64,000 bases of DNA, taken from contig NZ_JBAWKJ010000001.1 in NCBI RefSeq assembly GCF_037095755.1, positions 1,057,001 through 1,121,000 on the forward strand, written 5' to 3'. Both the position numbers and the translations under genes were made by a program. Under the pieces are notes generated by a model. That model was not told the origin of the DNA. It worked only from the letters and a program-made list of their open reading frames with translations, and did no database searches. The stretch comes from Sphingopyxis sp. CCNWLW2. Lineage in GTDB: Bacteria; Pseudomonadota; Alphaproteobacteria; Sphingomonadales; Sphingomonadaceae. Shown here piece by piece: positions 1 to 64,000 of this stretch. Positions within the stretch are counted from its first letter, which is position 1; each line of letters begins with the position of its first letter.

Positions 1-1
1 A

Positions 2-403
2 GCCGGCCTCGCGCCCGATGCGGCCGACCGCGCCGATTATTACCGCTGGCTGTTCTTCACTTCGGGGCCCGTCGAACAGGCGATCACCGCCAAGCATTTC
101 GGGCTCGAGCCCGATGCCGACCAGCAACGCATGGCGGGTTTCGGTTCGCTTCCCGCCGCGCTCGACGCGCTCGAAAGCGCCGTCGCGGGCAAGGCGTTCG
201 TCGCGGGCAACCGCTTCAGCGCCGCTGACGTCTATGTCGGCAGCCAGATCGACTGGGGACTGCAGTTCGGCACGATCGCGTCGCGCCCCGCGTTCGAGGC
301 CTATGTCGCCCCCCTGCGGACACGCGCCGCGTACAAGCGTGCCAAGGAGATCGACAACGGCCTGATCGCCGAGATACAGGCGGCGGGCACCGCCCCCGCC
401 TAG
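2..403 (+). CDS. Glutathione S-transferase, C-terminal part (truncated by window start)
   Basis: The frame is open from base 2 and encodes about 133 residues, so the N-terminal thioredoxin-like domain lies outside the window. What remains looks like the all-helical C-terminal domain of a glutathione S-transferase. It has a YYRWLFF helix, an LDALESAV stretch, and the family-typical turn FVAGNRFSAADVYVGS, which corresponds to the N-capping box of GST helix 6 (S/T-x-x-D). The substrate cannot be told from this part. Its TAG stop interlocks with the stop of the convergent gene through a shared CTAG at 400-403. Confidence 0.8.
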   Translation, partial: AGLAPDAADRADYYRWLFFTSGPVEQAITAKHFGLEPDADQQRMAGFGSLPAALDALESAVAGKAFVAGNRFSAADVYVGSQIDWGLQFGTIASRPAFEAYVAPLRTRAAYKRAKEIDNGLIAEIQAAGTAPA

Positions 404-1290
404 GGCAGCGCCTTCAGCAATCCGGCGGCAAACGGCGCGAGCCGCCGGACCTGCGGATCCTGCGATTCGCTGGCCGCGACATAGACGGCATCGCCGAACG
501 CACTGCTGTTATGCACCGCCGCCAATCCCGTTTCGCTGGCATAAGGCGCCTTCCAGCGCGGAGCGTCATCGGGATGGAGCGACCGGAACCATGCCGCCCA
601 AGCGGCATCGTCGATGTCGGCGCGTTTGGCGAGGAAAAGTATCGGGCGCGCGAGCCGCCGCGCCTCGCCATGGACATAGGCGTGCGATCCAGGAGGCGCG
701 ACCTGCGCCGCGATAGCCGCGAGCAACAAGTCAGCATCCGCGCGCGACAAGCGCGGGTTGAGCGCCAGCTGGAGCATAACATCGGCGCCGTGCGCGACGC
801 CATGCCGCCAGCCTTCGCCGGCGATGAAGCCGCGATAGTCGGTGACGCCGCGAAGATATGTCGTCCCGGTTTCGGCGAGTGCGTGAAGTTCGGCCTCGGT
901 CAGAAAGGCCTCGACACGGTCGGCGCGCGCGATCTCGGACAGCGTCAGCGCTGCAAAGGGTCGGCGAAAGCCCGCGGCATCGTCGGGCGCCGAGACCATC
1001 CTCGTCAACACACCGAGCGCGTAGCGCATCTGCGCGGGCGTCAGATATTTGCCGCGCAGCCCTTCGGACCACATGGTGAAAGCGAAATCGTCGCGCATTG
1101 CCGGATCGGGATCGCCGAGGCAGGCGGCAAGGGCGTCCAGATCGGCATTACCCGCTTTCGGGAAGAAGGATGCGGCATGGCCCTTCAGGTCACCAGCGGG
1201 CCGCGCGACGGTACAGACGCCAGTGCTCTCCCCCGCCGCCGGCGCCGTCAGCATCAAGCCGGCCGACGCCAGCACCGCGAACCATTTCAT
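400..1290 (-). CDS. Secreted DUF2785 family protein
   Basis: The protein has 296 residues with a clear signal peptide (MKWFAVLASAGLMLTAPAAG). Its central motif YLRGVTDYRGFIAGEGWRHG followed by VAHGADVM matches what I recall of DUF2785, a helical family of unknown function. I chose the ATG at 1290 because GGGGGATGGG stands just before it; an upstream TTG at 1302 in the same frame lacks a Shine-Dalgarno sequence. The gene converges on the GST gene and lies behind the BI-1 gene, from which it is separated by a terminator. No function can be assigned. Confidence 0.75.
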   Translation of the reverse strand: MKWFAVLASAGLMLTAPAAGESTGVCTVARPAGDLKGHAASFFPKAGNADLDALAACLGDPDPAMRDDFAFTMWSEGLRGKYLTPAQMRYALGVLTRMVSAPDDAAGFRRPFAALTLSEIARADRVEAFLTEAELHALAETGTTYLRGVTDYRGFIAGEGWRHGVAHGADVMLQLALNPRLSRADADLLLAAIAAQVAPPGSHAYVHGEARRLARPILFLAKRADIDDAAWAAWFRSLHPDDAPRWKAPYASETGLAAVHNSSAFGDAVYVAASESQDPQVRRLAPFAAGLLKALP

Positions 1291-1300
1291 CCCATCCCCC

Positions 1301-1337
1301 AAAAAAAGAAAGAGCCCGGCGAATCGCTCCGCCGGGC
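1301..1337 (-). terminator. Rho-independent terminator of the BI-1 gene
   Basis: On the minus strand an 8-bp GC stem (bases 1314-1321 pairing with 1330-1337) with an 8-base loop is followed by a T-rich run (complement of 1301-1313). It lies 29 bp past the stop of the BI-1 gene and just ahead of the start of the DUF2785 gene, so the two genes are probably separate transcripts. Confidence 0.8.
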
Positions 1338-1365
1338 CCGCTTGTTTCGTTCGTCGTCCGTCGGC

Positions 1366-2094
1366 TTATTCGCGGTTGCCCAGCAGGTTGAGCAGGAAGG
1401 TGAACATGTTGACGAAGTCGAGGTAGAGCGTCAGCGCGCCCATGATCACCGACTTGCCGACAAAGTCGGTCCCGCGAACATAGAAATACATGCTCTTGAT
1501 CTTCTGCGTGTCATAGGCGGTGAGGCCCGCGAACAGCAGCACACCGATCACGCTGATCGCGAGGCTGAGCGCGCTCGACTGCACGAACATGTTGATCAGC
1601 ATCGCGACGAGGATACCGACAACACCCATGATCAGGAAGGTGCCGAAACCCGACAAATCCTTCTTGGTCGTATAGCCGTAGAGGCTAAGGCCAAGGAAAG
1701 CCGCCGCGGTCGCGAAGAAGGTGGTCGCGATCGACGATGCCGTAAAGGCGAGGAAGATCGTCGACATCGACAGGCCCATCACCGCGGCATAGACCCAGAA
1801 CAATGTCTGCGCCGCCGTAGTCGACAGCTTGTTGATCCCGAAGCTCAGCACCAGCACGAAGGCCAGCGGCGCGAGCATCACCACCCACATCAGCGGGCTG
1901 CCGATCAGCGACTGGGTAAAGCCGCTGTTGAACGCCAGCATCGCGACGATGCCGGTCAGCAGCACGCCCGAGCCCATATAATTGTAAACCGACAGCATGT
2001 ACGACCGCAGGCCGGCATCGACGGCCTGGTCCATTGCGTTCGCGCCGGCACCAAAACCGGAAGCCGCCATATTGGGGTCGTTCCAATTCGCCAT
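1366..2094 (-). CDS. Bax inhibitor-1 / YccA family integral membrane protein
   Basis: The protein has 242 residues and about seven hydrophobic membrane segments separated by short loops, typical of the bacterial BI-1 (UPF0005) family. The segment YDTQKIKSMYF and the C-terminal LTLYLDFVNMFTFLL are hallmarks; the acidic residues there form the Ca2+/H+-sensitive gate in characterised homologues. Such proteins act in the inner membrane as calcium-leak channels or modulate FtsH-type proteolysis. GGAG stands 8 bases before the ATG at 2094, which I prefer to the ATG at 2100, where the spacing is only 2. It is monocistronic with its own terminator. Confidence 0.9.
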   Translation of the reverse strand: MANWNDPNMAASGFGAGANAMDQAVDAGLRSYMLSVYNYMGSGVLLTGIVAMLAFNSGFTQSLIGSPLMWVVMLAPLAFVLVLSFGINKLSTTAAQTLFWVYAAVMGLSMSTIFLAFTASSIATTFFATAAAFLGLSLYGYTTKKDLSGFGTFLIMGVVGILVAMLINMFVQSSALSLAISVIGVLLFAGLTAYDTQKIKSMYFYVRGTDFVGKSVIMGALTLYLDFVNMFTFLLNLLGNRE

Positions 2095-2252
2095 TGTCAT
2101 TACTCCATCATCGGCCAGCCCATACCGGCCGTAGGCAGCAATATCGGGCGTTTCCCCTCCCGTTTCAAGCGAAACCGGACAAGAGCAATATTATTGCCTC
2201 GCCGTCGGTTAGGGGGTCGCGATCCGAAACTCCGCCCATTATGTTGCCCGCC

Positions 2253-2870
2253 ATGTCCACGCACCGCCTGTTCGTCGCGCTGCGCCCGCCACGCCCGGTC
2301 CGCGACATATTGCTCGCCGCGATGCACGGCATCGCGGGCGCGCGCTGGCAAAATGACGAGCAGCTCCACCTGACCCTGCGTTTCATCGGCGAGGTCGATC
2401 GCCATGCGGCCGAGGATATCGCTGCGGCGCTTGGCGCGCTCCATGCGCCGCGCGTTGCGGCGCGGATTGCGGGCGTCGGCCTGTTCGAACGGCAAGGCCG
2501 GCCCAACATGATCTGGGCCGGGGTCGAGCCGCACGAGCCGCTCGCGGCGCTGCACCGCAAGGTCGACCAGCGCCTCGCGCGCGTCGGCGTCGCGCCCGAA
2601 ACGCGCGCCTTTGTTCCGCATGTCACGCTCGCGCGGCTGAACCGTGGCTCGGGCCCGGTCGCGCCCTTCCTTGCGCTGAACGGCGACCTTGCGAGCCCGG
2701 CGTTCGAATTCAGCCATGTCACGCTGTATGAAAGCGAGCTCGGCCATGGCGGCTCGCGCTATCACCCCGTCGCGCGTTATCCTTTGGGCGGCGAAAATTC
2801 GGCAACGAGCGCCGCCGCGACCGCATCGACATCCTCCCACGTCGCGGCAAAACCGTCGTCTTCGCCATAA
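2253..2870 (+). CDS. thpR: RNA 2',3'-cyclic phosphodiesterase
   Basis: The protein has 205 residues and belongs to the 2H phosphoesterase superfamily (LigT/ThpR), which opens 2',3'-cyclic phosphates on RNA ends. Both catalytic HxTx motifs are present: HLTL at residues 39-42 and HVTL at 123-126. The N-terminus STHRLFVALRPP is typical. The family is usually about 180 residues; here a low-complexity Ser/Ala tail extends over the 3' end of the convergent phosphatase gene, giving about 94 bp of antisense overlap. It is divergent from the BI-1 gene. Confidence 0.88.
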   Translation: MSTHRLFVALRPPRPVRDILLAAMHGIAGARWQNDEQLHLTLRFIGEVDRHAAEDIAAALGALHAPRVAARIAGVGLFERQGRPNMIWAGVEPHEPLAALHRKVDQRLARVGVAPETRAFVPHVTLARLNRGSGPVAPFLALNGDLASPAFEFSHVTLYESELGHGGSRYHPVARYPLGGENSATSAAATASTSSHVAAKPSSSP

Positions 2871-3277
2871 TAGGGATCGGTGACGCCCTCGCCGCCGCGA
2901 CCGGGCAGAAGGTCGAGCATCAGCCGGAGGTCTGCGGTCGCGTCGGGCGGCCGGATCGCGCGGGCGTCGCGCAAATTGCTCGCATCGGCGGCGAGGATCA
3001 GGTCGAAATCATAGAAATCGGCGCGGCGGAGCTGGCGGCCGCGCAGCGCCGAAATGTCGACGCCGCGGCGGCGCGCTTCGGCCTGCGCACGCGCATCGGG
3101 GGCGCGGCCGATGTGCCAGTCGCCGGTGCCCGCCGAATCGAGCGTGGCGTCGATGCCCGCGCGGGCAAAGGCCGCGCGCGCGGCGCCCTCGGCCAATGGC
3201 GAGCGGCAGATATTGCCGAGGCAGAGGAAGAGGATCGCGGGCCCCGCAATTTGTCTATCGTTGCGCATATCGACCAT
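2777..3277 (-). CDS. Low-molecular-weight protein-tyrosine phosphatase
   Basis: The protein has 166 residues. The P-loop CLGNICRSP gives the C-X5-R-S signature (Cys19, Arg25) near the N-terminus, and the general-acid motif DPYY is present near the C-terminus, so the active site is complete. Such enzymes dephosphorylate tyrosine kinases of exopolysaccharide systems or small substrates. Three ATGs are in frame (3286, 3277, 3268); 3277 follows GGAGAAC. The 3' end overlaps thpR on the other strand. It is divergent from an MFS transporter across a palindrome. Confidence 0.88.
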   Translation of the reverse strand: MVDMRNDRQIAGPAILFLCLGNICRSPLAEGAARAAFARAGIDATLDSAGTGDWHIGRAPDARAQAEARRRGVDISALRGRQLRRADFYDFDLILAADASNLRDARAIRPPDATADLRLMLDLLPGRGGEGVTDPYYGEDDGFAATWEDVDAVAAALVAEFSPPKG

Positions 3278-3287
3278 GTTCTCCATA

Positions 3288-3309
3288 AAGTTGAACCGAC
3301 TTTCAACTT
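3288..3309. promoter_or_regulatory. Palindromic operator candidate between phosphatase and MFS genes
   Basis: AAGTTGAA and TTCAACTT form a perfect 8-bp inverted repeat around a 6-base spacer. It lies in the 98-bp divergent intergenic region, immediately upstream of the phosphatase start, in lower-GC sequence than its surroundings. The symmetric 22-bp shape fits a dimeric repressor site. No regulator gene is adjacent, so the protein that binds is unknown. Confidence 0.45.
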
Positions 3310-3375
3310 GCGCCTTCGTCCGGCTCTGCTAGCCATGAGCCACAACAGATAATGGGTCAGGGAGAGGGTTGCCAG

Positions 3376-4974
3376 ATGGCCGAGACCGCCAGCGAGAATG
3401 TCACGTCCGACGCGCCGGTTCCGGCCGAACCGAAAGCCACCGGATATAGCTGGTACGTCCTGTCGGTGCTCGTCGTCGTCTATATCCTCAATTTCATCGA
3501 CCGGCAGATCATCAGCATCCTCGCGGTCGATATCAAGGCCGACCTCGGCCTGACCGATGGCGACATGGGCTTCCTCGGCGGCGCGGCTTTCGCGGTTTTC
3601 TATGCGCTGTTCGGAATTCCGCTCGGGCGCCTTGCCGACAATTGGAACCGTGTGAAGTTGCTGTCGATCGGGCTGACCCTGTGGTCGGCGATGACCGCGG
3701 CATCGGGCTTTGCCTACAACCAGCTCAGCCTGACGTTTGCGCGCATGGGCGTAGGCGTCGGCGAGGCGACGGCGAGCCCGACCGCCTATTCGCTGATCTC
3801 GGACTATTTCCCGAAGCGGCAGAAAGCGACCGCGCTCGCGATCTATTCGTCGGGTCTCTACCTCGGCGGCGGCGTGTCACTGTTCATCGGCGCGCTGATC
3901 GTCGAGGCATGGAACCGGAATTTCCCTGCGGGCGGGCCGATGGGGCTGGTCGGCTGGCAAGCGGCGTTCCTCGCGGTCGGCATCCCCGGCCTGCTCCTCG
4001 CGCTCTGGGTCGCCAGCCTGCGCGAACCGGTGCGCGGCGCGATGGACGGCGTCGCGAGCCCGGGCTGCCCGAGCCCCTTTCGCGAGTTCGGCAAGGATCT
4101 GTCGATGATCGTGCCGCCGCTGACGCTGTGGGGCGCCGCAAAACGCGGCCCTGCGGCGCTGGCGATCAACATCGGCTTTGCCGCCGCGATCGCGGCCTTT
4201 GCCTGGTGGATGATCCGCCTGACGGGCAATTTCCCGCAATGGACGGCGGTGGCGCTCGGCTATTATGCGGTCTTTTCGTGGGCGAGCGCGCTGCGCGCAC
4301 ATGACCCCGCGACCTTCAAGCTGATCTGGGGCACCCCGGCGTTCATCTGCACGACGCTCGGTTACGGTCTCGTCAGCCTCGCCGCCTATGCGCTCGCCTT
4401 CTGGTCGGCGCCCTATGCCGAAATCGTGCTGGGCCTGCCCAAGCAGGAACTCGCCTTCATCCTCGGCGCGAACGGCGCGGTCGCCGGTTTCGTCGGCGTG
4501 ATTCTCGGCGGCCGCCTCGCCGATCATCTGCGGTCGAAAAATCCGGCGGGCCGCGTCCTGATGATCATCTTCGGCGTCGTCGCCCCGATCATCCCGATCT
4601 GGATCGGCTACACGACCGAGAATTCGACGCTCTTCTATGTCATGAACTTCCTCGCCGGCATGCTTGGTGCGGCGGCTCTGGGTGCGGCTGCGGCGACGAC
4701 GCAGGATCTGGTGCTGCCGCGGATGCGCGGCACCGCGACCGCGGCCTTTTTCCTCGGCACGACGCTCGTCGGCCTGTCGTTCGGCCCCTATATGGTCGGG
4801 CAGATTTCGGATCTGGCGGGGACGATCGTCGACGGCAAACCGGTCGGCGATCTGCGCACGGGCATCTTGTCGCTGATCGGCGTCGCGCCGATCGCGCTTG
4901 GCCTGCTGCTCTATGCCTATCGCGCGGTGCCAGCGGCCGAAGCGACGATCGCCGAACGCGCGGCGGGCGCCTGA
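3376..4974 (+). CDS. Spinster-type MFS transporter
   Basis: The protein has 532 residues with about twelve predicted membrane helices. The first helix carries YILNFIDRQIISILA, the family-typical N(F/Y)xDR signature, and loop 2-3 has the MFS motif GRLADNWNR. Sphingomonads carry many such Spinster-like carriers for unknown organic substrates. The ATG at 3376 is preceded by GGGAGAGGG at a good distance; another ATG at 3352 lies upstream. The gene stands alone and diverges from the phosphatase. The long segment between helices 6 and 7 is usual for this subfamily. Confidence 0.88.
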   Translation: MAETASENVTSDAPVPAEPKATGYSWYVLSVLVVVYILNFIDRQIISILAVDIKADLGLTDGDMGFLGGAAFAVFYALFGIPLGRLADNWNRVKLLSIGLTLWSAMTAASGFAYNQLSLTFARMGVGVGEATASPTAYSLISDYFPKRQKATALAIYSSGLYLGGGVSLFIGALIVEAWNRNFPAGGPMGLVGWQAAFLAVGIPGLLLALWVASLREPVRGAMDGVASPGCPSPFREFGKDLSMIVPPLTLWGAAKRGPAALAINIGFAAAIAAFAWWMIRLTGNFPQWTAVALGYYAVFSWASALRAHDPATFKLIWGTPAFICTTLGYGLVSLAAYALAFWSAPYAEIVLGLPKQELAFILGANGAVAGFVGVILGGRLADHLRSKNPAGRVLMIIFGVVAPIIPIWIGYTTENSTLFYVMNFLAGMLGAAALGAAAATTQDLVLPRMRGTATAAFFLGTTLVGLSFGPYMVGQISDLAGTIVDGKPVGDLRTGILSLIGVAPIALGLLLYAYRAVPAAEATIAERAAGA

Positions 4975-5024
4975 CCCTTCGGTCGAGACGCCCGCCTGAT
5001 AGTCGATCGAGGTTCGAGATCCGC

Positions 5025-5053
5025 CTCCGTCGGCTCCCGTGGGAGCAACGGAG
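5025..5053. terminator. Hairpin between convergent MFS and sodC genes
   Basis: CTCCGT/ACGGAG encloses CTCCC/GGGAG, forming a nested stem in the 91-bp gap between two convergent genes. No T-run follows on either strand, so intrinsic termination is uncertain; the position fits a bidirectional terminator. Confidence 0.35.
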
Positions 5054-5065
5054 CGAAAGCGGAGC

Positions 5066-5638
5066 TTACTTCGCTGCTTCTTTGACGATCACGCCGCACG
5101 CGACGCGCCCGCCGCTGTTGCCGCTGGGGTCGGTCTTGTAATCGTCGGGACCGGCGTGGATCACGAATGCCGCGCCGTCGGCGTCGAGCAGCGCGCCATC
5201 GCCCTCGAAACGCGAGCCGACGAGGCGCAGCGTCGCGCGGCCGATCTGGTCGGGCTCGATCACGAGGTTGGGCAGGTCGCCATGGTGCGCGCCCATCGGA
5301 TTGTCGCGGCCGTGCTGGGCGCCCGTCGGGTTCCAGTGCGGACCCGCGCTCGCGAAATCGGGCGCATTGCACTGCCCGACGGCATGGACGTGCATGCCGT
5401 AAGTGCCCGGCGCGAAGCCGCGCGCAACGAGTTCGACGCGCAGGCCGGTCGTGTCGCGATAGATGTCCGCACGGCCGCGGTCGGCGCCCTTATTGTCGTA
5501 AAGCTGGGCATAGGCGTCGGCGGGGGGCAGCGTCGTCGTCGCTTTCTTGCCCATCCCGGCGCAGCCGGCGAGCGCGAGCGCCCCGAAGACAACGGCCCCC
5601 TGGACCATGATCTGTTTACGGTGCGAACCCATCGTCAT
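5066..5638 (-). CDS. sodC: Cu/Zn superoxide dismutase, lipoprotein
   Basis: The protein has 190 residues. A lipobox LAGC places the acylated cysteine at residue 26, so this is probably a periplasmic lipoprotein. Metal ligands are recognisable: His83 and His85 in HVH, His101 in GPHWNP, His110, His119 and Asp122 in HHGDLPN, and His161 in HAGPDDY. Cys90 and Cys181 can form the family disulfide. The C-terminal GNSGGRVACGVI is the SodC signature. It converts superoxide to peroxide and oxygen. The ATG at 5638 follows GGGAGCAGCAAG. Confidence 0.93.
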   Translation of the reverse strand: MTMGSHRKQIMVQGAVVFGALALAGCAGMGKKATTTLPPADAYAQLYDNKGADRGRADIYRDTTGLRVELVARGFAPGTYGMHVHAVGQCNAPDFASAGPHWNPTGAQHGRDNPMGAHHGDLPNLVIEPDQIGRATLRLVGSRFEGDGALLDADGAAFVIHAGPDDYKTDPSGNSGGRVACGVIVKEAAK

Positions 5639-5778
5639 CTTGCTGCTCCCTTTGATCCGGATCGGAATCAGAACGTCGTCACGGCGCGTTTCGATCCCGC
5701 TGCGCCGGTGATGCCCGCAATTGCCGCGAGTTCCAAGGGGATAAGTCGGCTTTGGGGTAGGAAGCGGGCAGGCAGCTA

Positions 5779-6246
5779 TTAACCCGTGTGTAGAGAATTA
5801 GGACGGGGTCGCTTGATCCCCGCCGCAGCGCCGCCAATCAAGCCTAGTGCCAAAAACAATAACGGGAAAACAGGAACATTGCCTGGGCCGCCAAAATCCC
5901 AGAATAGAAGTATGAGAGGAAAAGTGAATATCGGACCAAAAATTGACCAGCAAAAAACATTATCGACGCACGGGGCTTGCCGTGAAAGCCATGACATCAG
6001 GAACACATGAGCACACGAAATGGGAAAAGCAAACGCTGCGCCCACTATGAAGGTACCGGGCAGGAAGAGAACAAGCGATCCCAGCGAGCCAAATTTGTCA
6101 AACTCGACATTATTTGAAGCCGCCAGCATGAGAAATGTGAGAATAGCTGCTGCGCCTATCACCAGAGGCGCCAAGGCACCTGCTATGAACGCAGGAAACC
6201 TTGATTGACGAGGGCTGATAGCGTGTGCCTCTCCTGTGCTCTGCAT
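5779..6246 (-). CDS. Hypothetical four-helix membrane protein
   Basis: The protein has 155 residues with about four hydrophobic segments and no family I recognise. Base composition is visibly more AT-rich than the neighbours and rarer codons are used, which suggests recent acquisition. No convincing Shine-Dalgarno precedes the ATG at 6246. It lies between sodC and the TonB operon, all on the minus strand, but a terminator separates it from the upstream operon. Confidence 0.6.
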   Translation of the reverse strand: MQSTGEAHAISPRQSRFPAFIAGALAPLVIGAAAILTFLMLAASNNVEFDKFGSLGSLVLFLPGTFIVGAAFAFPISCAHVFLMSWLSRQAPCVDNVFCWSIFGPIFTFPLILLFWDFGGPGNVPVFPLLFLALGLIGGAAAGIKRPRPNSLHTG

Positions 6247-6382
6247 GGGTTATTCCGCTCTTATTATGCGCCTTCAGGAAACATGGCGATACCATAAGCA
6301 TGTCAGAAAATGGCACTCAAGTAGCAAGATTTATGACCAAAATTGGTCGTCTTCGGCCATTCGACCCCGATCGGCCGGGCGC

Positions 6383-6413
6383 AAAAAAAGGGCCGCGAAT
6401 TGCTTCGCGGCCC
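6383..6413 (-). terminator. Rho-independent terminator of the TonB operon
   Basis: A perfect 10-bp stem (6390-6399 with 6404-6413) and a four-base loop are followed on the minus strand by seven Ts (complement of 6383-6389). It lies 32 bp past the stop of the last exbD, closing the tonB-exbB-exbD-exbD transcript. A short T-run on the plus-strand side gives it some bidirectional character. Confidence 0.9.
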
Positions 6414-6444
6414 CATATTTTTGCCTGACGGCCCTGATCGACGA

Positions 6445-6870
6445 TCAGAAGACGCGGGCGTATTGCTCGTTGCCGACGAAGCCCAGCTTGCCGACGCCGC
6501 TGCGCTTGATCACCGCCATGACATTGTCGACGACGATATAGCGTGCATAGGGGTCGGGCTGAACCTGCAGCTCGGGTTCGACCGGCAGTGCCTTGGTCTG
6601 TTCCAGATAGTTCGCCAGCTGAGCGAGGTCGACCGGCGAACCGTTCCAGGTGATCGTTCCCGCGGGATCGATCATCACCTTGTTCTTTTCGGGGTCGACA
6701 TTGCTCTGGCTGTCGGTCGGGACCGGCAGGTCGATCTTCACCGCGTGGGTCTGGACCGGGATGGTGATGATGAACATGATGAGGAGCACGAGCATGACGT
6801 CGATCAACGGCGTCGTGTTCATGTCCATCATCGGTTCATTTTCGTCCCGATCTCCAACTGCCATGGACAT
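6445..6870 (-). CDS. exbD: ExbD/TolR family biopolymer transport protein (second copy)
   Basis: The protein has 141 residues. It has one N-terminal membrane helix starting in MNTTPLIDVMLVLLIMF, where Asp24 is the conserved protonatable residue of ExbD/TolR, followed by a periplasmic domain. It works with ExbB to couple proton flow to TonB. It follows another exbD by 35 bp and is shorter than it. Two non-identical ExbD proteins in one operon suggest a heterodimeric or alternative rotor shaft. It ends the operon before a strong terminator. Confidence 0.92.
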   Translation of the reverse strand: MSMAVGDRDENEPMMDMNTTPLIDVMLVLLIMFIITIPVQTHAVKIDLPVPTDSQSNVDPEKNKVMIDPAGTITWNGSPVDLAQLANYLEQTKALPVEPELQVQPDPYARYIVVDNVMAVIKRSGVGKLGFVGNEQYARVF

Positions 6871-6905
6871 GCGATTATTCCTTCGTTCCTAAACGGAGCG
6901 CGCCC

Positions 6906-7427
6906 TTACAGGCGGCCCACCGTACCCGAACCAGGAGCCGGTTCCGAAATGAACCCGATCTTCTGGAAGCCGGCATATTGCATCGTGTAGATCACGCCAC
7001 CGATGCACTGGTACGGCGTGTTGACGTCGCCGCGGATGTGCACTTCGGGGAAGTTTTCCTCGGTGATATTCTGCGGACCGCCGATATCTTCGAGCAGCTG
7101 CTCGAGCTTCTTTTGTCCACGTTCCAGCAACTGCTTGGAATCCACCGGGGTCTGGCCCCAATATACTTCACACGCCGTGCTCTCGGGGTTGGGCTCGCCA
7201 TCGCCGTCGGTATCAGCCGAACGGATCGAAAGCAGCACATTCTCAGGCTTCGTCGTCGTCACCTCAAACGCCACGTCGGGCAGTTTCAGGTTCACCGTCT
7301 CCAACACCACGGGAACCGTGATGAGGAAGATGATGAGCAACACAAGCATGATGTCCACGAGCGGAGTCGTGTTGATTTCGGACATTGGGGCTTCTTCGCC
7401 GCCCTTGTCGCCTACACTCATCGCCAT
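6906..7427 (-). CDS. exbD: ExbD/TolR family biopolymer transport protein (first copy)
   Basis: The protein has 173 residues. Like its neighbour it starts with a short cytoplasmic tail, then INTTPLVDIMLVLLIIF with the conserved Asp25, then a periplasmic domain of about 120 residues. That domain has an acidic insertion (DTDGDGEPNPEST) and two cysteines absent from the shorter copy. It is separated from exbB by 127 bp holding a strong hairpin, so its translation and abundance may be set apart from exbB. Confidence 0.92.
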   Translation of the reverse strand: MAMSVGDKGGEEAPMSEINTTPLVDIMLVLLIIFLITVPVVLETVNLKLPDVAFEVTTTKPENVLLSIRSADTDGDGEPNPESTACEVYWGQTPVDSKQLLERGQKKLEQLLEDIGGPQNITEENFPEVHIRGDVNTPYQCIGGVIYTMQYAGFQKIGFISEPAPGSGTVGRL

Positions 7428-7507
7428 AGGATTAGCATCCTGTCACAAAATTTCTGTCACGGACATCGGGACGGCGTGCCTTGAGCCCGCCTTCCCTGTC
7501 CAGCGGA

Positions 7508-7540
7508 CCCCGCCTTTCGCCACGCGGCGACAAGGCGGGG
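7508..7540. repeat. Nested palindrome between exbB and exbD
   Basis: CCCCGCCTT (7508-7516) pairs with AAGGCGGGG (7532-7540), and inside it TCGCC pairs with GGCGA around a four-base loop, giving a 14-bp stem with one bulge. No T-run follows. It resembles the single-copy palindromes common between sphingomonad genes and may protect the 3' end of exbB mRNA. Confidence 0.75.
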
Positions 7541-7554
7541 ATCCAGGAGACCAA

Positions 7555-8367
7555 TCAGGCCTTCTTCGGTGCCGCGGCCGGAGCAGCGGCCTTCGCCGGG
7601 GTCAGCGACGCCGGCTTCACCTGGCCGTTCGACATGATCGAGCCGAGCACGTCGTTCGAGAAGGTCGACAGACGGCGGGCGATCGCCTTGTTGCGGCTCT
7701 GGAGCCAGTTGAACGCGAGCACCGCGGGAACCGCCACGATCAGACCGATGGCGGTCATGATCAGAGCTTCACCGACCGGACCGGCGACGGTGTCGATCGA
7801 AGCCTGACCCGACGCACCGATCTTCACGAGCGCGCGAAGAATACCGATAACCGTACCGAACAGACCGACGAACGGAGCGGTCGAACCGACGGTCGCGAGG
7901 AAGGCGAGGCCCGAGTTCAGCTTCGAGTTGATGTGGTTCTGCGAACGCTCGAGCGTGCCGTGCATCCAGTCGTGGGCTTCGACGGGGTTGGCGAGCTTGT
8001 TATGCTCTTCGTTGGCGCGCAGACCGTCTTCGACGACCTGGCGATAGGCGCTGTTCTTTTCGAGCTTCGAAGCGCCGTCGGCGAGCGTCGGAGCGCGCCA
8101 GAAATTGGCATCGACCGCCTTGCCCTGGTTGATCACCTTATTCTGTTCGAACAGCTTGGTGAACAGGATGTAGAGCGTGCCGACGAACATGATCAGCAGG
8201 ACGAGGAAGGTGACCTGCGAGACGATGCCGCCTTCGCACAGCGCGGGGACGAGACCGTAAGGGCTCGCGCCTTCTTCCTTCACGCACATCGCGGCGGGCA
8301 TCAGGCTGAGCCCCGCGTCGTGGGCCGGTGCTGCCGCAGCGGCGGCATTTGCGATCAGATTAAACAT
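7555..8367 (-). CDS. exbB: ExbB/MotA/TolQ proton channel protein
   Basis: The protein has 270 residues. It has a longer periplasmic N-terminus than E. coli ExbB, a first membrane helix at about residues 48-70, a large cytoplasmic loop, and two further helices. The segment SGLAFLATVGSTAPFVGLFG with GTVIGIL after it is the MotA/TolQ/ExbB signature. The C-terminus is Ala/Lys-rich. It forms the pentameric stator that with ExbD energises TonB. It follows tonB in the operon by 58 bp. Confidence 0.94.
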   Translation of the reverse strand: MFNLIANAAAAAAPAHDAGLSLMPAAMCVKEEGASPYGLVPALCEGGIVSQVTFLVLLIMFVGTLYILFTKLFEQNKVINQGKAVDANFWRAPTLADGASKLEKNSAYRQVVEDGLRANEEHNKLANPVEAHDWMHGTLERSQNHINSKLNSGLAFLATVGSTAPFVGLFGTVIGILRALVKIGASGQASIDTVAGPVGEALIMTAIGLIVAVPAVLAFNWLQSRNKAIARRLSTFSNDVLGSIMSNGQVKPASLTPAKAAAPAAAPKKA

Positions 8368-8425
8368 ACTGGAAAATCCCTCTCAAAATATTCGATAAGT
8401 TCGAAACACAGATTCGGTCGCGCGA

Positions 8426-9082
8426 TCAGCGCGGAATCTGCCAACGGATACGATTGCTGTAGCTGCCGCCCACGGGGTTACCCGCGCGATCCTTGCCCGG
8501 ATTGAACCGGCCACGGCGCTGGATAAGCTTGCAGGTTTCGGCATCGAGATCGGCATGGCCGCTCGACGAGGTCACGTCACACGAAGTGATGCGGCCATCG
8601 ACGCCATAGGTGACGCGGAACCCGGTCGTGCCTTCGCGCTCTTCGCGCATCGCACGGGCCGGATAGTCGTCGTTCGTCGCCCAGCGGCCCGGGTTGCCCT
8701 TTGGCGTACCAGCGGCGCTGAGATCAGGCGTCGGCGGCGGCGCCGGCGGTGCCGGCGGCGTATAGACGGGCGGGGGCGGCGTCGGCGGCGCCTTCGGCAC
8801 CGACTGGACCGTGTTGGTCGTCACCGGCGGCGGAATGGGCGACGGCGGCGTCACAACCGGCGGCGGCGGCGGCAATTTATTGTCCGGCGGCGGCGGCGGC
8901 GGGGGTTCCTCCGGCGGCGGCGGCTCTTCTACGTCCACCACATCCAATTTTTCGGCGAGTTTCTTGACGATACTGATATTCAAGCCGTTAACCAGGCCGT
9001 AGCCCAGAACCGCTGTAAGCAGACCAACCAAGACAATCGCCACTACCCTGTTTTTAGGGTCGACATTATCACCATAAGCCAT
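8426..9082 (-). CDS. tonB: TonB energy transducer
   Basis: The protein has 218 residues. One membrane anchor sits at about residues 13-33, followed by a Glu/Pro then Pro-rich spacer (about residues 50-125) that spans the periplasm. The C-terminal TonB domain has the conserved YPARA start and an FxVTYGVDGRI strand. It delivers inner-membrane proton energy to outer-membrane receptors; four such receptors lie in this window. It is the first gene of a minus-strand operon with exbB and two exbD genes. Confidence 0.94.
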   Translation of the reverse strand: MAYGDNVDPKNRVVAIVLVGLLTAVLGYGLVNGLNISIVKKLAEKLDVVDVEEPPPPEEPPPPPPPDNKLPPPPPVVTPPSPIPPPVTTNTVQSVPKAPPTPPPPVYTPPAPPAPPPTPDLSAAGTPKGNPGRWATNDDYPARAMREEREGTTGFRVTYGVDGRITSCDVTSSSGHADLDAETCKLIQRRGRFNPGKDRAGNPVGGSYSNRIRWQIPR

Positions 9083-9352
9083 TCAGGGACGACGCTCCTT
9101 GCTAGATCATCCTGACACCAATTCCCTGCCGGCGGGTTCGGTTGCCAAATGCCCGGATGATTTCCGATGCGTTTTGCCAGACCCGACGGCGCTACGTTCG
9201 GCTTATTATGTTTTTGCCGGACGCTTCGCGGCCCGTCCTATCGCGGTGGCGGCACATTCGCAAACCCTTTATCAGCGGTTAATGTCCCGTGTCCCATGAT
9301 GGGGATTTCAACGCCGATACCGGTGTCATAAACGACGGAAAGTGGAACGATC

Positions 9353-10234
9353 ATGCGCCTCCCCCACCCGGCCGCTATCGCCGGCATTCTCGCCTTAACT
9401 CTTGGAATCCCTGGCGTTTCTGCGATGCAGGCGGCCCCGGCGGCGGCGGCGGCCAGTCCGTACAGCTATGCCGACATCGCCGACCTCGCGAGCGCGGCGC
9501 CGATCGCGCTGCACGCGCGTATATATAAGGCCACGCCGCTCAAACCGGCCCAGGCACCCGGAGTCGCGGCGGGCCACACCCGATTCTATGTCGAGTCCGA
9601 GGTTGTCAGCCTGATTCGCGGCGCGGGGCCGCTCGCGGCGCGAATCTCCTACCTCGTCGACTTGCCGCAGGACGCGAAAGGAAAGCCCGCGAAGCTGAAG
9701 AAGAAGCAGCCCGTCCTGCTCTTTGCCCGGCCCGTCGCCGGGGCGACGGCGGGAAGCAGCAACACCGGCAGCGTCCAGCTGATCGCGCCCGATGCGCAGC
9801 TGCCGTGGGACCCGGCGACCGAGGCGCAATTGCGCGCCGTGCTGACCGAACTCGTCAAGCCCGGCGCTCCGCCCGCGATCACCGGCGTCGCGAACGGCTT
9901 CCACGTTCCGGGCACCTTGCCCGGCGAAGGCGAGACGCAGCTGTTCCTCAACACCCGGACGGGGGAGCCCGTGTCGCTGACCATCCTGACCGCCGCCGAC
10001 GGGTCACGGCGCTGGGCGGCGGCGTTCGGCGAGATCGTCGACGCGTCGGCGGCGGTGCCCGCGCGCAATACGCTCGCCTGGTATCGGCTCGCCTGCGGAT
10101 TGCCGCGCCAGCTGCCGCTGAGCAAGCTGGCGGGAACCGCCCCCGAGGATCGGCGCAAGGCCGCGTCGGACTATGGCGTCATCCTCGGCGCGCTCGGCGA
10201 ATGCACGCGCACGCGCAAGCCGCCGGTTGGTTGA
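9353..10234 (+). CDS. Hypothetical secreted protein
   Basis: The protein has 293 residues with a signal peptide (about residues 1-24) followed by an Ala-rich stretch. The mature part seems to be a soluble beta-rich domain. A Lys-rich loop, KGKPAKLKKKQPVLLF, stands before a hydrophobic strand. Two cysteines near the C-terminus may form a disulfide. I do not recognise the family. The 270-bp upstream region is shared with the divergent tonB operon and shows no motif I can name. Confidence 0.6.
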   Translation: MRLPHPAAIAGILALTLGIPGVSAMQAAPAAAAASPYSYADIADLASAAPIALHARIYKATPLKPAQAPGVAAGHTRFYVESEVVSLIRGAGPLAARISYLVDLPQDAKGKPAKLKKKQPVLLFARPVAGATAGSSNTGSVQLIAPDAQLPWDPATEAQLRAVLTELVKPGAPPAITGVANGFHVPGTLPGEGETQLFLNTRTGEPVSLTILTAADGSRRWAAAFGEIVDASAAVPARNTLAWYRLACGLPRQLPLSKLAGTAPEDRRKAASDYGVILGALGECTRTRKPPVG

Positions 10235-10262
10235 TTTTCTTCGCCTGACGGCGAGGGCGGCA

Positions 10263-10332
10263 CCGGCCCACTCCCCCACCCGGCCTCCCTAGGTTACTAT
10301 CGTTGGGGAGGCCGGGTGGGGGAGTGGGCCGG
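10263..10332. repeat. Perfect 27-bp inverted repeat
   Basis: Bases 10263-10289 are the exact reverse complement of 10306-10332, with a 16-base loop. The arms are C/T-rich on one side (CCGGCCCACTCCCCCACCCG at the start). It lies in the gap between the secreted protein and hom, both on the plus strand. There is no T-run after it, so it looks like a mobile palindrome or mRNA-stabilising structure rather than a plain terminator. Confidence 0.9.
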
Positions 10333-10464
10333 AGCCGCTTTCCATAACAGGATAAAGCTCAGCTTCGGCGCGCCCTAGCCGCGCCGGGCTTGTTTCCATG
10401 GCAAAAGCCGATAGGGCGCTCGCAACGGCGGGGCGCGGCTCCGCGTCTATACGGAGCTCCTCGC

Positions 10465-11784
10465 ATGTCGCCTTATTCCGCCCCGACCGCCCCCCGCCCG
10501 CCGCTGCGTGTCGCGCTCGCGGGTATTGGCGTCGTCGGCGGCGGCGTCGTCCGGCTGCTCGAGGCGAACCGCGACCTGATCGCGCGGCGCGCCGGGCGCG
10601 CGATCGAGATCGTCGCGCTGTCGGCGCGCGACCGGCACAAGGATCGCGGCGTCGACCTCACCCCCTATCGCTGGGAAGACGATATGGATGCGCTCGTCGC
10701 GGCCGAGGATGTCGATGTCATCGTCGAGATGATCGGCGGCGCCGACGGCCCGGCGCTGACGCTGGCGCGCCATGCGCTCGGCGCGGGCAAGGCGCTGGTC
10801 ACCGCGAACAAGGCGATGATCGCGCATCACGGGCTCGACCTCGCGCGGCTCGCCGAGGAAAAGGACACGCCGCTGAAATATGAGGCCGCGGTCGCGGGCG
10901 GCATCCCGGTGATCAAGGCGATCCGCGAAGGCGCGTCGGCAAACGAGATCGCGCGCGTCTATGGCATCCTCAACGGCACCTGCAATTACATCCTGACGCA
11001 GATGGAGCGGAACGGCGCGAGCTTCGCCGATGCGCTGAGCGCTGCGCAGGCCGAGGGCTATGCCGAGGCCGACCCGACCTTCGACGTCGACGGGATCGAC
11101 GCCGCGCATAAATTGTCGATCCTCGCGGCGCTATGCTTCGGGACCAAGCTCGACATCGGCGCGGTGACCGCCGACGGGATCCGCGGGCTGATCGCCGCCG
11201 ACATTCGCGAGGCCGAGGCGCTCGGCCACCGCGTCCGCCTGATCGGCATGGCCGAGCGCGATTCGAATGGCCTCTACCAGCATGTCCAGCCGTGCCTGGT
11301 CCCCGCCGACCATCCGCTCGCCTATGTCCCCGGCGCATTGAACGCCGTCGTCGCCGAGGGCAATTTCGTCGGCCGCCTCTTCTTCGAGGGCGCGGGCGCG
11401 GGTGCGGGACCGACCGCATCGGCGATCGTCGCCGACATCATCGACATCGCGCGCGACGAATATGGCCCCGCCTTCGCGATGCCGGTCGATTCGCTCGACC
11501 AGGCGCCCGTCGCCGACGCCGGCGCGCGGATCGGCAAACATTATGTCCGCCTGATCGTCGAGGACCGCATCGGCGTGCTCGCCGAGATCGCGACGGCGAT
11601 GCGCGATGCCGGCGTCTCGATCGAAAGCCTGATCCAGCGCGGCAGCGAGGACGGCAGCGGCGTCGTCATCGTACTCGTCACCCACGAAGGCCCGGCCAGC
11701 ACGATCCATGCGGCGCTGAGCACTCTCGCCGCGTCGGACCATGTCGTCGGCGCGCCGATGCACATGCCGATCCTCGCGCTCTAG
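10465..11784 (+). CDS. hom: Homoserine dehydrogenase
   Basis: The protein has 439 residues. It reduces aspartate semialdehyde to homoserine with NAD(P)H, the branch point to threonine and methionine. The nucleotide-binding loop GIGVVGGGV is at residues 20-28. The catalytic-domain motif GILNGTCNYIL and the region YAEADPTFDVDGIDAAHK are typical. A C-terminal ACT domain starts at about residue 355 (YVRLIVEDRIGVLAEIA), so feedback control by threonine is likely. GGAG stands 8 bases before the ATG at 10465. Its stop shares CTAG with the convergent gene. Confidence 0.95.
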   Translation: MSPYSAPTAPRPPLRVALAGIGVVGGGVVRLLEANRDLIARRAGRAIEIVALSARDRHKDRGVDLTPYRWEDDMDALVAAEDVDVIVEMIGGADGPALTLARHALGAGKALVTANKAMIAHHGLDLARLAEEKDTPLKYEAAVAGGIPVIKAIREGASANEIARVYGILNGTCNYILTQMERNGASFADALSAAQAEGYAEADPTFDVDGIDAAHKLSILAALCFGTKLDIGAVTADGIRGLIAADIREAEALGHRVRLIGMAERDSNGLYQHVQPCLVPADHPLAYVPGALNAVVAEGNFVGRLFFEGAGAGAGPTASAIVADIIDIARDEYGPAFAMPVDSLDQAPVADAGARIGKHYVRLIVEDRIGVLAEIATAMRDAGVSIESLIQRGSEDGSGVVIVLVTHEGPASTIHAALSTLAASDHVVGAPMHMPILAL

Positions 11785-12269
11785 GGCTCTTCCTCGGGCG
11801 TCGGCGGGGTGCCGGTTTCGGGGTCGGTCGCGCGCTTCACGCTTTCATAGAGCGCATTATATTCGGGGCCGCGCTTCATGCGACCGCCGAGCGACATCCA
11901 GTTGTGCGGCAGCGTGTCCCACATCATCATCGTCGCCTCGGCACGCGGCAGCTTGGGCGGTGCCTCGCGGCCTTCGTTCGCAATCGCACGCAGTTCGGGC
12001 GACAGGCGGTGCAGATCGGTGTCGGAGCCGCACACAGTGATCGAACCGTCTTCGGCGGGTTTACAGCGCTTGATCGGGTCGACCATTTCCTTTGCCTTCG
12101 CAGCGGCGCTTTCGGCATCGCGCGGCGACGGCGGCGCGGGCGGTCCCTGCGTCTGCGCGGCGGCGGGCGCCATCGCGGTCATCGCCCCAGTCATCACGAC
12201 GACACAGCTCATGGCGAAAGCGGCACCGAATCGGGCGAAGCGTTCTCGACAAGTGGCGCGGGCGACCAT
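11781..12269 (-). CDS. Hypothetical secreted protein
   Basis: The protein has 162 residues. A hydrophobic signal-like segment (SCVVVMTGAMTAMAPAAA) ends near residue 38 and is followed by a Pro-rich linker. The mature part has two cysteines in RCKPAEDGSITVCGSDTD, a pattern seen in small uncharacterised periplasmic proteins of sphingomonads. I chose the ATG at 12269; a later ATG at 12212 would give a shorter leader. The open frame continues far upstream opposite glpX but only this part looks like protein. It shares the CTAG stop overlap with hom. Confidence 0.6.
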   Translation of the reverse strand: MVARATCRERFARFGAAFAMSCVVVMTGAMTAMAPAAAQTQGPPAPPSPRDAESAAAKAKEMVDPIKRCKPAEDGSITVCGSDTDLHRLSPELRAIANEGREAPPKLPRAEATMMMWDTLPHNWMSLGGRMKRGPEYNALYESVKRATDPETGTPPTPEEEP

Positions 12270-12323
12270 ATGGCGCCCACCATGCCGACGCGGCGGAACA
12301 AGTAAAGACGGAGAGTGGCGAAC

Positions 12324-13292
<969 letters not shown>

Positions 13293-13334
13293 CCGCGAAA
13301 CGGCAGGCGGAGGCCCGCTGCCGACGTTACCATT

Positions 13335-13362
13335 CGTCGCCCCTGCGAAGGCCGGGGCGACG
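13335..13362. repeat. Single palindromic repeat unit
   Basis: CGTCGCCCC (13335-13343) pairs with GGGGCGACG (13354-13362) around a 10-base loop in the convergent gap after glpX. No T-run follows on either side. Confidence 0.7.
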
Positions 13363-13428
13363 ATATGACGGTATATTACGACGCAGCCTGCGTCAGCTTT
13401 TCGCCCGGCCTTTGCGCGGGGACTGCCA

Positions 13429-14592
13429 TCAATTCCCGGCGGTCAGGCCGGGAATATATCGTGCAGCAATCTTATCGACGAATTTCTCCGGCGAAGCGCC
13501 CATCAGGTTGGTCAGAACGACAATCGAGAGATCGTCACCGGGATAGATGAATATGGCGGCGCGGGCTCCGCCGACCGGCGTGATGGCCGGATGATCGGCA
13601 CGTCGCGCCGACGGCCAACCCAATCCATAGCCATTGATGGTCGAGCCAAAACCGCGATACGTGCCGTCCGCTTGCGGCTGTGGCTTCCAAAGCTGCTGCA
13701 GGCCTTCCTTGCTGACAAGCTTCTGCTTTTGCAGAGCGATGACCCACTTTGCCAAATCGGTGGACGTCGTTCGGACACCACCGGCCGGGAATACCATTTC
13801 TGTCCATGGTTCGTGCCGCGCAAACGGAACCTTGCTTCGTTCGACGCCGACGGTCTTCATCCCCTCGATCCGCAGCGTCAGATGCGTATAGAGCGTCGCT
13901 GCCTGGGGCTTGGCTTTGGCGCCGGTAGTGTCGGCAAAGCGCGTGCGCTTCATCCCCACGACATCGAACTGCCGATCGCGCACGAAATCAGCGTAGGACT
14001 CGCCCGTGATCTTCTCGATAATTTTCCCCATCGCGACATAGTTGGTCTGGGTATAGTCGAATTTCGTTCCCGGCGAGAGTTTCAGGGGAAGTTCCTGCAC
14101 CTTTGCCCAGGCGGCATCTGGCTCGGCGCCGTCGAGCAGCCGAACATTGTCATCCGCGATTTCGGGCAGACCCGACGTGTGGGTCAGAAGCTGCCGAGCG
14201 GTAATGCCGCTCCACGTCTCGGGAAGTGTTTCGAGATATGTTTTTATTGGCGCATCGAGGTCAAGTTTGCCGGCTTCGACGAGCTGCATCACCGCGACGC
14301 CGGCAACGGCCTTGCTGATCGAGTTGATCGGAAAGGTGGTTTGTTCGGTGACGGGGGTCGACGCCTCGATATTGGCCTGGCCATAAGCGCCGGTGAACAG
14401 GATCTTGCCCTGCCGCACGATCGTCAACTGGAGCCCTGGAATGCCGCGAGAAGTCATCTCGCTTTGGACCAGCTGTTCAATGGCTGCCTTGTTTTCAGCC
14501 TCCGCGACGGACGGTGTGCGGGCACTGACACTATCGCCAAGGCCGCCCATGACCGCAATCAGGCCGATTGCGGCAGAAATTCTATTCAGCAT
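13429..14592 (-). CDS. Beta-lactamase-related serine hydrolase
   Basis: The protein has 387 residues with a signal peptide (about 1-24). It belongs to the class C beta-lactamase / D-aminopeptidase / esterase family. The nucleophile motif SISK (Ser91, Lys94) and a second-motif Tyr in FDYTQTNY are visible, and GGARAAIF near the C-terminus replaces the usual KTG/HxG strand motif. RQLLTHTSGLPEI is characteristic. Substrate is unknown; esterase or peptidase is as likely as beta-lactamase. GC content is lower than in neighbouring genes. Confidence 0.87.
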   Translation of the reverse strand: MLNRISAAIGLIAVMGGLGDSVSARTPSVAEAENKAAIEQLVQSEMTSRGIPGLQLTIVRQGKILFTGAYGQANIEASTPVTEQTTFPINSISKAVAGVAVMQLVEAGKLDLDAPIKTYLETLPETWSGITARQLLTHTSGLPEIADDNVRLLDGAEPDAAWAKVQELPLKLSPGTKFDYTQTNYVAMGKIIEKITGESYADFVRDRQFDVVGMKRTRFADTTGAKAKPQAATLYTHLTLRIEGMKTVGVERSKVPFARHEPWTEMVFPAGGVRTTSTDLAKWVIALQKQKLVSKEGLQQLWKPQPQADGTYRGFGSTINGYGLGWPSARRADHPAITPVGGARAAIFIYPGDDLSIVVLTNLMGASPEKFVDKIAARYIPGLTAGN

Positions 14593-14696
14593 TATTTGAT
14601 GGTCCTAAAGCTTGAGGAGTATATCAACTGCGTTTTTCTTGCCGTATCAATACTGTCGCGGGCGTCAAGCTCCGGCAATAAACGAGAAAAAGTTGT

Positions 14697-15185
14697 TCAA
14701 AATATTCCCGCCGCCAATCCTTCGGCGAGGGCCGCGCCCAGATCGCGCGCTTCGGCGAGGCGATCCGGGGCTATCGTCTTGGCCGCAAGGATCGCTTCGG
14801 GCGTCTGCGCATCGGTGTTGACGATGATATGATCGGCGACGCGCCGCAGCCGCCAGCCGGTCGCGATCCGGTCGAGCTGGCGCTGGGCATTTTCGCCGTC
14901 GGAGCCCGCGCAGATGATCGTCGCATAGGGGCGGCCCTCGATCCGGCCGAGGCACGGATAATAGCAGCGGTCGAACATCTCCTTCATCGCGCCCGACAGC
15001 GCCGCGAGATTTTCGGGGCCGACGAAAAGGTAGCCGCCGGCGGCGTGGAGATCATCAGGCGTCACATCGGCCGCGGCGATCAGCCGCGCCATGTCCCCCG
15101 CCCCATCGGCCGCAGCCCGCGCAAGCGCCTCGCTGCCACCGGTGCGGCTGTGCCAGGCGATCAGGAGGTGCGGCGCGTCGGTCAT
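14697..15185 (-). CDS. Flavodoxin-like NAD(P)H-dependent oxidoreductase
   Basis: The protein has 162 residues. The first strand LLIAWHSRTGGSEALARA carries the phosphate-binding loop of flavodoxin folds (S-R-T-G-G). GYLFVGPENLAALSGAMKEM is the usual second FMN contact region with the helix after it. It is compact enough to be a single domain. I start at the ATG at 15185, which removes a basic 17-residue extension. It is divergent from the alkylsulfatase with only 65 bp between starts, so they share a promoter region. Substrate is unknown. Confidence 0.75.
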   Translation of the reverse strand: MTDAPHLLIAWHSRTGGSEALARAAADGAGDMARLIAAADVTPDDLHAAGGYLFVGPENLAALSGAMKEMFDRCYYPCLGRIEGRPYATIICAGSDGENAQRQLDRIATGWRLRRVADHIIVNTDAQTPEAILAAKTIAPDRLAEARDLGAALAEGLAAGIF

Positions 15186-15250
15186 GGCCCGAAGCTTGCC
15201 AAGCACCGGCACGCGGCGCAAGCTGCCGCGAAACATGGGGGAGATATGAC

Positions 15251-17212
15251 ATGCGCCGACTGACCGCCCTGCTGCTTGCCGGCACCCTGCCCTTCGCCGC
15301 CGCCGCGCAGGACGCCGCGAGCGAGGCGACGCGCACCGCGCAGGCCGAAATCGCGGCGCGCCTGCCGCTCGATGACCCGCGCGACGAGGCCAATGTGATG
15401 CGCGGCAAGCTCGCCGAAATTCCGGGCGGTGTGATTACGGGCAAGGACGGCAAGATTGTGTGGGACCGGCGGCCCTACGCCTTCCTCGATGCCAAGGCGG
15501 CGCCCGATACGGTCAACCCGTCGCTGTGGCGGCAGGCGCGGCTGAACGCGGTGCACGGACTGTTCGAGGTCGTGCCGGGCAAGATCTGGCAGGTTCGCGG
15601 TTATGATATTTCGGTGATGACGATCATCCGCGGCAAGAGCGGCTGGATACTCGTCGACCCGCTGCTGTCCGAAGAGGCGGCGGCGGCGAGCTGGAAGCTG
15701 TTCGCCGATACCGTCGAGGCGAAGGCGGGCAAGTTGCCGATCAAGGCGGTGATGTTCAGCCACAGCCATAGCGACCATTTCGGCGGCGTCGGCGGCATCG
15801 TCACCCCCGAACAGGTCAAGCGCGAGAAGATCCGCATCATCGCGCCGCACGGCTTTTCGGAGGAAGCGACGTCGGAGAATGTCCTTGCCGGCACCGCGAT
15901 GGGACGCCGCGCGCTGTACATGTTCGGGTCGATCCTCGCTCCGGGGCCGACGGGACAGGTCGACACCGGGCTGGGGCCGAAGCTGTCGTCGGGCACGATC
16001 GGTTATATGGAGCCGACCGAGAGTATCGCTGCGACCGGCGGCACGCTGACGATCGACGGGCTGGCGTTCGAATTCCTCGACGCGGGCGGGACCGAGGCGC
16101 CGTCGGAATTCGTCTTCTATGTCCCCGCGTACAAGGCTTTGCACACGACCGAGGTCGTCACCCACACGCTGCACAATGTGCTCACCCTTCGCGGGGCGCA
16201 GGTGCGCGACGCGCTGCACTGGTCGAAGGTGATCGACGCCGCGCTCGTCCGCTGGGGCGGCAAGGCCGAGGTCGCGCTCGCGTCGCATCACTGGCCGACG
16301 TGGGGCGCGGGCGAGGTCAGCAGCTTGCTCACCAGCCAGCGCGACATTTATCGTTATGTCCACGACCGGACTTTGTTCCTCGCCAACCGCGGCGCGACGC
16401 TCCACGAGCTTGCCGATGTCACCCCCGAGGCGCCGGGGCAGGCGACGGACTTCGGCGCGCGCGGCTATTATGGCACGGTCAACCACGACATGAAGGCGAC
16501 CTATCAGCGCTATTTCGGCTGGTGGGACGGCAATCCCGCGAACTTCAACCCGCTGCCGCCCGAACAGTCGGCGCCCAAATATGTCGCGCTCGCGGGCGGT
16601 GCCGACAAATTGCTCGCGGCTGGTAAAGCGGCGATCGCGGCGGGCGACTATCGCTGGGCGGCCGAGCTTTTGAACAAGCTCGTCTTTGCGCAGCCGGACA
16701 ACAAGGACGCGCGCGCGGCGCTCGCCTCGGCCTATGACCAGATGGGCTATCAGGCGGAGTCAGGCGCGTGGCGAAATTATTATCTCGCCGCCGCGGCAAG
16801 CCTGCGCGGCACCGCGGTCGAAAGCCTGTCGGGCAACGGCCAGAGCCGGTCGTTCGTCAGCGCGATCCCGACCGCGGTGTTTTTCGACGCGCTCGCGACG
16901 CGCTTCGACGCTGCGAAAGGGCGCGCGGTCAAAGGCACCTTCCAGTTCATCCTGCCCGACAGCAAGGAAGCGGTCGCGATCGTCGTCGGCGGCGGGGTCG
17001 AGGTGCCGCGGTACGGCATGACCGACCCCGCACCGACCGCGACGATCACAATAAACCGGGCGACGCTCGACGATGTGATGCTGGGGCAGGCGCAGTTTCC
17101 CACGCTGCTCCAGTCGGGCGCGATCAAGATCGACGGCGACCGCATGGCGTTCCTGTCGTGGTTCGCGCTCCACCCGCCCGCCGACCCGCGCTTCAATGTG
17201 GTTGTGCCATAG
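15251..17212 (+). CDS. Secreted alkyl sulfatase, metallo-beta-lactamase type
   Basis: The protein has 653 residues with a signal peptide (1-19). It has an SdsA1-like architecture: a metallo-beta-lactamase domain with the dizinc motif HSHSDH (His171, His173, Asp175, His176), a helical dimerisation domain (about 400-530), and a C-terminal SCP2-like domain (about 540-653). Further ligands are in the ALHTTEVVTHTLHNV stretch. Family members cleave primary or secondary alkyl sulfates such as SDS, releasing sulfate and alcohols. Length matches the family. Periplasmic location is likely. Confidence 0.92.
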   Translation: MRRLTALLLAGTLPFAAAAQDAASEATRTAQAEIAARLPLDDPRDEANVMRGKLAEIPGGVITGKDGKIVWDRRPYAFLDAKAAPDTVNPSLWRQARLNAVHGLFEVVPGKIWQVRGYDISVMTIIRGKSGWILVDPLLSEEAAAASWKLFADTVEAKAGKLPIKAVMFSHSHSDHFGGVGGIVTPEQVKREKIRIIAPHGFSEEATSENVLAGTAMGRRALYMFGSILAPGPTGQVDTGLGPKLSSGTIGYMEPTESIAATGGTLTIDGLAFEFLDAGGTEAPSEFVFYVPAYKALHTTEVVTHTLHNVLTLRGAQVRDALHWSKVIDAALVRWGGKAEVALASHHWPTWGAGEVSSLLTSQRDIYRYVHDRTLFLANRGATLHELADVTPEAPGQATDFGARGYYGTVNHDMKATYQRYFGWWDGNPANFNPLPPEQSAPKYVALAGGADKLLAAGKAAIAAGDYRWAAELLNKLVFAQPDNKDARAALASAYDQMGYQAESGAWRNYYLAAAASLRGTAVESLSGNGQSRSFVSAIPTAVFFDALATRFDAAKGRAVKGTFQFILPDSKEAVAIVVGGGVEVPRYGMTDPAPTATITINRATLDDVMLGQAQFPTLLQSGAIKIDGDRMAFLSWFALHPPADPRFNVVVP

Positions 17213-17237
17213 GGCCGCCACCGACTATCGGAGGAAC

Positions 17238-17765
17238 ATGACCGACACCCCCGCGCACCCGACCGATCCTTTCGACGCAGAGGCGATCAACGCCACCGAA
17301 GGGCTCGATCCGGTCGACCCCGCCTATGCGCAGGTGCTGCGCATCGCGACCGCGCTCAACCTGATCCCGCTCGCGATCGGCGCGAGCGTGTTCGACGCGC
17401 TGCTGATCCGTCATATCGGGGGACCGTACGGGCTGATCACCGCCGCCGCGTGGGTAATCGCGGCGATCGTGATCGTCAGCTTTCCCTCGCGCCGCGTGTC
17501 GCGCTGGGGGTACAGGATCGGCGAAGGACAGCTGCGCGTCGCGCGCGGCTGGCTGTTCCGCACCGACACGATCGTGCCCTTTGTGCGCGTCCAGCATATC
17601 GACGTCGGGCAGGGGCCGATCGAGCGCTGGTTCGGGCTGTCGCACCTGATCGTCCACACGTCGGGCACGCATAACAGCACGGTGACGCTGCCCGGGCTGC
17701 ACGCCGACCTGGCGGCCGCGATGCGCGAGACGATCCGCCGGCATATCCAGACCGATTTCGCATGA
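17238..17765 (+). CDS. PH-domain membrane protein, YdbS-like
   Basis: The protein has 175 residues with two close hydrophobic segments (about 42-85) followed by a bacterial PH domain (bPH2). The core FRTDTIVPFVRVQHIDVGQGPIE, typical of the family, leads into LSHLIVHTSG. GGAGG is close before the ATG at 17238. It overlaps the next gene by ATGA, and that gene overlaps recJ, so translation is coupled. YdbS/YdbT pairs occur widely; in Bacillus they help resist antimicrobial compounds. Confidence 0.85.
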   Translation: MTDTPAHPTDPFDAEAINATEGLDPVDPAYAQVLRIATALNLIPLAIGASVFDALLIRHIGGPYGLITAAAWVIAAIVIVSFPSRRVSRWGYRIGEGQLRVARGWLFRTDTIVPFVRVQHIDVGQGPIERWFGLSHLIVHTSGTHNSTVTLPGLHADLAAAMRETIRRHIQTDFA

Positions 17766-19276
17766 GCGACGGCGCCGTCATCACTGCGACCGAAAGCGAG
17801 CCGGACTGGCAGCGGCTGCACCCCGCGACGCTCGCGCTCGCCGTCGTCAAGCTCGGGCCGCGCTCGCTCAACTTCCTGCCCGCGGTCGCCGCATTGGGCT
17901 TTACCGGCAACTGGGTGTATATCGTGCCCGCGATCGGCGCTTTTCTGCTCTTCTCGCTGCTCGCAGCGTGGTTTCACTGGCTGCGCTTCCGCTTTCTCGT
18001 CGGCGACGACGAGGTCGTGATCGAAAGCGGCGTTTTCGCGCGCCAGCATCGCACCATCCCCTTCGACCGCATCCAGGACGTCAGCATCGAGCAGGGGCTG
18101 GTCGCGCGCGCGCTCGGCATCGCCAAGGTCGGGTTCGAGACCGGCGCGGGCGGCAAGGAGAATGACGCGAGCCTCGACGCGATCGCGCTCGATTCGGCGC
18201 AGGCGCTGCGCGCGACGATCCGCGTGCATCGCAGCGGCGAAGCGGCGGCCCCTGTTGCAACCGACGCTCACGAGGCATCGCCCGCCACCGAGGACCGGTT
18301 GCTCTTTGCGATGGGGCCGCGCCAGTTGCTGCTCGCGGGGCTGTTCAACTTCTCGCTCGCCGCGCTCGCGGTGGTCGGCGCGGGCATGCAGTTTTTCGAC
18401 GGGCTGCTGCCGTTCGATTTCAACGTCTTCAACCCCAGGGGCTGGATCGACATCGCCGAGGATTATGGACTCGACCAGTGGGTGATCGCGCACCGCTGGG
18501 TCGCGGGCGTCGGCGCGGCCATCTCGCTGATCTTCATCGGTTTTGCGAGCGGGATCGCGACGATGTTTTTCGCCAACTGGGATTTCCGCCTGACACGCGA
18601 GCCGCGCACGCTGCGCCGCACCCGGGGCCTCACGACGCGCACCGACGTCGCGGTGCCGGTGAAGCGCGTGCAGGCCGCGATCCTCGTCACCGGCTGGTTC
18701 CGTCAGCGCTTCGGCTGGCACGAACTGCGCCTGCAAAGCCTCGCGAGCGACGGCGGGAAGGAAAATGACCATCAGGTGGTTCCCTTTGCGAAGCTCGACG
18801 CGATCGACCCGGTGCTGGACGAGGTCGCGATCCGGCGCCCCGACGCCGGCCAGTCATGGCAGCAGAGCCACGGCATCGTCGCGCTCGGCGGGCTGATCGG
18901 CGCGGTCGGCGCGACCATGGGCGGCCTCGTCGCCGTTTCGTTCGGGCAGGATCTCGGATGGCTCGGTCCGGTGGCGGGATTGCTCATCGGCGCCGGCTCC
19001 CTGTTCGGCGCCCGTTTCCATCGCTGGGCCGACCTGGGCGAACAGGTCGCGATCCGGCGCGGTGCGTGGAAGCCCAAGACGACGCTGCTGCCGCACGCGT
19101 CGGTGCAGAGCGTCGACCTCAAGAGCGATTTCATCCTACGGCCGCTCGGCCTCGCGACTTTGGTGTTCGGCGTCCCCGGCGGCAGTTCGCTTGGCGCGCA
19201 TGAGATCCCCGCAATCCCGCTCGCCGCCGCGCAGCAGCTGCGCACCCGCATCCTTGCCGCGAGGGCGCGGCCATGA
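17762..19276 (+). CDS. PH-domain membrane protein, YdbT-like
   Basis: The protein has 504 residues, the partner of the preceding gene. It has three repeats of the bPH2 unit separated by pairs of membrane segments. The first repeat has RQHRTIPFDRIQDVSIEQG, the second RGLTTRTDVAVPVKRVQA and the third KTTLLPHASVQSVDL, each showing the strand-turn-helix pattern of the family. It overlaps by 4 bp with both neighbours (17762-17765 and 19273-19276). Role is unknown; a membrane-bound complex with its partner is inferred. Confidence 0.85.
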   Translation: MSDGAVITATESEPDWQRLHPATLALAVVKLGPRSLNFLPAVAALGFTGNWVYIVPAIGAFLLFSLLAAWFHWLRFRFLVGDDEVVIESGVFARQHRTIPFDRIQDVSIEQGLVARALGIAKVGFETGAGGKENDASLDAIALDSAQALRATIRVHRSGEAAAPVATDAHEASPATEDRLLFAMGPRQLLLAGLFNFSLAALAVVGAGMQFFDGLLPFDFNVFNPRGWIDIAEDYGLDQWVIAHRWVAGVGAAISLIFIGFASGIATMFFANWDFRLTREPRTLRRTRGLTTRTDVAVPVKRVQAAILVTGWFRQRFGWHELRLQSLASDGGKENDHQVVPFAKLDAIDPVLDEVAIRRPDAGQSWQQSHGIVALGGLIGAVGATMGGLVAVSFGQDLGWLGPVAGLLIGAGSLFGARFHRWADLGEQVAIRRGAWKPKTTLLPHASVQSVDLKSDFILRPLGLATLVFGVPGGSSLGAHEIPAIPLAAAQQLRTRILAARARP

Positions 19277-21042
19277 GCGAAGCGGCGCTGGGCATTACGC
19301 ACTCGATCAAGGGCCAGCCGTGGCACTGGCGGCGCGCGAGCGCCGACATGGCGGCCGAGAATCTCGCGCCCGACGATCTCGTCACGCAATTGCTGCTCGC
19401 GCGCGGCGTGACGCGCGACGACCTCGATCGCCAGCGCACGCCGACCTTGCGCGGCTTCATGCCCGACCCGTCGCTGTTCCGCGACATGGATGCCGCCGCC
19501 GCGCGGCTTGCCGATGCGGTCGAGCGCAAGGAAGCGGTGACGATCTTCGGCGATTATGACGTCGATGGCGCGACCTCGGCGGCTTTGCTCGTGCGGCTGC
19601 TGCGCGGGCTCGGGCTGCCCGCGGGCGCCTATATCCCCGACCGGTTGATGGAGGGTTATGGCCCCTCGGGCGCCGCGCTCGTCAAGATCGGCGAGGCGGG
19701 GTCGAAACTCGTCGTCACGGTCGATTGCGGGGCGCAGGCGTTCGACGCGATTGCCGAAGCCAAGGCGGCGGGGGTCGAGGTGATCGTCGTCGACCATCAT
19801 CAATGCGCGACGACGCTGCCCGTGGCCTTCGCGCTGGTGAACCCGAACCGGCTCGACGAGGAGCCCGACGCCGCGATCCACGGCAATCTTGCCGCGGTCG
19901 GCGTCGCCTTCCTGCTTGGCGCGGCGCTGCTCCGCACGCTGCGCGCACGCGGTTTCTTTGCCACCCGCGACGAGCCCGCGCTGATCGACCTGCTCGATCT
20001 TGTCGCACTCGGCACCGTCGCCGACGTCGCGCGGCTCACCGGCTTCAACCGCGCGCTCGTGACACAAGGGCTGAAGGTGATGGCGCGGCGCGGCAACACC
20101 GGCCTCGCGGCGCTGATGGACGCCGCGCGCCTCACCAAGCCGCCGAGCGCGAGCGATATGGGCTTTGCGCTCGGCCCCAGGATCAATGCGGGCGGGCGCG
20201 TTGGCAAGTCGGACCTTGGCGTGCGGCTCCTCACCACGAGCGACCCACAGGAAGCCGCCGACATCGCGGTCGAACTCAACCGGCTGAACGAGGAGCGGCG
20301 CGCGATCGAGGCCGCGGTACTCGAGCAGGCGATCGATGCGAGCGCGGCGTGCGGCAACGCCCCGGTCGCGATCGTCGCCGGGCAGGGATGGCACCCCGGG
20401 GTGATCGGCATCGTCGCCGGGCGGCTGAAAGAACGGCTGCACCGCCCCGCGATCGTCATCGCGCTCGACGAGGACGGCGTTGGTAAGGGATCGGGGCGCT
20501 CGATTTCGGGCGTCGACCTTGGCGCCGCGATCCTCGCGGCGAAGGAGACGGGGCTGCTCGTCGCCGGTGGCGGGCATGCGATGGCGGCGGGGCTGACCGT
20601 GGCGGCGGACAAGGTCGACGCGCTCGGCGCTTATCTGAACGACCGCCTTGCCGCCGACGTCGAGCGCGCGAGCGGCGACAAGTCGCTGCTCATCGACGCG
20701 GTGCTCGCGCCGCGCGGGATCAACCCTTTGTGGTGCGACGCAATCGAGAGCGCGGGACCGTATGGCGCCGGCTGGCCCGCGCCGCGCGTCGCGACCGGGC
20801 CGGTGCGGATCGTCGAATCGGGGATCGTCGGCACCGACCATGTCCGCCTGATCGTGTCGGGCGACGATGGCGCGCGCTTCAAGGCGGTCGCGTTCCGCAG
20901 CGCCGAGACCGAACTGGGTCAGGCGTTGCTCCACGCACGCGGCAGCCGCAAGCTGTGGCTCGCGGGCCGCGCGAAACGCGACGACTGGGGCAGCCGCCCC
21001 GCCGCCGAACTCCACCTCGAGGACGCAGCCTGGGCCGACTGA
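19273..21042 (+). CDS. recJ: Single-stranded-DNA-specific exonuclease RecJ
   Basis: The protein has 589 residues. It is a DHH-family 5'-3' exonuclease for recombination and mismatch repair. Catalytic motifs are FGDYDVDGATS (Asp94, Asp96, Asp98), TVDCG and VVDHHQC (Asp174, His175, His176). The DHHA1 domain shows GWHPGVIGIVAGRL and the glycine motif AGGGHAMAAG. The C-terminal OB-like domain completes the usual length. It is coupled to the PH-domain genes upstream by a 4-bp overlap, an arrangement that puts a nuclease under the same control as two membrane proteins. Confidence 0.96.
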   Translation: MSEAALGITHSIKGQPWHWRRASADMAAENLAPDDLVTQLLLARGVTRDDLDRQRTPTLRGFMPDPSLFRDMDAAAARLADAVERKEAVTIFGDYDVDGATSAALLVRLLRGLGLPAGAYIPDRLMEGYGPSGAALVKIGEAGSKLVVTVDCGAQAFDAIAEAKAAGVEVIVVDHHQCATTLPVAFALVNPNRLDEEPDAAIHGNLAAVGVAFLLGAALLRTLRARGFFATRDEPALIDLLDLVALGTVADVARLTGFNRALVTQGLKVMARRGNTGLAALMDAARLTKPPSASDMGFALGPRINAGGRVGKSDLGVRLLTTSDPQEAADIAVELNRLNEERRAIEAAVLEQAIDASAACGNAPVAIVAGQGWHPGVIGIVAGRLKERLHRPAIVIALDEDGVGKGSGRSISGVDLGAAILAAKETGLLVAGGGHAMAAGLTVAADKVDALGAYLNDRLAADVERASGDKSLLIDAVLAPRGINPLWCDAIESAGPYGAGWPAPRVATGPVRIVESGIVGTDHVRLIVSGDDGARFKAVAFRSAETELGQALLHARGSRKLWLAGRAKRDDWGSRPAAELHLEDAAWAD

Positions 21043-21064
21043 GGGCACGAAGGGAAGATCAACG

Positions 21065-21448
21065 ATGTACAGCCACACCACGATCGGCGTCGACGATTTC
21101 GCCAGCGCCGAACCCTTTTACGACGCGATCATGGCGGTGCTCGGGCATCCCGGATTCGCGCGGCAGAGCGAAGGCAAGGGCTATGGCACGCCGACCGGCC
21201 CCAAGGTCTTCGTCGGCCCCGCCTTTAATGGCGAACCGGCGTCGGTCGGCAATGGCACCCACATCGCCTTCATCGCCGCCGACCGGGCAACGGTCGATGC
21301 CTTTCATGCCGCGGCGCTTGCCAACGGCGGCAGCGACGAGGGCGCGCCGGGGCTCCGCCCGCATTATCACGCCAACTATTACGCCGCCTATGTCCGCGAT
21401 CCGGAAGGCAACAAGCTGCAGGCGGTATGCCATTCGCGGCGCGGATAA
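21065..21448 (+). CDS. VOC family (glyoxalase-like) protein
   Basis: The protein has 127 residues, a single glyoxalase/bleomycin-resistance fold. The start YSHTTIGVDDFASAEPFYDAI is typical, with the metal-type His at residue 4, and YYAAYVRDPEGNKLQAVCH at the end carries the last ligand region. It stands 22 bp after recJ and may be co-transcribed. Substrate is unknown. Two tRNA-Glu genes follow. Confidence 0.85.
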   Translation: MYSHTTIGVDDFASAEPFYDAIMAVLGHPGFARQSEGKGYGTPTGPKVFVGPAFNGEPASVGNGTHIAFIAADRATVDAFHAAALANGGSDEGAPGLRPHYHANYYAAYVRDPEGNKLQAVCHSRRG

Positions 21449-21515
21449 ATTAGCGCCGATTGAGTCCTTGACCGGGGGAACACTCACGGCTAATGCGCCG
21501 CTTCACCGATCAGAC

Positions 21516-21591
21516 GGCCCCTTCGTCTAGCGGTCTAGGACGTCGCCCTTTCACGGCGAAAACACGGGTTCGAGTCCCGTAGGGGTCACCA
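21516..21591 (+). tRNA. tRNA-Glu (TTC)
   Basis: This is a full cloverleaf of 76 bases. The acceptor stem GGCCCCT pairs with AGGGGTC (one G-T), the anticodon stem is CGCC/GGCG with loop CTTTCAC giving anticodon TTC, and the T-arm is ACGGG TTCGAGT CCCGT. CCA is encoded at 21589-21591. Confidence 0.95.
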
Positions 21592-21641
21592 TCGGTCACG
21601 GGAGCGGTCGGCTCCCCTTTCCGCAAAATTTCCGACCTTGT

Positions 21642-21716
21642 GGCCCCTTCGTCTAGCGGTCAGGACGCGGCCCTCTCACGGCTGAAACACGGGTTCGATT
21701 CCCGTAGGGGTCACCA
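21642..21716 (+). tRNA. tRNA-Glu (CTC)
   Basis: A 75-base tRNA very similar to the one 50 bp upstream. The anticodon loop CTCTCAC gives CTC. Acceptor stem GGCCCCT/AGGGGTC and T-arm ACGGG TTCGATT CCCGT are intact, and CCA is encoded at the 3' end. The two form a tandem pair reading both glutamate codons. Confidence 0.94.
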
Positions 21717-21781
21717 TCCCACGATCTGTCGGCGAACCCGTGATTCCTTGTCGGGCGGATTGGCAACAGCCGACCCGCGAT

Positions 21782-21806
21782 GGTTCGATTCCCGTCAGCG
21801 TCACCA
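21782..21806 (+). other. tRNA-like 3' end (degenerate)
   Basis: Starting at 21782 the sequence repeats the T-loop and CCA end of the tRNA-Glu (CTC) gene with 22 of 25 bases identical (GGTTCGATTCCCGT then TCACCA). No cloverleaf forms upstream: the T-stem and acceptor stem do not pair. It is either a decayed tRNA copy or a scar of integration at a tRNA 3' end. Confidence 0.5.
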
Positions 21807-21828
21807 ACGGTCAAGCCCCTGCGCACCG

Positions 21829-24417
21829 TCAAAACTTCTTTCGCACCGTCAATCGGACCACGCGGCCGAGCGGCTCGATTTCGTCGCGACTATATCCCGC
21901 GGGCACCGTCCCATCTTCGCGCGTCACCCGGCGATACCCATTGAGGAGATCGTTGATATCGACGGACAGTTTCAGCCCGCTCATCAAACCCTTCCGGCCC
22001 GGAACCGCGAATATGCGGTCGGGTTCGATGAAAGCCGAAAGATTGAGCTTCAGCGGCGGCTTGAAGACAAAGACTTCATCGCCCCCCCGCAATCGTCCCG
22101 GGCTACTCCAGTTGCCGCTGAGCGTGCCGCCGATCCCCCGCCTGCCGATCGATGCCTGAAACGACAGGCTGTGACGCGATTGCCCGCCGGCGCGAAGCTG
22201 GTCGATCACCGGGACGCCGGGGCGGGTGAGCAACTCGCTTTTCAACCGCTTGCCGTGATTGAGCGACAGGTTGAGCTGCAGCGGATCCCCGGCCGTTTCG
22301 CTTCGCCCTTCCCCGCCTCCGAGCGCCAGCCGCAGCGCGACGCCGGTGGACAGATCGGCATTGGTATCGCGCGCGAGGTTGATCGCACGCGCATCGACCG
22401 CGACGAGCCGCCCCGCCGCATCGCGCGTGACGCGCTCGGGAAACGCAGCCTCGATCGCGGGGGTCAGTTCGGGAAACGCCGCCAGGCCGCCCTTCGCGAC
22501 CGACTGGCGATAACCGAAGTTGAGGGTCAGTATCTGATTGCCCAGCGGCCGCACCGTCGCCGAAAAAGCCAGGCTTTGCCGGCGGCCGCGCTTCAGGTTG
22601 GGATTTCCGCCAGTAATCCAGACGGGTTCGGCGATTTCCTGACGCGCATAGTCGAACATGCGATTGATCGTCGTGACGATCGGCCCATCGAGCTGGTCGA
22701 ACGACGGCGCGGCGTCGGCATAATCGATTCCCCCGCGAAGCTGGAGGACCGGCCATGGCGACCAGCTGATATTGCCGCCGAACCCCTTTTGCAGCCGGCT
22801 GTTCGTCATCGCGTGCGCGTTGGCGGTGAGGTCCACGGTCAGGTCGCCCAGCCAGCCGGGCCCCGTCCCGCCGCCGCGCGAAATCGGTATGCTGAGCGAC
22901 ATCAACCCGCTCGACTGGTTGCGCGTCACGCTGTTCGACGCGATCAAATTTCCCGAAGCATCGCTTTCCCGGTTTTGCGTGCGGTTGCGGCCGGTGTTGG
23001 CGGTGAGATTCCAGGTGAGCGGCCCCGCCGGAAGGTCGATGACCGCCTTGCGCACATTGAGCCGGGCACTGAGGTTTTCGCCTTTCGTCCGGGTGCGGGT
23101 AGCGATCATCAAGCCTTCGTCCCACAGGCCATAGGGATTGAAGGCGGGATCGCGGTCATCGATCAATTGTTGGGCGCGCGCGATATCGACGCCGCTCTCA
23201 AGGAAATTGTCCGCCCAGCTCCGCGCATAGCTCGCCGCGACGCTGGTCTGCCAGCCGCGAATATTGCCGGTCAGGGTCAGCGAGGCGCCGAGCGACGTGG
23301 CGCCATTGTCGGCGCGAAGCGCGCGTTCGCCCGCAAAAGGCCGCGTCAGCACGACATCGCCCGCAAAGGGCGACCAGGGATGGCCCGCGGGGATGACGAC
23401 CGACGCCATCGGCAGGCCGCGCAATCCGTCGCTGCTGCTCCGGCTCGCATCGAGGTTCAGCGCGACGGAAAAATCGCCCAGCGGGCGCGTAACGCCGATC
23501 CCGAGCGCGGCGTTACGCCGCGACGATTGCAGCGTTTCGAAGCGGCTGGGATCGACGGGATGGAGGTCGCCGGCGGTCGCGGCAAAATCGTCGAGGCGGG
23601 GCGCCCCCGTCTGCGCGCCCGCGGGGATGGCGGCGGCCGTCACCCGCTCTCCCGCGGCAAGGCTGAGCGAGGGATCGATCTCTCCGCCGCCGGGCACGGA
23701 AATGAAGCCGACGCTGTCGAACACCCCGTCCTGCCGCGGGAGACTGCGCGCGGTCTTGCGAAAGGCGCTATCCGCACCGACCCGTGCCTGGGCGTTCCAG
23801 CGCGTGTCCCCGCTGATCGCCGTTCGCCTGATCGACAGCGTCCCGCCATAGCGACCGCCGGCGGTCGCGAAATCGGCGCCCGCATCGGCATTGAGCATCG
23901 CAAACTTCTTCTTGAGCACCAGATTGACGACGCGCTTGCCCGCCCGTTCGCCATAGAGCGCCGCCGCTTCCGGTTTCAGCACGGCGAGCCGGTCGAGCGC
24001 TTCGGCGGGATAAGAAAGGATCGAGCGATCGAAGCCCGCGGGCTTGCCGTTGATCAGGATGACGGGTTCTTCGCCGCTGCCGTCGATGAAGGGCGCAAGG
24101 CGCGTCAGCAGATCCTGGATGCTGTCGGCGCCGCGGCTGGCGATCTCTCCCTCGCCGAATTCGGTTTCGGCCGGAACCTCGGCCTCGCCGCGGCGCGCGG
24201 CCGTGACGACGATTTCATCGGGGTCATCCGGCGAAACGATAACGCCCGGCGGAGCCGTCCCTTGCGGAATCGGCCCCGCCGCGACGTCCCCCTTATCCGT
24301 TTCGGCATGGGCTTCCATGCCGTGCACCGCGGCCATCACAATGGCCAGCGACGCCACTTTCGCGGCACAGACCATCTTCTGTCCCAGATACTCCAAAACC
24401 AGAGTCGTCGCTTCCAT
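21829..24417 (-). CDS. TonB-dependent outer-membrane receptor
   Basis: The protein has 862 residues from the ATG at 24417; an ATG at 24375 gives a cleaner signal peptide (MVCAAKVASLAIVMAAVHG). A TonB box-like DEIVVTAARRGE at about residue 58 precedes the plug domain, where the segment LAVLKPEAAALYGERAGKRVV resembles the end of the plug. The rest is a large beta-barrel ending in Phe (VVRLTVRKKF), as outer-membrane proteins do. It is last in a minus-strand row with a signalling receptor, anti-sigma and sigma factors. Ligand is unknown. Confidence 0.85.
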   Translation of the reverse strand: MEATTLVLEYLGQKMVCAAKVASLAIVMAAVHGMEAHAETDKGDVAAGPIPQGTAPPGVIVSPDDPDEIVVTAARRGEAEVPAETEFGEGEIASRGADSIQDLLTRLAPFIDGSGEEPVILINGKPAGFDRSILSYPAEALDRLAVLKPEAAALYGERAGKRVVNLVLKKKFAMLNADAGADFATAGGRYGGTLSIRRTAISGDTRWNAQARVGADSAFRKTARSLPRQDGVFDSVGFISVPGGGEIDPSLSLAAGERVTAAAIPAGAQTGAPRLDDFAATAGDLHPVDPSRFETLQSSRRNAALGIGVTRPLGDFSVALNLDASRSSSDGLRGLPMASVVIPAGHPWSPFAGDVVLTRPFAGERALRADNGATSLGASLTLTGNIRGWQTSVAASYARSWADNFLESGVDIARAQQLIDDRDPAFNPYGLWDEGLMIATRTRTKGENLSARLNVRKAVIDLPAGPLTWNLTANTGRNRTQNRESDASGNLIASNSVTRNQSSGLMSLSIPISRGGGTGPGWLGDLTVDLTANAHAMTNSRLQKGFGGNISWSPWPVLQLRGGIDYADAAPSFDQLDGPIVTTINRMFDYARQEIAEPVWITGGNPNLKRGRRQSLAFSATVRPLGNQILTLNFGYRQSVAKGGLAAFPELTPAIEAAFPERVTRDAAGRLVAVDARAINLARDTNADLSTGVALRLALGGGEGRSETAGDPLQLNLSLNHGKRLKSELLTRPGVPVIDQLRAGGQSRHSLSFQASIGRRGIGGTLSGNWSSPGRLRGGDEVFVFKPPLKLNLSAFIEPDRIFAVPGRKGLMSGLKLSVDINDLLNGYRRVTREDGTVPAGYSRDEIEPLGRVVRLTVRKKF

Positions 24418-24439
24418 TGCAGGGAATGATTAACCCGCA

Positions 24440-24472
24440 ATGGCGGGCGCATCCATTGGACGCGCCCGCCAT
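24440..24472 (-). repeat. 11-bp inverted repeat between secreted protein and receptor genes
   Basis: ATGGCGGGCGC pairs with GCGCCCGCCAT around an 11-base loop. It sits in the 89-bp gap after the small secreted gene and before the receptor. No T-run follows on the minus strand. It could attenuate transcription into the receptor gene. Confidence 0.6.
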
Positions 24473-24506
24473 CCTATTCCTATAGGATTCTATAGAAATG
24501 ACCTGG

Positions 24507-24962
24507 TTAGGGAGCAGGCTTGTACACGGTCCCCGAAACATAGCAGGGCAAAGTCCCCGTTTCCGGCGGAAGCACATCATCGACCGCAATGCTCCCGCTC
24601 CCATCGGGATTGGTCGTGACCGTTCCGTGCAGATCACCAAAGCAGTTGCCAAGGGTGACGGTCTCCACTCGCATGCCCGCGATCGTCAGCGCGCCGCCAA
24701 CGAGGGAGTAGCTATGCGGATTGCTGGTGATATTCAGCGCGGCACACGTCGGCTCCGGCGCTCCGATGGCGACAGTGGCCGTACCCGTAGTGGCGGTAGC
24801 AGGAGTCAAAGCTATGCTGGCCGTGCAATTCAGGTCAATGCCTTTGAAAACATCGACCGTTCCGGTGTACGTCTGGGTCTGGGCCTGAGCCGGTGCCACG
24901 GCGCCAGCGAGTGCAGAACCCATCATTGCCAGAGCGGCAAAAGCAGATGTGAATTTTTTCAT
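24507..24962 (-). CDS. Small secreted Thr/Ala-rich protein
   Basis: The protein has 151 residues with a signal peptide (MKKFTSAFAALAMMGSALAG and a short tail). The mature part is Thr/Gly/Ala-rich with four spaced cysteines (CTAS, CAAL, NCFG, PCYV) and looks all-beta. The pattern resembles small secreted proteins of the PraA/PraB type (activators of alkane oxidation or adhesins), but I cannot confirm that. The ATG at 24962 follows GGGAAAGGG. It lies between two TonB receptor genes. The AT-rich 120-bp leader sets it apart from its neighbours. Confidence 0.65.
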   Translation of the reverse strand: MKKFTSAFAALAMMGSALAGAVAPAQAQTQTYTGTVDVFKGIDLNCTASIALTPATATTGTATVAIGAPEPTCAALNITSNPHSYSLVGGALTIAGMRVETVTLGNCFGDLHGTVTTNPDGSGSIAVDDVLPPETGTLPCYVSGTVYKPAP

Positions 24963-25082
24963 ATTAAACACCCTTTCCCATTAAGTTGATACTATAATTG
25001 AAAGAATTAATGATCAAATTTTACACCGTACTTTTCTATACAACTTCTCCCCGTTTCCTCTAACTGTTGCGAATGATGTAAA

Positions 25083-28000
25083 TCAGAACTTGACTGCCGC
25101 GCTAAGACCAATGATGCGCGGATCGGGCGTAAACACATTGGTGGTAAGCCCATTGTCATCGCTATTTACAAAGAAGCCGGTAATTGGCGTCTTTTTGAAC
25201 AGGTTTTTGACATAGAACTGGAGCGCGAAATCGGATTCCGAACGGGCCAGCGTGACGGCTACGTTGACATTGTCCCAAGCACGAAGCCTGTCGAACTCCG
25301 TGTTATAAACCCGGCCATAGCTTTTCGACTGTCGATAATAGTCACCGCGGAACGTCAGTTCCCAATCACCACCTTCGATAAAGAAAGTATATTGAGCGCC
25401 GATATTGGCCGTAAGGCGCGGAGCATTGGGCAGTTCATTGCCGGTCAGATCGGCATAGAAGCCGCGGCCGCCATTGGGCGCGCCACTTGTTGCACCCTTC
25501 CAGGCATTCGGATTGGCGGGATCGAAGGGAACAATGACCCCCACCTTGGTCGGATCGTAGGGCGCCAGCGGATTATAGGTAACGCCATACAACCGCCAGA
25601 AATCAGGACCATTGGCCCTTCTGTCGGGTGCATAGCTGCCGAGACGATCGGCTCCGGGACATAGAGCCGCAAGGGCAACCGCGCCGCCGCCTCTGGCCAG
25701 AATTCGTTCAACCAACGCGCTCGGCGCAATGCAGTTCGACGGAACCTGCAGCCAGGGGCGCAGCACGACCCAGTCGGGGTCCCCCTGCGTACGGTTCATC
25801 ACGTCGATCGACTGCGCCCCCTTGCCCAGCCGGGTCTTGAGATAGCCCAGATTGGCGTCGACACGGAAAGCACGGGAGGGCCGCCAGGCCGCCTCGAATT
25901 CCAGTCCCCAACTCGTCGCATTGAAATTCTCGTTATAGGCGATGCGATCGACGATCTGGGAAACCTGAAAATCCTTATAGTCGTAAAAGAAGCCGGTGGC
26001 ATTCAGTGTGAAGCGCCCGCCATCGAAACTGTTCTTCGTGCCGATTTCAAATGCATTGACATATTCCGGCCTGAAAGTTTGCGGCAGAAACTGGAACTGC
26101 ACCACATTCGGATTGAAATCGATGCGGGGTGGATTGACCCCGCCGCCCTTGTATCCGCGCGAGACCGAGGCGTAGATCAGCGTGTCATCGGTAAAATTCA
26201 GATCCGGCTTCCAGTCGAGCACCGCCCGCCCGGTGAAACGGCCCCAGGACTGCACGATATCGTCCAGCGCAGGATATCCGCTATTGACGCGGCCGCCGGT
26301 GATGTCTCCCACAAATGCCGGCCCCGACGGATTATTGATTCCTCCACCGAGCAGCAATTGGCTAGGAACCTGATCTGCGCGCTTTTTGTCCTTTGTATAA
26401 CGGGCGCCAAGCGTCAGCTTGAGGTCTTCATTGATATTCCAATAGGCTTCGCCAAAAGCCGCCCAGGATTTTATACGAACGCCATTCTGACTCAGGAAAT
26501 AATTATGGCCCTGATTGTTCAAGCTATCGAGCGGATTTGGATCGACATAGGGGCACTCCCTGTCTTCATTACCGAGTTCGCACGGAAGCAGGCCTCTTCC
26601 AGGAACACTACCGGGGCCGAGGGGAGGGGTGCTGCTATATTGCCGTTCCGCGATCAGCGTGAACATATTGTTGAATACATAATAATTGTCTTGGGACTTG
26701 AAATCGAGATAGTTCGCGCCGGCAAGAAAATTTACCGGCCCGTCGAAACTGGACTGAAGCCGAAACTCTTGTGACCATTGCCTGTTTCTTGAGTGATTCA
26801 AGTCGGCTGAGATCATGCGATCCGAGCACCCCAGTTGCGGGTCGCAAAATATCCCTCCCGGGGTGGGACCCGGATAATTTGCAGAATCTATCGGCCTGTT
26901 ACCAATGAACAAATTTGGTTGAGCCGAATCCTCGAACAATGGAACAGTGACAAAACGGTTATAATCTTGGGACGAGAAAAAGCGGTCCCGAGAATAAGCT
27001 GTTTGTGAAATAAACTGCAGCGCCTCTGACGGCTTGAATTCCATATTGAATTGGACGACATCATTTTTTGCCCGGAATATCGGATCATAATTTGATGAAA
27101 TTTCGCGCAAATTTCGCGATTGTGTCACGCCGGCGAGCGGATTGCGGATCTTTACCTGCGGCAGTACCCGATTAGGCTGGCCTGGCCGTCGCAGGGTGCC
27201 GACATTCATGCCTTCACTGGGATGGTACAGATATACGAGCGCCGAACCGTTGGGCGTGCCGAATGCCGCATCATCATAAAGCGACCCCGGCAGACAGCCT
27301 TGACCTATGCGCCCGCGAAGATTGACGTCGGTAACCGCCACATTTCCAACTTTTGCCGCGCCCGGATCCGTGGTGCAGAGTTGCTTGCCAGTGCGCAGAC
27401 GGTTGTCGTCTTCCTCGAAATGCTGCCAGATCACATTGGCGCGAAAACTGTCGCTGGGCTCCCAAGCCACGGTGGCGCGCGTCGACCACAGGTCGCGGCC
27501 ATTTACGCGGGTTTGAAAAAAGCTGTTATAATCATAACCATCGCGCTTGGTCATAATGCCTGCGACACGAACGCCCAATGTATCGCCCAAGGGAATGTTG
27601 AGCATGCCGCTGAGGCGCCTGGTTGAATAATTTCCGACCTCGCCCTTTATCTCGCCGCCGAAGTCAGCCTCGGGCAGCGCGGGGATCATGTTCACCACGC
27701 CCGCTGTCGCGTTTCGACCGTAAAGCGTGCCTTGCGGGCCGCGGAGCACTTCGACGCGCTGCAAATCGAAAAATTCGGCTTCGAACAGGCGATTGCGAAC
27801 GAGAGGGGTCGAGTTGAAACTCACTGCGACCGCCGGGTCGCTCGACGCCGAAATCGATTGCGTGCCAATTCCGCGGATCGAGAAATTATACATGCTGAAA
27901 TTGGTTTTGGAGAAACTGACGTTGGGAACCGCGCGCAGCAGTTCCGACCCGCCCTCGATCTTGCGATCATCGAGCGCATCGCCCGACAGCGCCGTCATCG

Positions 28001-28457
28001 CGATCGGCACGTCGGTGATCTTCTCTTCCTTCCGCTGCGCCGTCACGATGATTTCGTTGCCGTCGCTGATCTCCCGGACCAGTGCCTCGGGCGCAGCGGC
28101 TATCGGCGCGGCGCTCGCCGTTTCCGCCGGAAGCTGCGCGATCCGGCGCATCGGGCTGATGACGAATATCTTTCCGTCGCGGCGATAGGTCAGGCCCGTC
28201 CCGCGCAGCAGTTCGCGGAGCGCCTCCTCGGCGCCCGACCGGCGCCGCAAGGTCTCGCTGCGCTTGCCGCGCACCGCCTTGCCGTCGAAAATTACCTGCA
28301 CCCCCGACGCGCGCGCGAAAGCACGCAATGCGCCGCCCAGATCCTGGGCCGGAATATCAAACTGCTGAACCTGGCGCGCTTCAGCATAGGCAGGCGCCGA
28401 CACGGCAACCAGCGCGCCGAGCGCAAGACTCGACAACAAATAACGACGTTTGGACAT
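25083..28457 (-). CDS. TonB-dependent receptor with N-terminal signalling (STN) domain
   Basis: The protein has 1124 residues. After a signal peptide (about 1-25) comes a Secretin/TonB N-terminal domain (about 30-90, QFDIPAQDLGGALRAFARAS to TYRRDGKIFVI), which contacts a FecR-type anti-sigma factor. A TonB box region NEIIVTAQRKEEKITDVP, then the plug (RVEVLRGPQGTLYGRNA) and barrel follow. The ATG at 28457 has GGGAGAGGGT before it. It sits directly behind fecI-fecR, so substrate-dependent transcriptional signalling is expected. The 3' half is clearly more AT-rich than the flanks. Confidence 0.92.
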   Translation of the reverse strand: MSKRRYLLSSLALGALVAVSAPAYAEARQVQQFDIPAQDLGGALRAFARASGVQVIFDGKAVRGKRSETLRRRSGAEEALRELLRGTGLTYRRDGKIFVISPMRRIAQLPAETASAAPIAAAPEALVREISDGNEIIVTAQRKEEKITDVPIAMTALSGDALDDRKIEGGSELLRAVPNVSFSKTNFSMYNFSIRGIGTQSISASSDPAVAVSFNSTPLVRNRLFEAEFFDLQRVEVLRGPQGTLYGRNATAGVVNMIPALPEADFGGEIKGEVGNYSTRRLSGMLNIPLGDTLGVRVAGIMTKRDGYDYNSFFQTRVNGRDLWSTRATVAWEPSDSFRANVIWQHFEEDDNRLRTGKQLCTTDPGAAKVGNVAVTDVNLRGRIGQGCLPGSLYDDAAFGTPNGSALVYLYHPSEGMNVGTLRRPGQPNRVLPQVKIRNPLAGVTQSRNLREISSNYDPIFRAKNDVVQFNMEFKPSEALQFISQTAYSRDRFFSSQDYNRFVTVPLFEDSAQPNLFIGNRPIDSANYPGPTPGGIFCDPQLGCSDRMISADLNHSRNRQWSQEFRLQSSFDGPVNFLAGANYLDFKSQDNYYVFNNMFTLIAERQYSSTPPLGPGSVPGRGLLPCELGNEDRECPYVDPNPLDSLNNQGHNYFLSQNGVRIKSWAAFGEAYWNINEDLKLTLGARYTKDKKRADQVPSQLLLGGGINNPSGPAFVGDITGGRVNSGYPALDDIVQSWGRFTGRAVLDWKPDLNFTDDTLIYASVSRGYKGGGVNPPRIDFNPNVVQFQFLPQTFRPEYVNAFEIGTKNSFDGGRFTLNATGFFYDYKDFQVSQIVDRIAYNENFNATSWGLEFEAAWRPSRAFRVDANLGYLKTRLGKGAQSIDVMNRTQGDPDWVVLRPWLQVPSNCIAPSALVERILARGGGAVALAALCPGADRLGSYAPDRRANGPDFWRLYGVTYNPLAPYDPTKVGVIVPFDPANPNAWKGATSGAPNGGRGFYADLTGNELPNAPRLTANIGAQYTFFIEGGDWELTFRGDYYRQSKSYGRVYNTEFDRLRAWDNVNVAVTLARSESDFALQFYVKNLFKKTPITGFFVNSDDNGLTTNVFTPDPRIIGLSAAVKF

Positions 28458-28540
28458 ACCCTCTCCCTCTATGCGAGGGATCGATATTATTGCCCCTCTG
28501 TCATAAAGACGAACCACCCACCCGGTTGCGCCCCAGATTT

Positions 28541-29602
28541 TTATCTTTGGTCCATTTTTTCTTCGTCGTTATTCGAATTTACAGTTTCGATAATGATTTT
28601 GCCGCCCTCTTCGTGCGCGGCCAGCGGATAGAGCGAGGTCACGCCCTTGACGAAACTGTCGGCGTCGCCCGCATCGAACACGCCATTGACCAGATGACGG
28701 CCGGCGGCCGCATCGCGAAGGACGATCGGCGATGCCGCGTACCGATTGATCCGCTCGACCGCGTCGCTCAGCGGCATATCGACGAAATCGACCTGCCCGC
28801 CTTCCCACCCCAGCGAGCGTCCCGCATCGACGGGGAGGATTTCCGTCGCGCCCGACGAAAGACTGGCAACCAGTTCCTGCCCGGGCAAAAGCTGGGTCGT
28901 CGCCTGCGTGGCCGGCAGCCGCGCCTTGATATGCCTTGCGGCCGCGCCGCGCGGAACGACGGCAACCTGCCCTTCGAACAACAGGACACGGAGCTGGTCG
29001 CGCAGCAGCTCGACGCTGAAACTCGTCCCGATCGCCACCACCGATTGCGACCCCGCGGTCACGGTAAACGGCCGGAGCGGGTCCTTTGCGACGTCGAACT
29101 TGGCCCGGCCGCGATCGAGTATGATCGCGCGGCGATGGTCGGTGAAGGATACCGACATCTGGCTGGCGGCATCGAGCGAGACACTCGACCCGTCGTCGAG
29201 CCGGACGATCCGCCGCTCGCCGACCTCGGTGGAATAGACGTCGGGTCTCTCGCTCCAATACCAGGCGCCCATGCCCGTGACCATCGCGAGCGCGGCCATC
29301 GTCGCGACAGCCCGGCGGCGCGTCGGAGCGGGTTCTGCCGCGCGGCGCGCTTTTTCCATCGCGGTCAAAGCCTCGGCGCGGAGCGACAGGAAGCCGGGCA
29401 TTTCGGCGATCGCGTCGGTTCCCTGCCACACCGTCACCATCTGTTCGAAATGGTGGGCGTGGCGCTCATCCGCCGCCAGCCATTCGTCGAAGGCGGTTTG
29501 TTCGCTGACGGTCAGCGCCCGGTCGGCGATGAGCAGGCACCAGGCCGCCGCCTGTTCCTCCCGCTCGGCGACGCGATCATTGTCATTCTGCGGAACAATC
29601 AT
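28541..29602 (-). CDS. fecR: FecR family anti-sigma factor / sigma regulator
   Basis: The protein has 353 residues. The N-terminal cytoplasmic part has AAAWCLLIADRALTVSEQTA and FDEWLAADERHAHHFEQM, the DUF4880 pattern. One membrane segment lies at about residues 94-114, followed by a periplasmic FecR domain (TEVGERRIVRLDDGSSVSLD). The C-terminal STN-like part has GVFDAGDADSFVKG. It relays the receptor's signal to the sigma factor. Its start overlaps the fecI stop by 4 bp. Confidence 0.92.
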   Translation of the reverse strand: MIVPQNDNDRVAEREEQAAAWCLLIADRALTVSEQTAFDEWLAADERHAHHFEQMVTVWQGTDAIAEMPGFLSLRAEALTAMEKARRAAEPAPTRRRAVATMAALAMVTGMGAWYWSERPDVYSTEVGERRIVRLDDGSSVSLDAASQMSVSFTDHRRAIILDRGRAKFDVAKDPLRPFTVTAGSQSVVAIGTSFSVELLRDQLRVLLFEGQVAVVPRGAAARHIKARLPATQATTQLLPGQELVASLSSGATEILPVDAGRSLGWEGGQVDFVDMPLSDAVERINRYAASPIVLRDAAAGRHLVNGVFDAGDADSFVKGVTSLYPLAAHEEGGKIIIETVNSNNDEEKMDQR

Positions 29603-30108
29603 GGCCGCCGCTCCATGCGGCGCGCGAGGAAGACCAGCGCGCGCGAAATATGTTTGTCGACGGTGCGGAGGTGAAATCCGAAATTATCGGCGATCGTCTG
29701 CTTCGGAATATTCTCGACGCGGTACAATATGAAAATCTGCTGCGTCGGTTCGGGAAGCGCTTGAATCGCGGCCCATAAGATCGAAATCGATTCGCGCGCC
29801 GAAGCAATCCGAAAGGGGTCAAAACCGTCGACGCCGGCGCTGGCGTCGCTTCGCACCGCGTCCGCGAAGTTCCGGCGCACGCGGTCGTGGCGCGCCCGAT
29901 CCGTCACCAAATTGGCGGCGATCCGGAAGATATAGGCGGCACTCGTCTCTTCGTCGCCTCTTTGCGCGTTTGATAACCGCAAAAAAACCTCCTGAGTCAT
30001 GTCTTCGGCTTCCGCGAGGCTGGCAACGCGCCGGGAAAAAAAGGCGATCAGCGGCGGCCGGAACTTCCGGGTCAACCGCTCCAGTTCGGAGGCAGGTTCC
30101 GCCGTCAC
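29599..30108 (-). CDS. fecI: ECF sigma factor, FecI-like
   Basis: The protein has 169 residues. Region 2 shows EAEDMTQEVFLRL and YIFRIAANLVTDRARHDRVR; region 4 shows ALPEPTQQIFILYRVENIP and the helix-turn-helix IADNFGFHLRTVDKHISRAL. It should direct transcription of the neighbouring receptor gene when the ligand is bound outside. It heads the minus-strand row fecI-fecR-receptor and diverges from the S9 peptidase gene across about 250 bp. Confidence 0.93.
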   Translation of the reverse strand: MTAEPASELERLTRKFRPPLIAFFSRRVASLAEAEDMTQEVFLRLSNAQRGDEETSAAYIFRIAANLVTDRARHDRVRRNFADAVRSDASAGVDGFDPFRIASARESISILWAAIQALPEPTQQIFILYRVENIPKQTIADNFGFHLRTVDKHISRALVFLARRMERRP

Positions 30109-30360
30109 GTCTCTCCCTTTTTTCCCTCTCCAAAAACAAGACGGTTATCGGGGCGAAATGCGCCCTGTTTTTTTCGGCGCAGGCTCCGTTCAAGTCGCGT
30201 AGAGATATGAATATCCAAATGCCCCGCCCCCTGATCTCCAGAAGATCGACACGCGCGCACGGGAACAAGGCTACGTAACCGGTAACATTTGATTTTTTTG
30301 TCTGCTTGGGGAAAGTACCGGCCGACAATATTGCTGTTTGTCTTTCGGGGGGAGGATGTG

Positions 30361-32358
30361 TTGGGGCTTGAGCACAAGCATAAGCGGGACGTGGTGCGGG
30401 TGTCTTGCGGCGCGTATATTCTGGTCGCAATGGCGCTTCTTTTCTCTCCGGGCATGCTCGCCGCGGCGGATTCCAAAGCGGCGCCCGTAACCCCGGCCTT
30501 TACCCCGCTGCCGACCAGCGCCTTCGCCGAGCTTCCCTTTGTCGAAGATGTCGACCTGTCGCCCGACGGCACGCATATCGCGGGGCTGTTCGGGGTCGCG
30601 GGCGAACAGCGCATCATGATGATGCCCGTGCTGGGCGACCGGTCGAAGCAGATCTTGATGGGCGTTCCCGACCAGACCCAGGTCGCATGGATTCGCTGGG
30701 TCGGAAACGACAATATCATCGTCGGCCTCTATTCGCTGATGCCGGTCGAGACCGATCGCTGGTATATTTCGCGCGTAATCGGCATCAACCGCGACACGGG
30801 AAAGGTCACCAAGCTCCTCTGGGACAGCGCCGGGCAGAATGCCTCCGACGTCCTGTGGATTCCGTCCGACGGGAGCACCGAAATCCTCATCGCGGCGCAA
30901 AATTCGATCTACGGCGGCGACCCCGACTTCTGGCCGACGGTCTATCGCGTCGACGTAACGACCGCGCGCAAGCGGATCGTCGAAAAACCGCGGGCCAATA
31001 TCGTCGACTGGGGTGCCGACCATCTGGGTCAGATACGGTTCGGCATCGGATATCGCGACGCGAGCACGCAGTCGACCTTGCTGTACCGATCGCATGGCGA
31101 AGGACCCCTGCGTGTGATCGACAGCGCGAAGCTCGGCGCCGAAGAAGAGCTGACCATTCCCTTCCACTTCGTGCCCGGCAGCAACAACGGGTTCGTGATC
31201 AAGGAAATCGAGGGAGGCCGGTCGGCGGTCGTCGAGGTCGACATTCCGACCGGTAAGGCGGTGCGGACGGTCTATACCGCCGACGGTAGCGATGTCGAAA
31301 GCGCGTTACTGGCATCGAACGGGTCGAAGCTGCTCGGCGTCCGGACCAGCGACCGCGGCACCCCGCTGCACTGGATCGACCCGGCGATGGCGGCGCATCA
31401 AAAGTCGCTCGAGGCGGCGTCGCCGCAGTCGGTCGTGCAGATCGAGAGCCTGAGCGCCGATCAGAGCAAGATGCTGGTGCGGTTCAGCACGTCCGACAAT
31501 CCCGGTCTGCTTTTCTATTTCGACGCGGCGATGGCCAATCTGGTCAAGCTTGCGGCGATGAACGACACGCTCGGCGGCAAGCGCCTGTCGCGCGGGCGAA
31601 TGGTGCAGTACAAGGCGCGCGACGGGCTCGATATCGAGGGTGTGCTGACGATGCCGCGCGGCCGGCGCGACACGAATTTGCCCTTCATCGTCATGCCGCA
31701 TGGCGGGCCGTGGGGGCATGACGAACTAAGCTATGACTATTGGGCGCAGTTCCTCGCCGAACGCGGCTATGCCGTGCTCCAGCCCAATTTCCGCGGATCG
31801 ACGGGCTATGGCGCCGCGTTCGAAAAAGCGGGTCAGGGACAGCTCGGCTTCGCGATGCAGGACGATGTCACCGACGGCGTCCACTGGGCGGTGAAGGAGG
31901 GGATCGCCGACCCCAAACGCGTGTGCATCGTCGGCGGCTCCTATGGCGGCTATGCCGCGATGTGGGGGACCGCCAAGGATCCCGACCTCTATCGCTGCGC
32001 GATCTCGATCAACGGCGTCGCCAACCTGCGCCGCGAGGTCAATGATTTCGGCGGGCTGATGCGCGAACGCCTCTATCGCGGCCAGTGGCAGAAGATGACC
32101 CCCGATTTCGCCGCCGTCTCGCCGATCAATGCCATCGCCCGGATCAAGGCGCCGCTGCTGCTCATCCACGGCAAGAAGGACGTCACCGTCGATCACGGCC
32201 AGTCGGCGCGCATGTATTCGGCGATGACGAAAGCCGGCAAGACGGTCGAGTTCGTATCGGTCCCGCTCGCCGACCATTATTTCACCCGCCAGGCCGATCG
32301 CATGACCTTGCTGACCTCGATCGAAACCTTCCTCGCCAAGCATAATCCGGCCGACTGA
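30361..32358 (+). CDS. Secreted S9 (prolyl oligopeptidase-type) hydrolase
   Basis: The protein has 665 residues from a TTG at 30361. That start is favoured because GGGGGGAGG lies five bases before it and the signal peptide (ILVAMALLFSPGMLAAA) follows. The N-terminal half is a beta-propeller-like region; the C-terminal alpha/beta-hydrolase carries GGSYGGYA with Ser527, an Asp in HGKKD (Asp607) and a His in LADHYF (His639). It cleaves peptides or related bonds, probably in the periplasm. It diverges from fecI. Sphingomonad lasso-peptide isopeptidases belong to this fold and sit in like context; this is not proof. Confidence 0.88.
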   Translation: MGLEHKHKRDVVRVSCGAYILVAMALLFSPGMLAAADSKAAPVTPAFTPLPTSAFAELPFVEDVDLSPDGTHIAGLFGVAGEQRIMMMPVLGDRSKQILMGVPDQTQVAWIRWVGNDNIIVGLYSLMPVETDRWYISRVIGINRDTGKVTKLLWDSAGQNASDVLWIPSDGSTEILIAAQNSIYGGDPDFWPTVYRVDVTTARKRIVEKPRANIVDWGADHLGQIRFGIGYRDASTQSTLLYRSHGEGPLRVIDSAKLGAEEELTIPFHFVPGSNNGFVIKEIEGGRSAVVEVDIPTGKAVRTVYTADGSDVESALLASNGSKLLGVRTSDRGTPLHWIDPAMAAHQKSLEAASPQSVVQIESLSADQSKMLVRFSTSDNPGLLFYFDAAMANLVKLAAMNDTLGGKRLSRGRMVQYKARDGLDIEGVLTMPRGRRDTNLPFIVMPHGGPWGHDELSYDYWAQFLAERGYAVLQPNFRGSTGYGAAFEKAGQGQLGFAMQDDVTDGVHWAVKEGIADPKRVCIVGGSYGGYAAMWGTAKDPDLYRCAISINGVANLRREVNDFGGLMRERLYRGQWQKMTPDFAAVSPINAIARIKAPLLLIHGKKDVTVDHGQSARMYSAMTKAGKTVEFVSVPLADHYFTRQADRMTLLTSIETFLAKHNPAD

Positions 32359-32410
32359 CCCGCGGGGCCAATCGCCGCGCGCCAGCCCGCGGTCGATCGG
32401 CGGCTCCAAA

Positions 32411-33127
32411 ATGGCGCCATCGCCGACCCTTCGTCGCTGTTCGCGCGGCGCCAGCGCGGGCATCCCCGGTTTCGTGACCGAAAACGGGGGCCATATCCAT
32501 CTGATCCTGCCCGACCCCATCGAGCGGGCTGCCTGTTTCCGCATGCTCGCGGCGGGGTCCGGGCGGGTCGTGCGCAGCTTTGCGAGCGCCGACGCGTGGA
32601 TCGAAGCCGAGGGTCCGGATTCGTGCGGCATCCTGCTCTTTCACTGGTGCCAGCCCGGGCGGACCGGCGGCGCGGCGCTGCTCGACCGCGTCGCCGCGCG
32701 CGCCACGATCGTCGCTTTTGTCGCCGCCGAGCAGCTCAGTATCGCCGAATCGCGTGCGATCCTGCGCGGCGGGGCACAGGATCTTCTTCCCGCGCCGCTC
32801 GACCCGCGCCTTGTCCGCCGCACGATCGATGCGGCGCTCGCCGACTGGCGCGCGCGGCAGGGCGCGCTCGACCGGCACCGCGAGGCCGAGGCGCGGCTGG
32901 CGGCGCTGACCCCGCGCGAGCGCGACATATTGGACGCGATCGCTGCGGGGCTCGGCAACAAGGCGATCGCGCGTCAGCTGGCGCTCAGCCCGCGCACGGT
33001 CGAGGTGCACCGCGCGAACATCATGCGCCGCGCGGGTGCCGGCAATGTCGCCGAACTGCTGCGGCTCCAGTTCATCACCGAGTTCGCGCGCGGCGCGGCG
33101 AGCAATCCGCTCCGTTTTGGCGCTTGA
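32411..33127 (+). CDS. LuxR/FixJ-type regulator with degenerate receiver
   Basis: The protein has 238 residues, or 217 from a GTG at 32474. The N-terminal domain follows the receiver fold, but where FixJ has the phosphorylated Asp (VLDVRMPG) this protein has LLFHWCQPG, with His in place of Asp, and the usual Lys before the last strand is missing. The C-terminal LuxR HTH is intact (LTPRERDILDAIAAGLGNKA then RTVEVHRANIMRRAG). It is likely a phosphorylation-independent regulator. It lies 52 bp behind the S9 hydrolase and could be co-transcribed. Targets are unknown. Confidence 0.82.
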   Translation: MAPSPTLRRCSRGASAGIPGFVTENGGHIHLILPDPIERAACFRMLAAGSGRVVRSFASADAWIEAEGPDSCGILLFHWCQPGRTGGAALLDRVAARATIVAFVAAEQLSIAESRAILRGGAQDLLPAPLDPRLVRRTIDAALADWRARQGALDRHREAEARLAALTPRERDILDAIAAGLGNKAIARQLALSPRTVEVHRANIMRRAGAGNVAELLRLQFITEFARGAASNPLRFGA

Positions 33128-33175
33128 TTGTGCAGGACCCCCGGCCGGATGCGGCGCGGTGCGCCTATAAGAGAC

Positions 33176-33296
33176 ATGAACGGTGTACCGCCCTTGAGTT
33201 GGTCCCCATTGGCGCTGCCGTTCATCCGCATGGGGTCAACCCCACCTGATTCCATGCGAACGGGCCGGCAGGGGATGTTCCTCCTCTGCCGGCCCT
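33176..33296 (+). ncRNA. Candidate structured RNA with pseudoknot potential
   Basis: The 167-bp gap between convergent genes holds an unusual set of pairings. ATGAACGG (33176-33183) pairs with CCGTTCAT (33218-33225). GTTGGTCCCCAT (33198-33209) pairs with ATGGGGTCAAC (33230-33240), interleaved with the first pair, so a pseudoknot is possible. GGGG-TCAA-CCCC (33232-33243) is an alternative. A 10-bp hairpin (33262-33271 with 33286-33295) closes it. TATAAG lies at 33166-33171. There is no family match I can name, and no strong T-run. Confidence 0.35.
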
Positions 33297-34347
33297 ATCC
33301 TTGTCCGGTGACCAGCGCGCGCTGTTCGGCGCGGCCCATCGACAGCAGGATCGGGTCCGCCGCCTGCCGTGCCATGAAATCGGCCTTGCTCCGGATCCCC
33401 TGCCAGCCGATGCCGATCAGCGATTGCGCGATCGCACCGCCGAGCGTGTCGCCGGGGCCCGGCAGGATGATGACGTCGGGGGCATATTCCCTGACCGCGA
33501 CCTGCACCGACAGCGCGAAATCATAGGGCGCGAGGATCTGGTGGCCGAAGGTGTAGTCCCAAATCGCCGCCGGGTCGCTCGCGTGGCGGCGCCAGATATG
33601 CCCGCGCCCGTCGACCAGCGGCAGCGCGGGACGGTGGAAGAGCGCATGCGGCAGCTCGGCCGTCGCCTTGTCCGAGCTGCCGAACATCAGCGGGGTGTGG
33701 AAGGGGCCGTGACCCGCGAGGCGCAGCGGATCGCGTCCTGGCGTCGGCGGCGCTTCGGCGAGGAGCGCGGCGAGGCCTTCCTCATTGCCCGCGAGCACGA
33801 GCATGCCGGCGAGGTCGATCGAGAGTGCGAGCGCGTGGCTAGGACGCGAGGCGATATCGGCGACGAGGCCCAGCAATGCTTCACGCAACCCCGGCACCGG
33901 CCGCCAATCCTCGTCGACGACCTGCAGCAATATCTGCCCGCCCGGCCCGTGCGTCTGGCTGTTGAGCCCCATCGCGTTCGAAATGCGGAAGCCGTCCTCG
34001 ACCGACACCGCGCCGCCGAGCGCAAGCGCGCTGTACCAGCCCATCGAATTGCCCGCGACGGCGACGATGTCGAAGCTGTCGCGATCGATGCTGAGATAAT
34101 CGAGCGCGGTCGCGGTGTAGATCAGCGGCGCCGCGACATCGCCGCGCATATGCGTCGCAACGCTGAAACGCTCGGCGCCGTCGAGTTCGGTCACCGTCGG
34201 CTGGCCGCGATCGCGGCGCTGCGCGTCGAAATTCGCGATCAGCTCGCCGAAGCGCGCGCCGTGCAGCCGCGCGATGCTGCCAAGCTCGCCCTTGCCATAG
34301 GTGCCGCGGCCGGGGGCGACGACGAGCGCGGTCTTGCGCGCGCTCAT
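33295..34347 (-). CDS. Malonyl-CoA:ACP transacylase-like protein
   Basis: The protein has 350 residues with an acyltransferase fold related to FabD. The nucleophile elbow is GNSMG (Ser101), in place of the usual GHSLG, followed by the ALALGGAVSVEDGFRIS helix with the Arg expected to bind the carboxylate of malonyl groups. GHGPFHTPLM carries His217, the catalytic His (FHS/FHT motif). The gene starts inside the stop of the fused E1 gene (4-bp overlap), so the two are translated together. FabD itself normally sits elsewhere with fabG/acpP, so this is a dedicated paralogue. Confidence 0.8.
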   Translation of the reverse strand: MSARKTALVVAPGRGTYGKGELGSIARLHGARFGELIANFDAQRRDRGQPTVTELDGAERFSVATHMRGDVAAPLIYTATALDYLSIDRDSFDIVAVAGNSMGWYSALALGGAVSVEDGFRISNAMGLNSQTHGPGGQILLQVVDEDWRPVPGLREALLGLVADIASRPSHALALSIDLAGMLVLAGNEEGLAALLAEAPPTPGRDPLRLAGHGPFHTPLMFGSSDKATAELPHALFHRPALPLVDGRGHIWRRHASDPAAIWDYTFGHQILAPYDFALSVQVAVREYAPDVIILPGPGDTLGGAIAQSLIGIGWQGIRSKADFMARQAADPILLSMGRAEQRALVTGQG

Positions 34348-36545
34348 GCGAGCAGCTCCTTCGCGGCGGCATAGATCGAATCGCGGCTCGGCAAGGTCAG
34401 CGTCGCCGCGCGGCCGAGCGGAATGAAGCTGTCGTCGGCGGCGATGCGCGCGAGTTTCTTACCGGGGGTGCGTTCGACGAAGGTCGCCATCAGCGCCTCG
34501 CTCTGCGATCCGGTGATGCGGCATTCGTCGACGATCAGGATACGTTTCGCATCGCCGACCGCGGCGACGAGCTTCTCCTCGTCGACCGGGCCGAGCCAGC
34601 GCAGGTCGATCACGCGCGCCTTGACGCCGTCGGCAGCGAGCAATTTTTCGGCCTGTCGCGAATAATAAGTGCCGTTGCCATAGGTGACGATCGCGAGGTC
34701 GGTGCCCTGCCCATGCACCCCGACGTCGCCGAAGCGGATCGGCGCGCCGTCACCGGGCGCCTCATAGGTGCTGGTCCACAGACCATCGCCTTCCTCGTGC
34801 AGGTCGCGGGTCATATAGAGCGCGATCGGTTCGACAAAGACGACGACGCGCTGTTCCTCGCGCGCCAGCCGCACACATTCGCGCAGCATCGCCACCGCAT
34901 CGCGCCCGTTCGACGGCACCGCGAGGATCACCCCCGGAATGTCGCGGAAGACCGCGAGGCTGTTGTCGTTATGAAAATGGCCGCCGAAACCCTTCTGATA
35001 ACCGAGCCCCGCGATGCGCAGCACCATCGGGTTGGTATACTGCCCGTCCGAGAAGAAGCTGAGCGTCGCCGCCTCGCCGCGGATCTGGTCCTCGGCATTA
35101 TGGACATAGGCGAGGAACTGAATCTCCGGCATCGGAATAAAGCCATTGTGCGCCATACCGATCGCGAGCCCGAGGATCGCCTGTTCGTCGAGCAAGGTGT
35201 TGACGACGCGCGCCGATCCGAAACGCTGGTGGAGCTTGGCGGTGACATTATAGACGCCGCCCTTCGGCCCGACATCCTCGCCCGCGACGACGATCTCCTT
35301 ATGCGCGAGCATCAGGTCGGCGAGCGCCCAGCTCAAAAGCCGCGCCATATGCTGCGGCTTGTCCATCGCGCCGGCGTCGCTGCCGAACATCGCCTTGCGA
35401 TCCTCGTCCGACGGCGTATTGGCGCGCGCCACCTCGCGCTTCGGCGGGATCAGGCTTTGCATCACATGCTTCGGGGTGGTGATCTTCGGACGCAGGATCG
35501 CCGCCTCGGCCTGCCGCGCGAGGGTCGTGCCGATATCCTCATAGGCATCGGCGATTTCTGCGGGCGACATCCAGCCATGTTCGGCCATCAGCGCGGCGCC
35601 CGCGAGCAGCGGATCGCGGGCTTCGTCGGCCTCGATCAGCGCCTTGGGGAGGTACGCGCCCTGCACGTCGGAGCCGGCGTGACCGTAGAGGCGCACCGTC
35701 GCCATGTGGAGAAACACCGGCTTGCGGTATCGCCGCGCATAGTCGGCGGCCTCGGCCGCACCGGCATAGGCCGAGACGAGATCGGTGCCGTCGCACTTGA
35801 TATAGTGCAGGCCCGCGCGGTGGCGGAACTGCGCCTCGATCCAGCCCGTCGGGGTGCGCGTCGAAATGCCGATACCATTGTCTTCGCAAAGGAAAATGAG
35901 CGGCATCGGCGACCCTTGGAACGCCGCCCAGCCCGCGGTGTTGAACGCGCCCTGCGCGGTCGAATGGTTCGCCGATGCGTCGCCGAAGCTCGTCAGCACG
36001 ACCGCGTCGTCGGGGAGCGGCAGCCCGGTCATGCCAAGGCGGCGCGCGATGCCGATCGAGAAGGCGGCGCCGACCGCCTTCGGCAAATGCGAGGCGATCG
36101 TCGAGGTTTGCGGCGGGATATTGAGCGGCTTCGACCCGATGACCTTGTGGCGTCCGCCCGAGATCGGATCCTCGGATGACGCCGCGAAGCTCAGCAGCAT
36201 GTCCCACGTCGGCGTCCCACCCGGAAGCTGGCGCGACCGGTGGAGCTGGAACGCGTTCGAGCGATAATGAAGGAACGCCATGTCGGTGACGCGCAGCGCC
36301 GCGGCGACCGCGGCATTGCCCTCGTGCCCCGACGACCCGATCGTATAAAAGCCTTCGCCGCGCGCCTGCAGATGGCGCGACAGCCGGTCCATCTGGCGGC
36401 TGGTGAGTTGCGACAGGAAGATATCGGTCGCGTCAGCGCGCGACAGACCAGCCACCGCGGGATCGGGTGCGTCGGCGCGATCGGGCAATCTGCCCCCGGC
36501 CAGCGCTGCCAAGAATTTTTCATGCACCGCTTGGGCCGCGTCCAC
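34344..36545 (-). CDS. Fused 2-oxoacid dehydrogenase E1 (alpha plus beta)
   Basis: The protein has 733 residues. Residues about 45-350 match the E1-alpha fold, with the thiamin-diphosphate motif starting at FGDASANHSTAQGA (GDA in place of GDG) and ending at CEDNGIGIS. Residues about 390-733 match E1-beta, with AGEDVGPKGGVYNVT, the NTLLDEQAILGLAIGMA helix and FVEPIALY. Natural fusions of this kind exist in several bacterial groups. No E2, E3 or lipoylation gene is nearby; instead the next gene is a malonyltransferase-like protein. The substrate, perhaps a branched-chain 2-oxoacid, is not certain. Confidence 0.9.
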   Translation of the reverse strand: MDAAQAVHEKFLAALAGGRLPDRADAPDPAVAGLSRADATDIFLSQLTSRQMDRLSRHLQARGEGFYTIGSSGHEGNAAVAAALRVTDMAFLHYRSNAFQLHRSRQLPGGTPTWDMLLSFAASSEDPISGGRHKVIGSKPLNIPPQTSTIASHLPKAVGAAFSIGIARRLGMTGLPLPDDAVVLTSFGDASANHSTAQGAFNTAGWAAFQGSPMPLIFLCEDNGIGISTRTPTGWIEAQFRHRAGLHYIKCDGTDLVSAYAGAAEAADYARRYRKPVFLHMATVRLYGHAGSDVQGAYLPKALIEADEARDPLLAGAALMAEHGWMSPAEIADAYEDIGTTLARQAEAAILRPKITTPKHVMQSLIPPKREVARANTPSDEDRKAMFGSDAGAMDKPQHMARLLSWALADLMLAHKEIVVAGEDVGPKGGVYNVTAKLHQRFGSARVVNTLLDEQAILGLAIGMAHNGFIPMPEIQFLAYVHNAEDQIRGEAATLSFFSDGQYTNPMVLRIAGLGYQKGFGGHFHNDNSLAVFRDIPGVILAVPSNGRDAVAMLRECVRLAREEQRVVVFVEPIALYMTRDLHEEGDGLWTSTYEAPGDGAPIRFGDVGVHGQGTDLAIVTYGNGTYYSRQAEKLLAADGVKARVIDLRWLGPVDEEKLVAAVGDAKRILIVDECRITGSQSEALMATFVERTPGKKLARIAADDSFIPLGRAATLTLPSRDSIYAAAKELLA

Positions 36546-36712
36546 GTGTCTCTCCTGTCGCGCGGCCGGTGGTTACAAGCGTAACAAACCGACCAAATTT
36601 TTCCGCGCGCTAGAACGGGGCCGCCCAGCGCGCAAGCATCTCTTGCCTTGCTCCGTCCGCTCGCGCTACCACCATTCACGATGCACGATCGGGGCCGGGC
36701 CATCTTTTCAAC

Positions 36713-37423
36713 ATGATATCGATGTGGATCGCCCAGGCGTCGGCCGCGTCCGAACCACCCAGCGCCGATACAGGCGGAGGATGGCTGATCGATCCCGAAC
36801 TCGTCGATCCGGGCTATGGTCAGACGATCGCCGGCGGCGAGATCCAGACCGCCTTTCCGCCCCCCCCGCCGCCCCCGCCGCCGACACCCGAGTGGCTGAA
36901 GTCGCTGTTCGACGCGATCGGCAGCTTTTTTAACTGGAGCGCCCCTGCCGCCAAGCCGCTGATGTGGATCGCGGTGGCGCTGGTGCTGCTCTTCCTCCTC
37001 TATCATTTCGTTCCCGCCTTCGCGCGCTGGGTCGACAATCTGCCCTTTCGCCGCAAGGCGGGCGATGCGGACGCGGAGGACGGCGCCGGTCAGGCCGAAG
37101 CCGGCGCGGCGCGCGCGCTGCTCGCCGAGGCCGATGCGCTCGCCGCCGAGGGGCGCTTTGCCGAAGCGGTGCATCTCCTGCTCTATCGCAGCGTCGAGGA
37201 TATCAAGGGCCGTCGCCCCGGGCTGGTCAAACCCGCGATGACCTCACGCGATCTTGCCGAAGCGCATGACCTGCCCGCCGCCGCGCGCGGCGCGTTCAGC
37301 CGTATCGCGCGCGCGGTCGAGATCAGCCTGTTCGGCGGCCGCTCAATCGACGCGGGGGCGTGGCAACAATGCCGCGCTGCTTACGCCGAGCTGACCGTCC
37401 CCCAGAGCTGGGCGCGCGCATGA
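36713..37423 (+). CDS. DUF4129 domain membrane protein
   Basis: The protein has 236 residues. A Pro-run of nine residues and an acidic stretch precede one membrane segment (about 82-102). The C-terminal cytoplasmic part (about 130-230) is DUF4129: AEGRFAEAVHLLLYRSVEDIKGRR, helical and charged. The gene opens a six-gene plus-strand operon with DUF4350, MoxR, DUF58, SpoIIM and RDD genes. It overlaps the next by ATGA at 37420-37423. Confidence 0.8.
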   Translation: MISMWIAQASAASEPPSADTGGGWLIDPELVDPGYGQTIAGGEIQTAFPPPPPPPPPTPEWLKSLFDAIGSFFNWSAPAAKPLMWIAVALVLLFLLYHFVPAFARWVDNLPFRRKAGDADAEDGAGQAEAGAARALLAEADALAAEGRFAEAVHLLLYRSVEDIKGRRPGLVKPAMTSRDLAEAHDLPAAARGAFSRIARAVEISLFGGRSIDAGAWQQCRAAYAELTVPQSWARA

Positions 37424-38652
37424 GCCACGTCGCCGACGATCATGGCTTCAACCCGCGCCTGATCGCGGCGGTGGTGGCGATCGGCGTGATCGCCTTTATC
37501 ACGCTGTGGGCGCTGATCGCCCTCGGGCCGCGGCTGTCGAGCGGAAACGATGGCGGCGGCCATGCGCTGTCGAAGGCGGCGCCGGGCTATGCCGGCATCG
37601 TCGACCTCACCGAGCGCGCCGGTGCCCATGTCGAGCTGCGGCGGAGCGAAGAGGCGCCGGTTTATGAAGAGGAATGGCGCGAGCTGTTGATCCTGACGCC
37701 CACCCATCGGACAAAGGCCGACGAAATCGCGCGGGTGATGAAGGGGCATCGCGGCGGTCCTGTCCTGATCATATTGCCGAAATGGCAGACGGGCCGGCAT
37801 CCGCAAAAGCCGGGCTGGGCCGGCGGGGGCTTTCCGATCGCGCCGCCCGCGAAGCTGCTACCCGCGACGGTCGGCAGGATCGACAAGATCGTCAGCGAGC
37901 CGCATGCGCGCGGCGCGGCAGCGGCGGGCTCGATCGGCGGGCGCCGGATCGCCCTGCCCCTGCCCAGCCTTCGATCGCAGGTGATCGTCGCCGATGGCTT
38001 CGACACGCTGATCGGCTTTCCGCACGGCGGTGCGATCCTCGCCAAGCATCGCAGCGACAATATCTATATCCTCTCCGATCCCGACCTGGTGAACAATCTG
38101 GCCTTCGCGAGCCGCGAGCGCGCCGCCGCTGCGGCGATGCTGGTCGATGCGATTGCCGCGGACGTCGAAGCCGATGCGCTCGCCTTCGACCTGACGCTGA
38201 ACGGCTTCGGCAGCCAGCGCTCGCTGCTGCGCTTCGCCTTCGTCCCGCCGTTCATCGGCATCACGCTCTGCCTGATCGCCGCCGGGCTGCTCGCGCTGTG
38301 GCAGGCATGGATGCGTTTCGGCCCGGCGCTGAAGCCCGGCCGCGCCATCCCGGTTTCGAAGGCGGCATTAATCGCAAACAGCGCCGATCTGATCAAACAG
38401 GCGCGGCGCGAACTCGACGGCGCCGACGCCTTTGTGAAGAGCCAGCGCATCGCGATCGCACGGCGGCTGCATGCCCCCGGCGGGCTCGACGACGACGCTA
38501 CCGACCGCTGGATCGACAGGCATCTGGACACGGGAAGCGAAGCTTTCTCCAGCCTCGCGCGGCGTCTGCCGCTCGCGCGCAACACCCACGAGTTTCTAGA
38601 GGGCGCGCAAGCGCTGCACGACATCAGGAAGGATCTACTCCGTGACAGCTAA
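37420..38652 (+). CDS. DUF4350 domain protein
   Basis: The protein has 410 residues with two membrane segments, near the N-terminus (about 14-34) and in the middle (about 275-300). The region between is a Rossmann-like periplasmic or extracellular domain ([20 protein letters not shown] and [12 protein letters not shown]), as in DUF4350. The C-terminal cytoplasmic tail is helical. It overlaps both neighbours (4 bp with DUF4129, 11 bp with moxR), which suggests tight co-expression. Molecular role is unknown. Confidence 0.8.
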
Positions 38653-39604
38653 TATCGAGAGCGTTCAGGCCCTCGGCGCAGCGATCGAGGGCGAGGTCGC
38701 CAAGGCCGTGTTCGGCCAGGGGCCGCTCACCCGCATGGTGACGATCGCGCTGCTCGCGGGCGGGCATGTGCTGCTCGAAGGCCCGCCGGGCACCGCGAAG
38801 ACCCTGCTCGCGCAGGCGTTCGCACGCGCGACGGGACTCGATTTCGGGCGCATCCAGTTCACCCCCGACCTGATGCCCGGCGACATTTTGGGGTCGAACC
38901 TGTTCAACTTCCAGACGTCGAGCTTCACCCTCACCAAAGGGCCGATCTTCACCGAACTGCTGCTCGCCGACGAAATCAACCGCACCCCGCCGAAGACGCA
39001 GGCCGCGCTGCTCGAGGCGATGCAGGAACGGCGCGTGACGATCAATGGCGAGGCGCATGTGATGAGCCCGCGCTTCACCGTGCTCGCAACACAGAACCCG
39101 ATCGAACAGCAGGGCGTCTATCCGCTGCCCGAAGCGCAGCTCGACCGCTTCCTGTTCAAGCTGGTGGTCGATTATCCCGCCGCCGACGAGGAACGGCGCA
39201 TCGTGGCCGATCATGGCGGGCGCTTCAAAAGCCCCGCGGTCGCCGATTTCGGCGTCACCGAGGTGGCGAACGCCAAGACGATCGAAGCGGCGATCGACAC
39301 GATTGCGACGGTGCGGCTGGCCGACGAGATCGTCGATTATATCGTCCGCATCGTCCGCGCGACGCGCGAGAGCGCCGACCTCGAATGCGGCGCCAGCCCG
39401 CGCGCCGCGACCTTGCTCGCGCGCGCCGCCTGCGCCGCAGCGGCGCTCGACGGGCGCGATTATGTGATCCCCGACGACGTCCAGCGCCTCGCCGCGGGCG
39501 TGCTGCGCCACCGCGTCATCCTGTCGGCCGCCGCCGAGATCGAAGGGCGCAACGTCGAGCAGGTCGTCGCGGGGCTGCTCGAACGCGAGGACGTCCCGCG
39601 GTGA
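38642..39604 (+). CDS. MoxR family AAA+ ATPase
   Basis: The protein has 320 residues from a GTG at 38642. Walker A is GPPGTAKT (residues 47-54), Walker [10 protein letters not shown], sensor 1 LATQNPIEQ, and the region [16 protein letters not shown] is typical of MoxR. MoxR ATPases act as chaperones, often for a von Willebrand or DUF58 partner encoded next to them. Here the DUF58 gene overlaps its stop by GTGA. It sits in the middle of the operon. Confidence 0.93.
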
Positions 39605-40917
39605 TTTATCCGACCCGGCGTGCGATCTATCTGCTGCTCGCGGGCGCCCCGATGGCGCTCGCGCTTGGGCTGATCCGGCCCGAGCTGTGGCTCGTCGCGC
39701 CCGGCTGGATCGGGGTGATCCTTGCGTGTCTCATTCTCGACACCATCGCCGGAGCGAACCCCCGCCACCTCGCCCTCGATGCGCGCTTCCCACATCAGGT
39801 CGGGGTCGGCGACCCGTTCGAATTGTCGCTCACCGCGAAGGGGAGAGCGGTGCCGCCGCGCGCCGAACTCGCACTGGCGCTCGACGAACGGCTTGCCGAG
39901 GGTGGGCGGCTCGCGGGCGATATGCGCCGGACGGCCACGGGCGAAGCGCTCGTCCGCACATTGCCGCTCACCGCATCGCGGCGCGGGCAAGCGCGGGTCG
40001 AGGCGCTGTGGATTCGCTGGGCGGGGCCGCTCGGGCTCGTCTGGAAGCAGCGCAAATTTGTGATCGACGGCGCGATCCACGTCGTTCCCAGCCTGCGCGC
40101 GGTGACCGACGAGGGCAGCCGGCTGTTTCAGCGCAACAGCTGGTTTGGCCTGCGCCAGCAACGCTTTCGCGGCGAAGGCACCGAGTTTGAGGCGCTCGCC
40201 GAATATCAGGCAGGGATGGATCGGCGCGCGATCGACTGGAACGCCTCGGCGCGCCACGTCAAACTGCTCGCGAAGGAATATCGCGTCGAGCGCGACAATC
40301 GCGTCGTGCTCGCGATCGACAGCGGGCGGACGATGGCCGAGCCCGTCGGCGGCATGCCGCGCGTCGACCGCGCGGTCTCGGCGGCGCTGCTGCTCGCCTA
40401 TGTCGGGCTGAAACTCAACGACCGGATCAGCTTCTTCTCGTTCGCCGCGAAACCGCACACGCTGACCCCCGCCTATATGCACACGCAGGATTTCCCAGCG
40501 CTGCAGCGCGCCGCGAGCCTGATCGACTATGCGCATGTCGAAAGCAATTTCACCCTCGCGCTCACCACGCTGAGCGCGCAGCTCAACCGCCGCTCGCTGA
40601 TCATTCTCTTCACCGAATTCACCGACGCGACGAGCGCCGACCTGATGATCCGCGCCGCGGGACGGCTGGTGAAGACGCACCGCCTGCTGTTCGTCGTGAT
40701 CAAGGACGAAGAGGTCGAGGCCGAGGAGCGCCGACGCCCCGAAAGCGGCGCCGACGTCACGCGCGCGAACGTCGCCGCGGCGATGCTGCGCGACCGGCAG
40801 CTGGTGATCGCGCGGCTCCAGCGGCTCGGCGCCGACGTCATCGAGGTGCCCGCCGACGCGATGGGGGCGAGCGCGGTCGAAGCCTATCTCGGCATCAAGC
40901 GGAAGGGCAGCCTGTGA
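39601..40917 (+). CDS. DUF58 domain (von Willebrand-like) protein
   Basis: The protein has 438 residues from a GTG at 39601. Two N-terminal membrane segments (about 10-48) are followed by a beta-rich part and the DUF58 domain with [18 protein letters not shown]. The start of the domain's metal-binding strand, [11 protein letters not shown], is a degenerate MIDAS (DxGxT rather than DxSxS). It is the likely partner of the MoxR ATPase encoded upstream. The stop region overlaps the next start by 4 bp. Confidence 0.88.
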
Positions 40918-41954
40918 TTCCACCGGCGGCCCCCGCACGCGCACTCGATGCCCCGAGCTTTTCGACGAGCCGTTTTCGCGCCGAGCGCGAGGCCGACTGG
41001 ATCGCCTTCGACCTGCTGCTCACAAGGCTGGAAAAAAAGGGCGCCGCCGCGCTGACCAGCGACGAGTTGCTGCAACTGCCTTTGCTCTATCGCGCCACCC
41101 TGTCGTCGCTGTCGATCGCGCGCGCGACGAGCCTCGACAAGGCACTGCTTGACCATCTCGAGGCGTTGTCGATCCGCGGCTATTTCCTCGTTTACGGCGT
41201 GCGCGAAAGCCGCCGGAACCGCCTCCGCCGTTTCTTCCTGTACGACTGGCCCGCCGCGGTGCGATCGGTGTGGAAGGAGACGGTGATCATATCGCTGATC
41301 ATCCTGCTCGGCGCGTTGACCAGCTATTCGCTCGTCTCAAACAACCCCGAATGGTATTTCAACTTCGTCGACGAGGAGATGTCGGGCGGACGCGACCCGC
41401 GCGCGACGGTCGAATTCCTCCAGTCGACGCTGGGCCATGGCAAGGCGGCGGCGGAAAAGGGCGAGAGCGGGCTGCACGTCTTCGCGACCTATTTGTTCAC
41501 GCACAACAGCCAGGTGTCGATCCTGTCCTTTGCGCTGGGCTTCGCCTTTGGCGTGCCCACGATGATGCTCGAATATTATCAGGGCATCGGGCTCGGCGCG
41601 ATGATGGCGGTCTTTTCGGCCAAGGGGCTGGGCTATGATTTCGGCGGCTGGCTGTTCATCCACGGCACGACCGAGCTGTTCGCCGCCGCTTTGTCGGGCG
41701 CCGCGGGCCTCCGCATCGGCACCGCGGTCGTCTTTCCCGGCGCGCGCGGGCGGTTGCAGGCGGCATCGGAGGCAGGGCGCACCGCGGGCAAGGTCATGGT
41801 CGGCGTGATCCTGATGCTGTTCGCCGCGGGGCTGCTCGAAGGGTTCGGGCGCCAGCTGATCACCGACACGATGCTGCGCTATGCGATCGGATCGCTGATG
41901 CTCTTGTTCTGGCTCGCTTATTATTACATCCCGCGGCGCGAGGATGTGACATGA
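40914..41954 (+). CDS. SpoIIM-like (DUF95) membrane protein
   Basis: The protein has 346 residues from a GTG at 40914. The N-terminal cytoplasmic part is helical; about six membrane segments follow between residues 115 and 338. HNSQVSILSFALGFAFGVP and the FIHGTTELFAAAL segment are typical of the stage II sporulation protein M family, which in non-spore-formers occurs with RDD and MoxR genes. It overlaps the RDD gene by 4 bp. Function in this setting is not known. Confidence 0.87.
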   Translation: MIPPAAPARALDAPSFSTSRFRAEREADWIAFDLLLTRLEKKGAAALTSDELLQLPLLYRATLSSLSIARATSLDKALLDHLEALSIRGYFLVYGVRESRRNRLRRFFLYDWPAAVRSVWKETVIISLIILLGALTSYSLVSNNPEWYFNFVDEEMSGGRDPRATVEFLQSTLGHGKAAAEKGESGLHVFATYLFTHNSQVSILSFALGFAFGVPTMMLEYYQGIGLGAMMAVFSAKGLGYDFGGWLFIHGTTELFAAALSGAAGLRIGTAVVFPGARGRLQAASEAGRTAGKVMVGVILMLFAAGLLEGFGRQLITDTMLRYAIGSLMLLFWLAYYYIPRREDVT

Positions 41955-42817
41955 CCGCCGCCGCCAACGCGAAGTCGCGCACCGCGCGCGCGAAAAAGAT
42001 CCGCCAATTCGTCACGCCCGAGGGGGTCGACCTCGAGCTCAAGATCGCGAGCGCGGGGCTGCGTTTCAGCGCGCTGCTGGTTGACATGATCCTGATTCAG
42101 CTGACGCTGCTGCTCTTTTCGCTGTTGATGCTCTGGATCGGTCTGGCGTCCCAATCCGACACCACCGTCGTCGTCTGGATGCTCGGTGCTTTCCTGCTGC
42201 GCACCTTCTGGTTCATCGGGTTCGAACTGGGTTCGCGCGCGGCGACGCCGGGCAAAAGGCTGATGGGGATCCGGGTCGTCGCGCGCGACGGCGGCCGCCT
42301 GACCGCCGACGCGGTCGTCGCGCGCAATCTGATCCGCGAGCTTGAGATCTTCTTGCCGCTGATGATGCTGGGGACGGGCATAGCCGAAGATGCGGTGTCG
42401 GGCTGGCTCATCCTCGCCGGTGTGCTGTGGTCGCTGACGCTTAGCCTGTTCCTGCTGTTCAACCGCGACCGGATGCGGATGGGCGATTTGATCGCGGGGA
42501 CCTGGGTCGTGATGGCGCAGCGCGTGAAGCTCGACGCCGATATCGGGGTCGATGCCGCGGGCGACGCGATGGTCTTCACCGAGGCCGAACTCGCCGTCTA
42601 TGGCATTTTCGAACTGCAGGAACTCGAACGCGTGCTCCGCGGCCGCGATCCGCGCGCGATGCGCGAGGTCGCCGACGCGATCCGCGCCAAGATCGGGCGA
42701 CCCATCGCCGAAGAGGATGACGTCTTCCTGCTTTCCTACTACCGCCAATTGAAAGCCCGGCTCGAACGCAAATTGTTGTTCGGCAAGCGGCGAGAGGATA
42801 AATATGCCAGCGACTGA
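41951..42817 (+). CDS. RDD family membrane protein
   Basis: The protein has 288 residues. An RDD domain (about 35-195) has the segments RFSALLVDMILIQL and RAATPGKRLMGIRVV, and a third membrane pair ends in DRMRMGDLIAGTWVV. A C-terminal cytoplasmic part of about 95 residues with charged helices extends past the domain, longer than in minimal RDD proteins. It overlaps the nitroreductase gene by 14 bp. RDD proteins have been tied to ion exchange, but the role in MoxR operons is unproven. Confidence 0.87.
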   Translation: MTAAANAKSRTARAKKIRQFVTPEGVDLELKIASAGLRFSALLVDMILIQLTLLLFSLLMLWIGLASQSDTTVVVWMLGAFLLRTFWFIGFELGSRAATPGKRLMGIRVVARDGGRLTADAVVARNLIRELEIFLPLMMLGTGIAEDAVSGWLILAGVLWSLTLSLFLLFNRDRMRMGDLIAGTWVVMAQRVKLDADIGVDAAGDAMVFTEAELAVYGIFELQELERVLRGRDPRAMREVADAIRAKIGRPIAEEDDVFLLSYYRQLKARLERKLLFGKRREDKYASD

Positions 42818-43490
42818 CACCAGCGTGACCGAAGCGCTCCACGCGCGCCGTTCGGTACGCGCCTTCACCGACCGGGCGGTCGACCCGGCGCTGCTGAAAG
42901 AGATTTTCGCGGCCGCGCAGCGCGCGCCTTCGGGTGGCAACCTCCAGCCGTGGCAAGTGACGATCGTCGCCGGTGAACCGTGGCAGGCGGTGAAGGACGC
43001 GGTCGCCGCACGGATCGCGATGGGGCGCGAAGGTTATGAGCCCGAATATGATATCTATCCCAAGGGGCTGACCGAGCCATGGGAAGCGCGCCGCTTCGGC
43101 GTCGGCGAGGCGCTCTACGCCTCGCTCGGCATCCCGCGCGAGGACAAACGCGGCCGGATCGCTCAGTTCGTGGAGAATTACCGGGGTTTTGGCGCACCGG
43201 TGATGCTTTTCCTCCATTGTTCGCGCATCATGGGCCCGCCGCAATGGTCGGACATGGGCATGTGGCTGCAATCGGTGATGCTGCTGCTCGTCGAACATGG
43301 CCTTGCCAGTTGCCCGCAGGAATGCTGGGCGATGTACGGCGCGACAATCCGCCGCACGCTGGCGCTGGACGACGGGCAGATTTTGTTCACCGGCCTCGCG
43401 ATCGGCTATGCCGATACCGAAGCCGCAGTGAACCAGTGGCCGGTGCCGCGCGCGCCGCTCGACGAAGTGATTGATTGGCAGGGATTTTAA
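42804..43490 (+). CDS. Nitroreductase family FMN oxidoreductase
   Basis: The protein has 228 residues. The FMN-binding start is ALHARRSVRAFTDRAVDP, with AAQRAPSGGNLQPWQV as the conserved second contact. The C-terminal part shows FTGLAIGYAD and the expected helix. It reduces nitroaromatics or quinones with NAD(P)H; the natural substrate is unknown. It overlaps the RDD gene by 14 bp and may be a passenger at the end of the MoxR operon. Confidence 0.9.
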   Translation: MPATDTSVTEALHARRSVRAFTDRAVDPALLKEIFAAAQRAPSGGNLQPWQVTIVAGEPWQAVKDAVAARIAMGREGYEPEYDIYPKGLTEPWEARRFGVGEALYASLGIPREDKRGRIAQFVENYRGFGAPVMLFLHCSRIMGPPQWSDMGMWLQSVMLLLVEHGLASCPQECWAMYGATIRRTLALDDGQILFTGLAIGYADTEAAVNQWPVPRAPLDEVIDWQGF

Positions 43491-43493
43491 TCG

Positions 43494-43997
43494 ATGATCA
43501 GCAAACAACCCGGTTTTCGCTTTGGCGCCCTGGGCGCGCTGATGCTCCTGGTCGCGGGTTGCACGGCGATCCCGAAACCCGTCGCACCGCCGCCCCCGCA
43601 GCCGGTTGCTCCGGCACCGACACCCGCGCCGCTGCCGACCCCGGCGGCAGGCTGGGAAGACCGCGCGGTCAACGCCGGCGCGTGGCGCTATGATGCGGGC
43701 AGCCGCACCGCCGCCTTCGTCCCGACGGGCAGCGCGAACCCGCTGCTCAGCCTGACGTGCAGCGGCGGCGGCATCCGGATGACCTCGGCGCTCGCAGGCG
43801 ATGTCAGCCTGCGCACCAGCGCGGGGACCGACCGGATCCGCTTCGACGGCGGCAGCGCCAACCTCGCAAACCGCGACCCGCGCCTCGACCGCATCGCGTT
43901 CAGCCGCGGGCGCTTCGCGCTCGAAACGCCCGGCGGCGGCGCGATGACGCTGCCCGTGCAGTCCGAAATCGGCCGCGTGATCGAGGATTGCCGGTAG
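43494..43997 (+). CDS. Hypothetical lipoprotein with Pro-rich spacer
   Basis: The protein has 167 residues. The lipobox VAGC (Cys near residue 23) is followed by a Pro/Ala spacer of about 30 residues. The C-terminal domain (about 55-167) has two cysteines and a beta-rich pattern (SLTCSGGGIRMTS, RIRFDGGSANLANRDP). No family is recognised. It starts 4 bp after the nitroreductase stop and converges on another lipoprotein gene. Confidence 0.65.
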   Translation: MISKQPGFRFGALGALMLLVAGCTAIPKPVAPPPPQPVAPAPTPAPLPTPAAGWEDRAVNAGAWRYDAGSRTAAFVPTGSANPLLSLTCSGGGIRMTSALAGDVSLRTSAGTDRIRFDGGSANLANRDPRLDRIAFSRGRFALETPGGGAMTLPVQSEIGRVIEDCR

Positions 43998-44007
43998 CCG
44001 GTGAGGC

Positions 44008-44442
44008 TTAGCCGCCCAGCTGGACGGTTCCGCCCTTGATCCAGCCCCAGCGGCACGGCCCCTGATATTCGCGCGCGTTGGGCACCGACTTGCCGACGCC
44101 GCACATGTCGGGATCGGTGCCGGGCGCCGCGAAGACGACGCCGAACCAGGCGTCATTCTCGGCCGCCTCGCAGAGCGACACATTCGCGCCGCCGGCGAGC
44201 TTCGCCTTGACCGCGCGCGTTTCGCCGGGCGCCCAATAGACGTTGGTTCCGCCCGCCTTGACGCGGCTGATGCTCGAACAGGCGGGCAGGCTCGGCCCTT
44301 CGGTGCCGATCATCACCGCGCGCGTCGCCAGCGGTTCGCCCGCGACTTCGGGGGCGTTTTCGGCGGGCGGCGCAGGCTGGCTGCACGCGGCGAGCGAGGC
44401 GATCAGAAGGGCGGCGGCGGGGAAGACGAGACGATGTTTCAT
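44008..44442 (-). CDS. Hypothetical lipoprotein
   Basis: The protein has 144 residues from the ATG at 44442 with a lipobox LAAC at about residue 20. The mature part has five cysteines (PACSS, SLCEAA, MCGVG, PCRWGW) and no recognised domain. An upstream ATG at 44508 would put a basic, Arg-rich leader before the signal peptide and is less likely. It diverges from gyrB with about 107 bp between starts. Confidence 0.65.
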   Translation of the reverse strand: MKHRLVFPAAALLIASLAACSQPAPPAENAPEVAGEPLATRAVMIGTEGPSLPACSSISRVKAGGTNVYWAPGETRAVKAKLAGGANVSLCEAAENDAWFGVVFAAPGTDPDMCGVGKSVPNAREYQGPCRWGWIKGGTVQLGG

Positions 44443-44456
44443 GCCTCTGAAACTAG

Positions 44457-47126
<2,670 letters not shown>

Positions 47127-47259
47127 ATTCAGTTATTGTTCCGTTAAAGCCGAACAAATCGCACATCTGGACGCAAAATCACTTCAATCCAGCGCGTGGC
47201 GGCTTGCCTTGGCGGGCCGCCGCTGCTTTTGGCGCCTCCTCTGACAAGGGGATGATGTC

Positions 47260-47679
47260 ATGCGGGTCTTTTCTGCCATGATGATGATACCGCTTCTGCT
47301 CACGGTTTCGGCCGCGGCGCAAGAAGTCGAAGTCACCGACAATCCGATCGCGGAGATCGTCCAGCCCGCCGATTCCGAAACCGAAATCGGCGGCGGAATG
47401 GCGAGCTATTACGGCAATGAACTTGCCGGTAACCGCACCGCGAGCGGCGAACGCTTCGATCCCGGCCAGCTCACCGCAGCCCATCGCTCGCTTCCCTTCG
47501 GCAGCATGGTCCGCGTCACCAACACATCGAACGGCGACAGCGTGATCGTCCGCATCAACGACCGCGGCCCCTTTGCGCACGGCCGCGTGATCGACGTCAG
47601 CCACGCCGCGGCACGCGAAATCGGCATGCACCGCAGCGGCACCGCGCGCGTGAAGCTGGCGTTGCTGAGCGACGATTAA
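47260..47679 (+). CDS. RlpA-like double-psi beta-barrel protein
   Basis: The protein has 139 residues with a signal peptide (about 1-20). The double-psi barrel holds [20 protein letters not shown] and the acidic motif [18 protein letters not shown], typical of RlpA septal lytic transglycosylases. It lacks the SPOR domain that anchors RlpA at the septum, so it is a short, free periplasmic version. AAGGGG lies 9 bases before the ATG. It follows gyrB by 133 bp. Confidence 0.9.
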
Positions 47680-47734
47680 GCCATCCGGGCAACCGGCCGC
47701 TAACGACCGGAAGGTGCCGTCCGTTTTTCCAACC

Positions 47735-47817
47735 CCGTTCGCATCGAGCGAAGTCGAGATGCCCCTCAGGCTAGGCGTGGCGCCGATGGGTGTCTCGACT
47801 TCGCTCGACACGAACGG
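47735..47817. repeat. Imperfect 29-bp inverted repeat
   Basis: Bases 47735-47763 are a near-exact reverse complement of 47789-47817. The core TCGAGCGAAGTCGAGA is shared without mismatch and is itself nearly palindromic. It fills the convergent gap between the RlpA-like gene and glutaminase. The core unit is of the kind scattered in sphingomonad intergenic DNA. Confidence 0.85.
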
Positions 47818-47861
47818 AAAGAGGGATGGCAGCTTCCCACCCGAACGCTGCCGCTAAGTCG

Positions 47862-48791
47862 CTAATCGAACACCGACCAGCCAGCCGCATAGGCGAAATG
47901 CTCGAGCGCGACCGCACCCGCCAATGACGTGCCCGCCTCGTTGAGTGCGGGCGACCACACCGCGATCGATCCCTGCCCCGGCGCGATGCAGAGGATCCCG
48001 CCGCCGACGCCGCTCTTGCCCGGCAAGCCGACGCGAAAGGCGAATTCACCCGAATTGTCGTAGTGACCGCAGAGCATCATGATCGCGTTGATGCGCCGCG
48101 CGCGGTGCGGTTCGATCAGTTGCTCGCCGGTGCGCGGGTCGCGGCCCTCCATCGCGAGGAACAGCCCGGCACGCGCAAGCTGGCGGCACGACATCGCGAT
48201 CGCGCATTGGCGGAAATAGACGCCGACGACGGTTTCGACCGGATGCTTCAGGTTTCCGAACGCGTCCATGAAATGCGACAGGCTGCGGTTGCGCGCGCCG
48301 GTTTCGGATTCGGAGAAAGCGACGTCGAAATCGATCCCGACGTCTTCGTCATTTGCCCGCGCGCGCATGAAATCGACGATCTCGCCCGCGACCGCGTCGC
48401 CGCTACGTCCGTCGATCAACCGGTCGGTCGTCGCGATCGCGCCCGCGTTGATCAGCGGATTGCGCGGGATGCCATGCTCGCTTTCCAATTGGACGATCGA
48501 GTTGAACGCGCTGCCTGAGGGTTCGCGCCCGACGCTGTCCCACAGCGAACTGCCGACCCGGCGCAGCGCGAGCGCCAGCGTGAAGACCTTCGACACCGAC
48601 TGGATAGAGAAGGGCTCGTCGGCGTCGCCCGAGGTGTGGACGGTGCCGTCGGGGAGCGCGAGCGCGAAGCCGAGCTTGTTCGGATCGACCTTGGCCAGCG
48701 CGGGGATATAGTCGGCGACGCGGCCTTGGCCGAGATGTGCCGCAGCGAGCGTCATCGCCTCTTCGATATGATTGCGCAGATCGCCGGTCAT
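47862..48791 (-). CDS. glsA: Glutaminase
   Basis: The protein has 309 residues, the usual length. It hydrolyses glutamine to glutamate and ammonia. The serine-dependent fold shows [10 protein letters not shown] with Ser65-Val-Ser-Lys68 as the SxxK motif, [20 protein letters not shown] and GKSGVGGGI. It is monocistronic, convergent to the RlpA-like gene and divergent from the VOC-ArsR operon across about 100 bp. Confidence 0.94.
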
Positions 48792-48826
48792 CGCGCCCGC
48801 CTAGCATAATCGACGCGCAAAGCATG

Positions 48827-48848
48827 TATTTTCATTTTGGTGAAAATA
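48827..48848. promoter_or_regulatory. Candidate operator of the VOC-ArsR operon
   Basis: TATTTTCA and TGAAAATA form a perfect 8-bp inverted repeat with a 6-base spacer in an AT-rich island, 44 bp before the VOC start. The island also holds CTATAAAG, a possible -10 region. The operon it precedes encodes an ArsR-type repressor, so autoregulation is the natural reading. Confidence 0.5.
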
Positions 48849-48891
48849 TTCTATAAAGTAGAAATCAACTAGGCGAGTCGGGAGAAGGAAG

Positions 48892-49365
48892 ATGGTCGAT
48901 CATCCGCGCGGCAAGGGGCTTTCGAGCGCCGTCAGTTACCAGGACAGCAAGGCGGCGTTCCGCTGGCTGGAAGAGGCGTTCGGGTTCGAGCCCCTGTTCG
49001 TGCTGCTCGACGAAGCGGGCAACCTCGCGCATTCGGAAATGGGGTATGGCAATTCGGTGGTGATGGTCGGCAATGAATGGTCGGACGACCACAAGAGCCC
49101 GAAGTCGATCGGCGGCAAGAACACGCAGTCGGTGCATGTCCAGCTCGCCCTCGGCGACGATATCGACGCGCATTGCAACCGCGCGCGCGCCGCGGGGGCT
49201 GCGATCATCGCCGAGCCCGAGACGCAATTTTACGGCGACCGCAGCTATCGCGCCAAGGATCCCGAGGGGCATATCTGGACCTTTGGCGTGACGGTCGAAG
49301 CGAAAACCGCCGAGCAATGGGATGCCGAGGGCGGCTTCACGACCAAGACGCGGCTCGACGATTGA
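48892..49365 (+). CDS. VOC family (glyoxalase-like) protein
   Basis: The protein has 157 residues with a glyoxalase fold. KAAFRWLEEAFGFEPLF is the family-typical first helix, and YRAKDPEGHIWTFGVTV is the last strand with its acidic-His contact. Sequence resembles the YlmD/PhnB-like subgroup whose metal-binding residues vary. GGGAGAAGGA precedes the ATG. It overlaps the ArsR gene by 4 bp, and three such genes (VOC, ArsR, AHSA1) form a frequent operon in proteobacteria. Confidence 0.88.
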   Translation: MVDHPRGKGLSSAVSYQDSKAAFRWLEEAFGFEPLFVLLDEAGNLAHSEMGYGNSVVMVGNEWSDDHKSPKSIGGKNTQSVHVQLALGDDIDAHCNRARAAGAAIIAEPETQFYGDRSYRAKDPEGHIWTFGVTVEAKTAEQWDAEGGFTTKTRLDD

Positions 49366-49688
49366 GCGCCGCGCTCGACCGGATGCTGGGCGCGCTCGCC
49401 GATCCGAAACGGCGGCGCGCGATCGAACTGCTGGGCGAGCGGCCGCGCAGCGCGGGGGAACTCGCGGGCGAACTCGGCCTCGCGCCGCCCGCGATGAGCC
49501 GCCATTTGCGCGCGCTCAAGGAAGGCGGGCTGGTCGAGGATGGGCACCCCGACTTCGACGCGCGCGTGCGCATCTATTCGCTGAAGGACGGCGCGACCGC
49601 CGAGCTGAAGCAATGGCTGGCCGAGACCGAGGCGCTATGGTCGCACCAGCTTGCGGCGTTCAAGGCCCATGTCGAGGGCGGCGCATGA
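49362..49688 (+). CDS. ArsR family transcriptional regulator
   Basis: The protein has 108 residues from a TTG at 49362 that overlaps the VOC stop by 4 bp; an ATG at 49383 is an alternative. The winged-helix HTH is clear: MLGALADPKRRRAIELLGER, then LAGELGLAPPAMSRHLRALK, then GLVEDGHPDFDARVRIYSL. No metal-binding Cys set is seen, so it belongs to the non-metal ArsR branch paired with AHSA1 proteins. It probably represses its own operon through the palindrome at 48827-48848. Confidence 0.88.
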   Translation: MSAALDRMLGALADPKRRRAIELLGERPRSAGELAGELGLAPPAMSRHLRALKEGGLVEDGHPDFDARVRIYSLKDGATAELKQWLAETEALWSHQLAAFKAHVEGGA

Positions 49689-50152
49689 CCGCGGCAGTGA
49701 TCGTCGCCTTGCGCATCGGGGTGGCGCCCGACGTCGCCTTTACCGCTTTCACGCGCGATATCGGGATGTGGTGGAAGAACCATCCGCTGTTCCAGCTGTC
49801 GCGCAAAGGCGATGGTATGCTGCGCTTCGATCCTGCGGGGCCGGGCGGGCGGCTGGTGACGCGCTTCGACGACGGCAAGGAGTGGGAGATCGGCGCGGTG
49901 CGCCATTGGCTGCCCGGCGAGCGGCTGGCGTTCGGCTGGCGGCTGCCGAGTTTCAAGGCCGATCAGGCGACCGAAGTCGATGTGCGCTTCGAGGCGATCG
50001 GCGATGAGACGCGCGTGACGGTCGAGCATCGCGGATGGGATGCGATCCCGCAGAAACATGTCGCGCGGCACGGGTTCGAGCTGATGCTGTTCCAGCGAAG
50101 GTTGGGCGAGTTTTGGCGGGGGTTGCTCAAGGGGATGAGCGAGAATCTTTAG
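49685..50152 (+). CDS. SRPBCC / AHSA1-like protein
   Basis: The protein has 155 residues. A START/Bet v1-like fold (AHSA1 family) with RIGVAPDVAFTAFTRDIGMWW at the start, and EVDVRFEAIGDETRVTVEHRG ending in the long C-terminal helix. Such proteins accompany ArsR regulators and may bind hydrophobic ligands. It overlaps the ArsR gene by 4 bp and is the last gene of the three-gene operon; a large palindrome begins three bases after its stop. Confidence 0.87.
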   Translation: MTAAVIVALRIGVAPDVAFTAFTRDIGMWWKNHPLFQLSRKGDGMLRFDPAGPGGRLVTRFDDGKEWEIGAVRHWLPGERLAFGWRLPSFKADQATEVDVRFEAIGDETRVTVEHRGWDAIPQKHVARHGFELMLFQRRLGEFWRGLLKGMSENL

Positions 50153-50154
50153 TC

Positions 50155-50250
50155 CCCCTCCCGCTTGCGGGAGGGGTTAGGGGAGGGCATGTCAAATAGC
50201 GGTCGGGCCGAAACAGGCCCTCCCCCGACCCCTCCCGCAAGCGGGAGGGG
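50155..50250. repeat. 34-bp inverted repeat built of palindromic units
   Basis: Bases 50155-50188 match the reverse complement of 50217-50250 at 32 of 34 positions. Each arm starts with its own hairpin (CCCCTCCCGC-TT-GCGGGAGGGG). The 28-base centre is not repeated. The same unit, with variations, recurs at 60582-60614. This is the layout of REP-type paired elements. Confidence 0.9.
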
Positions 50251-50294
50251 AGAAGAAGCTTGCCCCGCACGGTTCGCCGCCCCACGTTCAACGC

Positions 50295-52706
50295 ATGCCG
50301 CTCCCCGCCCCTTTCACCGACTGGTTCGCCGCGCGCGGGTGGCGGCTCAGGCGGCATCAGGCCAATATGCTCGCTGCGGGGACGCGCGGCGAGAGCGCGT
50401 TGCTCGTCGCCGCGACGGGCGCGGGCAAGACGCTATCGGGATTTCTGCCGACGCTCGTCGATCTCGCGCAGCATCCGACCGACCGGCTGCACACATTGTA
50501 CGTTTCGCCGCTGAAGGCCCTCGCGGCCGACGTCGAGCGAAATTTGCTCGGCCCCATCGCCGAGATGGAGCTCGACATCAGCGTCGAGAGCCGTAGCGGC
50601 GACACATCGTCGGACAAGAAGGCGCGCCAGCGCAGCCGGCCGCCGAATATCCTGCTGACGACCCCCGAATCGCTGTCGCTGCTGCTGTCCTATCCCGACA
50701 GTTTCACGATGTTCGCCGATTTGAAGACCGTGGTGATCGACGAGATCCATGCCTTCGCGCCGGGCAAGCGCGGCGATTTGCTGAGCCTTGCACTATCCCG
50801 GCTCCAGACGATCGCGCCAGGGCTGCGCCGCGTCGGCCTGTCGGCGACGATCGCCGACACCAGTGCCTATCGCAGCTGGCTCGCGCCGAACGGCGATGCC
50901 GAGGCGGTGACATTGGTCGAGGGCGAGGCCGGCGCCGATCCCGACATCGAGATATTGCTCCCCGAGGGCGCGGTGCCATGGGCGGGCCATTCGGGTCGCT
51001 ATGCGGTGCATCAGGTGATGGGCGAGATCGCGAAGAACCGCACGACGATCATCTTTTGCAACACGCGCGGGCTCGCCGAGCTGATTTTTCAGGAGCTGTG
51101 GAAGGTCAACGACCTCAGCCTGCCGATCGCGATCCACCACGGCAGCCTCGACCGCGAAGCGCGGCTGCGCGCCGAGGCGGCGATGGCCGAAGGGCGGCTG
51201 CGCGCGCTCGTCGCGACGTCGAGCCTCGACCTCGGGCTCGACTGGGGCGACGTCGATTGCGTGATCCAGATGGGGGCGCCCAAGGGGTCGTCGCGGCTGC
51301 TCCAGCGCATCGGGCGCGCCAACCACCGGCTCGACGAGCCGAGCAAGGCGTTGATCGTGCCGGGCAACCGCTTCGAATATCTCGAGGCGCGCGCGGCGCT
51401 CGATGCGGTCGAGGCGGGCGAGCGCGACGCCGACCGCTTTCGCCCCGGCGCGCTCGACGTGCTCGCGCAGCACGTGATGGCGCTCGCGTGCGCGGCGCCG
51501 TTCAAGGAAGATGACTTGCTCGCCGAAATCCGCTCGGCCGCGCCGTACCAATGGATCGACGCGCCGACCTTCGCGCGGCTGCTCGGTTTCGTGCGCGATG
51601 GGGGCTATGCGCTCAAAAGCTATGACCGCTTTCGCCGCCTCGCGCCCGACGGGCAGGGCGGCTGGCGGATCGCGCATCCGCGGCTCGCCGCGCAGCATCG
51701 GCTGAACGCCGGGATCATCGTCGAGGCGCCGATGGCCGATGTGCGGTTCAAAAACGGCCGGCGGCTCGGCAAGGTCGAGGAATATTTCGCGAGCACGCTG
51801 TCGTCCGGCGACACCTTCGCCTTCGCCGGCCTGAGCCTCGAGGTCGAGGCGATCCGCGACACCGACGTCATCGTGCGCGCGACGACGCGTCCCGCGCGCA
51901 TCCCGAGCTATATGGGCGCGCGCCTCGCGATCTCGACGCGGCTCGCCGACCGCGTGCGGCTGTTCCTCGCCGATCCGGCGAGCTGGGCGCGCTTTCCCGA
52001 GGATGTGCGCTTCTGGCTCGAAATGCAGGCGCTGCGGTCGGCGCTGCCGCGCCCCGGCGAGCTGCTCGTCGAGACCTTCCCGCACGAGGGGAATCATTAT
52101 CTCGTCTGCTATCCGTTCGAGGGATGGAACGCGCACCAGTCGCTGGGCATGCTGATCACCAAAAGGATGGAACGCGCCGGACTGCAGCCGCTGGGCTTCG
52201 TCGCGTCGGACTATGCGCTCGCGATCTGGTCGCTGCGGCCCGTGACGCATCCCCCGAATCTGTTCGATGCCGAGATCTTGTCCGAAGAGTTCGTCGAATG
52301 GGTCGAGCGGTCGCATCTGCTCAAGCGCGCCTTTCGCGAGGTCGCGGTGATCGGCGGGCTGATCGAGCGCCAGCATCCGGGCAAGCGCAAGACGGGCAAG
52401 CAGGTGACCTTTTCGACCGACCTGATTTTCGATGTGCTGCAAAAATATGAGCCCGACCATCTGCTGCTCGAAGCCGCCTGGGCCGATGCGCGCGAGCGGC
52501 TGACCGACGTCGCGCGGCTCGGCGACCTGCTCGACCGCGCGGCGGGGACGATGCTGCACCAAAAGCTCGACCGGATCAGCCCGCTCGCGATCCCGGTGCT
52601 CGTGCTGATCGGGCGCGAAAATGTCGCGGCGGCGGATATCGACGACGCGCTGCTGGGCGAGCTGGCCGACACACTCGCCGAACGGGCGATGCGCCTCGAC
52701 CAGTGA
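50295..52706 (+). CDS. Ligase-associated DEXH-box helicase (Lhr-type)
   Basis: The protein has 803 residues. Motif I is TGAGKT (41-46), motif II DEIH (149-152), motif III SATIAD, and the second RecA domain has TTIIFCNTRGLAELIF with LLQRIGRANHR as motif VI. The winged-helix and the C-terminal Lhr-core domain complete it. Helicases of this group are encoded with an ATP-dependent DNA ligase, an MBL-fold exonuclease and the PdeM endonuclease in a DNA repair set; here only PdeM is close by. Confidence 0.93.
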   Translation: MPLPAPFTDWFAARGWRLRRHQANMLAAGTRGESALLVAATGAGKTLSGFLPTLVDLAQHPTDRLHTLYVSPLKALAADVERNLLGPIAEMELDISVESRSGDTSSDKKARQRSRPPNILLTTPESLSLLLSYPDSFTMFADLKTVVIDEIHAFAPGKRGDLLSLALSRLQTIAPGLRRVGLSATIADTSAYRSWLAPNGDAEAVTLVEGEAGADPDIEILLPEGAVPWAGHSGRYAVHQVMGEIAKNRTTIIFCNTRGLAELIFQELWKVNDLSLPIAIHHGSLDREARLRAEAAMAEGRLRALVATSSLDLGLDWGDVDCVIQMGAPKGSSRLLQRIGRANHRLDEPSKALIVPGNRFEYLEARAALDAVEAGERDADRFRPGALDVLAQHVMALACAAPFKEDDLLAEIRSAAPYQWIDAPTFARLLGFVRDGGYALKSYDRFRRLAPDGQGGWRIAHPRLAAQHRLNAGIIVEAPMADVRFKNGRRLGKVEEYFASTLSSGDTFAFAGLSLEVEAIRDTDVIVRATTRPARIPSYMGARLAISTRLADRVRLFLADPASWARFPEDVRFWLEMQALRSALPRPGELLVETFPHEGNHYLVCYPFEGWNAHQSLGMLITKRMERAGLQPLGFVASDYALAIWSLRPVTHPPNLFDAEILSEEFVEWVERSHLLKRAFREVAVIGGLIERQHPGKRKTGKQVTFSTDLIFDVLQKYEPDHLLLEAAWADARERLTDVARLGDLLDRAAGTMLHQKLDRISPLAIPVLVLIGRENVAAADIDDALLGELADTLAERAMRLDQ

Positions 52707-52775
52707 CCGGCGTTTCGCTTGCTGCACGGCACGATGAGGCGTAGATTGCGACAAAATATATAGAGGATGCCAGCG

Positions 52776-53801
52776 ATGACCCAAGCTATCCAGCGGTCCG
52801 TCCTGTTCGCGCTGCTGATCGCCGCCCCGGCGCTGATTGGCGCGACCCCGGCTCCCGCCGATCCGCCCCCCGTTCCGGCCCCGGCCGGCGACGTAGTCGC
52901 ACCGCCGGTGACGGTGGTGCCCTTTATCCAGCCGTTCGACCTGGATGCATCGCGGCGCATGTCGGTGAAGGTCATGGTCGGGGGCAAGGGCCCCTTCTCC
53001 TTCCTCGTCGACACCGGCGCCGAGCGAACGGTGATCGCCCGCGAACTCGCCGAAAGGCTGGGGCTGGCCGAGGGCGCGAAGCTGAAGCTCGCGACGATCG
53101 GCGGGTCGGCGACGGTGCCGAGCTATCGCATCGCGGCACTGCAAATGTCGAATCTGCATCTCACCTCGGTCGAGGCGCCCGCCTTTTTCGGCCGACATAT
53201 CGGTGCGGCGGGACTGATCGGCGTCGATATGCTCGAGGAACGCCGTATTCTCATCGATTTCCGCAAGGAAAGCATGTCGATCCTCGAAACGCGTATGCGC
53301 GCGCGGCCGATCATCCGCGACGATGACGCGATCGTCGTCACCGCGCGCAATTCGGCGGGCAGGCTGATCCTGTCCGATGCGCGCCTGAACGGCAAACGGA
53401 TCGACGTGATCGTCGACACGGGGGCCCAGACGAGCGTTGGCAATCTCGCCTTGCAGAAACTCGTCGCCGCGCAGCGCCAGAACCGCCTGCCCTTCACCCC
53501 CACCATATTGGATGCGGTGACCGGCGAAGCGGTGCCCGCGACGCGCACGGCGATCAAGCGCATCGTGATCAACGGCATGGACGTCAACGACCTGCCCGTC
53601 AGCTTTGCCGACAGCCAGGCATTCCGTGCGCTGGGCCTCAACGAGCGCCCCGCGCTGTTGCTCGGGATGGACAGCCTGTCGCTGTTCGATCGGGTCGAGA
53701 TCGATTTCCCGAACAAGCGCGTCGTGTTCGACCTGCCTGACGGGGCGCATCGCGAGTCCGGCCAACGCTTTGCCGCAAATGGGATCGCCGCAGGAGGCTA
53801 G
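52776..53801 (+). CDS. Periplasmic protein with two retropepsin-like domains
   Basis: The protein has 341 residues with a signal peptide and a Pro-rich linker (to about residue 50). It carries two retropepsin-like aspartyl protease halves in one chain: FLVDTGAERTVI (Asp79-Thr-Gly-Ala) and VIVDTGAQTSVG (Asp214-Thr-Gly-Ala). Each is followed by the beta-rich body, with LIGVDML and LLLGMDSL as the typical second conserved part. Two DTGA half-sites could pair within one molecule. The ATG at 52776 has GAGG 8 bases ahead. It lies between the helicase and pdeM genes. Confidence 0.87.
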   Translation: MTQAIQRSVLFALLIAAPALIGATPAPADPPPVPAPAGDVVAPPVTVVPFIQPFDLDASRRMSVKVMVGGKGPFSFLVDTGAERTVIARELAERLGLAEGAKLKLATIGGSATVPSYRIAALQMSNLHLTSVEAPAFFGRHIGAAGLIGVDMLEERRILIDFRKESMSILETRMRARPIIRDDDAIVVTARNSAGRLILSDARLNGKRIDVIVDTGAQTSVGNLALQKLVAAQRQNRLPFTPTILDAVTGEAVPATRTAIKRIVINGMDVNDLPVSFADSQAFRALGLNERPALLLGMDSLSLFDRVEIDFPNKRVVFDLPDGAHRESGQRFAANGIAAGG

Positions 53802-53841
53802 GGCGCTTGCGGCGGGGTGCCGCCGCCGCCATAGCGGGCGC

Positions 53842-54558
53842 ATGTCCGCCACCGCGACCTTCGATTTTGCAGGCCAGCAGTTTCAGATGCTGGCCGACCG
53901 GGCGCTGTTCTGGCCGCGCCACGGCGCGCTGATCGTCGCCGACCTGCATCTGGAGAAAGCGAGCTGGTACGCCGCGCTCGGCCAGCCATTGCCGCCCTAT
54001 GACAGCCACGACACGCTCGACCGGCTCGCCGCGCTCGCGGCCGAAACGCGCGCGCGCGCGATCTGGTGCCTCGGCGACAGTTTCCACGACCGGGGCGCGG
54101 CGGAGCGCATCGTCCCCGCGGTCGCCGAACGCCTGTTCGGGCAGGCGGCGTCGGCGAAGCTGCTGTGGATCGCGGGCAATCACGACGGGCTGACCGGCGG
54201 TGCGTGGGGCGGCGAGGTCGCCGAGGAGCTGGTGATCGACGGCATCGTTTTTCGCCACCAAAGCCTTGCCCGCGAAACGCACCCGGAAATTTCAGGGCAT
54301 TTCCACCCCAAATTGCGGCTCAACATCCGCGGACGGCATGTGTCGCGCCCCTGCTTCGCGGGCGATGGACAGCGCCTGATCCTTCCCGCTTTCGGCGCGC
54401 TGACGGGCGGGCTCGCGGTCGAAGACGCGGTCATCGCCGCGAATTTTTCCGGTGCGTATGAAGCGATGCTGGTCGCGCGCGGACGCCGGCTCTGCTTTCC
54501 TTGCCCCGGCCGGGCGGCCGATGACGCTACGGCAAGCCGTGCGCTTGCCGCTCGCTAG
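53842..54558 (+). CDS. pdeM: Ligase-associated endonuclease PdeM
   Basis: The protein has 238 residues, a calcineurin-like metallophosphoesterase. Metal-binding motifs are DLHLEK (Asp34, His36), GDSFHD (Asp79), GNHD (Asn113, His114) and GHFHPK (His153, His155). PdeM is an endonuclease in the ligase-associated DNA damage response set. It follows the double retropepsin gene by 40 bp, with the helicase just before that. A weak hairpin (54576-54595) lies past its stop. Confidence 0.92.
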   Translation: MSATATFDFAGQQFQMLADRALFWPRHGALIVADLHLEKASWYAALGQPLPPYDSHDTLDRLAALAAETRARAIWCLGDSFHDRGAAERIVPAVAERLFGQAASAKLLWIAGNHDGLTGGAWGGEVAEELVIDGIVFRHQSLARETHPEISGHFHPKLRLNIRGRHVSRPCFAGDGQRLILPAFGALTGGLAVEDAVIAANFSGAYEAMLVARGRRLCFPCPGRAADDATASRALAAR

Positions 54559-54717
54559 GCTCTAAGCCCCGCCGAACAGGCGCTTTTCCGCCTGTGACCA
54601 AAAAGCATCACCCCGCCAAAAACGACGCAAATACGTGCCCCCCGCTGGATCGGCCGCGCAATTGAGTTATGCTCCGACCGCAACAAAAATAAATAAATGT
54701 TGAGAGGAGTGCCCGAT

Positions 54718-57525
54718 ATGAAATCATCTTCCCTTCGTGCTGCCCGATTTATGCGCACCAGCGCGCTCGGCGTATCGCTTGCCATGGCGGCGTTCTCGGT
54801 TCCCGCCTTGGCGCAAGACGCGCCGGCCGATACCGCGACCGACGACAGCGACAACACCCCGATCATCGTCACCGCACAGGGCCGCTCGCAGCTGCTCTCC
54901 GAGGTTCCGGTCGCGATCTCGGCGGTCAACGCCGAAACGCTGCAGAACAGCGGCGCGAACGACATTCGCCAGCTGAACCAGCTCGCCCCGTCGCTGCTCG
55001 TCTCGTCGACGGGCTCGGAAGCCAATGGCTCGGCGCGTATCCGCGGCATCGGCACCGTCGGCGACAACCCCGGCCTCGAAAGCTCGGTCCCCGTGTTCAT
55101 CGACGGCGTTTACCGTTCGCGTTCGGGCATCGGGCTCAACGAGCTCGGCGAACTCGATCGAATCGAAGTCCAGCGCGGCCCGCAGGGCACGCTCGGCGGC
55201 CGCAACTCGTCGGCCGGCCTGATCAGCATCTATTCGAAAAAGCCCGATTTCAACTTCGGCGCCACGGGTGAGGTCACCTATGGCAATTATGATTATTGGC
55301 GTCTCGGCGGCAGCGTCACCGGCCCGCTCGGCGAAACGCTCGCCGCGCGCCTCGACGGCGTGTGGGTCAAGCGCGACGGTTTCTACAAAGACACCGCGAA
55401 CAATCGCGACGTCAACAACCGCGATCGCTATTTCCTGCGCGGCCAATTGCTGTTCGAACCGACCGATGCGCTGTCGGTTCGCCTGATCGCCGATTATACC
55501 TCGCGCGACGAGGAATGCTGCGCGGCGACCTATGTCGGCCCGTCGGTGAACCCGTATATCGGCAATCTCAACACCCCGACCGCCGTCGGCGCGGGCGCAA
55601 CCCCGACGTCGAACAATATCATCAACGTGCTGCGCGACCTCGGCCAGTCGGTCGGTGCGTTCAACCAGGGTTACAGCCGCGACATTTCGGTCACCCCGGG
55701 GCGCAGCTTTGCTGGCAAGACGAAGGATTACGGCTTCTCGGGCCAGATCGATTATGATTTCGGCGGCGCGACGCTGACCTCGATCACCGCGTACCGCGAA
55801 TATCGGTCGAGCCAGGCCGGCGACGTCGATTATGGCACGGTCGACATCCTCTATCGCGCGCCCGACAAGGACGCCTATCGCCAGTTCCACACCTTCACGC
55901 AGGAACTGCGCCTGCAGGGCGAAGCCTTTGACGGCAAGCTCGACTGGCTCGTCGGCGGCTTCTATGCCGATGAAAAGCTGCGGGTGCGCGACAATCTGCG
56001 CTTCGGCACACAATATGGCCGGTTCGCGGCGTGCCGCCTGATCACGGGCACCGCGCTCTCGGGCCTCTATTCGCCGGCCAGCCCGTCGTGCATCATCCCG
56101 GGCGTCGGCCAGGCAACGCTGCTGGGCGCCTTCGGTCCCGCCGCCGGCCCCGATATCGTCGCGAGCCTCGCGGCGCTCGACGGGATCAGTGACAAGGGCA
56201 GCATCAACGACGTCTATCGCCAGAATGGCAAGAATTGGGCGCTGTTCACGCACAATATCTTCCACATCACCGACAAGCTCGATTTCACCTTCGGCGTCCG
56301 TTACACCAACGACAAGAAGAAGTTCTCGGCGACCTTCACCAACGACAACACCGCCTGTCAGGTGATCCAGGGCCGGTTGCTCGACGATCTGTCGAGCCCG
56401 AACGCCACCATCCGCGCCGTCGCGGGCGGCCTGATCGGCCTCGGCTGCCAGGGCAATTCGACCGCCGAGCTCAACAATGTGTCGATCAACGACAAGCGCA
56501 GCGAGGATGAATGGACCGGCACCGCGATCCTGTCGTACAAGCCGGTCGACGACCTGATGGTCTATGCGAGCTATTCGCGCGGCTATAAGGCGGGCGGCTT
56601 CAACCTCGACCGCTCGGCGTTGAAATCGCCGATCCTGCCGTTCGCGGCGACGCCGGGCGGGGCGCAGGGACTGGTGCAAAACCTGCAGTTCGATCCCGAA
56701 AAGGTCGACAGCTATGAACTGGGCGCCAAATATGCGACCGGTCCGTTCGGCCTCGGCCTGACCTTCTTCCGGTCGGACTTCTCGAGCTTCCAGCTCAACA
56801 CGTTCAACGGCACCGTCTTCCTTGTCCAGAACGTCAACGGCTGCGACAGCGACCTCGCCGGCGGCGACCGCGACCAGAGCAAGTTCACCGGTGCGCCGAA
56901 CTTCAACGCCGCGGCGGCAACGACGGGCGCGTGCCCCTCGGACGACGTCAGCCATGGGGTCCGGTCGGAAGGCTTCGAACTCGAAGCCTCGCTCGTTCCG
57001 GCGCGCAGCTTCCGCATGACCGCCGGCCTGACCTATGCGAAGACCAAATATCGCGGTCAGCTGGTCGGCAATAATTCGGGCGCCCCGCTCGATCAGGCGC
57101 TGCGCCTGCTGCCGGGCAACAATCTGTCGAACGCGCCCGAACTGGTCGCGACCGGCAGCATCGCCTGGACCCCCGACATCGGCAGCAGCGGGCTGACCGG
57201 CCTCGTCTATATCGATGGCCGCATGACCGGCGATTATAACACCGGGTCGGACCTGTTCCCGCAGAAGGAACAGAATGGCTATGCACTGTTCAACGCGCGC
57301 ATCGGCATTCGCGGCCCCGACGAGAAATGGGGAATCGAATTCTGGGGCCAGAATATCTTCAACAAGCAATATGCCCAGGTCGCGTTCAACTCGCCCTTCC
57401 AGGAAGGTGCGACCTCGGCGACGACGGCCTTCTCCGACCCGCAATATCCGGGCGGCCGCCAGATCTTCTCGCAGTTCCTCGCGGAACCCAGGACCTATGG
57501 CGTGACGCTGCGCGGCAAGTTCTAA
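54718..57525 (+). CDS. TonB-dependent outer-membrane receptor (tandem copy 1)
   Basis: The protein has 935 residues. After a signal peptide (about 1-34) comes an acidic linker, the TonB box region NTPIIVTAQGRSQLLSEVP, the plug with IRGIGTVGDNPGLESSVPVF and RIEVQRGPQGTLGGRNSSAG, and a barrel ending in Phe. It is paralogous to the next gene: GNYDYWR, RDEECC and SRGYKAGGFNLD have close counterparts there. GGAG precedes the ATG at 54718. A strong terminator follows it, so the tandem genes are separately transcribed. Confidence 0.93.
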   Translation: MKSSSLRAARFMRTSALGVSLAMAAFSVPALAQDAPADTATDDSDNTPIIVTAQGRSQLLSEVPVAISAVNAETLQNSGANDIRQLNQLAPSLLVSSTGSEANGSARIRGIGTVGDNPGLESSVPVFIDGVYRSRSGIGLNELGELDRIEVQRGPQGTLGGRNSSAGLISIYSKKPDFNFGATGEVTYGNYDYWRLGGSVTGPLGETLAARLDGVWVKRDGFYKDTANNRDVNNRDRYFLRGQLLFEPTDALSVRLIADYTSRDEECCAATYVGPSVNPYIGNLNTPTAVGAGATPTSNNIINVLRDLGQSVGAFNQGYSRDISVTPGRSFAGKTKDYGFSGQIDYDFGGATLTSITAYREYRSSQAGDVDYGTVDILYRAPDKDAYRQFHTFTQELRLQGEAFDGKLDWLVGGFYADEKLRVRDNLRFGTQYGRFAACRLITGTALSGLYSPASPSCIIPGVGQATLLGAFGPAAGPDIVASLAALDGISDKGSINDVYRQNGKNWALFTHNIFHITDKLDFTFGVRYTNDKKKFSATFTNDNTACQVIQGRLLDDLSSPNATIRAVAGGLIGLGCQGNSTAELNNVSINDKRSEDEWTGTAILSYKPVDDLMVYASYSRGYKAGGFNLDRSALKSPILPFAATPGGAQGLVQNLQFDPEKVDSYELGAKYATGPFGLGLTFFRSDFSSFQLNTFNGTVFLVQNVNGCDSDLAGGDRDQSKFTGAPNFNAAAATTGACPSDDVSHGVRSEGFELEASLVPARSFRMTAGLTYAKTKYRGQLVGNNSGAPLDQALRLLPGNNLSNAPELVATGSIAWTPDIGSSGLTGLVYIDGRMTGDYNTGSDLFPQKEQNGYALFNARIGIRGPDEKWGIEFWGQNIFNKQYAQVAFNSPFQEGATSATTAFSDPQYPGGRQIFSQFLAEPRTYGVTLRGKF

Positions 57526-57548
57526 GCCCCAGCGAATTATGGACTATC

Positions 57549-57585
57549 GGGGGCGGGACACATGCTGTTCCGCCCCTTTCTTTTT
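57549..57585 (+). terminator. Rho-independent terminator between the tandem receptors
   Basis: GGGGCGG (57550-57556) pairs with CCGCCCC (57570-57576), extended by ACA/TGT inside the loop, and is followed by TTTCTTTTT (57577-57585). It is 24 bp past the stop of the first receptor gene. Confidence 0.92.
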
Positions 57586-57603
57586 GCCCGGACAAGTCAA
57601 CCC

Positions 57604-57624
57604 GTCACATCTGACAGCTGTGAC
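57604..57624. promoter_or_regulatory. Palindromic site upstream of the second receptor
   Basis: GTCACA and TGTGAC form a perfect inverted repeat with a 9-base spacer, 142 bp before the start of the second receptor gene and after the terminator of the first. The half-sites TCACA/TGTGA recall a CRP/FNR-type target but in the opposite orientation and spacing, so the binder is unknown. Confidence 0.35.
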
Positions 57625-57765
57625 ATAAATGCCGCGCATGGCCGCCCAATGACGTTACGGAACGGGTTACGCTGGATTGGCGCGGCCCGGCCGTGATAGG
57701 CTGACCGCAAATAGAATATCGTGACGCTCTCCCGCGAAAAACACCTGTGGAGGAGGGCCAAACCC

Positions 57766-60570
57766 ATGAAAAACTGTTCCCGCCGTACCCGCCTGCTGCG
57801 TAGCAACGCCGCGGGCCTGCCGCTTGTCCTCGCCCTGTGGGCCGCGCCTGCCACGGCGCAGGAAGCCGGCACCACGACGAACGACGAAACGATCATCGTC
57901 ACCGCGACGCGGCGCAGCGAGGCGCTGTCCGACGTCCCGATCGCGGTTTCGGCGGTCACCGGCGACACTCTCGAAAAGACCGGCGCGACCGACGTGCGCG
58001 CGCTGGGGCAGGTCGCGCCGTCGCTGCTCGTGTCGGGCGCAACGAGCGAGGTCAATTTCTCGGCACGCATCCGCGGCATCGGCACCGTCGGCGAGAATCC
58101 CGGCCTCGAATCCTCGGTCGGCCTGTTCATCGACGGCGTCTATCGCAGCCGGACGGGCGTCGGCCTGTCCGAACTCGGCGACATCGAACGCGTCGAAGTG
58201 CTGCGCGGGCCGCAGGGCACCTTGTTCGGGCGCAACTCGACCGCGGGGCTGATCAACATCGTCACCAAAGGCCCCGAACTCGGCCGCTTCGGCGCCAAGG
58301 GTTCGATATCCTATGGCAATTACGACTATTGGCGCGTCGACGGCATGCTCAACGCGCCGCTCGGCGACAAGGTGGCGGCGCGGCTCGACGGTGTCTGGCA
58401 GAAACGCGACGGTTTCATCGACAATGCGACGCCGGGCGAACCCGATATCAACGACCGCGATCGCTGGCTGGCGCGCGGGCAATTGCTGTTCGAACCGAGC
58501 GAGACGCTGAAATTCCGCCTGATCGCCGATTACAGCGAGCGCGACGAAAATTGCTGCGGCGGCGTCCTGCTGAACCCCGTGCGCAACCTGACGCGCGGAC
58601 CCGACGGCTTCCCCGTCGCATCGGCGAACACATTGCTGCCGATCCTACAGGCCTTGGGCGCGAACCATCAGGTCCCGCCGGCGGGTACGCCCTTCGTCCG
58701 GCGCCAGTCGACGACGCCCGGGGTCACCTATCGGTCGGACACCAAGGATTGGGGCGTGTCGGGCGAGCTCAATTGGGAGCTTGGCGCGGCGACATTGACC
58801 TCGATCACCGCCTATCGCGATTACAAGAATGCGCAGGGGCAGGATGCCGATTTCAGCGCGCTCGACATCCTGCGCCGCACCGACCTCGACCGCCGGTTCC
58901 GGCTGTTCACACAGGAAGTCCGGTTGCAGGGCGAGGCGTTCGACGGGCGGCTCGACTGGCTGGTCGGCGGCTATTATGCGAACGAGAAACTCGATGTCGA
59001 CGACGACATTGTTTACGGCAATAATTACGAGCAGTTCGCCAATTGCCTGCTCTTCGCGAGCGCGCTGCCGACCGCAGTGCTGCCGTCGAATCCGCAATGC
59101 GTAAACGTGCCAGTGGTCCAGGGGACAATCACCGCGCTGTCCGGGCTGCCCGTCGGTGACCCGCGGCGCGCGTCGATCCCGCTGCTGCAGGCGCTGATCG
59201 CCAATCCGGCGCGCCCGGGCTTCGGCTCGCTCGCGGCGGCACTCGGCCAGCCCGCGCTCGCGATCAACGGCACCGGCAATCAGGGATCGACCTTTGCGCA
59301 GCGCAGCCGCAACTTCGCTGTCTTTACGCACAACAGCTTCGATATCGTTCCCGACGTGCTGACCTTCACGATCGGTGCGCGTTACACGAGCGAACGCAAG
59401 ACATTGGATGCCGACGCGAATTTCAACAATGCGATCTGTCCGCTGATCGTCAATTCGCCCTTCCAGTCGCTCGCGACCTTGCCGTGCGTGATCAACAGCA
59501 CCGCGCCCGACCTGCCGCGCGGCAGCGCGGGGACGAAGTTCAAGGATAATGAATGGACCGGAACCGCGGTGCTGAGCTGGAAACCCGCGCCCGAATGGCT
59601 GGTCTATGGGTCGGCGTCGAAGGGCTATAAGGCTGGCGGCTTCAACCTCGATTTCTCGGCGCTCGACCGGACATGCAACACGACCTTCGACCCCGCGTGC
59701 GCGGCGCGGCTGGCGCTGCCCGCCAACACAAGCGGCAACGGCCGGCCCGAGGCGAGCGACCTGCAATTCGCGAGCGAAAAGGTCGATGCCTATGAACTCG
59801 GGGTCAAATGGGACGGCCCCGGGATCGACGTCAACGTCGCGGCTTTCTATCAGGAATATAGCAATTACCAGCTCAACACCTTCAACGGCGTCAATTTCGA
59901 GGTTACCAACATCCAGGCGTGCAAGGACGATCTGAACGGCGCCGATTCAGATGGCTCGGCGACGACCGGCGCCTGCCCGTCCGACCGGCTGAAGCCCGGC
60001 GTGCGGTCGAAGGGGATCGAGATCGAGGCGTTCATGCGCCCCGCGCGTTATGTGTCGGTCAATATGGGGCTGACATATGTCGACACCCTCTACCGCCGCA
60101 ACCTCGTGGGGACGGGCGGGCGGCCGTTGTCGCCGGTGCTGTTCCAGCTTCCCGGCCGCGGTGTGTCGAACGCACCGCGCTATGTCGCGACCGCGGGGAT
60201 CAGCTGGACGCCGCCGATCGGCAGTTCTGGGATGAGCGCGCTCGTCTATCTCGACACGCGCCTGCAAAGCGACACCAACACCGGGTCCGACCTCGACGTC
60301 GAAAAGATCCAGGACGGTTTCGCGATCTTCAACGGCCGCGTCGGCCTTTATGGGCCCGAGCGGCGCTGGGGCGTCGAGCTGTGGGGCCAGAATCTGCTCA
60401 ACAAAAGATATTATCAGATCGGCGCCGACATGCCGCTGCAGGGTAGCGGCACCTTCCGCGCCGTCGCGGCGCCGGCTTCGTCGGGGCTGGCGGGCACCGC
60501 GACCCAGCTCTTCGTCGGCTTCCCGGGCGAACCGCGCACATACGGCGTGACGCTGCGCGGCCAGTTCTGA
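57766..60570 (+). CDS. TonB-dependent outer-membrane receptor (tandem copy 2)
   Basis: The protein has 934 residues, one fewer than its tandem paralogue. It has a signal peptide (about 1-33), the TonB box ETIIVTATRRSEALSDVP, the plug (IRGIGTVGENPGLESSVGLF, RVEVLRGPQGTLFGRNSTAG) and a barrel ending with VTLRGQF. The RDENCCGG motif matches RDEECCAA of copy 1, pointing to a conserved disulfide or metal site outside the cell. GGAGGAGGG precedes the ATG at 57766. The ligand is unknown. Confidence 0.93.
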   Translation: MKNCSRRTRLLRSNAAGLPLVLALWAAPATAQEAGTTTNDETIIVTATRRSEALSDVPIAVSAVTGDTLEKTGATDVRALGQVAPSLLVSGATSEVNFSARIRGIGTVGENPGLESSVGLFIDGVYRSRTGVGLSELGDIERVEVLRGPQGTLFGRNSTAGLINIVTKGPELGRFGAKGSISYGNYDYWRVDGMLNAPLGDKVAARLDGVWQKRDGFIDNATPGEPDINDRDRWLARGQLLFEPSETLKFRLIADYSERDENCCGGVLLNPVRNLTRGPDGFPVASANTLLPILQALGANHQVPPAGTPFVRRQSTTPGVTYRSDTKDWGVSGELNWELGAATLTSITAYRDYKNAQGQDADFSALDILRRTDLDRRFRLFTQEVRLQGEAFDGRLDWLVGGYYANEKLDVDDDIVYGNNYEQFANCLLFASALPTAVLPSNPQCVNVPVVQGTITALSGLPVGDPRRASIPLLQALIANPARPGFGSLAAALGQPALAINGTGNQGSTFAQRSRNFAVFTHNSFDIVPDVLTFTIGARYTSERKTLDADANFNNAICPLIVNSPFQSLATLPCVINSTAPDLPRGSAGTKFKDNEWTGTAVLSWKPAPEWLVYGSASKGYKAGGFNLDFSALDRTCNTTFDPACAARLALPANTSGNGRPEASDLQFASEKVDAYELGVKWDGPGIDVNVAAFYQEYSNYQLNTFNGVNFEVTNIQACKDDLNGADSDGSATTGACPSDRLKPGVRSKGIEIEAFMRPARYVSVNMGLTYVDTLYRRNLVGTGGRPLSPVLFQLPGRGVSNAPRYVATAGISWTPPIGSSGMSALVYLDTRLQSDTNTGSDLDVEKIQDGFAIFNGRVGLYGPERRWGVELWGQNLLNKRYYQIGADMPLQGSGTFRAVAAPASSGLAGTATQLFVGFPGEPRTYGVTLRGQF

Positions 60571-60581
60571 CCGGTCTCTCC

Positions 60582-60614
60582 CCCTCCCCGCTTTGGGGAG
60601 GGCGTAGGGAGGGC
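60582..60614. repeat. Single CCCTCCCC-type palindromic unit
   Basis: CCCTCCCC (60582-60589) pairs with GGGGAGGG (60595-60602), followed by CGTAGGGAGGGC. The whole unit resembles one arm of the paired element at 50155-50250. A further 8-bp pair, AGGGCCTG/CAGGCCCT (60610-60617, 60640-60647), follows and is trailed by TTCCTTT, so it may serve as the terminator of the receptor gene. Confidence 0.7.
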
Positions 60615-60688
60615 CTGCCGCGGCCGGGCACTGTCGCGTCAGGCCCTTTCCTTTGGCGACGTCCGCTTTGGGGTGGTTAGCTGCCCTT

Positions 60689-60777
60689 TGTGCACCCCGG
60701 CGAAAGCCGGGGCCCAGTGCGAAAAAGCGTAAGGTCAGCTTTGGAATTCTGGGCCCCGGCTTTCGCCGGGGTGCACA
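60689..60777. repeat. Perfect 29-bp inverted repeat
   Basis: Bases 60689-60717 are the exact reverse complement of 60749-60777, with a 31-base centre. Each arm carries its own hairpin CCCCGGC-GAAA-GCCGGGG with a GNRA-type loop. It lies in the convergent gap between the second receptor and holA. The arrangement is that of paired REP elements. Confidence 0.92.
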
Positions 60778-60815
60778 TTTCTATCGGCTACTACCGGGTC
60801 GGACGTGACCTTGTC

Positions 60816-61847
60816 CTACCGCGCTCGCGCGGCCTGGTGCGCGATGTCGGTCATCAACTTGCGGAACAGCACCGCACCTGCGGTGCCCGACGCCTTGAGC
60901 GCGCGTTCGCAATCGAGCAGCCGGCTCATCAGCCGCGCGATGCGCACCGAATCCCAGATGTGGAGCTGCGCGGTGACCGCATCGCGCTCTTTCCAGAAGA
61001 TGCCGCTGGTGCGCGCCGACACCACGGTCGCGGGATGCGCGCCGCCGTCGACCTCGGCGCGCAGGCGCGCGAGCGCCATCGCGCGGATCGCGAGCGCGCG
61101 GATGATGCGGATTTCGGCGACGCCGACCGCCGTCGCCTTGGCCAGCATCTCGGGCATTTCGCGCACCTTGCCGCCGAGCGCGACGTTGATGCACTCGCTG
61201 ACATCCTCCTCGTGCGTCGCGGCGCCGAGCGCGGCGATATCGGCGGCGGTCACCTGCCGTTGGCGGTCGGGACCCGCGTCGAGATAGAGCGCGATCTTTT
61301 CGATCTCGCGCCGCATCAGCGCCTGATCGCCCGAGACAAGGTCGACGAGCAATTGCGCCTCGGCATTGGCGAGCCGCAGTCCCTGTTCCTGCCCCGCGCC
61401 CATCGCGATCCCGACGAGCGCACGCCGGTCGGGCTGGTAACAGATCGCCGCGACGGCATGATCCGAGCCTTCGACCAGCTTGACGAGTTTCGACTTGGCG
61501 GTGACCGACGCGCCGGTCGCGATCACCGGGTTGATCGCGGTTTCGGCGGCGAGCAGCGCCTCGACCGCCGCAAGGCCGTCGTCGCCGCTGCCGCTGAGTT
61601 CGACCTTGATCACGCGCGCCGACGAGAAAAGCGACATCGATGCCGCTTCGGCAGCGAGCAGCGACGGGTCCTGCGACAGCTGCGATCCCGAAAGGTCGAG
61701 CCGTTCGGCATCCTTTCCCGCGAGCCCGACCAAATGGCTCGCGACGGCTTCCATTGTCGCTTCGTCGGGGCCGGTGAGGAGGGTGAAACGAACCGCGGGG
61801 TCGAGGCGCGAGAGGCGTTCGAGTTCGTTCGGTTTGACCGTCTTCAT
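60816..61847 (-). CDS. holA: DNA polymerase III delta subunit
   Basis: The protein has 343 residues. It is the clamp-loader subunit that opens the beta clamp. The N-terminal AAA+-like fold begins VRFTLLTGPDEATMEAVAS, with no functional Walker A, as expected. The motif QALMRREIEKIALYL and the C-terminal collar domain (about 230-343) follow. It overlaps lptE by 4 bp in the order leuS-lptE-holA, which is common in alphaproteobacteria. Confidence 0.94.
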   Translation of the reverse strand: MKTVKPNELERLSRLDPAVRFTLLTGPDEATMEAVASHLVGLAGKDAERLDLSGSQLSQDPSLLAAEAASMSLFSSARVIKVELSGSGDDGLAAVEALLAAETAINPVIATGASVTAKSKLVKLVEGSDHAVAAICYQPDRRALVGIAMGAGQEQGLRLANAEAQLLVDLVSGDQALMRREIEKIALYLDAGPDRQRQVTAADIAALGAATHEEDVSECINVALGGKVREMPEMLAKATAVGVAEIRIIRALAIRAMALARLRAEVDGGAHPATVVSARTSGIFWKERDAVTAQLHIWDSVRIARLMSRLLDCERALKASGTAGAVLFRKLMTDIAHQAARAR

Positions 61848-62392
61848 TGCCCTGCGGGTGTCGGGGCGGGCGCGGCAGCCGGTTGTCCGCCGCCGCGGTT
61901 CGCAAAGACCGCGAGGCGCGCGACGATCTGGTCGGCGACCGCCGAGGACAGCCGTTCGAGCGCCGAGGATTCGGCCGCGATCGTCGCATATTCGCTGCCG
62001 ACGACGTCGATCCCCGCGTCGGAGAAGGCCGTCGCGTCGAGCAGCACTTCGCCGGTCGCGGCATTCACGAGCTGGTAGCGTGCGCGCAGCGTCCGCCGCT
62101 CGCGCGTTACCGTATCGTCGGCGCGGACGCCGAAGCCGGTGATCGAATCTTCGAGCCGGACGTCGAGGCGGAGGCGCTTGCCCGCACCCGCGCCGCCCTG
62201 CGTCGCCTGCAGCCGGTCGCGGAGCGCGTTGCGGACGAGCCAGCCATTATGTCCCTCGATCGCCGCGACATCGACGTCGGCGAGCACTTGCGCCACCGCC
62301 CCCTTGCTGCCGTTCGCGTAGAGCGGGCGGAGCCCGCAGCCGCCGACAAGCAGCGAAGCAGCGACGAGGCAAGAGGTCAGCAGGTTGCGCAT
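61844..62392 (-). CDS. lptE: LPS-assembly lipoprotein LptE
   Basis: The protein has 182 residues. Lipobox VGGC with Cys19 marks it as an outer-membrane lipoprotein that plugs the LptD barrel. GLRPLYANGSKG after the cysteine is typical of the alphaproteobacterial form, and the C-terminus is a Pro/Ala-rich tail. Its start shares the TGATG with the leuS stop and its stop overlaps holA, so the three genes are coupled. Confidence 0.92.
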   Translation of the reverse strand: MRNLLTSCLVAASLLVGGCGLRPLYANGSKGAVAQVLADVDVAAIEGHNGWLVRNALRDRLQATQGGAGAGKRLRLDVRLEDSITGFGVRADDTVTRERRTLRARYQLVNAATGEVLLDATAFSDAGIDVVGSEYATIAAESSALERLSSAVADQIVARLAVFANRGGGQPAAAPAPTPAGQ

Positions 62393-64000
62393 CAGGGAAC
62401 GATATTCACCAAACGGTCGGGGACCACAATGACCTTCTTCGGCGCGGCGCCGGCGAGCAGTTCGACGATGCGCGGGCGCGCGAGCGCCGCGGCTTCGGTC
62501 GCATCCTTGTCGAGGCCCTTTGCAATCGTCATCGTGTCGCGCAGCTTACCCGCCATCTGGATCGCGATTGTCACCTCGTCATCGACGAGCAGTGCCGGAT
62601 CGGCGGCGGGCCATGCGGCATCGGCGATCATCGCGGTCGTGCGCTGGCCGGCAGGAAGCGTGGCCCATGCCTCTTCGGCGAGGTGCGGCAGCATCGGCGC
62701 GACGAGCAGGATGAGGGTGCGGCATGCCTCGGCGCGGGTGGCCGAGGGCTTCGCTTTCTCGATCTCGTTCGCAAGCGCGTGGACCTTGGCGACGGCCTTG
62801 TTGAAGCCGAGCGCCTCGATGTCGGCGGCAACGCCGGCGATCGCCTGATGGAGCTTCCGCGCGAGCGCCTTGTCTTCGCTGCCGTCGCCGACATTTTCGG
62901 TGTCGCCGAAGATCCGCCACAGACGCTGGACAAAACGCCACGCGCCCTCGATGCCTGCCTCGCTCCACGGCAGGTCGCGCTCGGGCGGGCTGTCGGAGAG
63001 CATGAACCAGCGCGCGGCGTCGGCGCCATATTGGTCGAGGATGGCGTCGGGATCGACGACATTCTTCTTCGACTTCGACATTTTGATCACGCGGCCGACG
63101 TCGACGGTATAGCCGTCGGCGGTCAGGATCGCGCCATCGGGCTTGCGCTCAATCTCCTCGGGGGTGAAGTAGAGCGGCGGCAGACCTTCGCCCTGCACGC
63201 GGCTGTAGGTTTCGTGCGTCACCATGCCCTGCGTGAACAGGCTCGCGAAGGGCTCGGCGATGTCGATCATCCCCATCTTCTTGAGCGCGCGCGTCCAGAA
63301 GCGCGCGTAGAGCAGGTGGAGGATCGCATGCTCGATACCGCCGATATATTGGTCGACGGGCAGCCAGCGGCGGATCACTTCGGGATCGAACGGCTTGTCC
63401 GACGGCGAGCTGGCGAAACGCAGGAAATACCAGCTGGAATCGACGAAAGTGTCGAGCGTGTCGGTTTCGCGTTGCGCCGCGCCGCCGCACGTCGGGCACG
63501 CGACATGCTTCCACGTCGGATGGCGGTCGAGCGGGTTGCCGGGGACCGAGAAGTCGACATCCTCGGGCAGCACGACGGGGAGCTGGTTCTTGGGGACCGG
63601 CACCGTGCCGCACGCATCGCAATGGATGAAGGGGATCGGGGTGCCCCAGTAACGCTGGCGCGAAACGCCCCAGTCGCGCAGGCGCCATACGGTCGTGCCC
63701 TTGCCCCAGCCTTCATGCTCGGCGCGCGCGATGACGGCGGCCTTCGCTTCGTCGATCGTCATGCCGTCGAGGAAGTGGCTGTTCACGAGCTTGCCGGGGC
63801 CGGTGTACGCCTCGGTCCCGGTGAAATGCTGCGCGGTCTCGTCGCCATCGGCGATCACGCGGTGGACCTGGAGCCCATATTTATGCGCGAAGTCGAGGTC
63901 GCGCTGGTCGTGCGCGGGGCAGCCGAAGATCGCGCCGGTGCCATAATCCATCAGCACATAGTTCACGACCCAGACGGGCAGGTGCCAGTTCGGGTCGAGC
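62392..64000 (-). CDS. leuS: Leucyl-tRNA synthetase, C-terminal part (cut by window end)
   Basis: The frame is open to the window edge, giving about 535 C-terminal residues. The editing-domain end shows [20 protein letters not shown]. The zinc-like ribbon [15 protein letters not shown] and [20 protein letters not shown] are seen. The catalytic motif KMSKSKKN (in [17 protein letters not shown]) activates ATP, and the anticodon-binding helical domain runs to the end. It charges tRNA-Leu. It is the first of a coupled trio with lptE and holA. Confidence 0.96.

Follow-up and report, generated by a model that had tools for sequence, protein, structure and literature searches.

A fused 2-oxoacid dehydrogenase E1 and its FabD-fold acyltransferase partner: a candidate pair for the conversion of 2-oxoadipate to glutaryl-CoA in proteobacteria

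The window, the whole 64-kb stretch of DNA analysed here, encodes a fused 2-oxoacid dehydrogenase E1 and a serine acyltransferase of the FabD fold, hereafter E1 and AT (Table 1). On balance, we favor the view that this pair carries out the conversion of 2-oxoadipate to glutaryl-CoA using borrowed lipoyl arms, with AT passing the glutaryl group to CoA. E1 is, with good confidence, predicted from genomic context to be a 2-oxoadipate dehydrogenase E1. More tentatively, AT may act on the glutaryl-lipoyl product of E1, most likely by passing glutaryl to CoA.

Table 1. Positions in the window of the two genes and of residues discussed in the text
Feature	Position	Strand	Basis or assignment
Fused alpha-beta ThDP-dependent E1, 733 aa	34344..36545	-	Pfam domains, PDB relatives, family linked to glutaryl-CoA dehydrogenase (GCDH)
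FabD-fold serine acyltransferase AT, 350 aa	33295..34347	-	Putative glutaryl transacylase or lipoyl de-acylase
E1 stop / AT start overlap, 4 bp	34344..34347	-	ORF coordinates
AT Ser101 codon, nucleophile in GNSMG	34045..34047	-	Aligned with FabD GHSLG serine
AT His217 codon, catalytic histidine	33697..33699	-	Aligned with FabD histidine
AT Arg14 codon, at Gln of FabD PGQG	34306..34308	-	Alignment with 3ezo
AT Met126 codon, at FabD Arg117 position	33970..33972	-	Alignment with Arg of MRGK in 3h0p
E1 Asp189-Ala190 codons, GDA variant of ThDP motif GDG	35976..35981	-	Conservation alignment
E1 Glu423 codon, ThDP-activating glutamate, beta half	35277..35279	-	Conservation alignment

An earlier note on this DNA had described an E1 fusion overlapping a FabD-like gene, with E2 and E3 missing beside the pair. 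The ORF coordinates confirm this arrangement, and the window was found to contain neither an E2 core nor an E3 or lipoyl domain. E2 and E3 genes are present elsewhere in the window's genome, which also holds a separate gene for the OGDH E1 and a linked E1/E2 set named BCKDH-like by resemblance. Promoter and terminator scans at the locus gave results near chance level; Rfam at the gathering score returned two tRNAs and nothing else across the whole window. No description of the pair was found in the open-access literature, and a term search of PMC9007349 turned up lysine twice, in passing. Annotated plasmid records label AT "ACP S-malonyltransferase" and E1 "thiamine pyrophosphate-dependent enzyme."

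E1 comprises E1_dh, Transket_pyr and Transketolase_C domains in that order within one chain, all above Pfam gathering scores, and its sequence relatives in the PDB are PDH and BCKDH E1 chains. Like these alpha2beta2-type enzymes it has the same domain order, the ThDP aspartate, the activating glutamate and a His-rich active-site region; unlike them it is a single chain, carries GDA, has no linked lipoylated E2 and E3 in the 64-kb window, and scores far under the NCBIfam PDH E1 cut-offs. The ThDP motif is defined as GDG...N. Asp189 and Ala190 occur in 116/116 aligned sequences (3 gaps) and Asn223 is likewise kept in 116/116; the GDA variant, already remarked on in the earlier note, is thus a signature of the whole family rather than a defect of this E1. 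Glu423, which we take to be the activating glutamate for ThDP by its role in E1 enzymes, is Glu in 116 of 117 aligned sequences and Gln in one (2 gaps). At the position of Arg489, which is specific to this E1, the three E1 chains compared have Leu, Val or Cys; any role for this arginine would be a guess. DHTKD1 is an OGDH-type E1; the domains and PDB relatives of the present E1 are not of that architecture but of the alpha-beta PDH/BCKDH type. The structure model of E1 is of middling confidence (pLDDT 78.7), and the fold searches were done without it. A phage search with E1 returned only distant E1 pieces, at 33% identity or less.

AT has the FabD fold with its Ser–His pair. The proposed catalytic residues, Ser101 in GNSMG and His217, hold up in the FabD alignment and, together with Arg14, are identical in 101/101 sequences. 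Position 126 corresponds to Arg117 of E. coli FabD, the clamp for the malonyl carboxylate; it is Met in 100 and Leu in one of the 101 AT sequences, so that the malonyl-binding arginine is absent from all of them. AT scores 28.6 bits against NCBIfam TIGR00128 (FabD), for which the cut-off is 260.9. Its top NCBIfam match is MdcH (TIGR03131), the malonate decarboxylase epsilon subunit, yet the 40 bits obtained lie under the cut-off of 297.9. With both the family cut-off and Arg117 failing, we reject the reading of AT as FabD, from which it further differs in having Arg at the Gln of PGQG and additional conserved motifs around VDEDW, DGRG and WDYTFGHQ. No Pfam family was detected in AT at E 1e-3; by sequence it does not belong to the E2 acyltransferases (PF00198, 2-oxoacid_dh), having the FabD fold instead. 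No E2 catalytic core appears among the 50 VIA-align matches listed, a set that is no test of absence, and the Foldseek list includes PksD (8aw0), titled trans-acting acyl hydrolase. AT is a competent-looking serine acyltransferase.

Conservation of the two-gene unit was examined by tblastn, on which the presence and linkage counts rest. E1 was found in 37 of 397 genomes of the phylum, with AT present in 21 and absent in 16, and all 21 AT-bearing genomes of the sample contain E1 (G044, G047 and G050, with strong AT matches, were left out of this check). The two-gene unit is conserved. Across 36 loci the two genes lie on the same strand with 2–138 bp between their aligned parts, and E1 and AT distances correlate with r 0.86. 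On the E1 tree, four changes in the presence of AT are required, and we interpret them as a single gain plus three losses. Given the 16 genomes without AT and these inferred losses, AT is not strictly needed and appears to be an accessory, gained and sometimes lost. Genomes with two E2 cores make up 7/21 of those with AT versus 0/16 of those without (Fisher p 0.012), but all seven belong to one family (f19), and E2 counts show no overall difference between the groups (Mann-Whitney p 0.10); E2 number as a reason for AT is suggestive at most. It would also be wrong to say that E2 is never linked to E1: an OGDH E1-E2-E3 operon lies 5–9 kb from E1 in three of the 16 AT-lacking genomes, all of one genus (G306, G153 and G395), as if E1 shared OGDH parts in the manner of human DHTKD1.

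Turning to genomic context, glutaryl-CoA dehydrogenase (GCDH) is encoded near E1 in 18/37 genomes (8/21 with AT and 10/16 without; tblastn, at least 56% identity), as judged in stretches of about 16 kb fetched around E1 (13.5 kb for G145) or, for G000, G002 and G029, from hit coordinates; a GCDH-like match in L143 (30% identity) was excluded. GCDH adjoins E1 in Ruegeria, Shewanella, Legionella adelaidensis, a Caulobacterales MAG and a Bacteriovoracaceae MAG. Since it does so also without AT, it is GCDH rather than AT that marks the pathway of E1. When five neighbor GCDHs were compared with PDB sequences, the best match was named GCDH in three; for L108 and L038, 4w9u, named only acyl-CoA dehydrogenase, came top, followed by GCDHs. 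No neighbor GCDH scanned reached the NCBIfam GlutCoADH_Des cut-off of 470 (scores of 203–252 for L159, L039, L150 and the window genome's own GCDH), and the name consequently rests on PDB sequence similarity. The fullest operons (L145 and L148) have the order aminotransferase-GCDH-E1-AT-ALDH7. The ALDH of L144 scores 817 against a cut-off of 730 for NCBIfam L-piperidine-6-carboxylate dehydrogenase, and those of L148 and L145 likewise pass, the latter in a frame with two stops. Together, the recurrent neighbors, namely GCDH, an aspartate-type aminotransferase and piperideine-6-carboxylate (P6C) dehydrogenase, point to a route from lysine via 2-aminoadipate, 2-oxoadipate and glutaryl-CoA to crotonyl-CoA.

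Genome-wide, GCDH is present in 36/37 genomes with E1 versus 179/360 without (Fisher 2e-9; here as above, Fisher values overstate independence because the genomes are related). P6C dehydrogenase occurs in 25/37 versus 77/360, and in the window's own family in 5/5 versus 3/16. Several observations count against the lysine reading: 12/37 E1 genomes are without P6C dehydrogenase, G382 has E1 and AT with no GCDH at the threshold used, and in the window's genome GCDH lies about 170 kb from the pair. An ORF directly after that GCDH has succinate--glutarate CoA-transferase as its best NCBIfam match (531 bits, below the cut-off of 750). Other 2-oxoacids would fit two further findings: in L118 the gene next to E1 is a class IV aminotransferase of branched-chain type, and L106/L103 have another acyl-CoA dehydrogenase (33% to GCDH) nearby. 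HglS (DUF1338), the known alternative enzyme for 2-oxoadipate, consumes the same proposed substrate (PMC7286885). Unlike the proposed E1, it is an Fe(II) oxygenase giving D-2-hydroxyglutarate. It is absent from the window's genome and full-length in 1/21 AT-bearing genomes; this absence is not diagnostic, as HglS is also missing from 5/7 checked genomes that have P6C dehydrogenase and no E1.

We propose that the pair serves lysine, and possibly also tryptophan, catabolism. The genes, their domains, conservation, pairing and pathway neighbors can be read from sequence; that E1 uses 2-oxoadipate, that it borrows a lipoyl arm and that AT delivers to CoA is what we infer. E1 would decarboxylate 2-oxoadipate on ThDP and reductively glutarylate a lipoyl arm. 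As no E2 or E3 lies beside E1, arms and E3 would be taken from the cell's other 2-oxoacid dehydrogenase complexes. AT would accept glutaryl on Ser101 from the lipoyl thioester and hand it on to CoA, replacing an E2 catalytic core poorly fitted to the glutaryl substrate, and GCDH, encoded elsewhere in the window's genome, would then yield crotonyl-CoA. It is conceivable, though somewhat doubtful, that the system is a split 2-oxoacid dehydrogenase in this full sense, in which a FabD-fold transacylase and not an E2 core moves glutaryl from a borrowed lipoyl arm to CoA. ABHD11 shows that an enzyme does use glutaryl-lipoyl E2 as its substrate (PMC12643935), and the mitochondrial DHTKD1 E1a shares DLST and DLD with another complex (PMC7340257, PMC10003691). 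The mitochondrial 2-oxoadipate dehydrogenase complex thus resembles the proposed E1 in its reaction and in sharing another complex's E2 and E3, and differs in that our E1 is an alpha-beta fusion, often with a FabD-fold partner. ABHD11 resembles the proposed AT in its glutaryl-lipoyl substrate and serine chemistry; unlike a transacylase it hydrolyses the thioester to glutarate, and as an alpha/beta-hydrolase it has a different fold.

The same pathway and E1 could be kept with AT as a repair or proofreading enzyme that, like ABHD11 in mitochondria, clears the borrowed lipoyl arms by hydrolysing or off-loading stuck glutaryl; the glutarate might then be re-activated through a CoA-transferase. An accessory role of this kind fits the three inferred AT losses with E1 kept and the genomes with E1 alone, hydrolases of the FabD fold such as PksD exist, and the CoA-transferase ORF follows GCDH in the window's genome. 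The tight operon pairing, however, points to partners made in equal amounts more than to a repair enzyme needed now and then, and we regard such clearing as unlikely. A lipoyl-free scheme, in which another electron acceptor oxidises the ThDP intermediate and AT hands the acyl group to CoA or ACP, would agree with the lack of E2 core, E3 and lipoyl domains in the window, with the presence of only two E2 cores in seven AT-bearing genomes, and with GCDH, an ETF-linked flavoenzyme, as the next enzyme. We consider it improbable: the domains of E1 are those of an ordinary PDH/BCKDH-type enzyme, with no added redox domain, an OGDH operon lies near E1 in three AT-lacking genomes, and we know of no precedent for direct transfer from acyl-ThDP to serine.

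AT has an ACP-transacylase fold without the malonyl-specific Arg, and in L119 an ORF that is ACP-like by resemblance is found about 2.5 kb away from AT; both would suit a pair making branched-chain or glutaryl primers for the synthesis of fatty acids, polyketides or biotin via an acyl carrier protein. Glutaryl-CoA supplies BioZ in Agrobacterium (PMC7645780). This role seems very unlikely, as the GCDH, P6C dehydrogenase and aminotransferase neighbors are catabolic in the informative loci and, by eye in the gene lists of part of the loci, no carrier-protein gene was recognised directly beside AT. The earlier note had envisaged an unfamiliar acyl route making primers for branched fatty acids or polyketides. 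Its first half survives, in that AT probably handles the acyl product of E1; its second does not, and such priming is rejected as the main reading because the recurrent neighbors are lysine-catabolic. Hardly any weight falls on E1 as a second BCKDH acting on branched-chain 2-oxoacids with incidental GCDH linkage. By sequence, E1 has its nearest relatives among E1 enzymes of the BCKDH/PDH type, the class IV aminotransferase adjoins E1 in L118, a same-cluster aminotransferase lies 3.6 kb downstream of AT in L113, and genes near L106 are presumably leucine-type; against this, GCDH linkage repeats across distant lineages whether AT is present or not, and the window's genome already holds its BCKDH-like set.

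No assignment of a gene for the bacterial conversion of 2-oxoadipate to glutaryl-CoA was found in the open-access literature, and by context the E1 family fits this step in proteobacteria. Should 2-oxoadipate be its substrate, E1 would represent an independent, PDH/BCKDH-type evolutionary route to a 2-oxoadipate dehydrogenase. We know of no earlier case in which an enzyme of the malonyltransferase fold takes part in the acyl transfer of a 2-oxoacid dehydrogenase; if the proposal is true, AT would be the first, the current plasmid-record labels of both proteins would be corrected, and a FabD-fold transacylase in place of the E2 core would constitute a new way of building a 2-oxoacid dehydrogenase.

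The earlier note had treated E1, a 733-aa fused alpha-beta ThDP-dependent enzyme, and AT, a 350-aa FabD-fold serine acyltransferase, as a two-gene unit, and its conservation bears this out. Among 397 genomes sampled from the phylum, 37 encode E1 and 21 encode AT; all 21 AT genomes also encode E1, with the genes side by side (18 by fetched loci; the window's own genome, G000, as well as G002 and G029, by match coordinates). The remaining 16 E1 genomes gave AT matches only at FabD level (best E 3e-9 to 3e-15). A search for related loci gave 119 relatives, of which 80 were retained, and every one of these encodes E1 as well. Among 60 related genomes, the window's own included, 49 gave AT matches at 1e-5, of which 34 were strong (E < 1e-100) and 15 only FabD-level. 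AT is present in 30 of the 35 other genomes of the genus; three of the five lacking it are 73–88% complete, the other two being small, at 99% completeness. Distances for E1 and AT correlate across 36 loci (r 0.86), a value reached by none of 2000 permutations. On an E1 tree for which Nonomuraea was chosen as the root, the distribution of AT requires four changes under parsimony, which can be read as a single gain with three losses. Nonomuraea gerenzanensis itself, an actinobacterium, carries a member of the E1 family (49–51% identity), with no AT or glutaryl-CoA dehydrogenase (GCDH) in the 16 kb fetched. In searches of an open-licence library, we recognised no description of the E1–AT pair; it may have been described elsewhere.

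Ser101, His217, Asn100, Trp104, Arg14, Asp41, Arg44, Gln138, Gln270, and Arg343 are invariant in an alignment of 101 AT sequences, comprising that of the window and every tblastn AT stretch in 80 genome contigs, 18 sample loci, and 2 plasmid loci. Position 126 is Met in 100 sequences and Leu in one; it aligns with the arginine of the FabD MRGK motif, which we take to be Arg117, the binder of the malonyl carboxylate, while Arg14 aligns with the glutamine of FabD PGQG. From these residues, AT is predicted to retain serine chemistry without the malonyl clamp, and it has a new invariant arginine; Arg14 might bind the distal carboxylate of longer acyl groups. In E1, the GDA previously remarked on in place of GDG is shared throughout the aligned family (119 sequences), as are, wherever aligned, the His residues tested and the Asn of the ThDP motif; position 423 is occupied by Glu in all but one of 117 aligned sequences.

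As had been claimed, no E2 core or E3 lies beside E1, or anywhere within the 64-kb window. The window's genome encodes four E2 cores: an OGDH E2 beside an OGDH E1 and an E3, and a PDH E2 beside an E3, both sets passing NCBIfam cut-offs; a core linked with a BCKDH-like E1, named by resemblance; and a 247-aa core (L210) that adjoins an alpha/beta E1 pair, a lipoyl domain being encoded there by a separate 82-aa ORF. This last E2 is possibly split or broken, and the adjacent ORFs are presumably ETF-like and acyl-CoA ligase-like. None of the four looks spare. A further biotin/lipoyl domain, a candidate lipoyl or biotin carrier, lies in a 219-aa open frame. Seven AT-bearing genomes, all of family f19, carry just two E2 cores each. 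In three genomes of one genus with E1 and no AT, an OGDH E1-E2-E3 operon lies 5–9 kb from E1; in a fourth (G149), the nearest listed E2 core on the contig is >200 kb away. The natural reading would be that E1 relies on borrowed lipoyl arms, much as human DHTKD1 is reported to share DLST (PMC10003691, PMC7340257).

Coordinates of features in the window, elsewhere in its genome (G000), and at a sample locus (L118)
Feature	Coordinates	Placement	Remark
DUF4129 and DUF4350 ORF block	window 36713-42817	divergent from E1	DUF4350 below cut-off
LuxR-type regulator ORF	window 32411-33127	just beyond AT, converging with AT	GerE domain
Two tRNA genes	window 21516-21713	plus strand	
L210 E2 set	G000:C4:35500-44000, 2703-5813		
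Biotin/lipoyl domain	G000:C2:925807-926028	outside E2 genes	
GCDH	G000:C1:1262152		
CoA-transferase	L211:4108-6427 (G000:C1)	directly after GCDH (coordinates cover both)	
Class IV aminotransferase	L118:4876-5799	directly upstream of E1	Rhodobacteraceae MAG

The ORFs following DUF4129/DUF4350 resemble those for MoxR ATPase, DUF58, SpoIIM-like, and RDD proteins. The cluster of the LuxR-type regulator was found in 17 of 83 sources.

Turning to gene neighbours, GCDH was detected by tblastn in the fetched stretch around E1 in 8 of 21 AT-bearing and 10 of 16 AT-lacking sample genomes; linkage in three of the former was judged by coordinates, all three being unlinked. GCDH adjoins E1 in Ruegeria, Shewanella, a Caulobacterales MAG, and a Bacteriovoracaceae MAG, and overlaps E1 in Legionella adelaidensis, where AT is absent. 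Of five neighbour GCDHs compared with PDB sequences, three best matched a chain named GCDH and two 4w9u ('acyl-CoA dehydrogenase'), with GCDHs next; none of those scanned reached the sole NCBIfam GCDH cut-off. In the L150 enzyme, alignment with human GCDH shows the YRSAMSVQSSL and TYEGTHD stretches to be retained; these presumably hold the substrate-carboxylate Arg and catalytic Glu. Loci L145 and L148 have the order aminotransferase, GCDH, E1, AT, ALDH7; L144 has the aminotransferase and ALDH7 and no GCDH; and L157, from the window's own family, reads E1-AT-ALDH7. All four ALDHs pass the NCBIfam L-piperidine-6-carboxylate dehydrogenase cut-off (with two stops in the frame of L145), and the best structure matches of that from L148 include Pcd and antiquitin/alpha-aminoadipic semialdehyde dehydrogenase. 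By sequence, the aminotransferase in L141 belongs to the aspartate aminotransferase type; that of L118 is a branched-chain-type class IV enzyme. In L193 and L203, which lack AT, two ORFs, which we take to be GNAT-like and GST-like, separate GCDH from E1.

At the genome level (GCDH threshold E 1e-110), GCDH occurs in 36/37 genomes with E1 versus 179/360 without (Fisher p 2e-9), and piperideine-6-carboxylate (P6C) dehydrogenase in 25/37 versus 77/360 (p 2e-8); within the window's family, the latter occurs in 5/5 versus 3/16 (p 0.003), kinship being ignored throughout. These are enzymes of a proposed route from lysine through 2-aminoadipate, 2-oxoadipate, and glutaryl-CoA. Published accounts describe lysine degradation in Phaeobacter inhibens as proceeding partly via 2-aminoadipate, with glutaryl-CoA labelled and 2-oxoadipate undetected (PMC5653290); the use of lysine, glutarate, or 2-oxoadipate by Agrobacterium to make a biotin precursor (PMC7645780); and, in Ruegeria pomeroyi, lysine-route genes annotated from experimental evidence, including lysine dehydrogenase and aminoadipic semialdehyde dehydrogenase (PMC4334477). 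HglS is the known alternative enzyme acting on 2-oxoadipate (PMC7286885). In a search of 44 genomes, full-length HglS matches occurred in 5 of the 37 with E1 (four of the five lacking AT) and short weak ones in 7; the other 25, the window's among them, had no match. Absence alone proves little, since only two of seven chosen E1-lacking genomes with P6C dehydrogenase have full-length HglS. In the stretches fetched around E1 in G149, G153, G306, and G395 (family f54; loci L195, L196, L200, and L202), all with full-length HglS, GCDH is absent.

As to AT, it may tentatively be read as part of a split E2, transferring the acyl group to CoA, a reading favoured by the tight E1–AT pairing in AT-bearing lineages and by the FabD fold, since enzymes with this fold act on long-arm thioesters. 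Somewhat less probably, AT may instead serve in repair by stripping glutaryl from lipoyl groups; loss of AT with E1 kept favours such a role, as does ABHD11, which is reported to remove glutaryl from lipoyl groups (PMC12643935).

Given these associations, E1 is very probably a 2-oxoadipate dehydrogenase E1. The window's genome encodes two P6C dehydrogenases and a GCDH followed by a CoA-transferase closest to succinate--glutarate CoA-transferase (531 bits versus a cut-off of 750), a possible candidate for glutarate re-activation. With P6C dehydrogenases and GCDH present and HglS absent, the step between them is the gap that E1–AT would fill.
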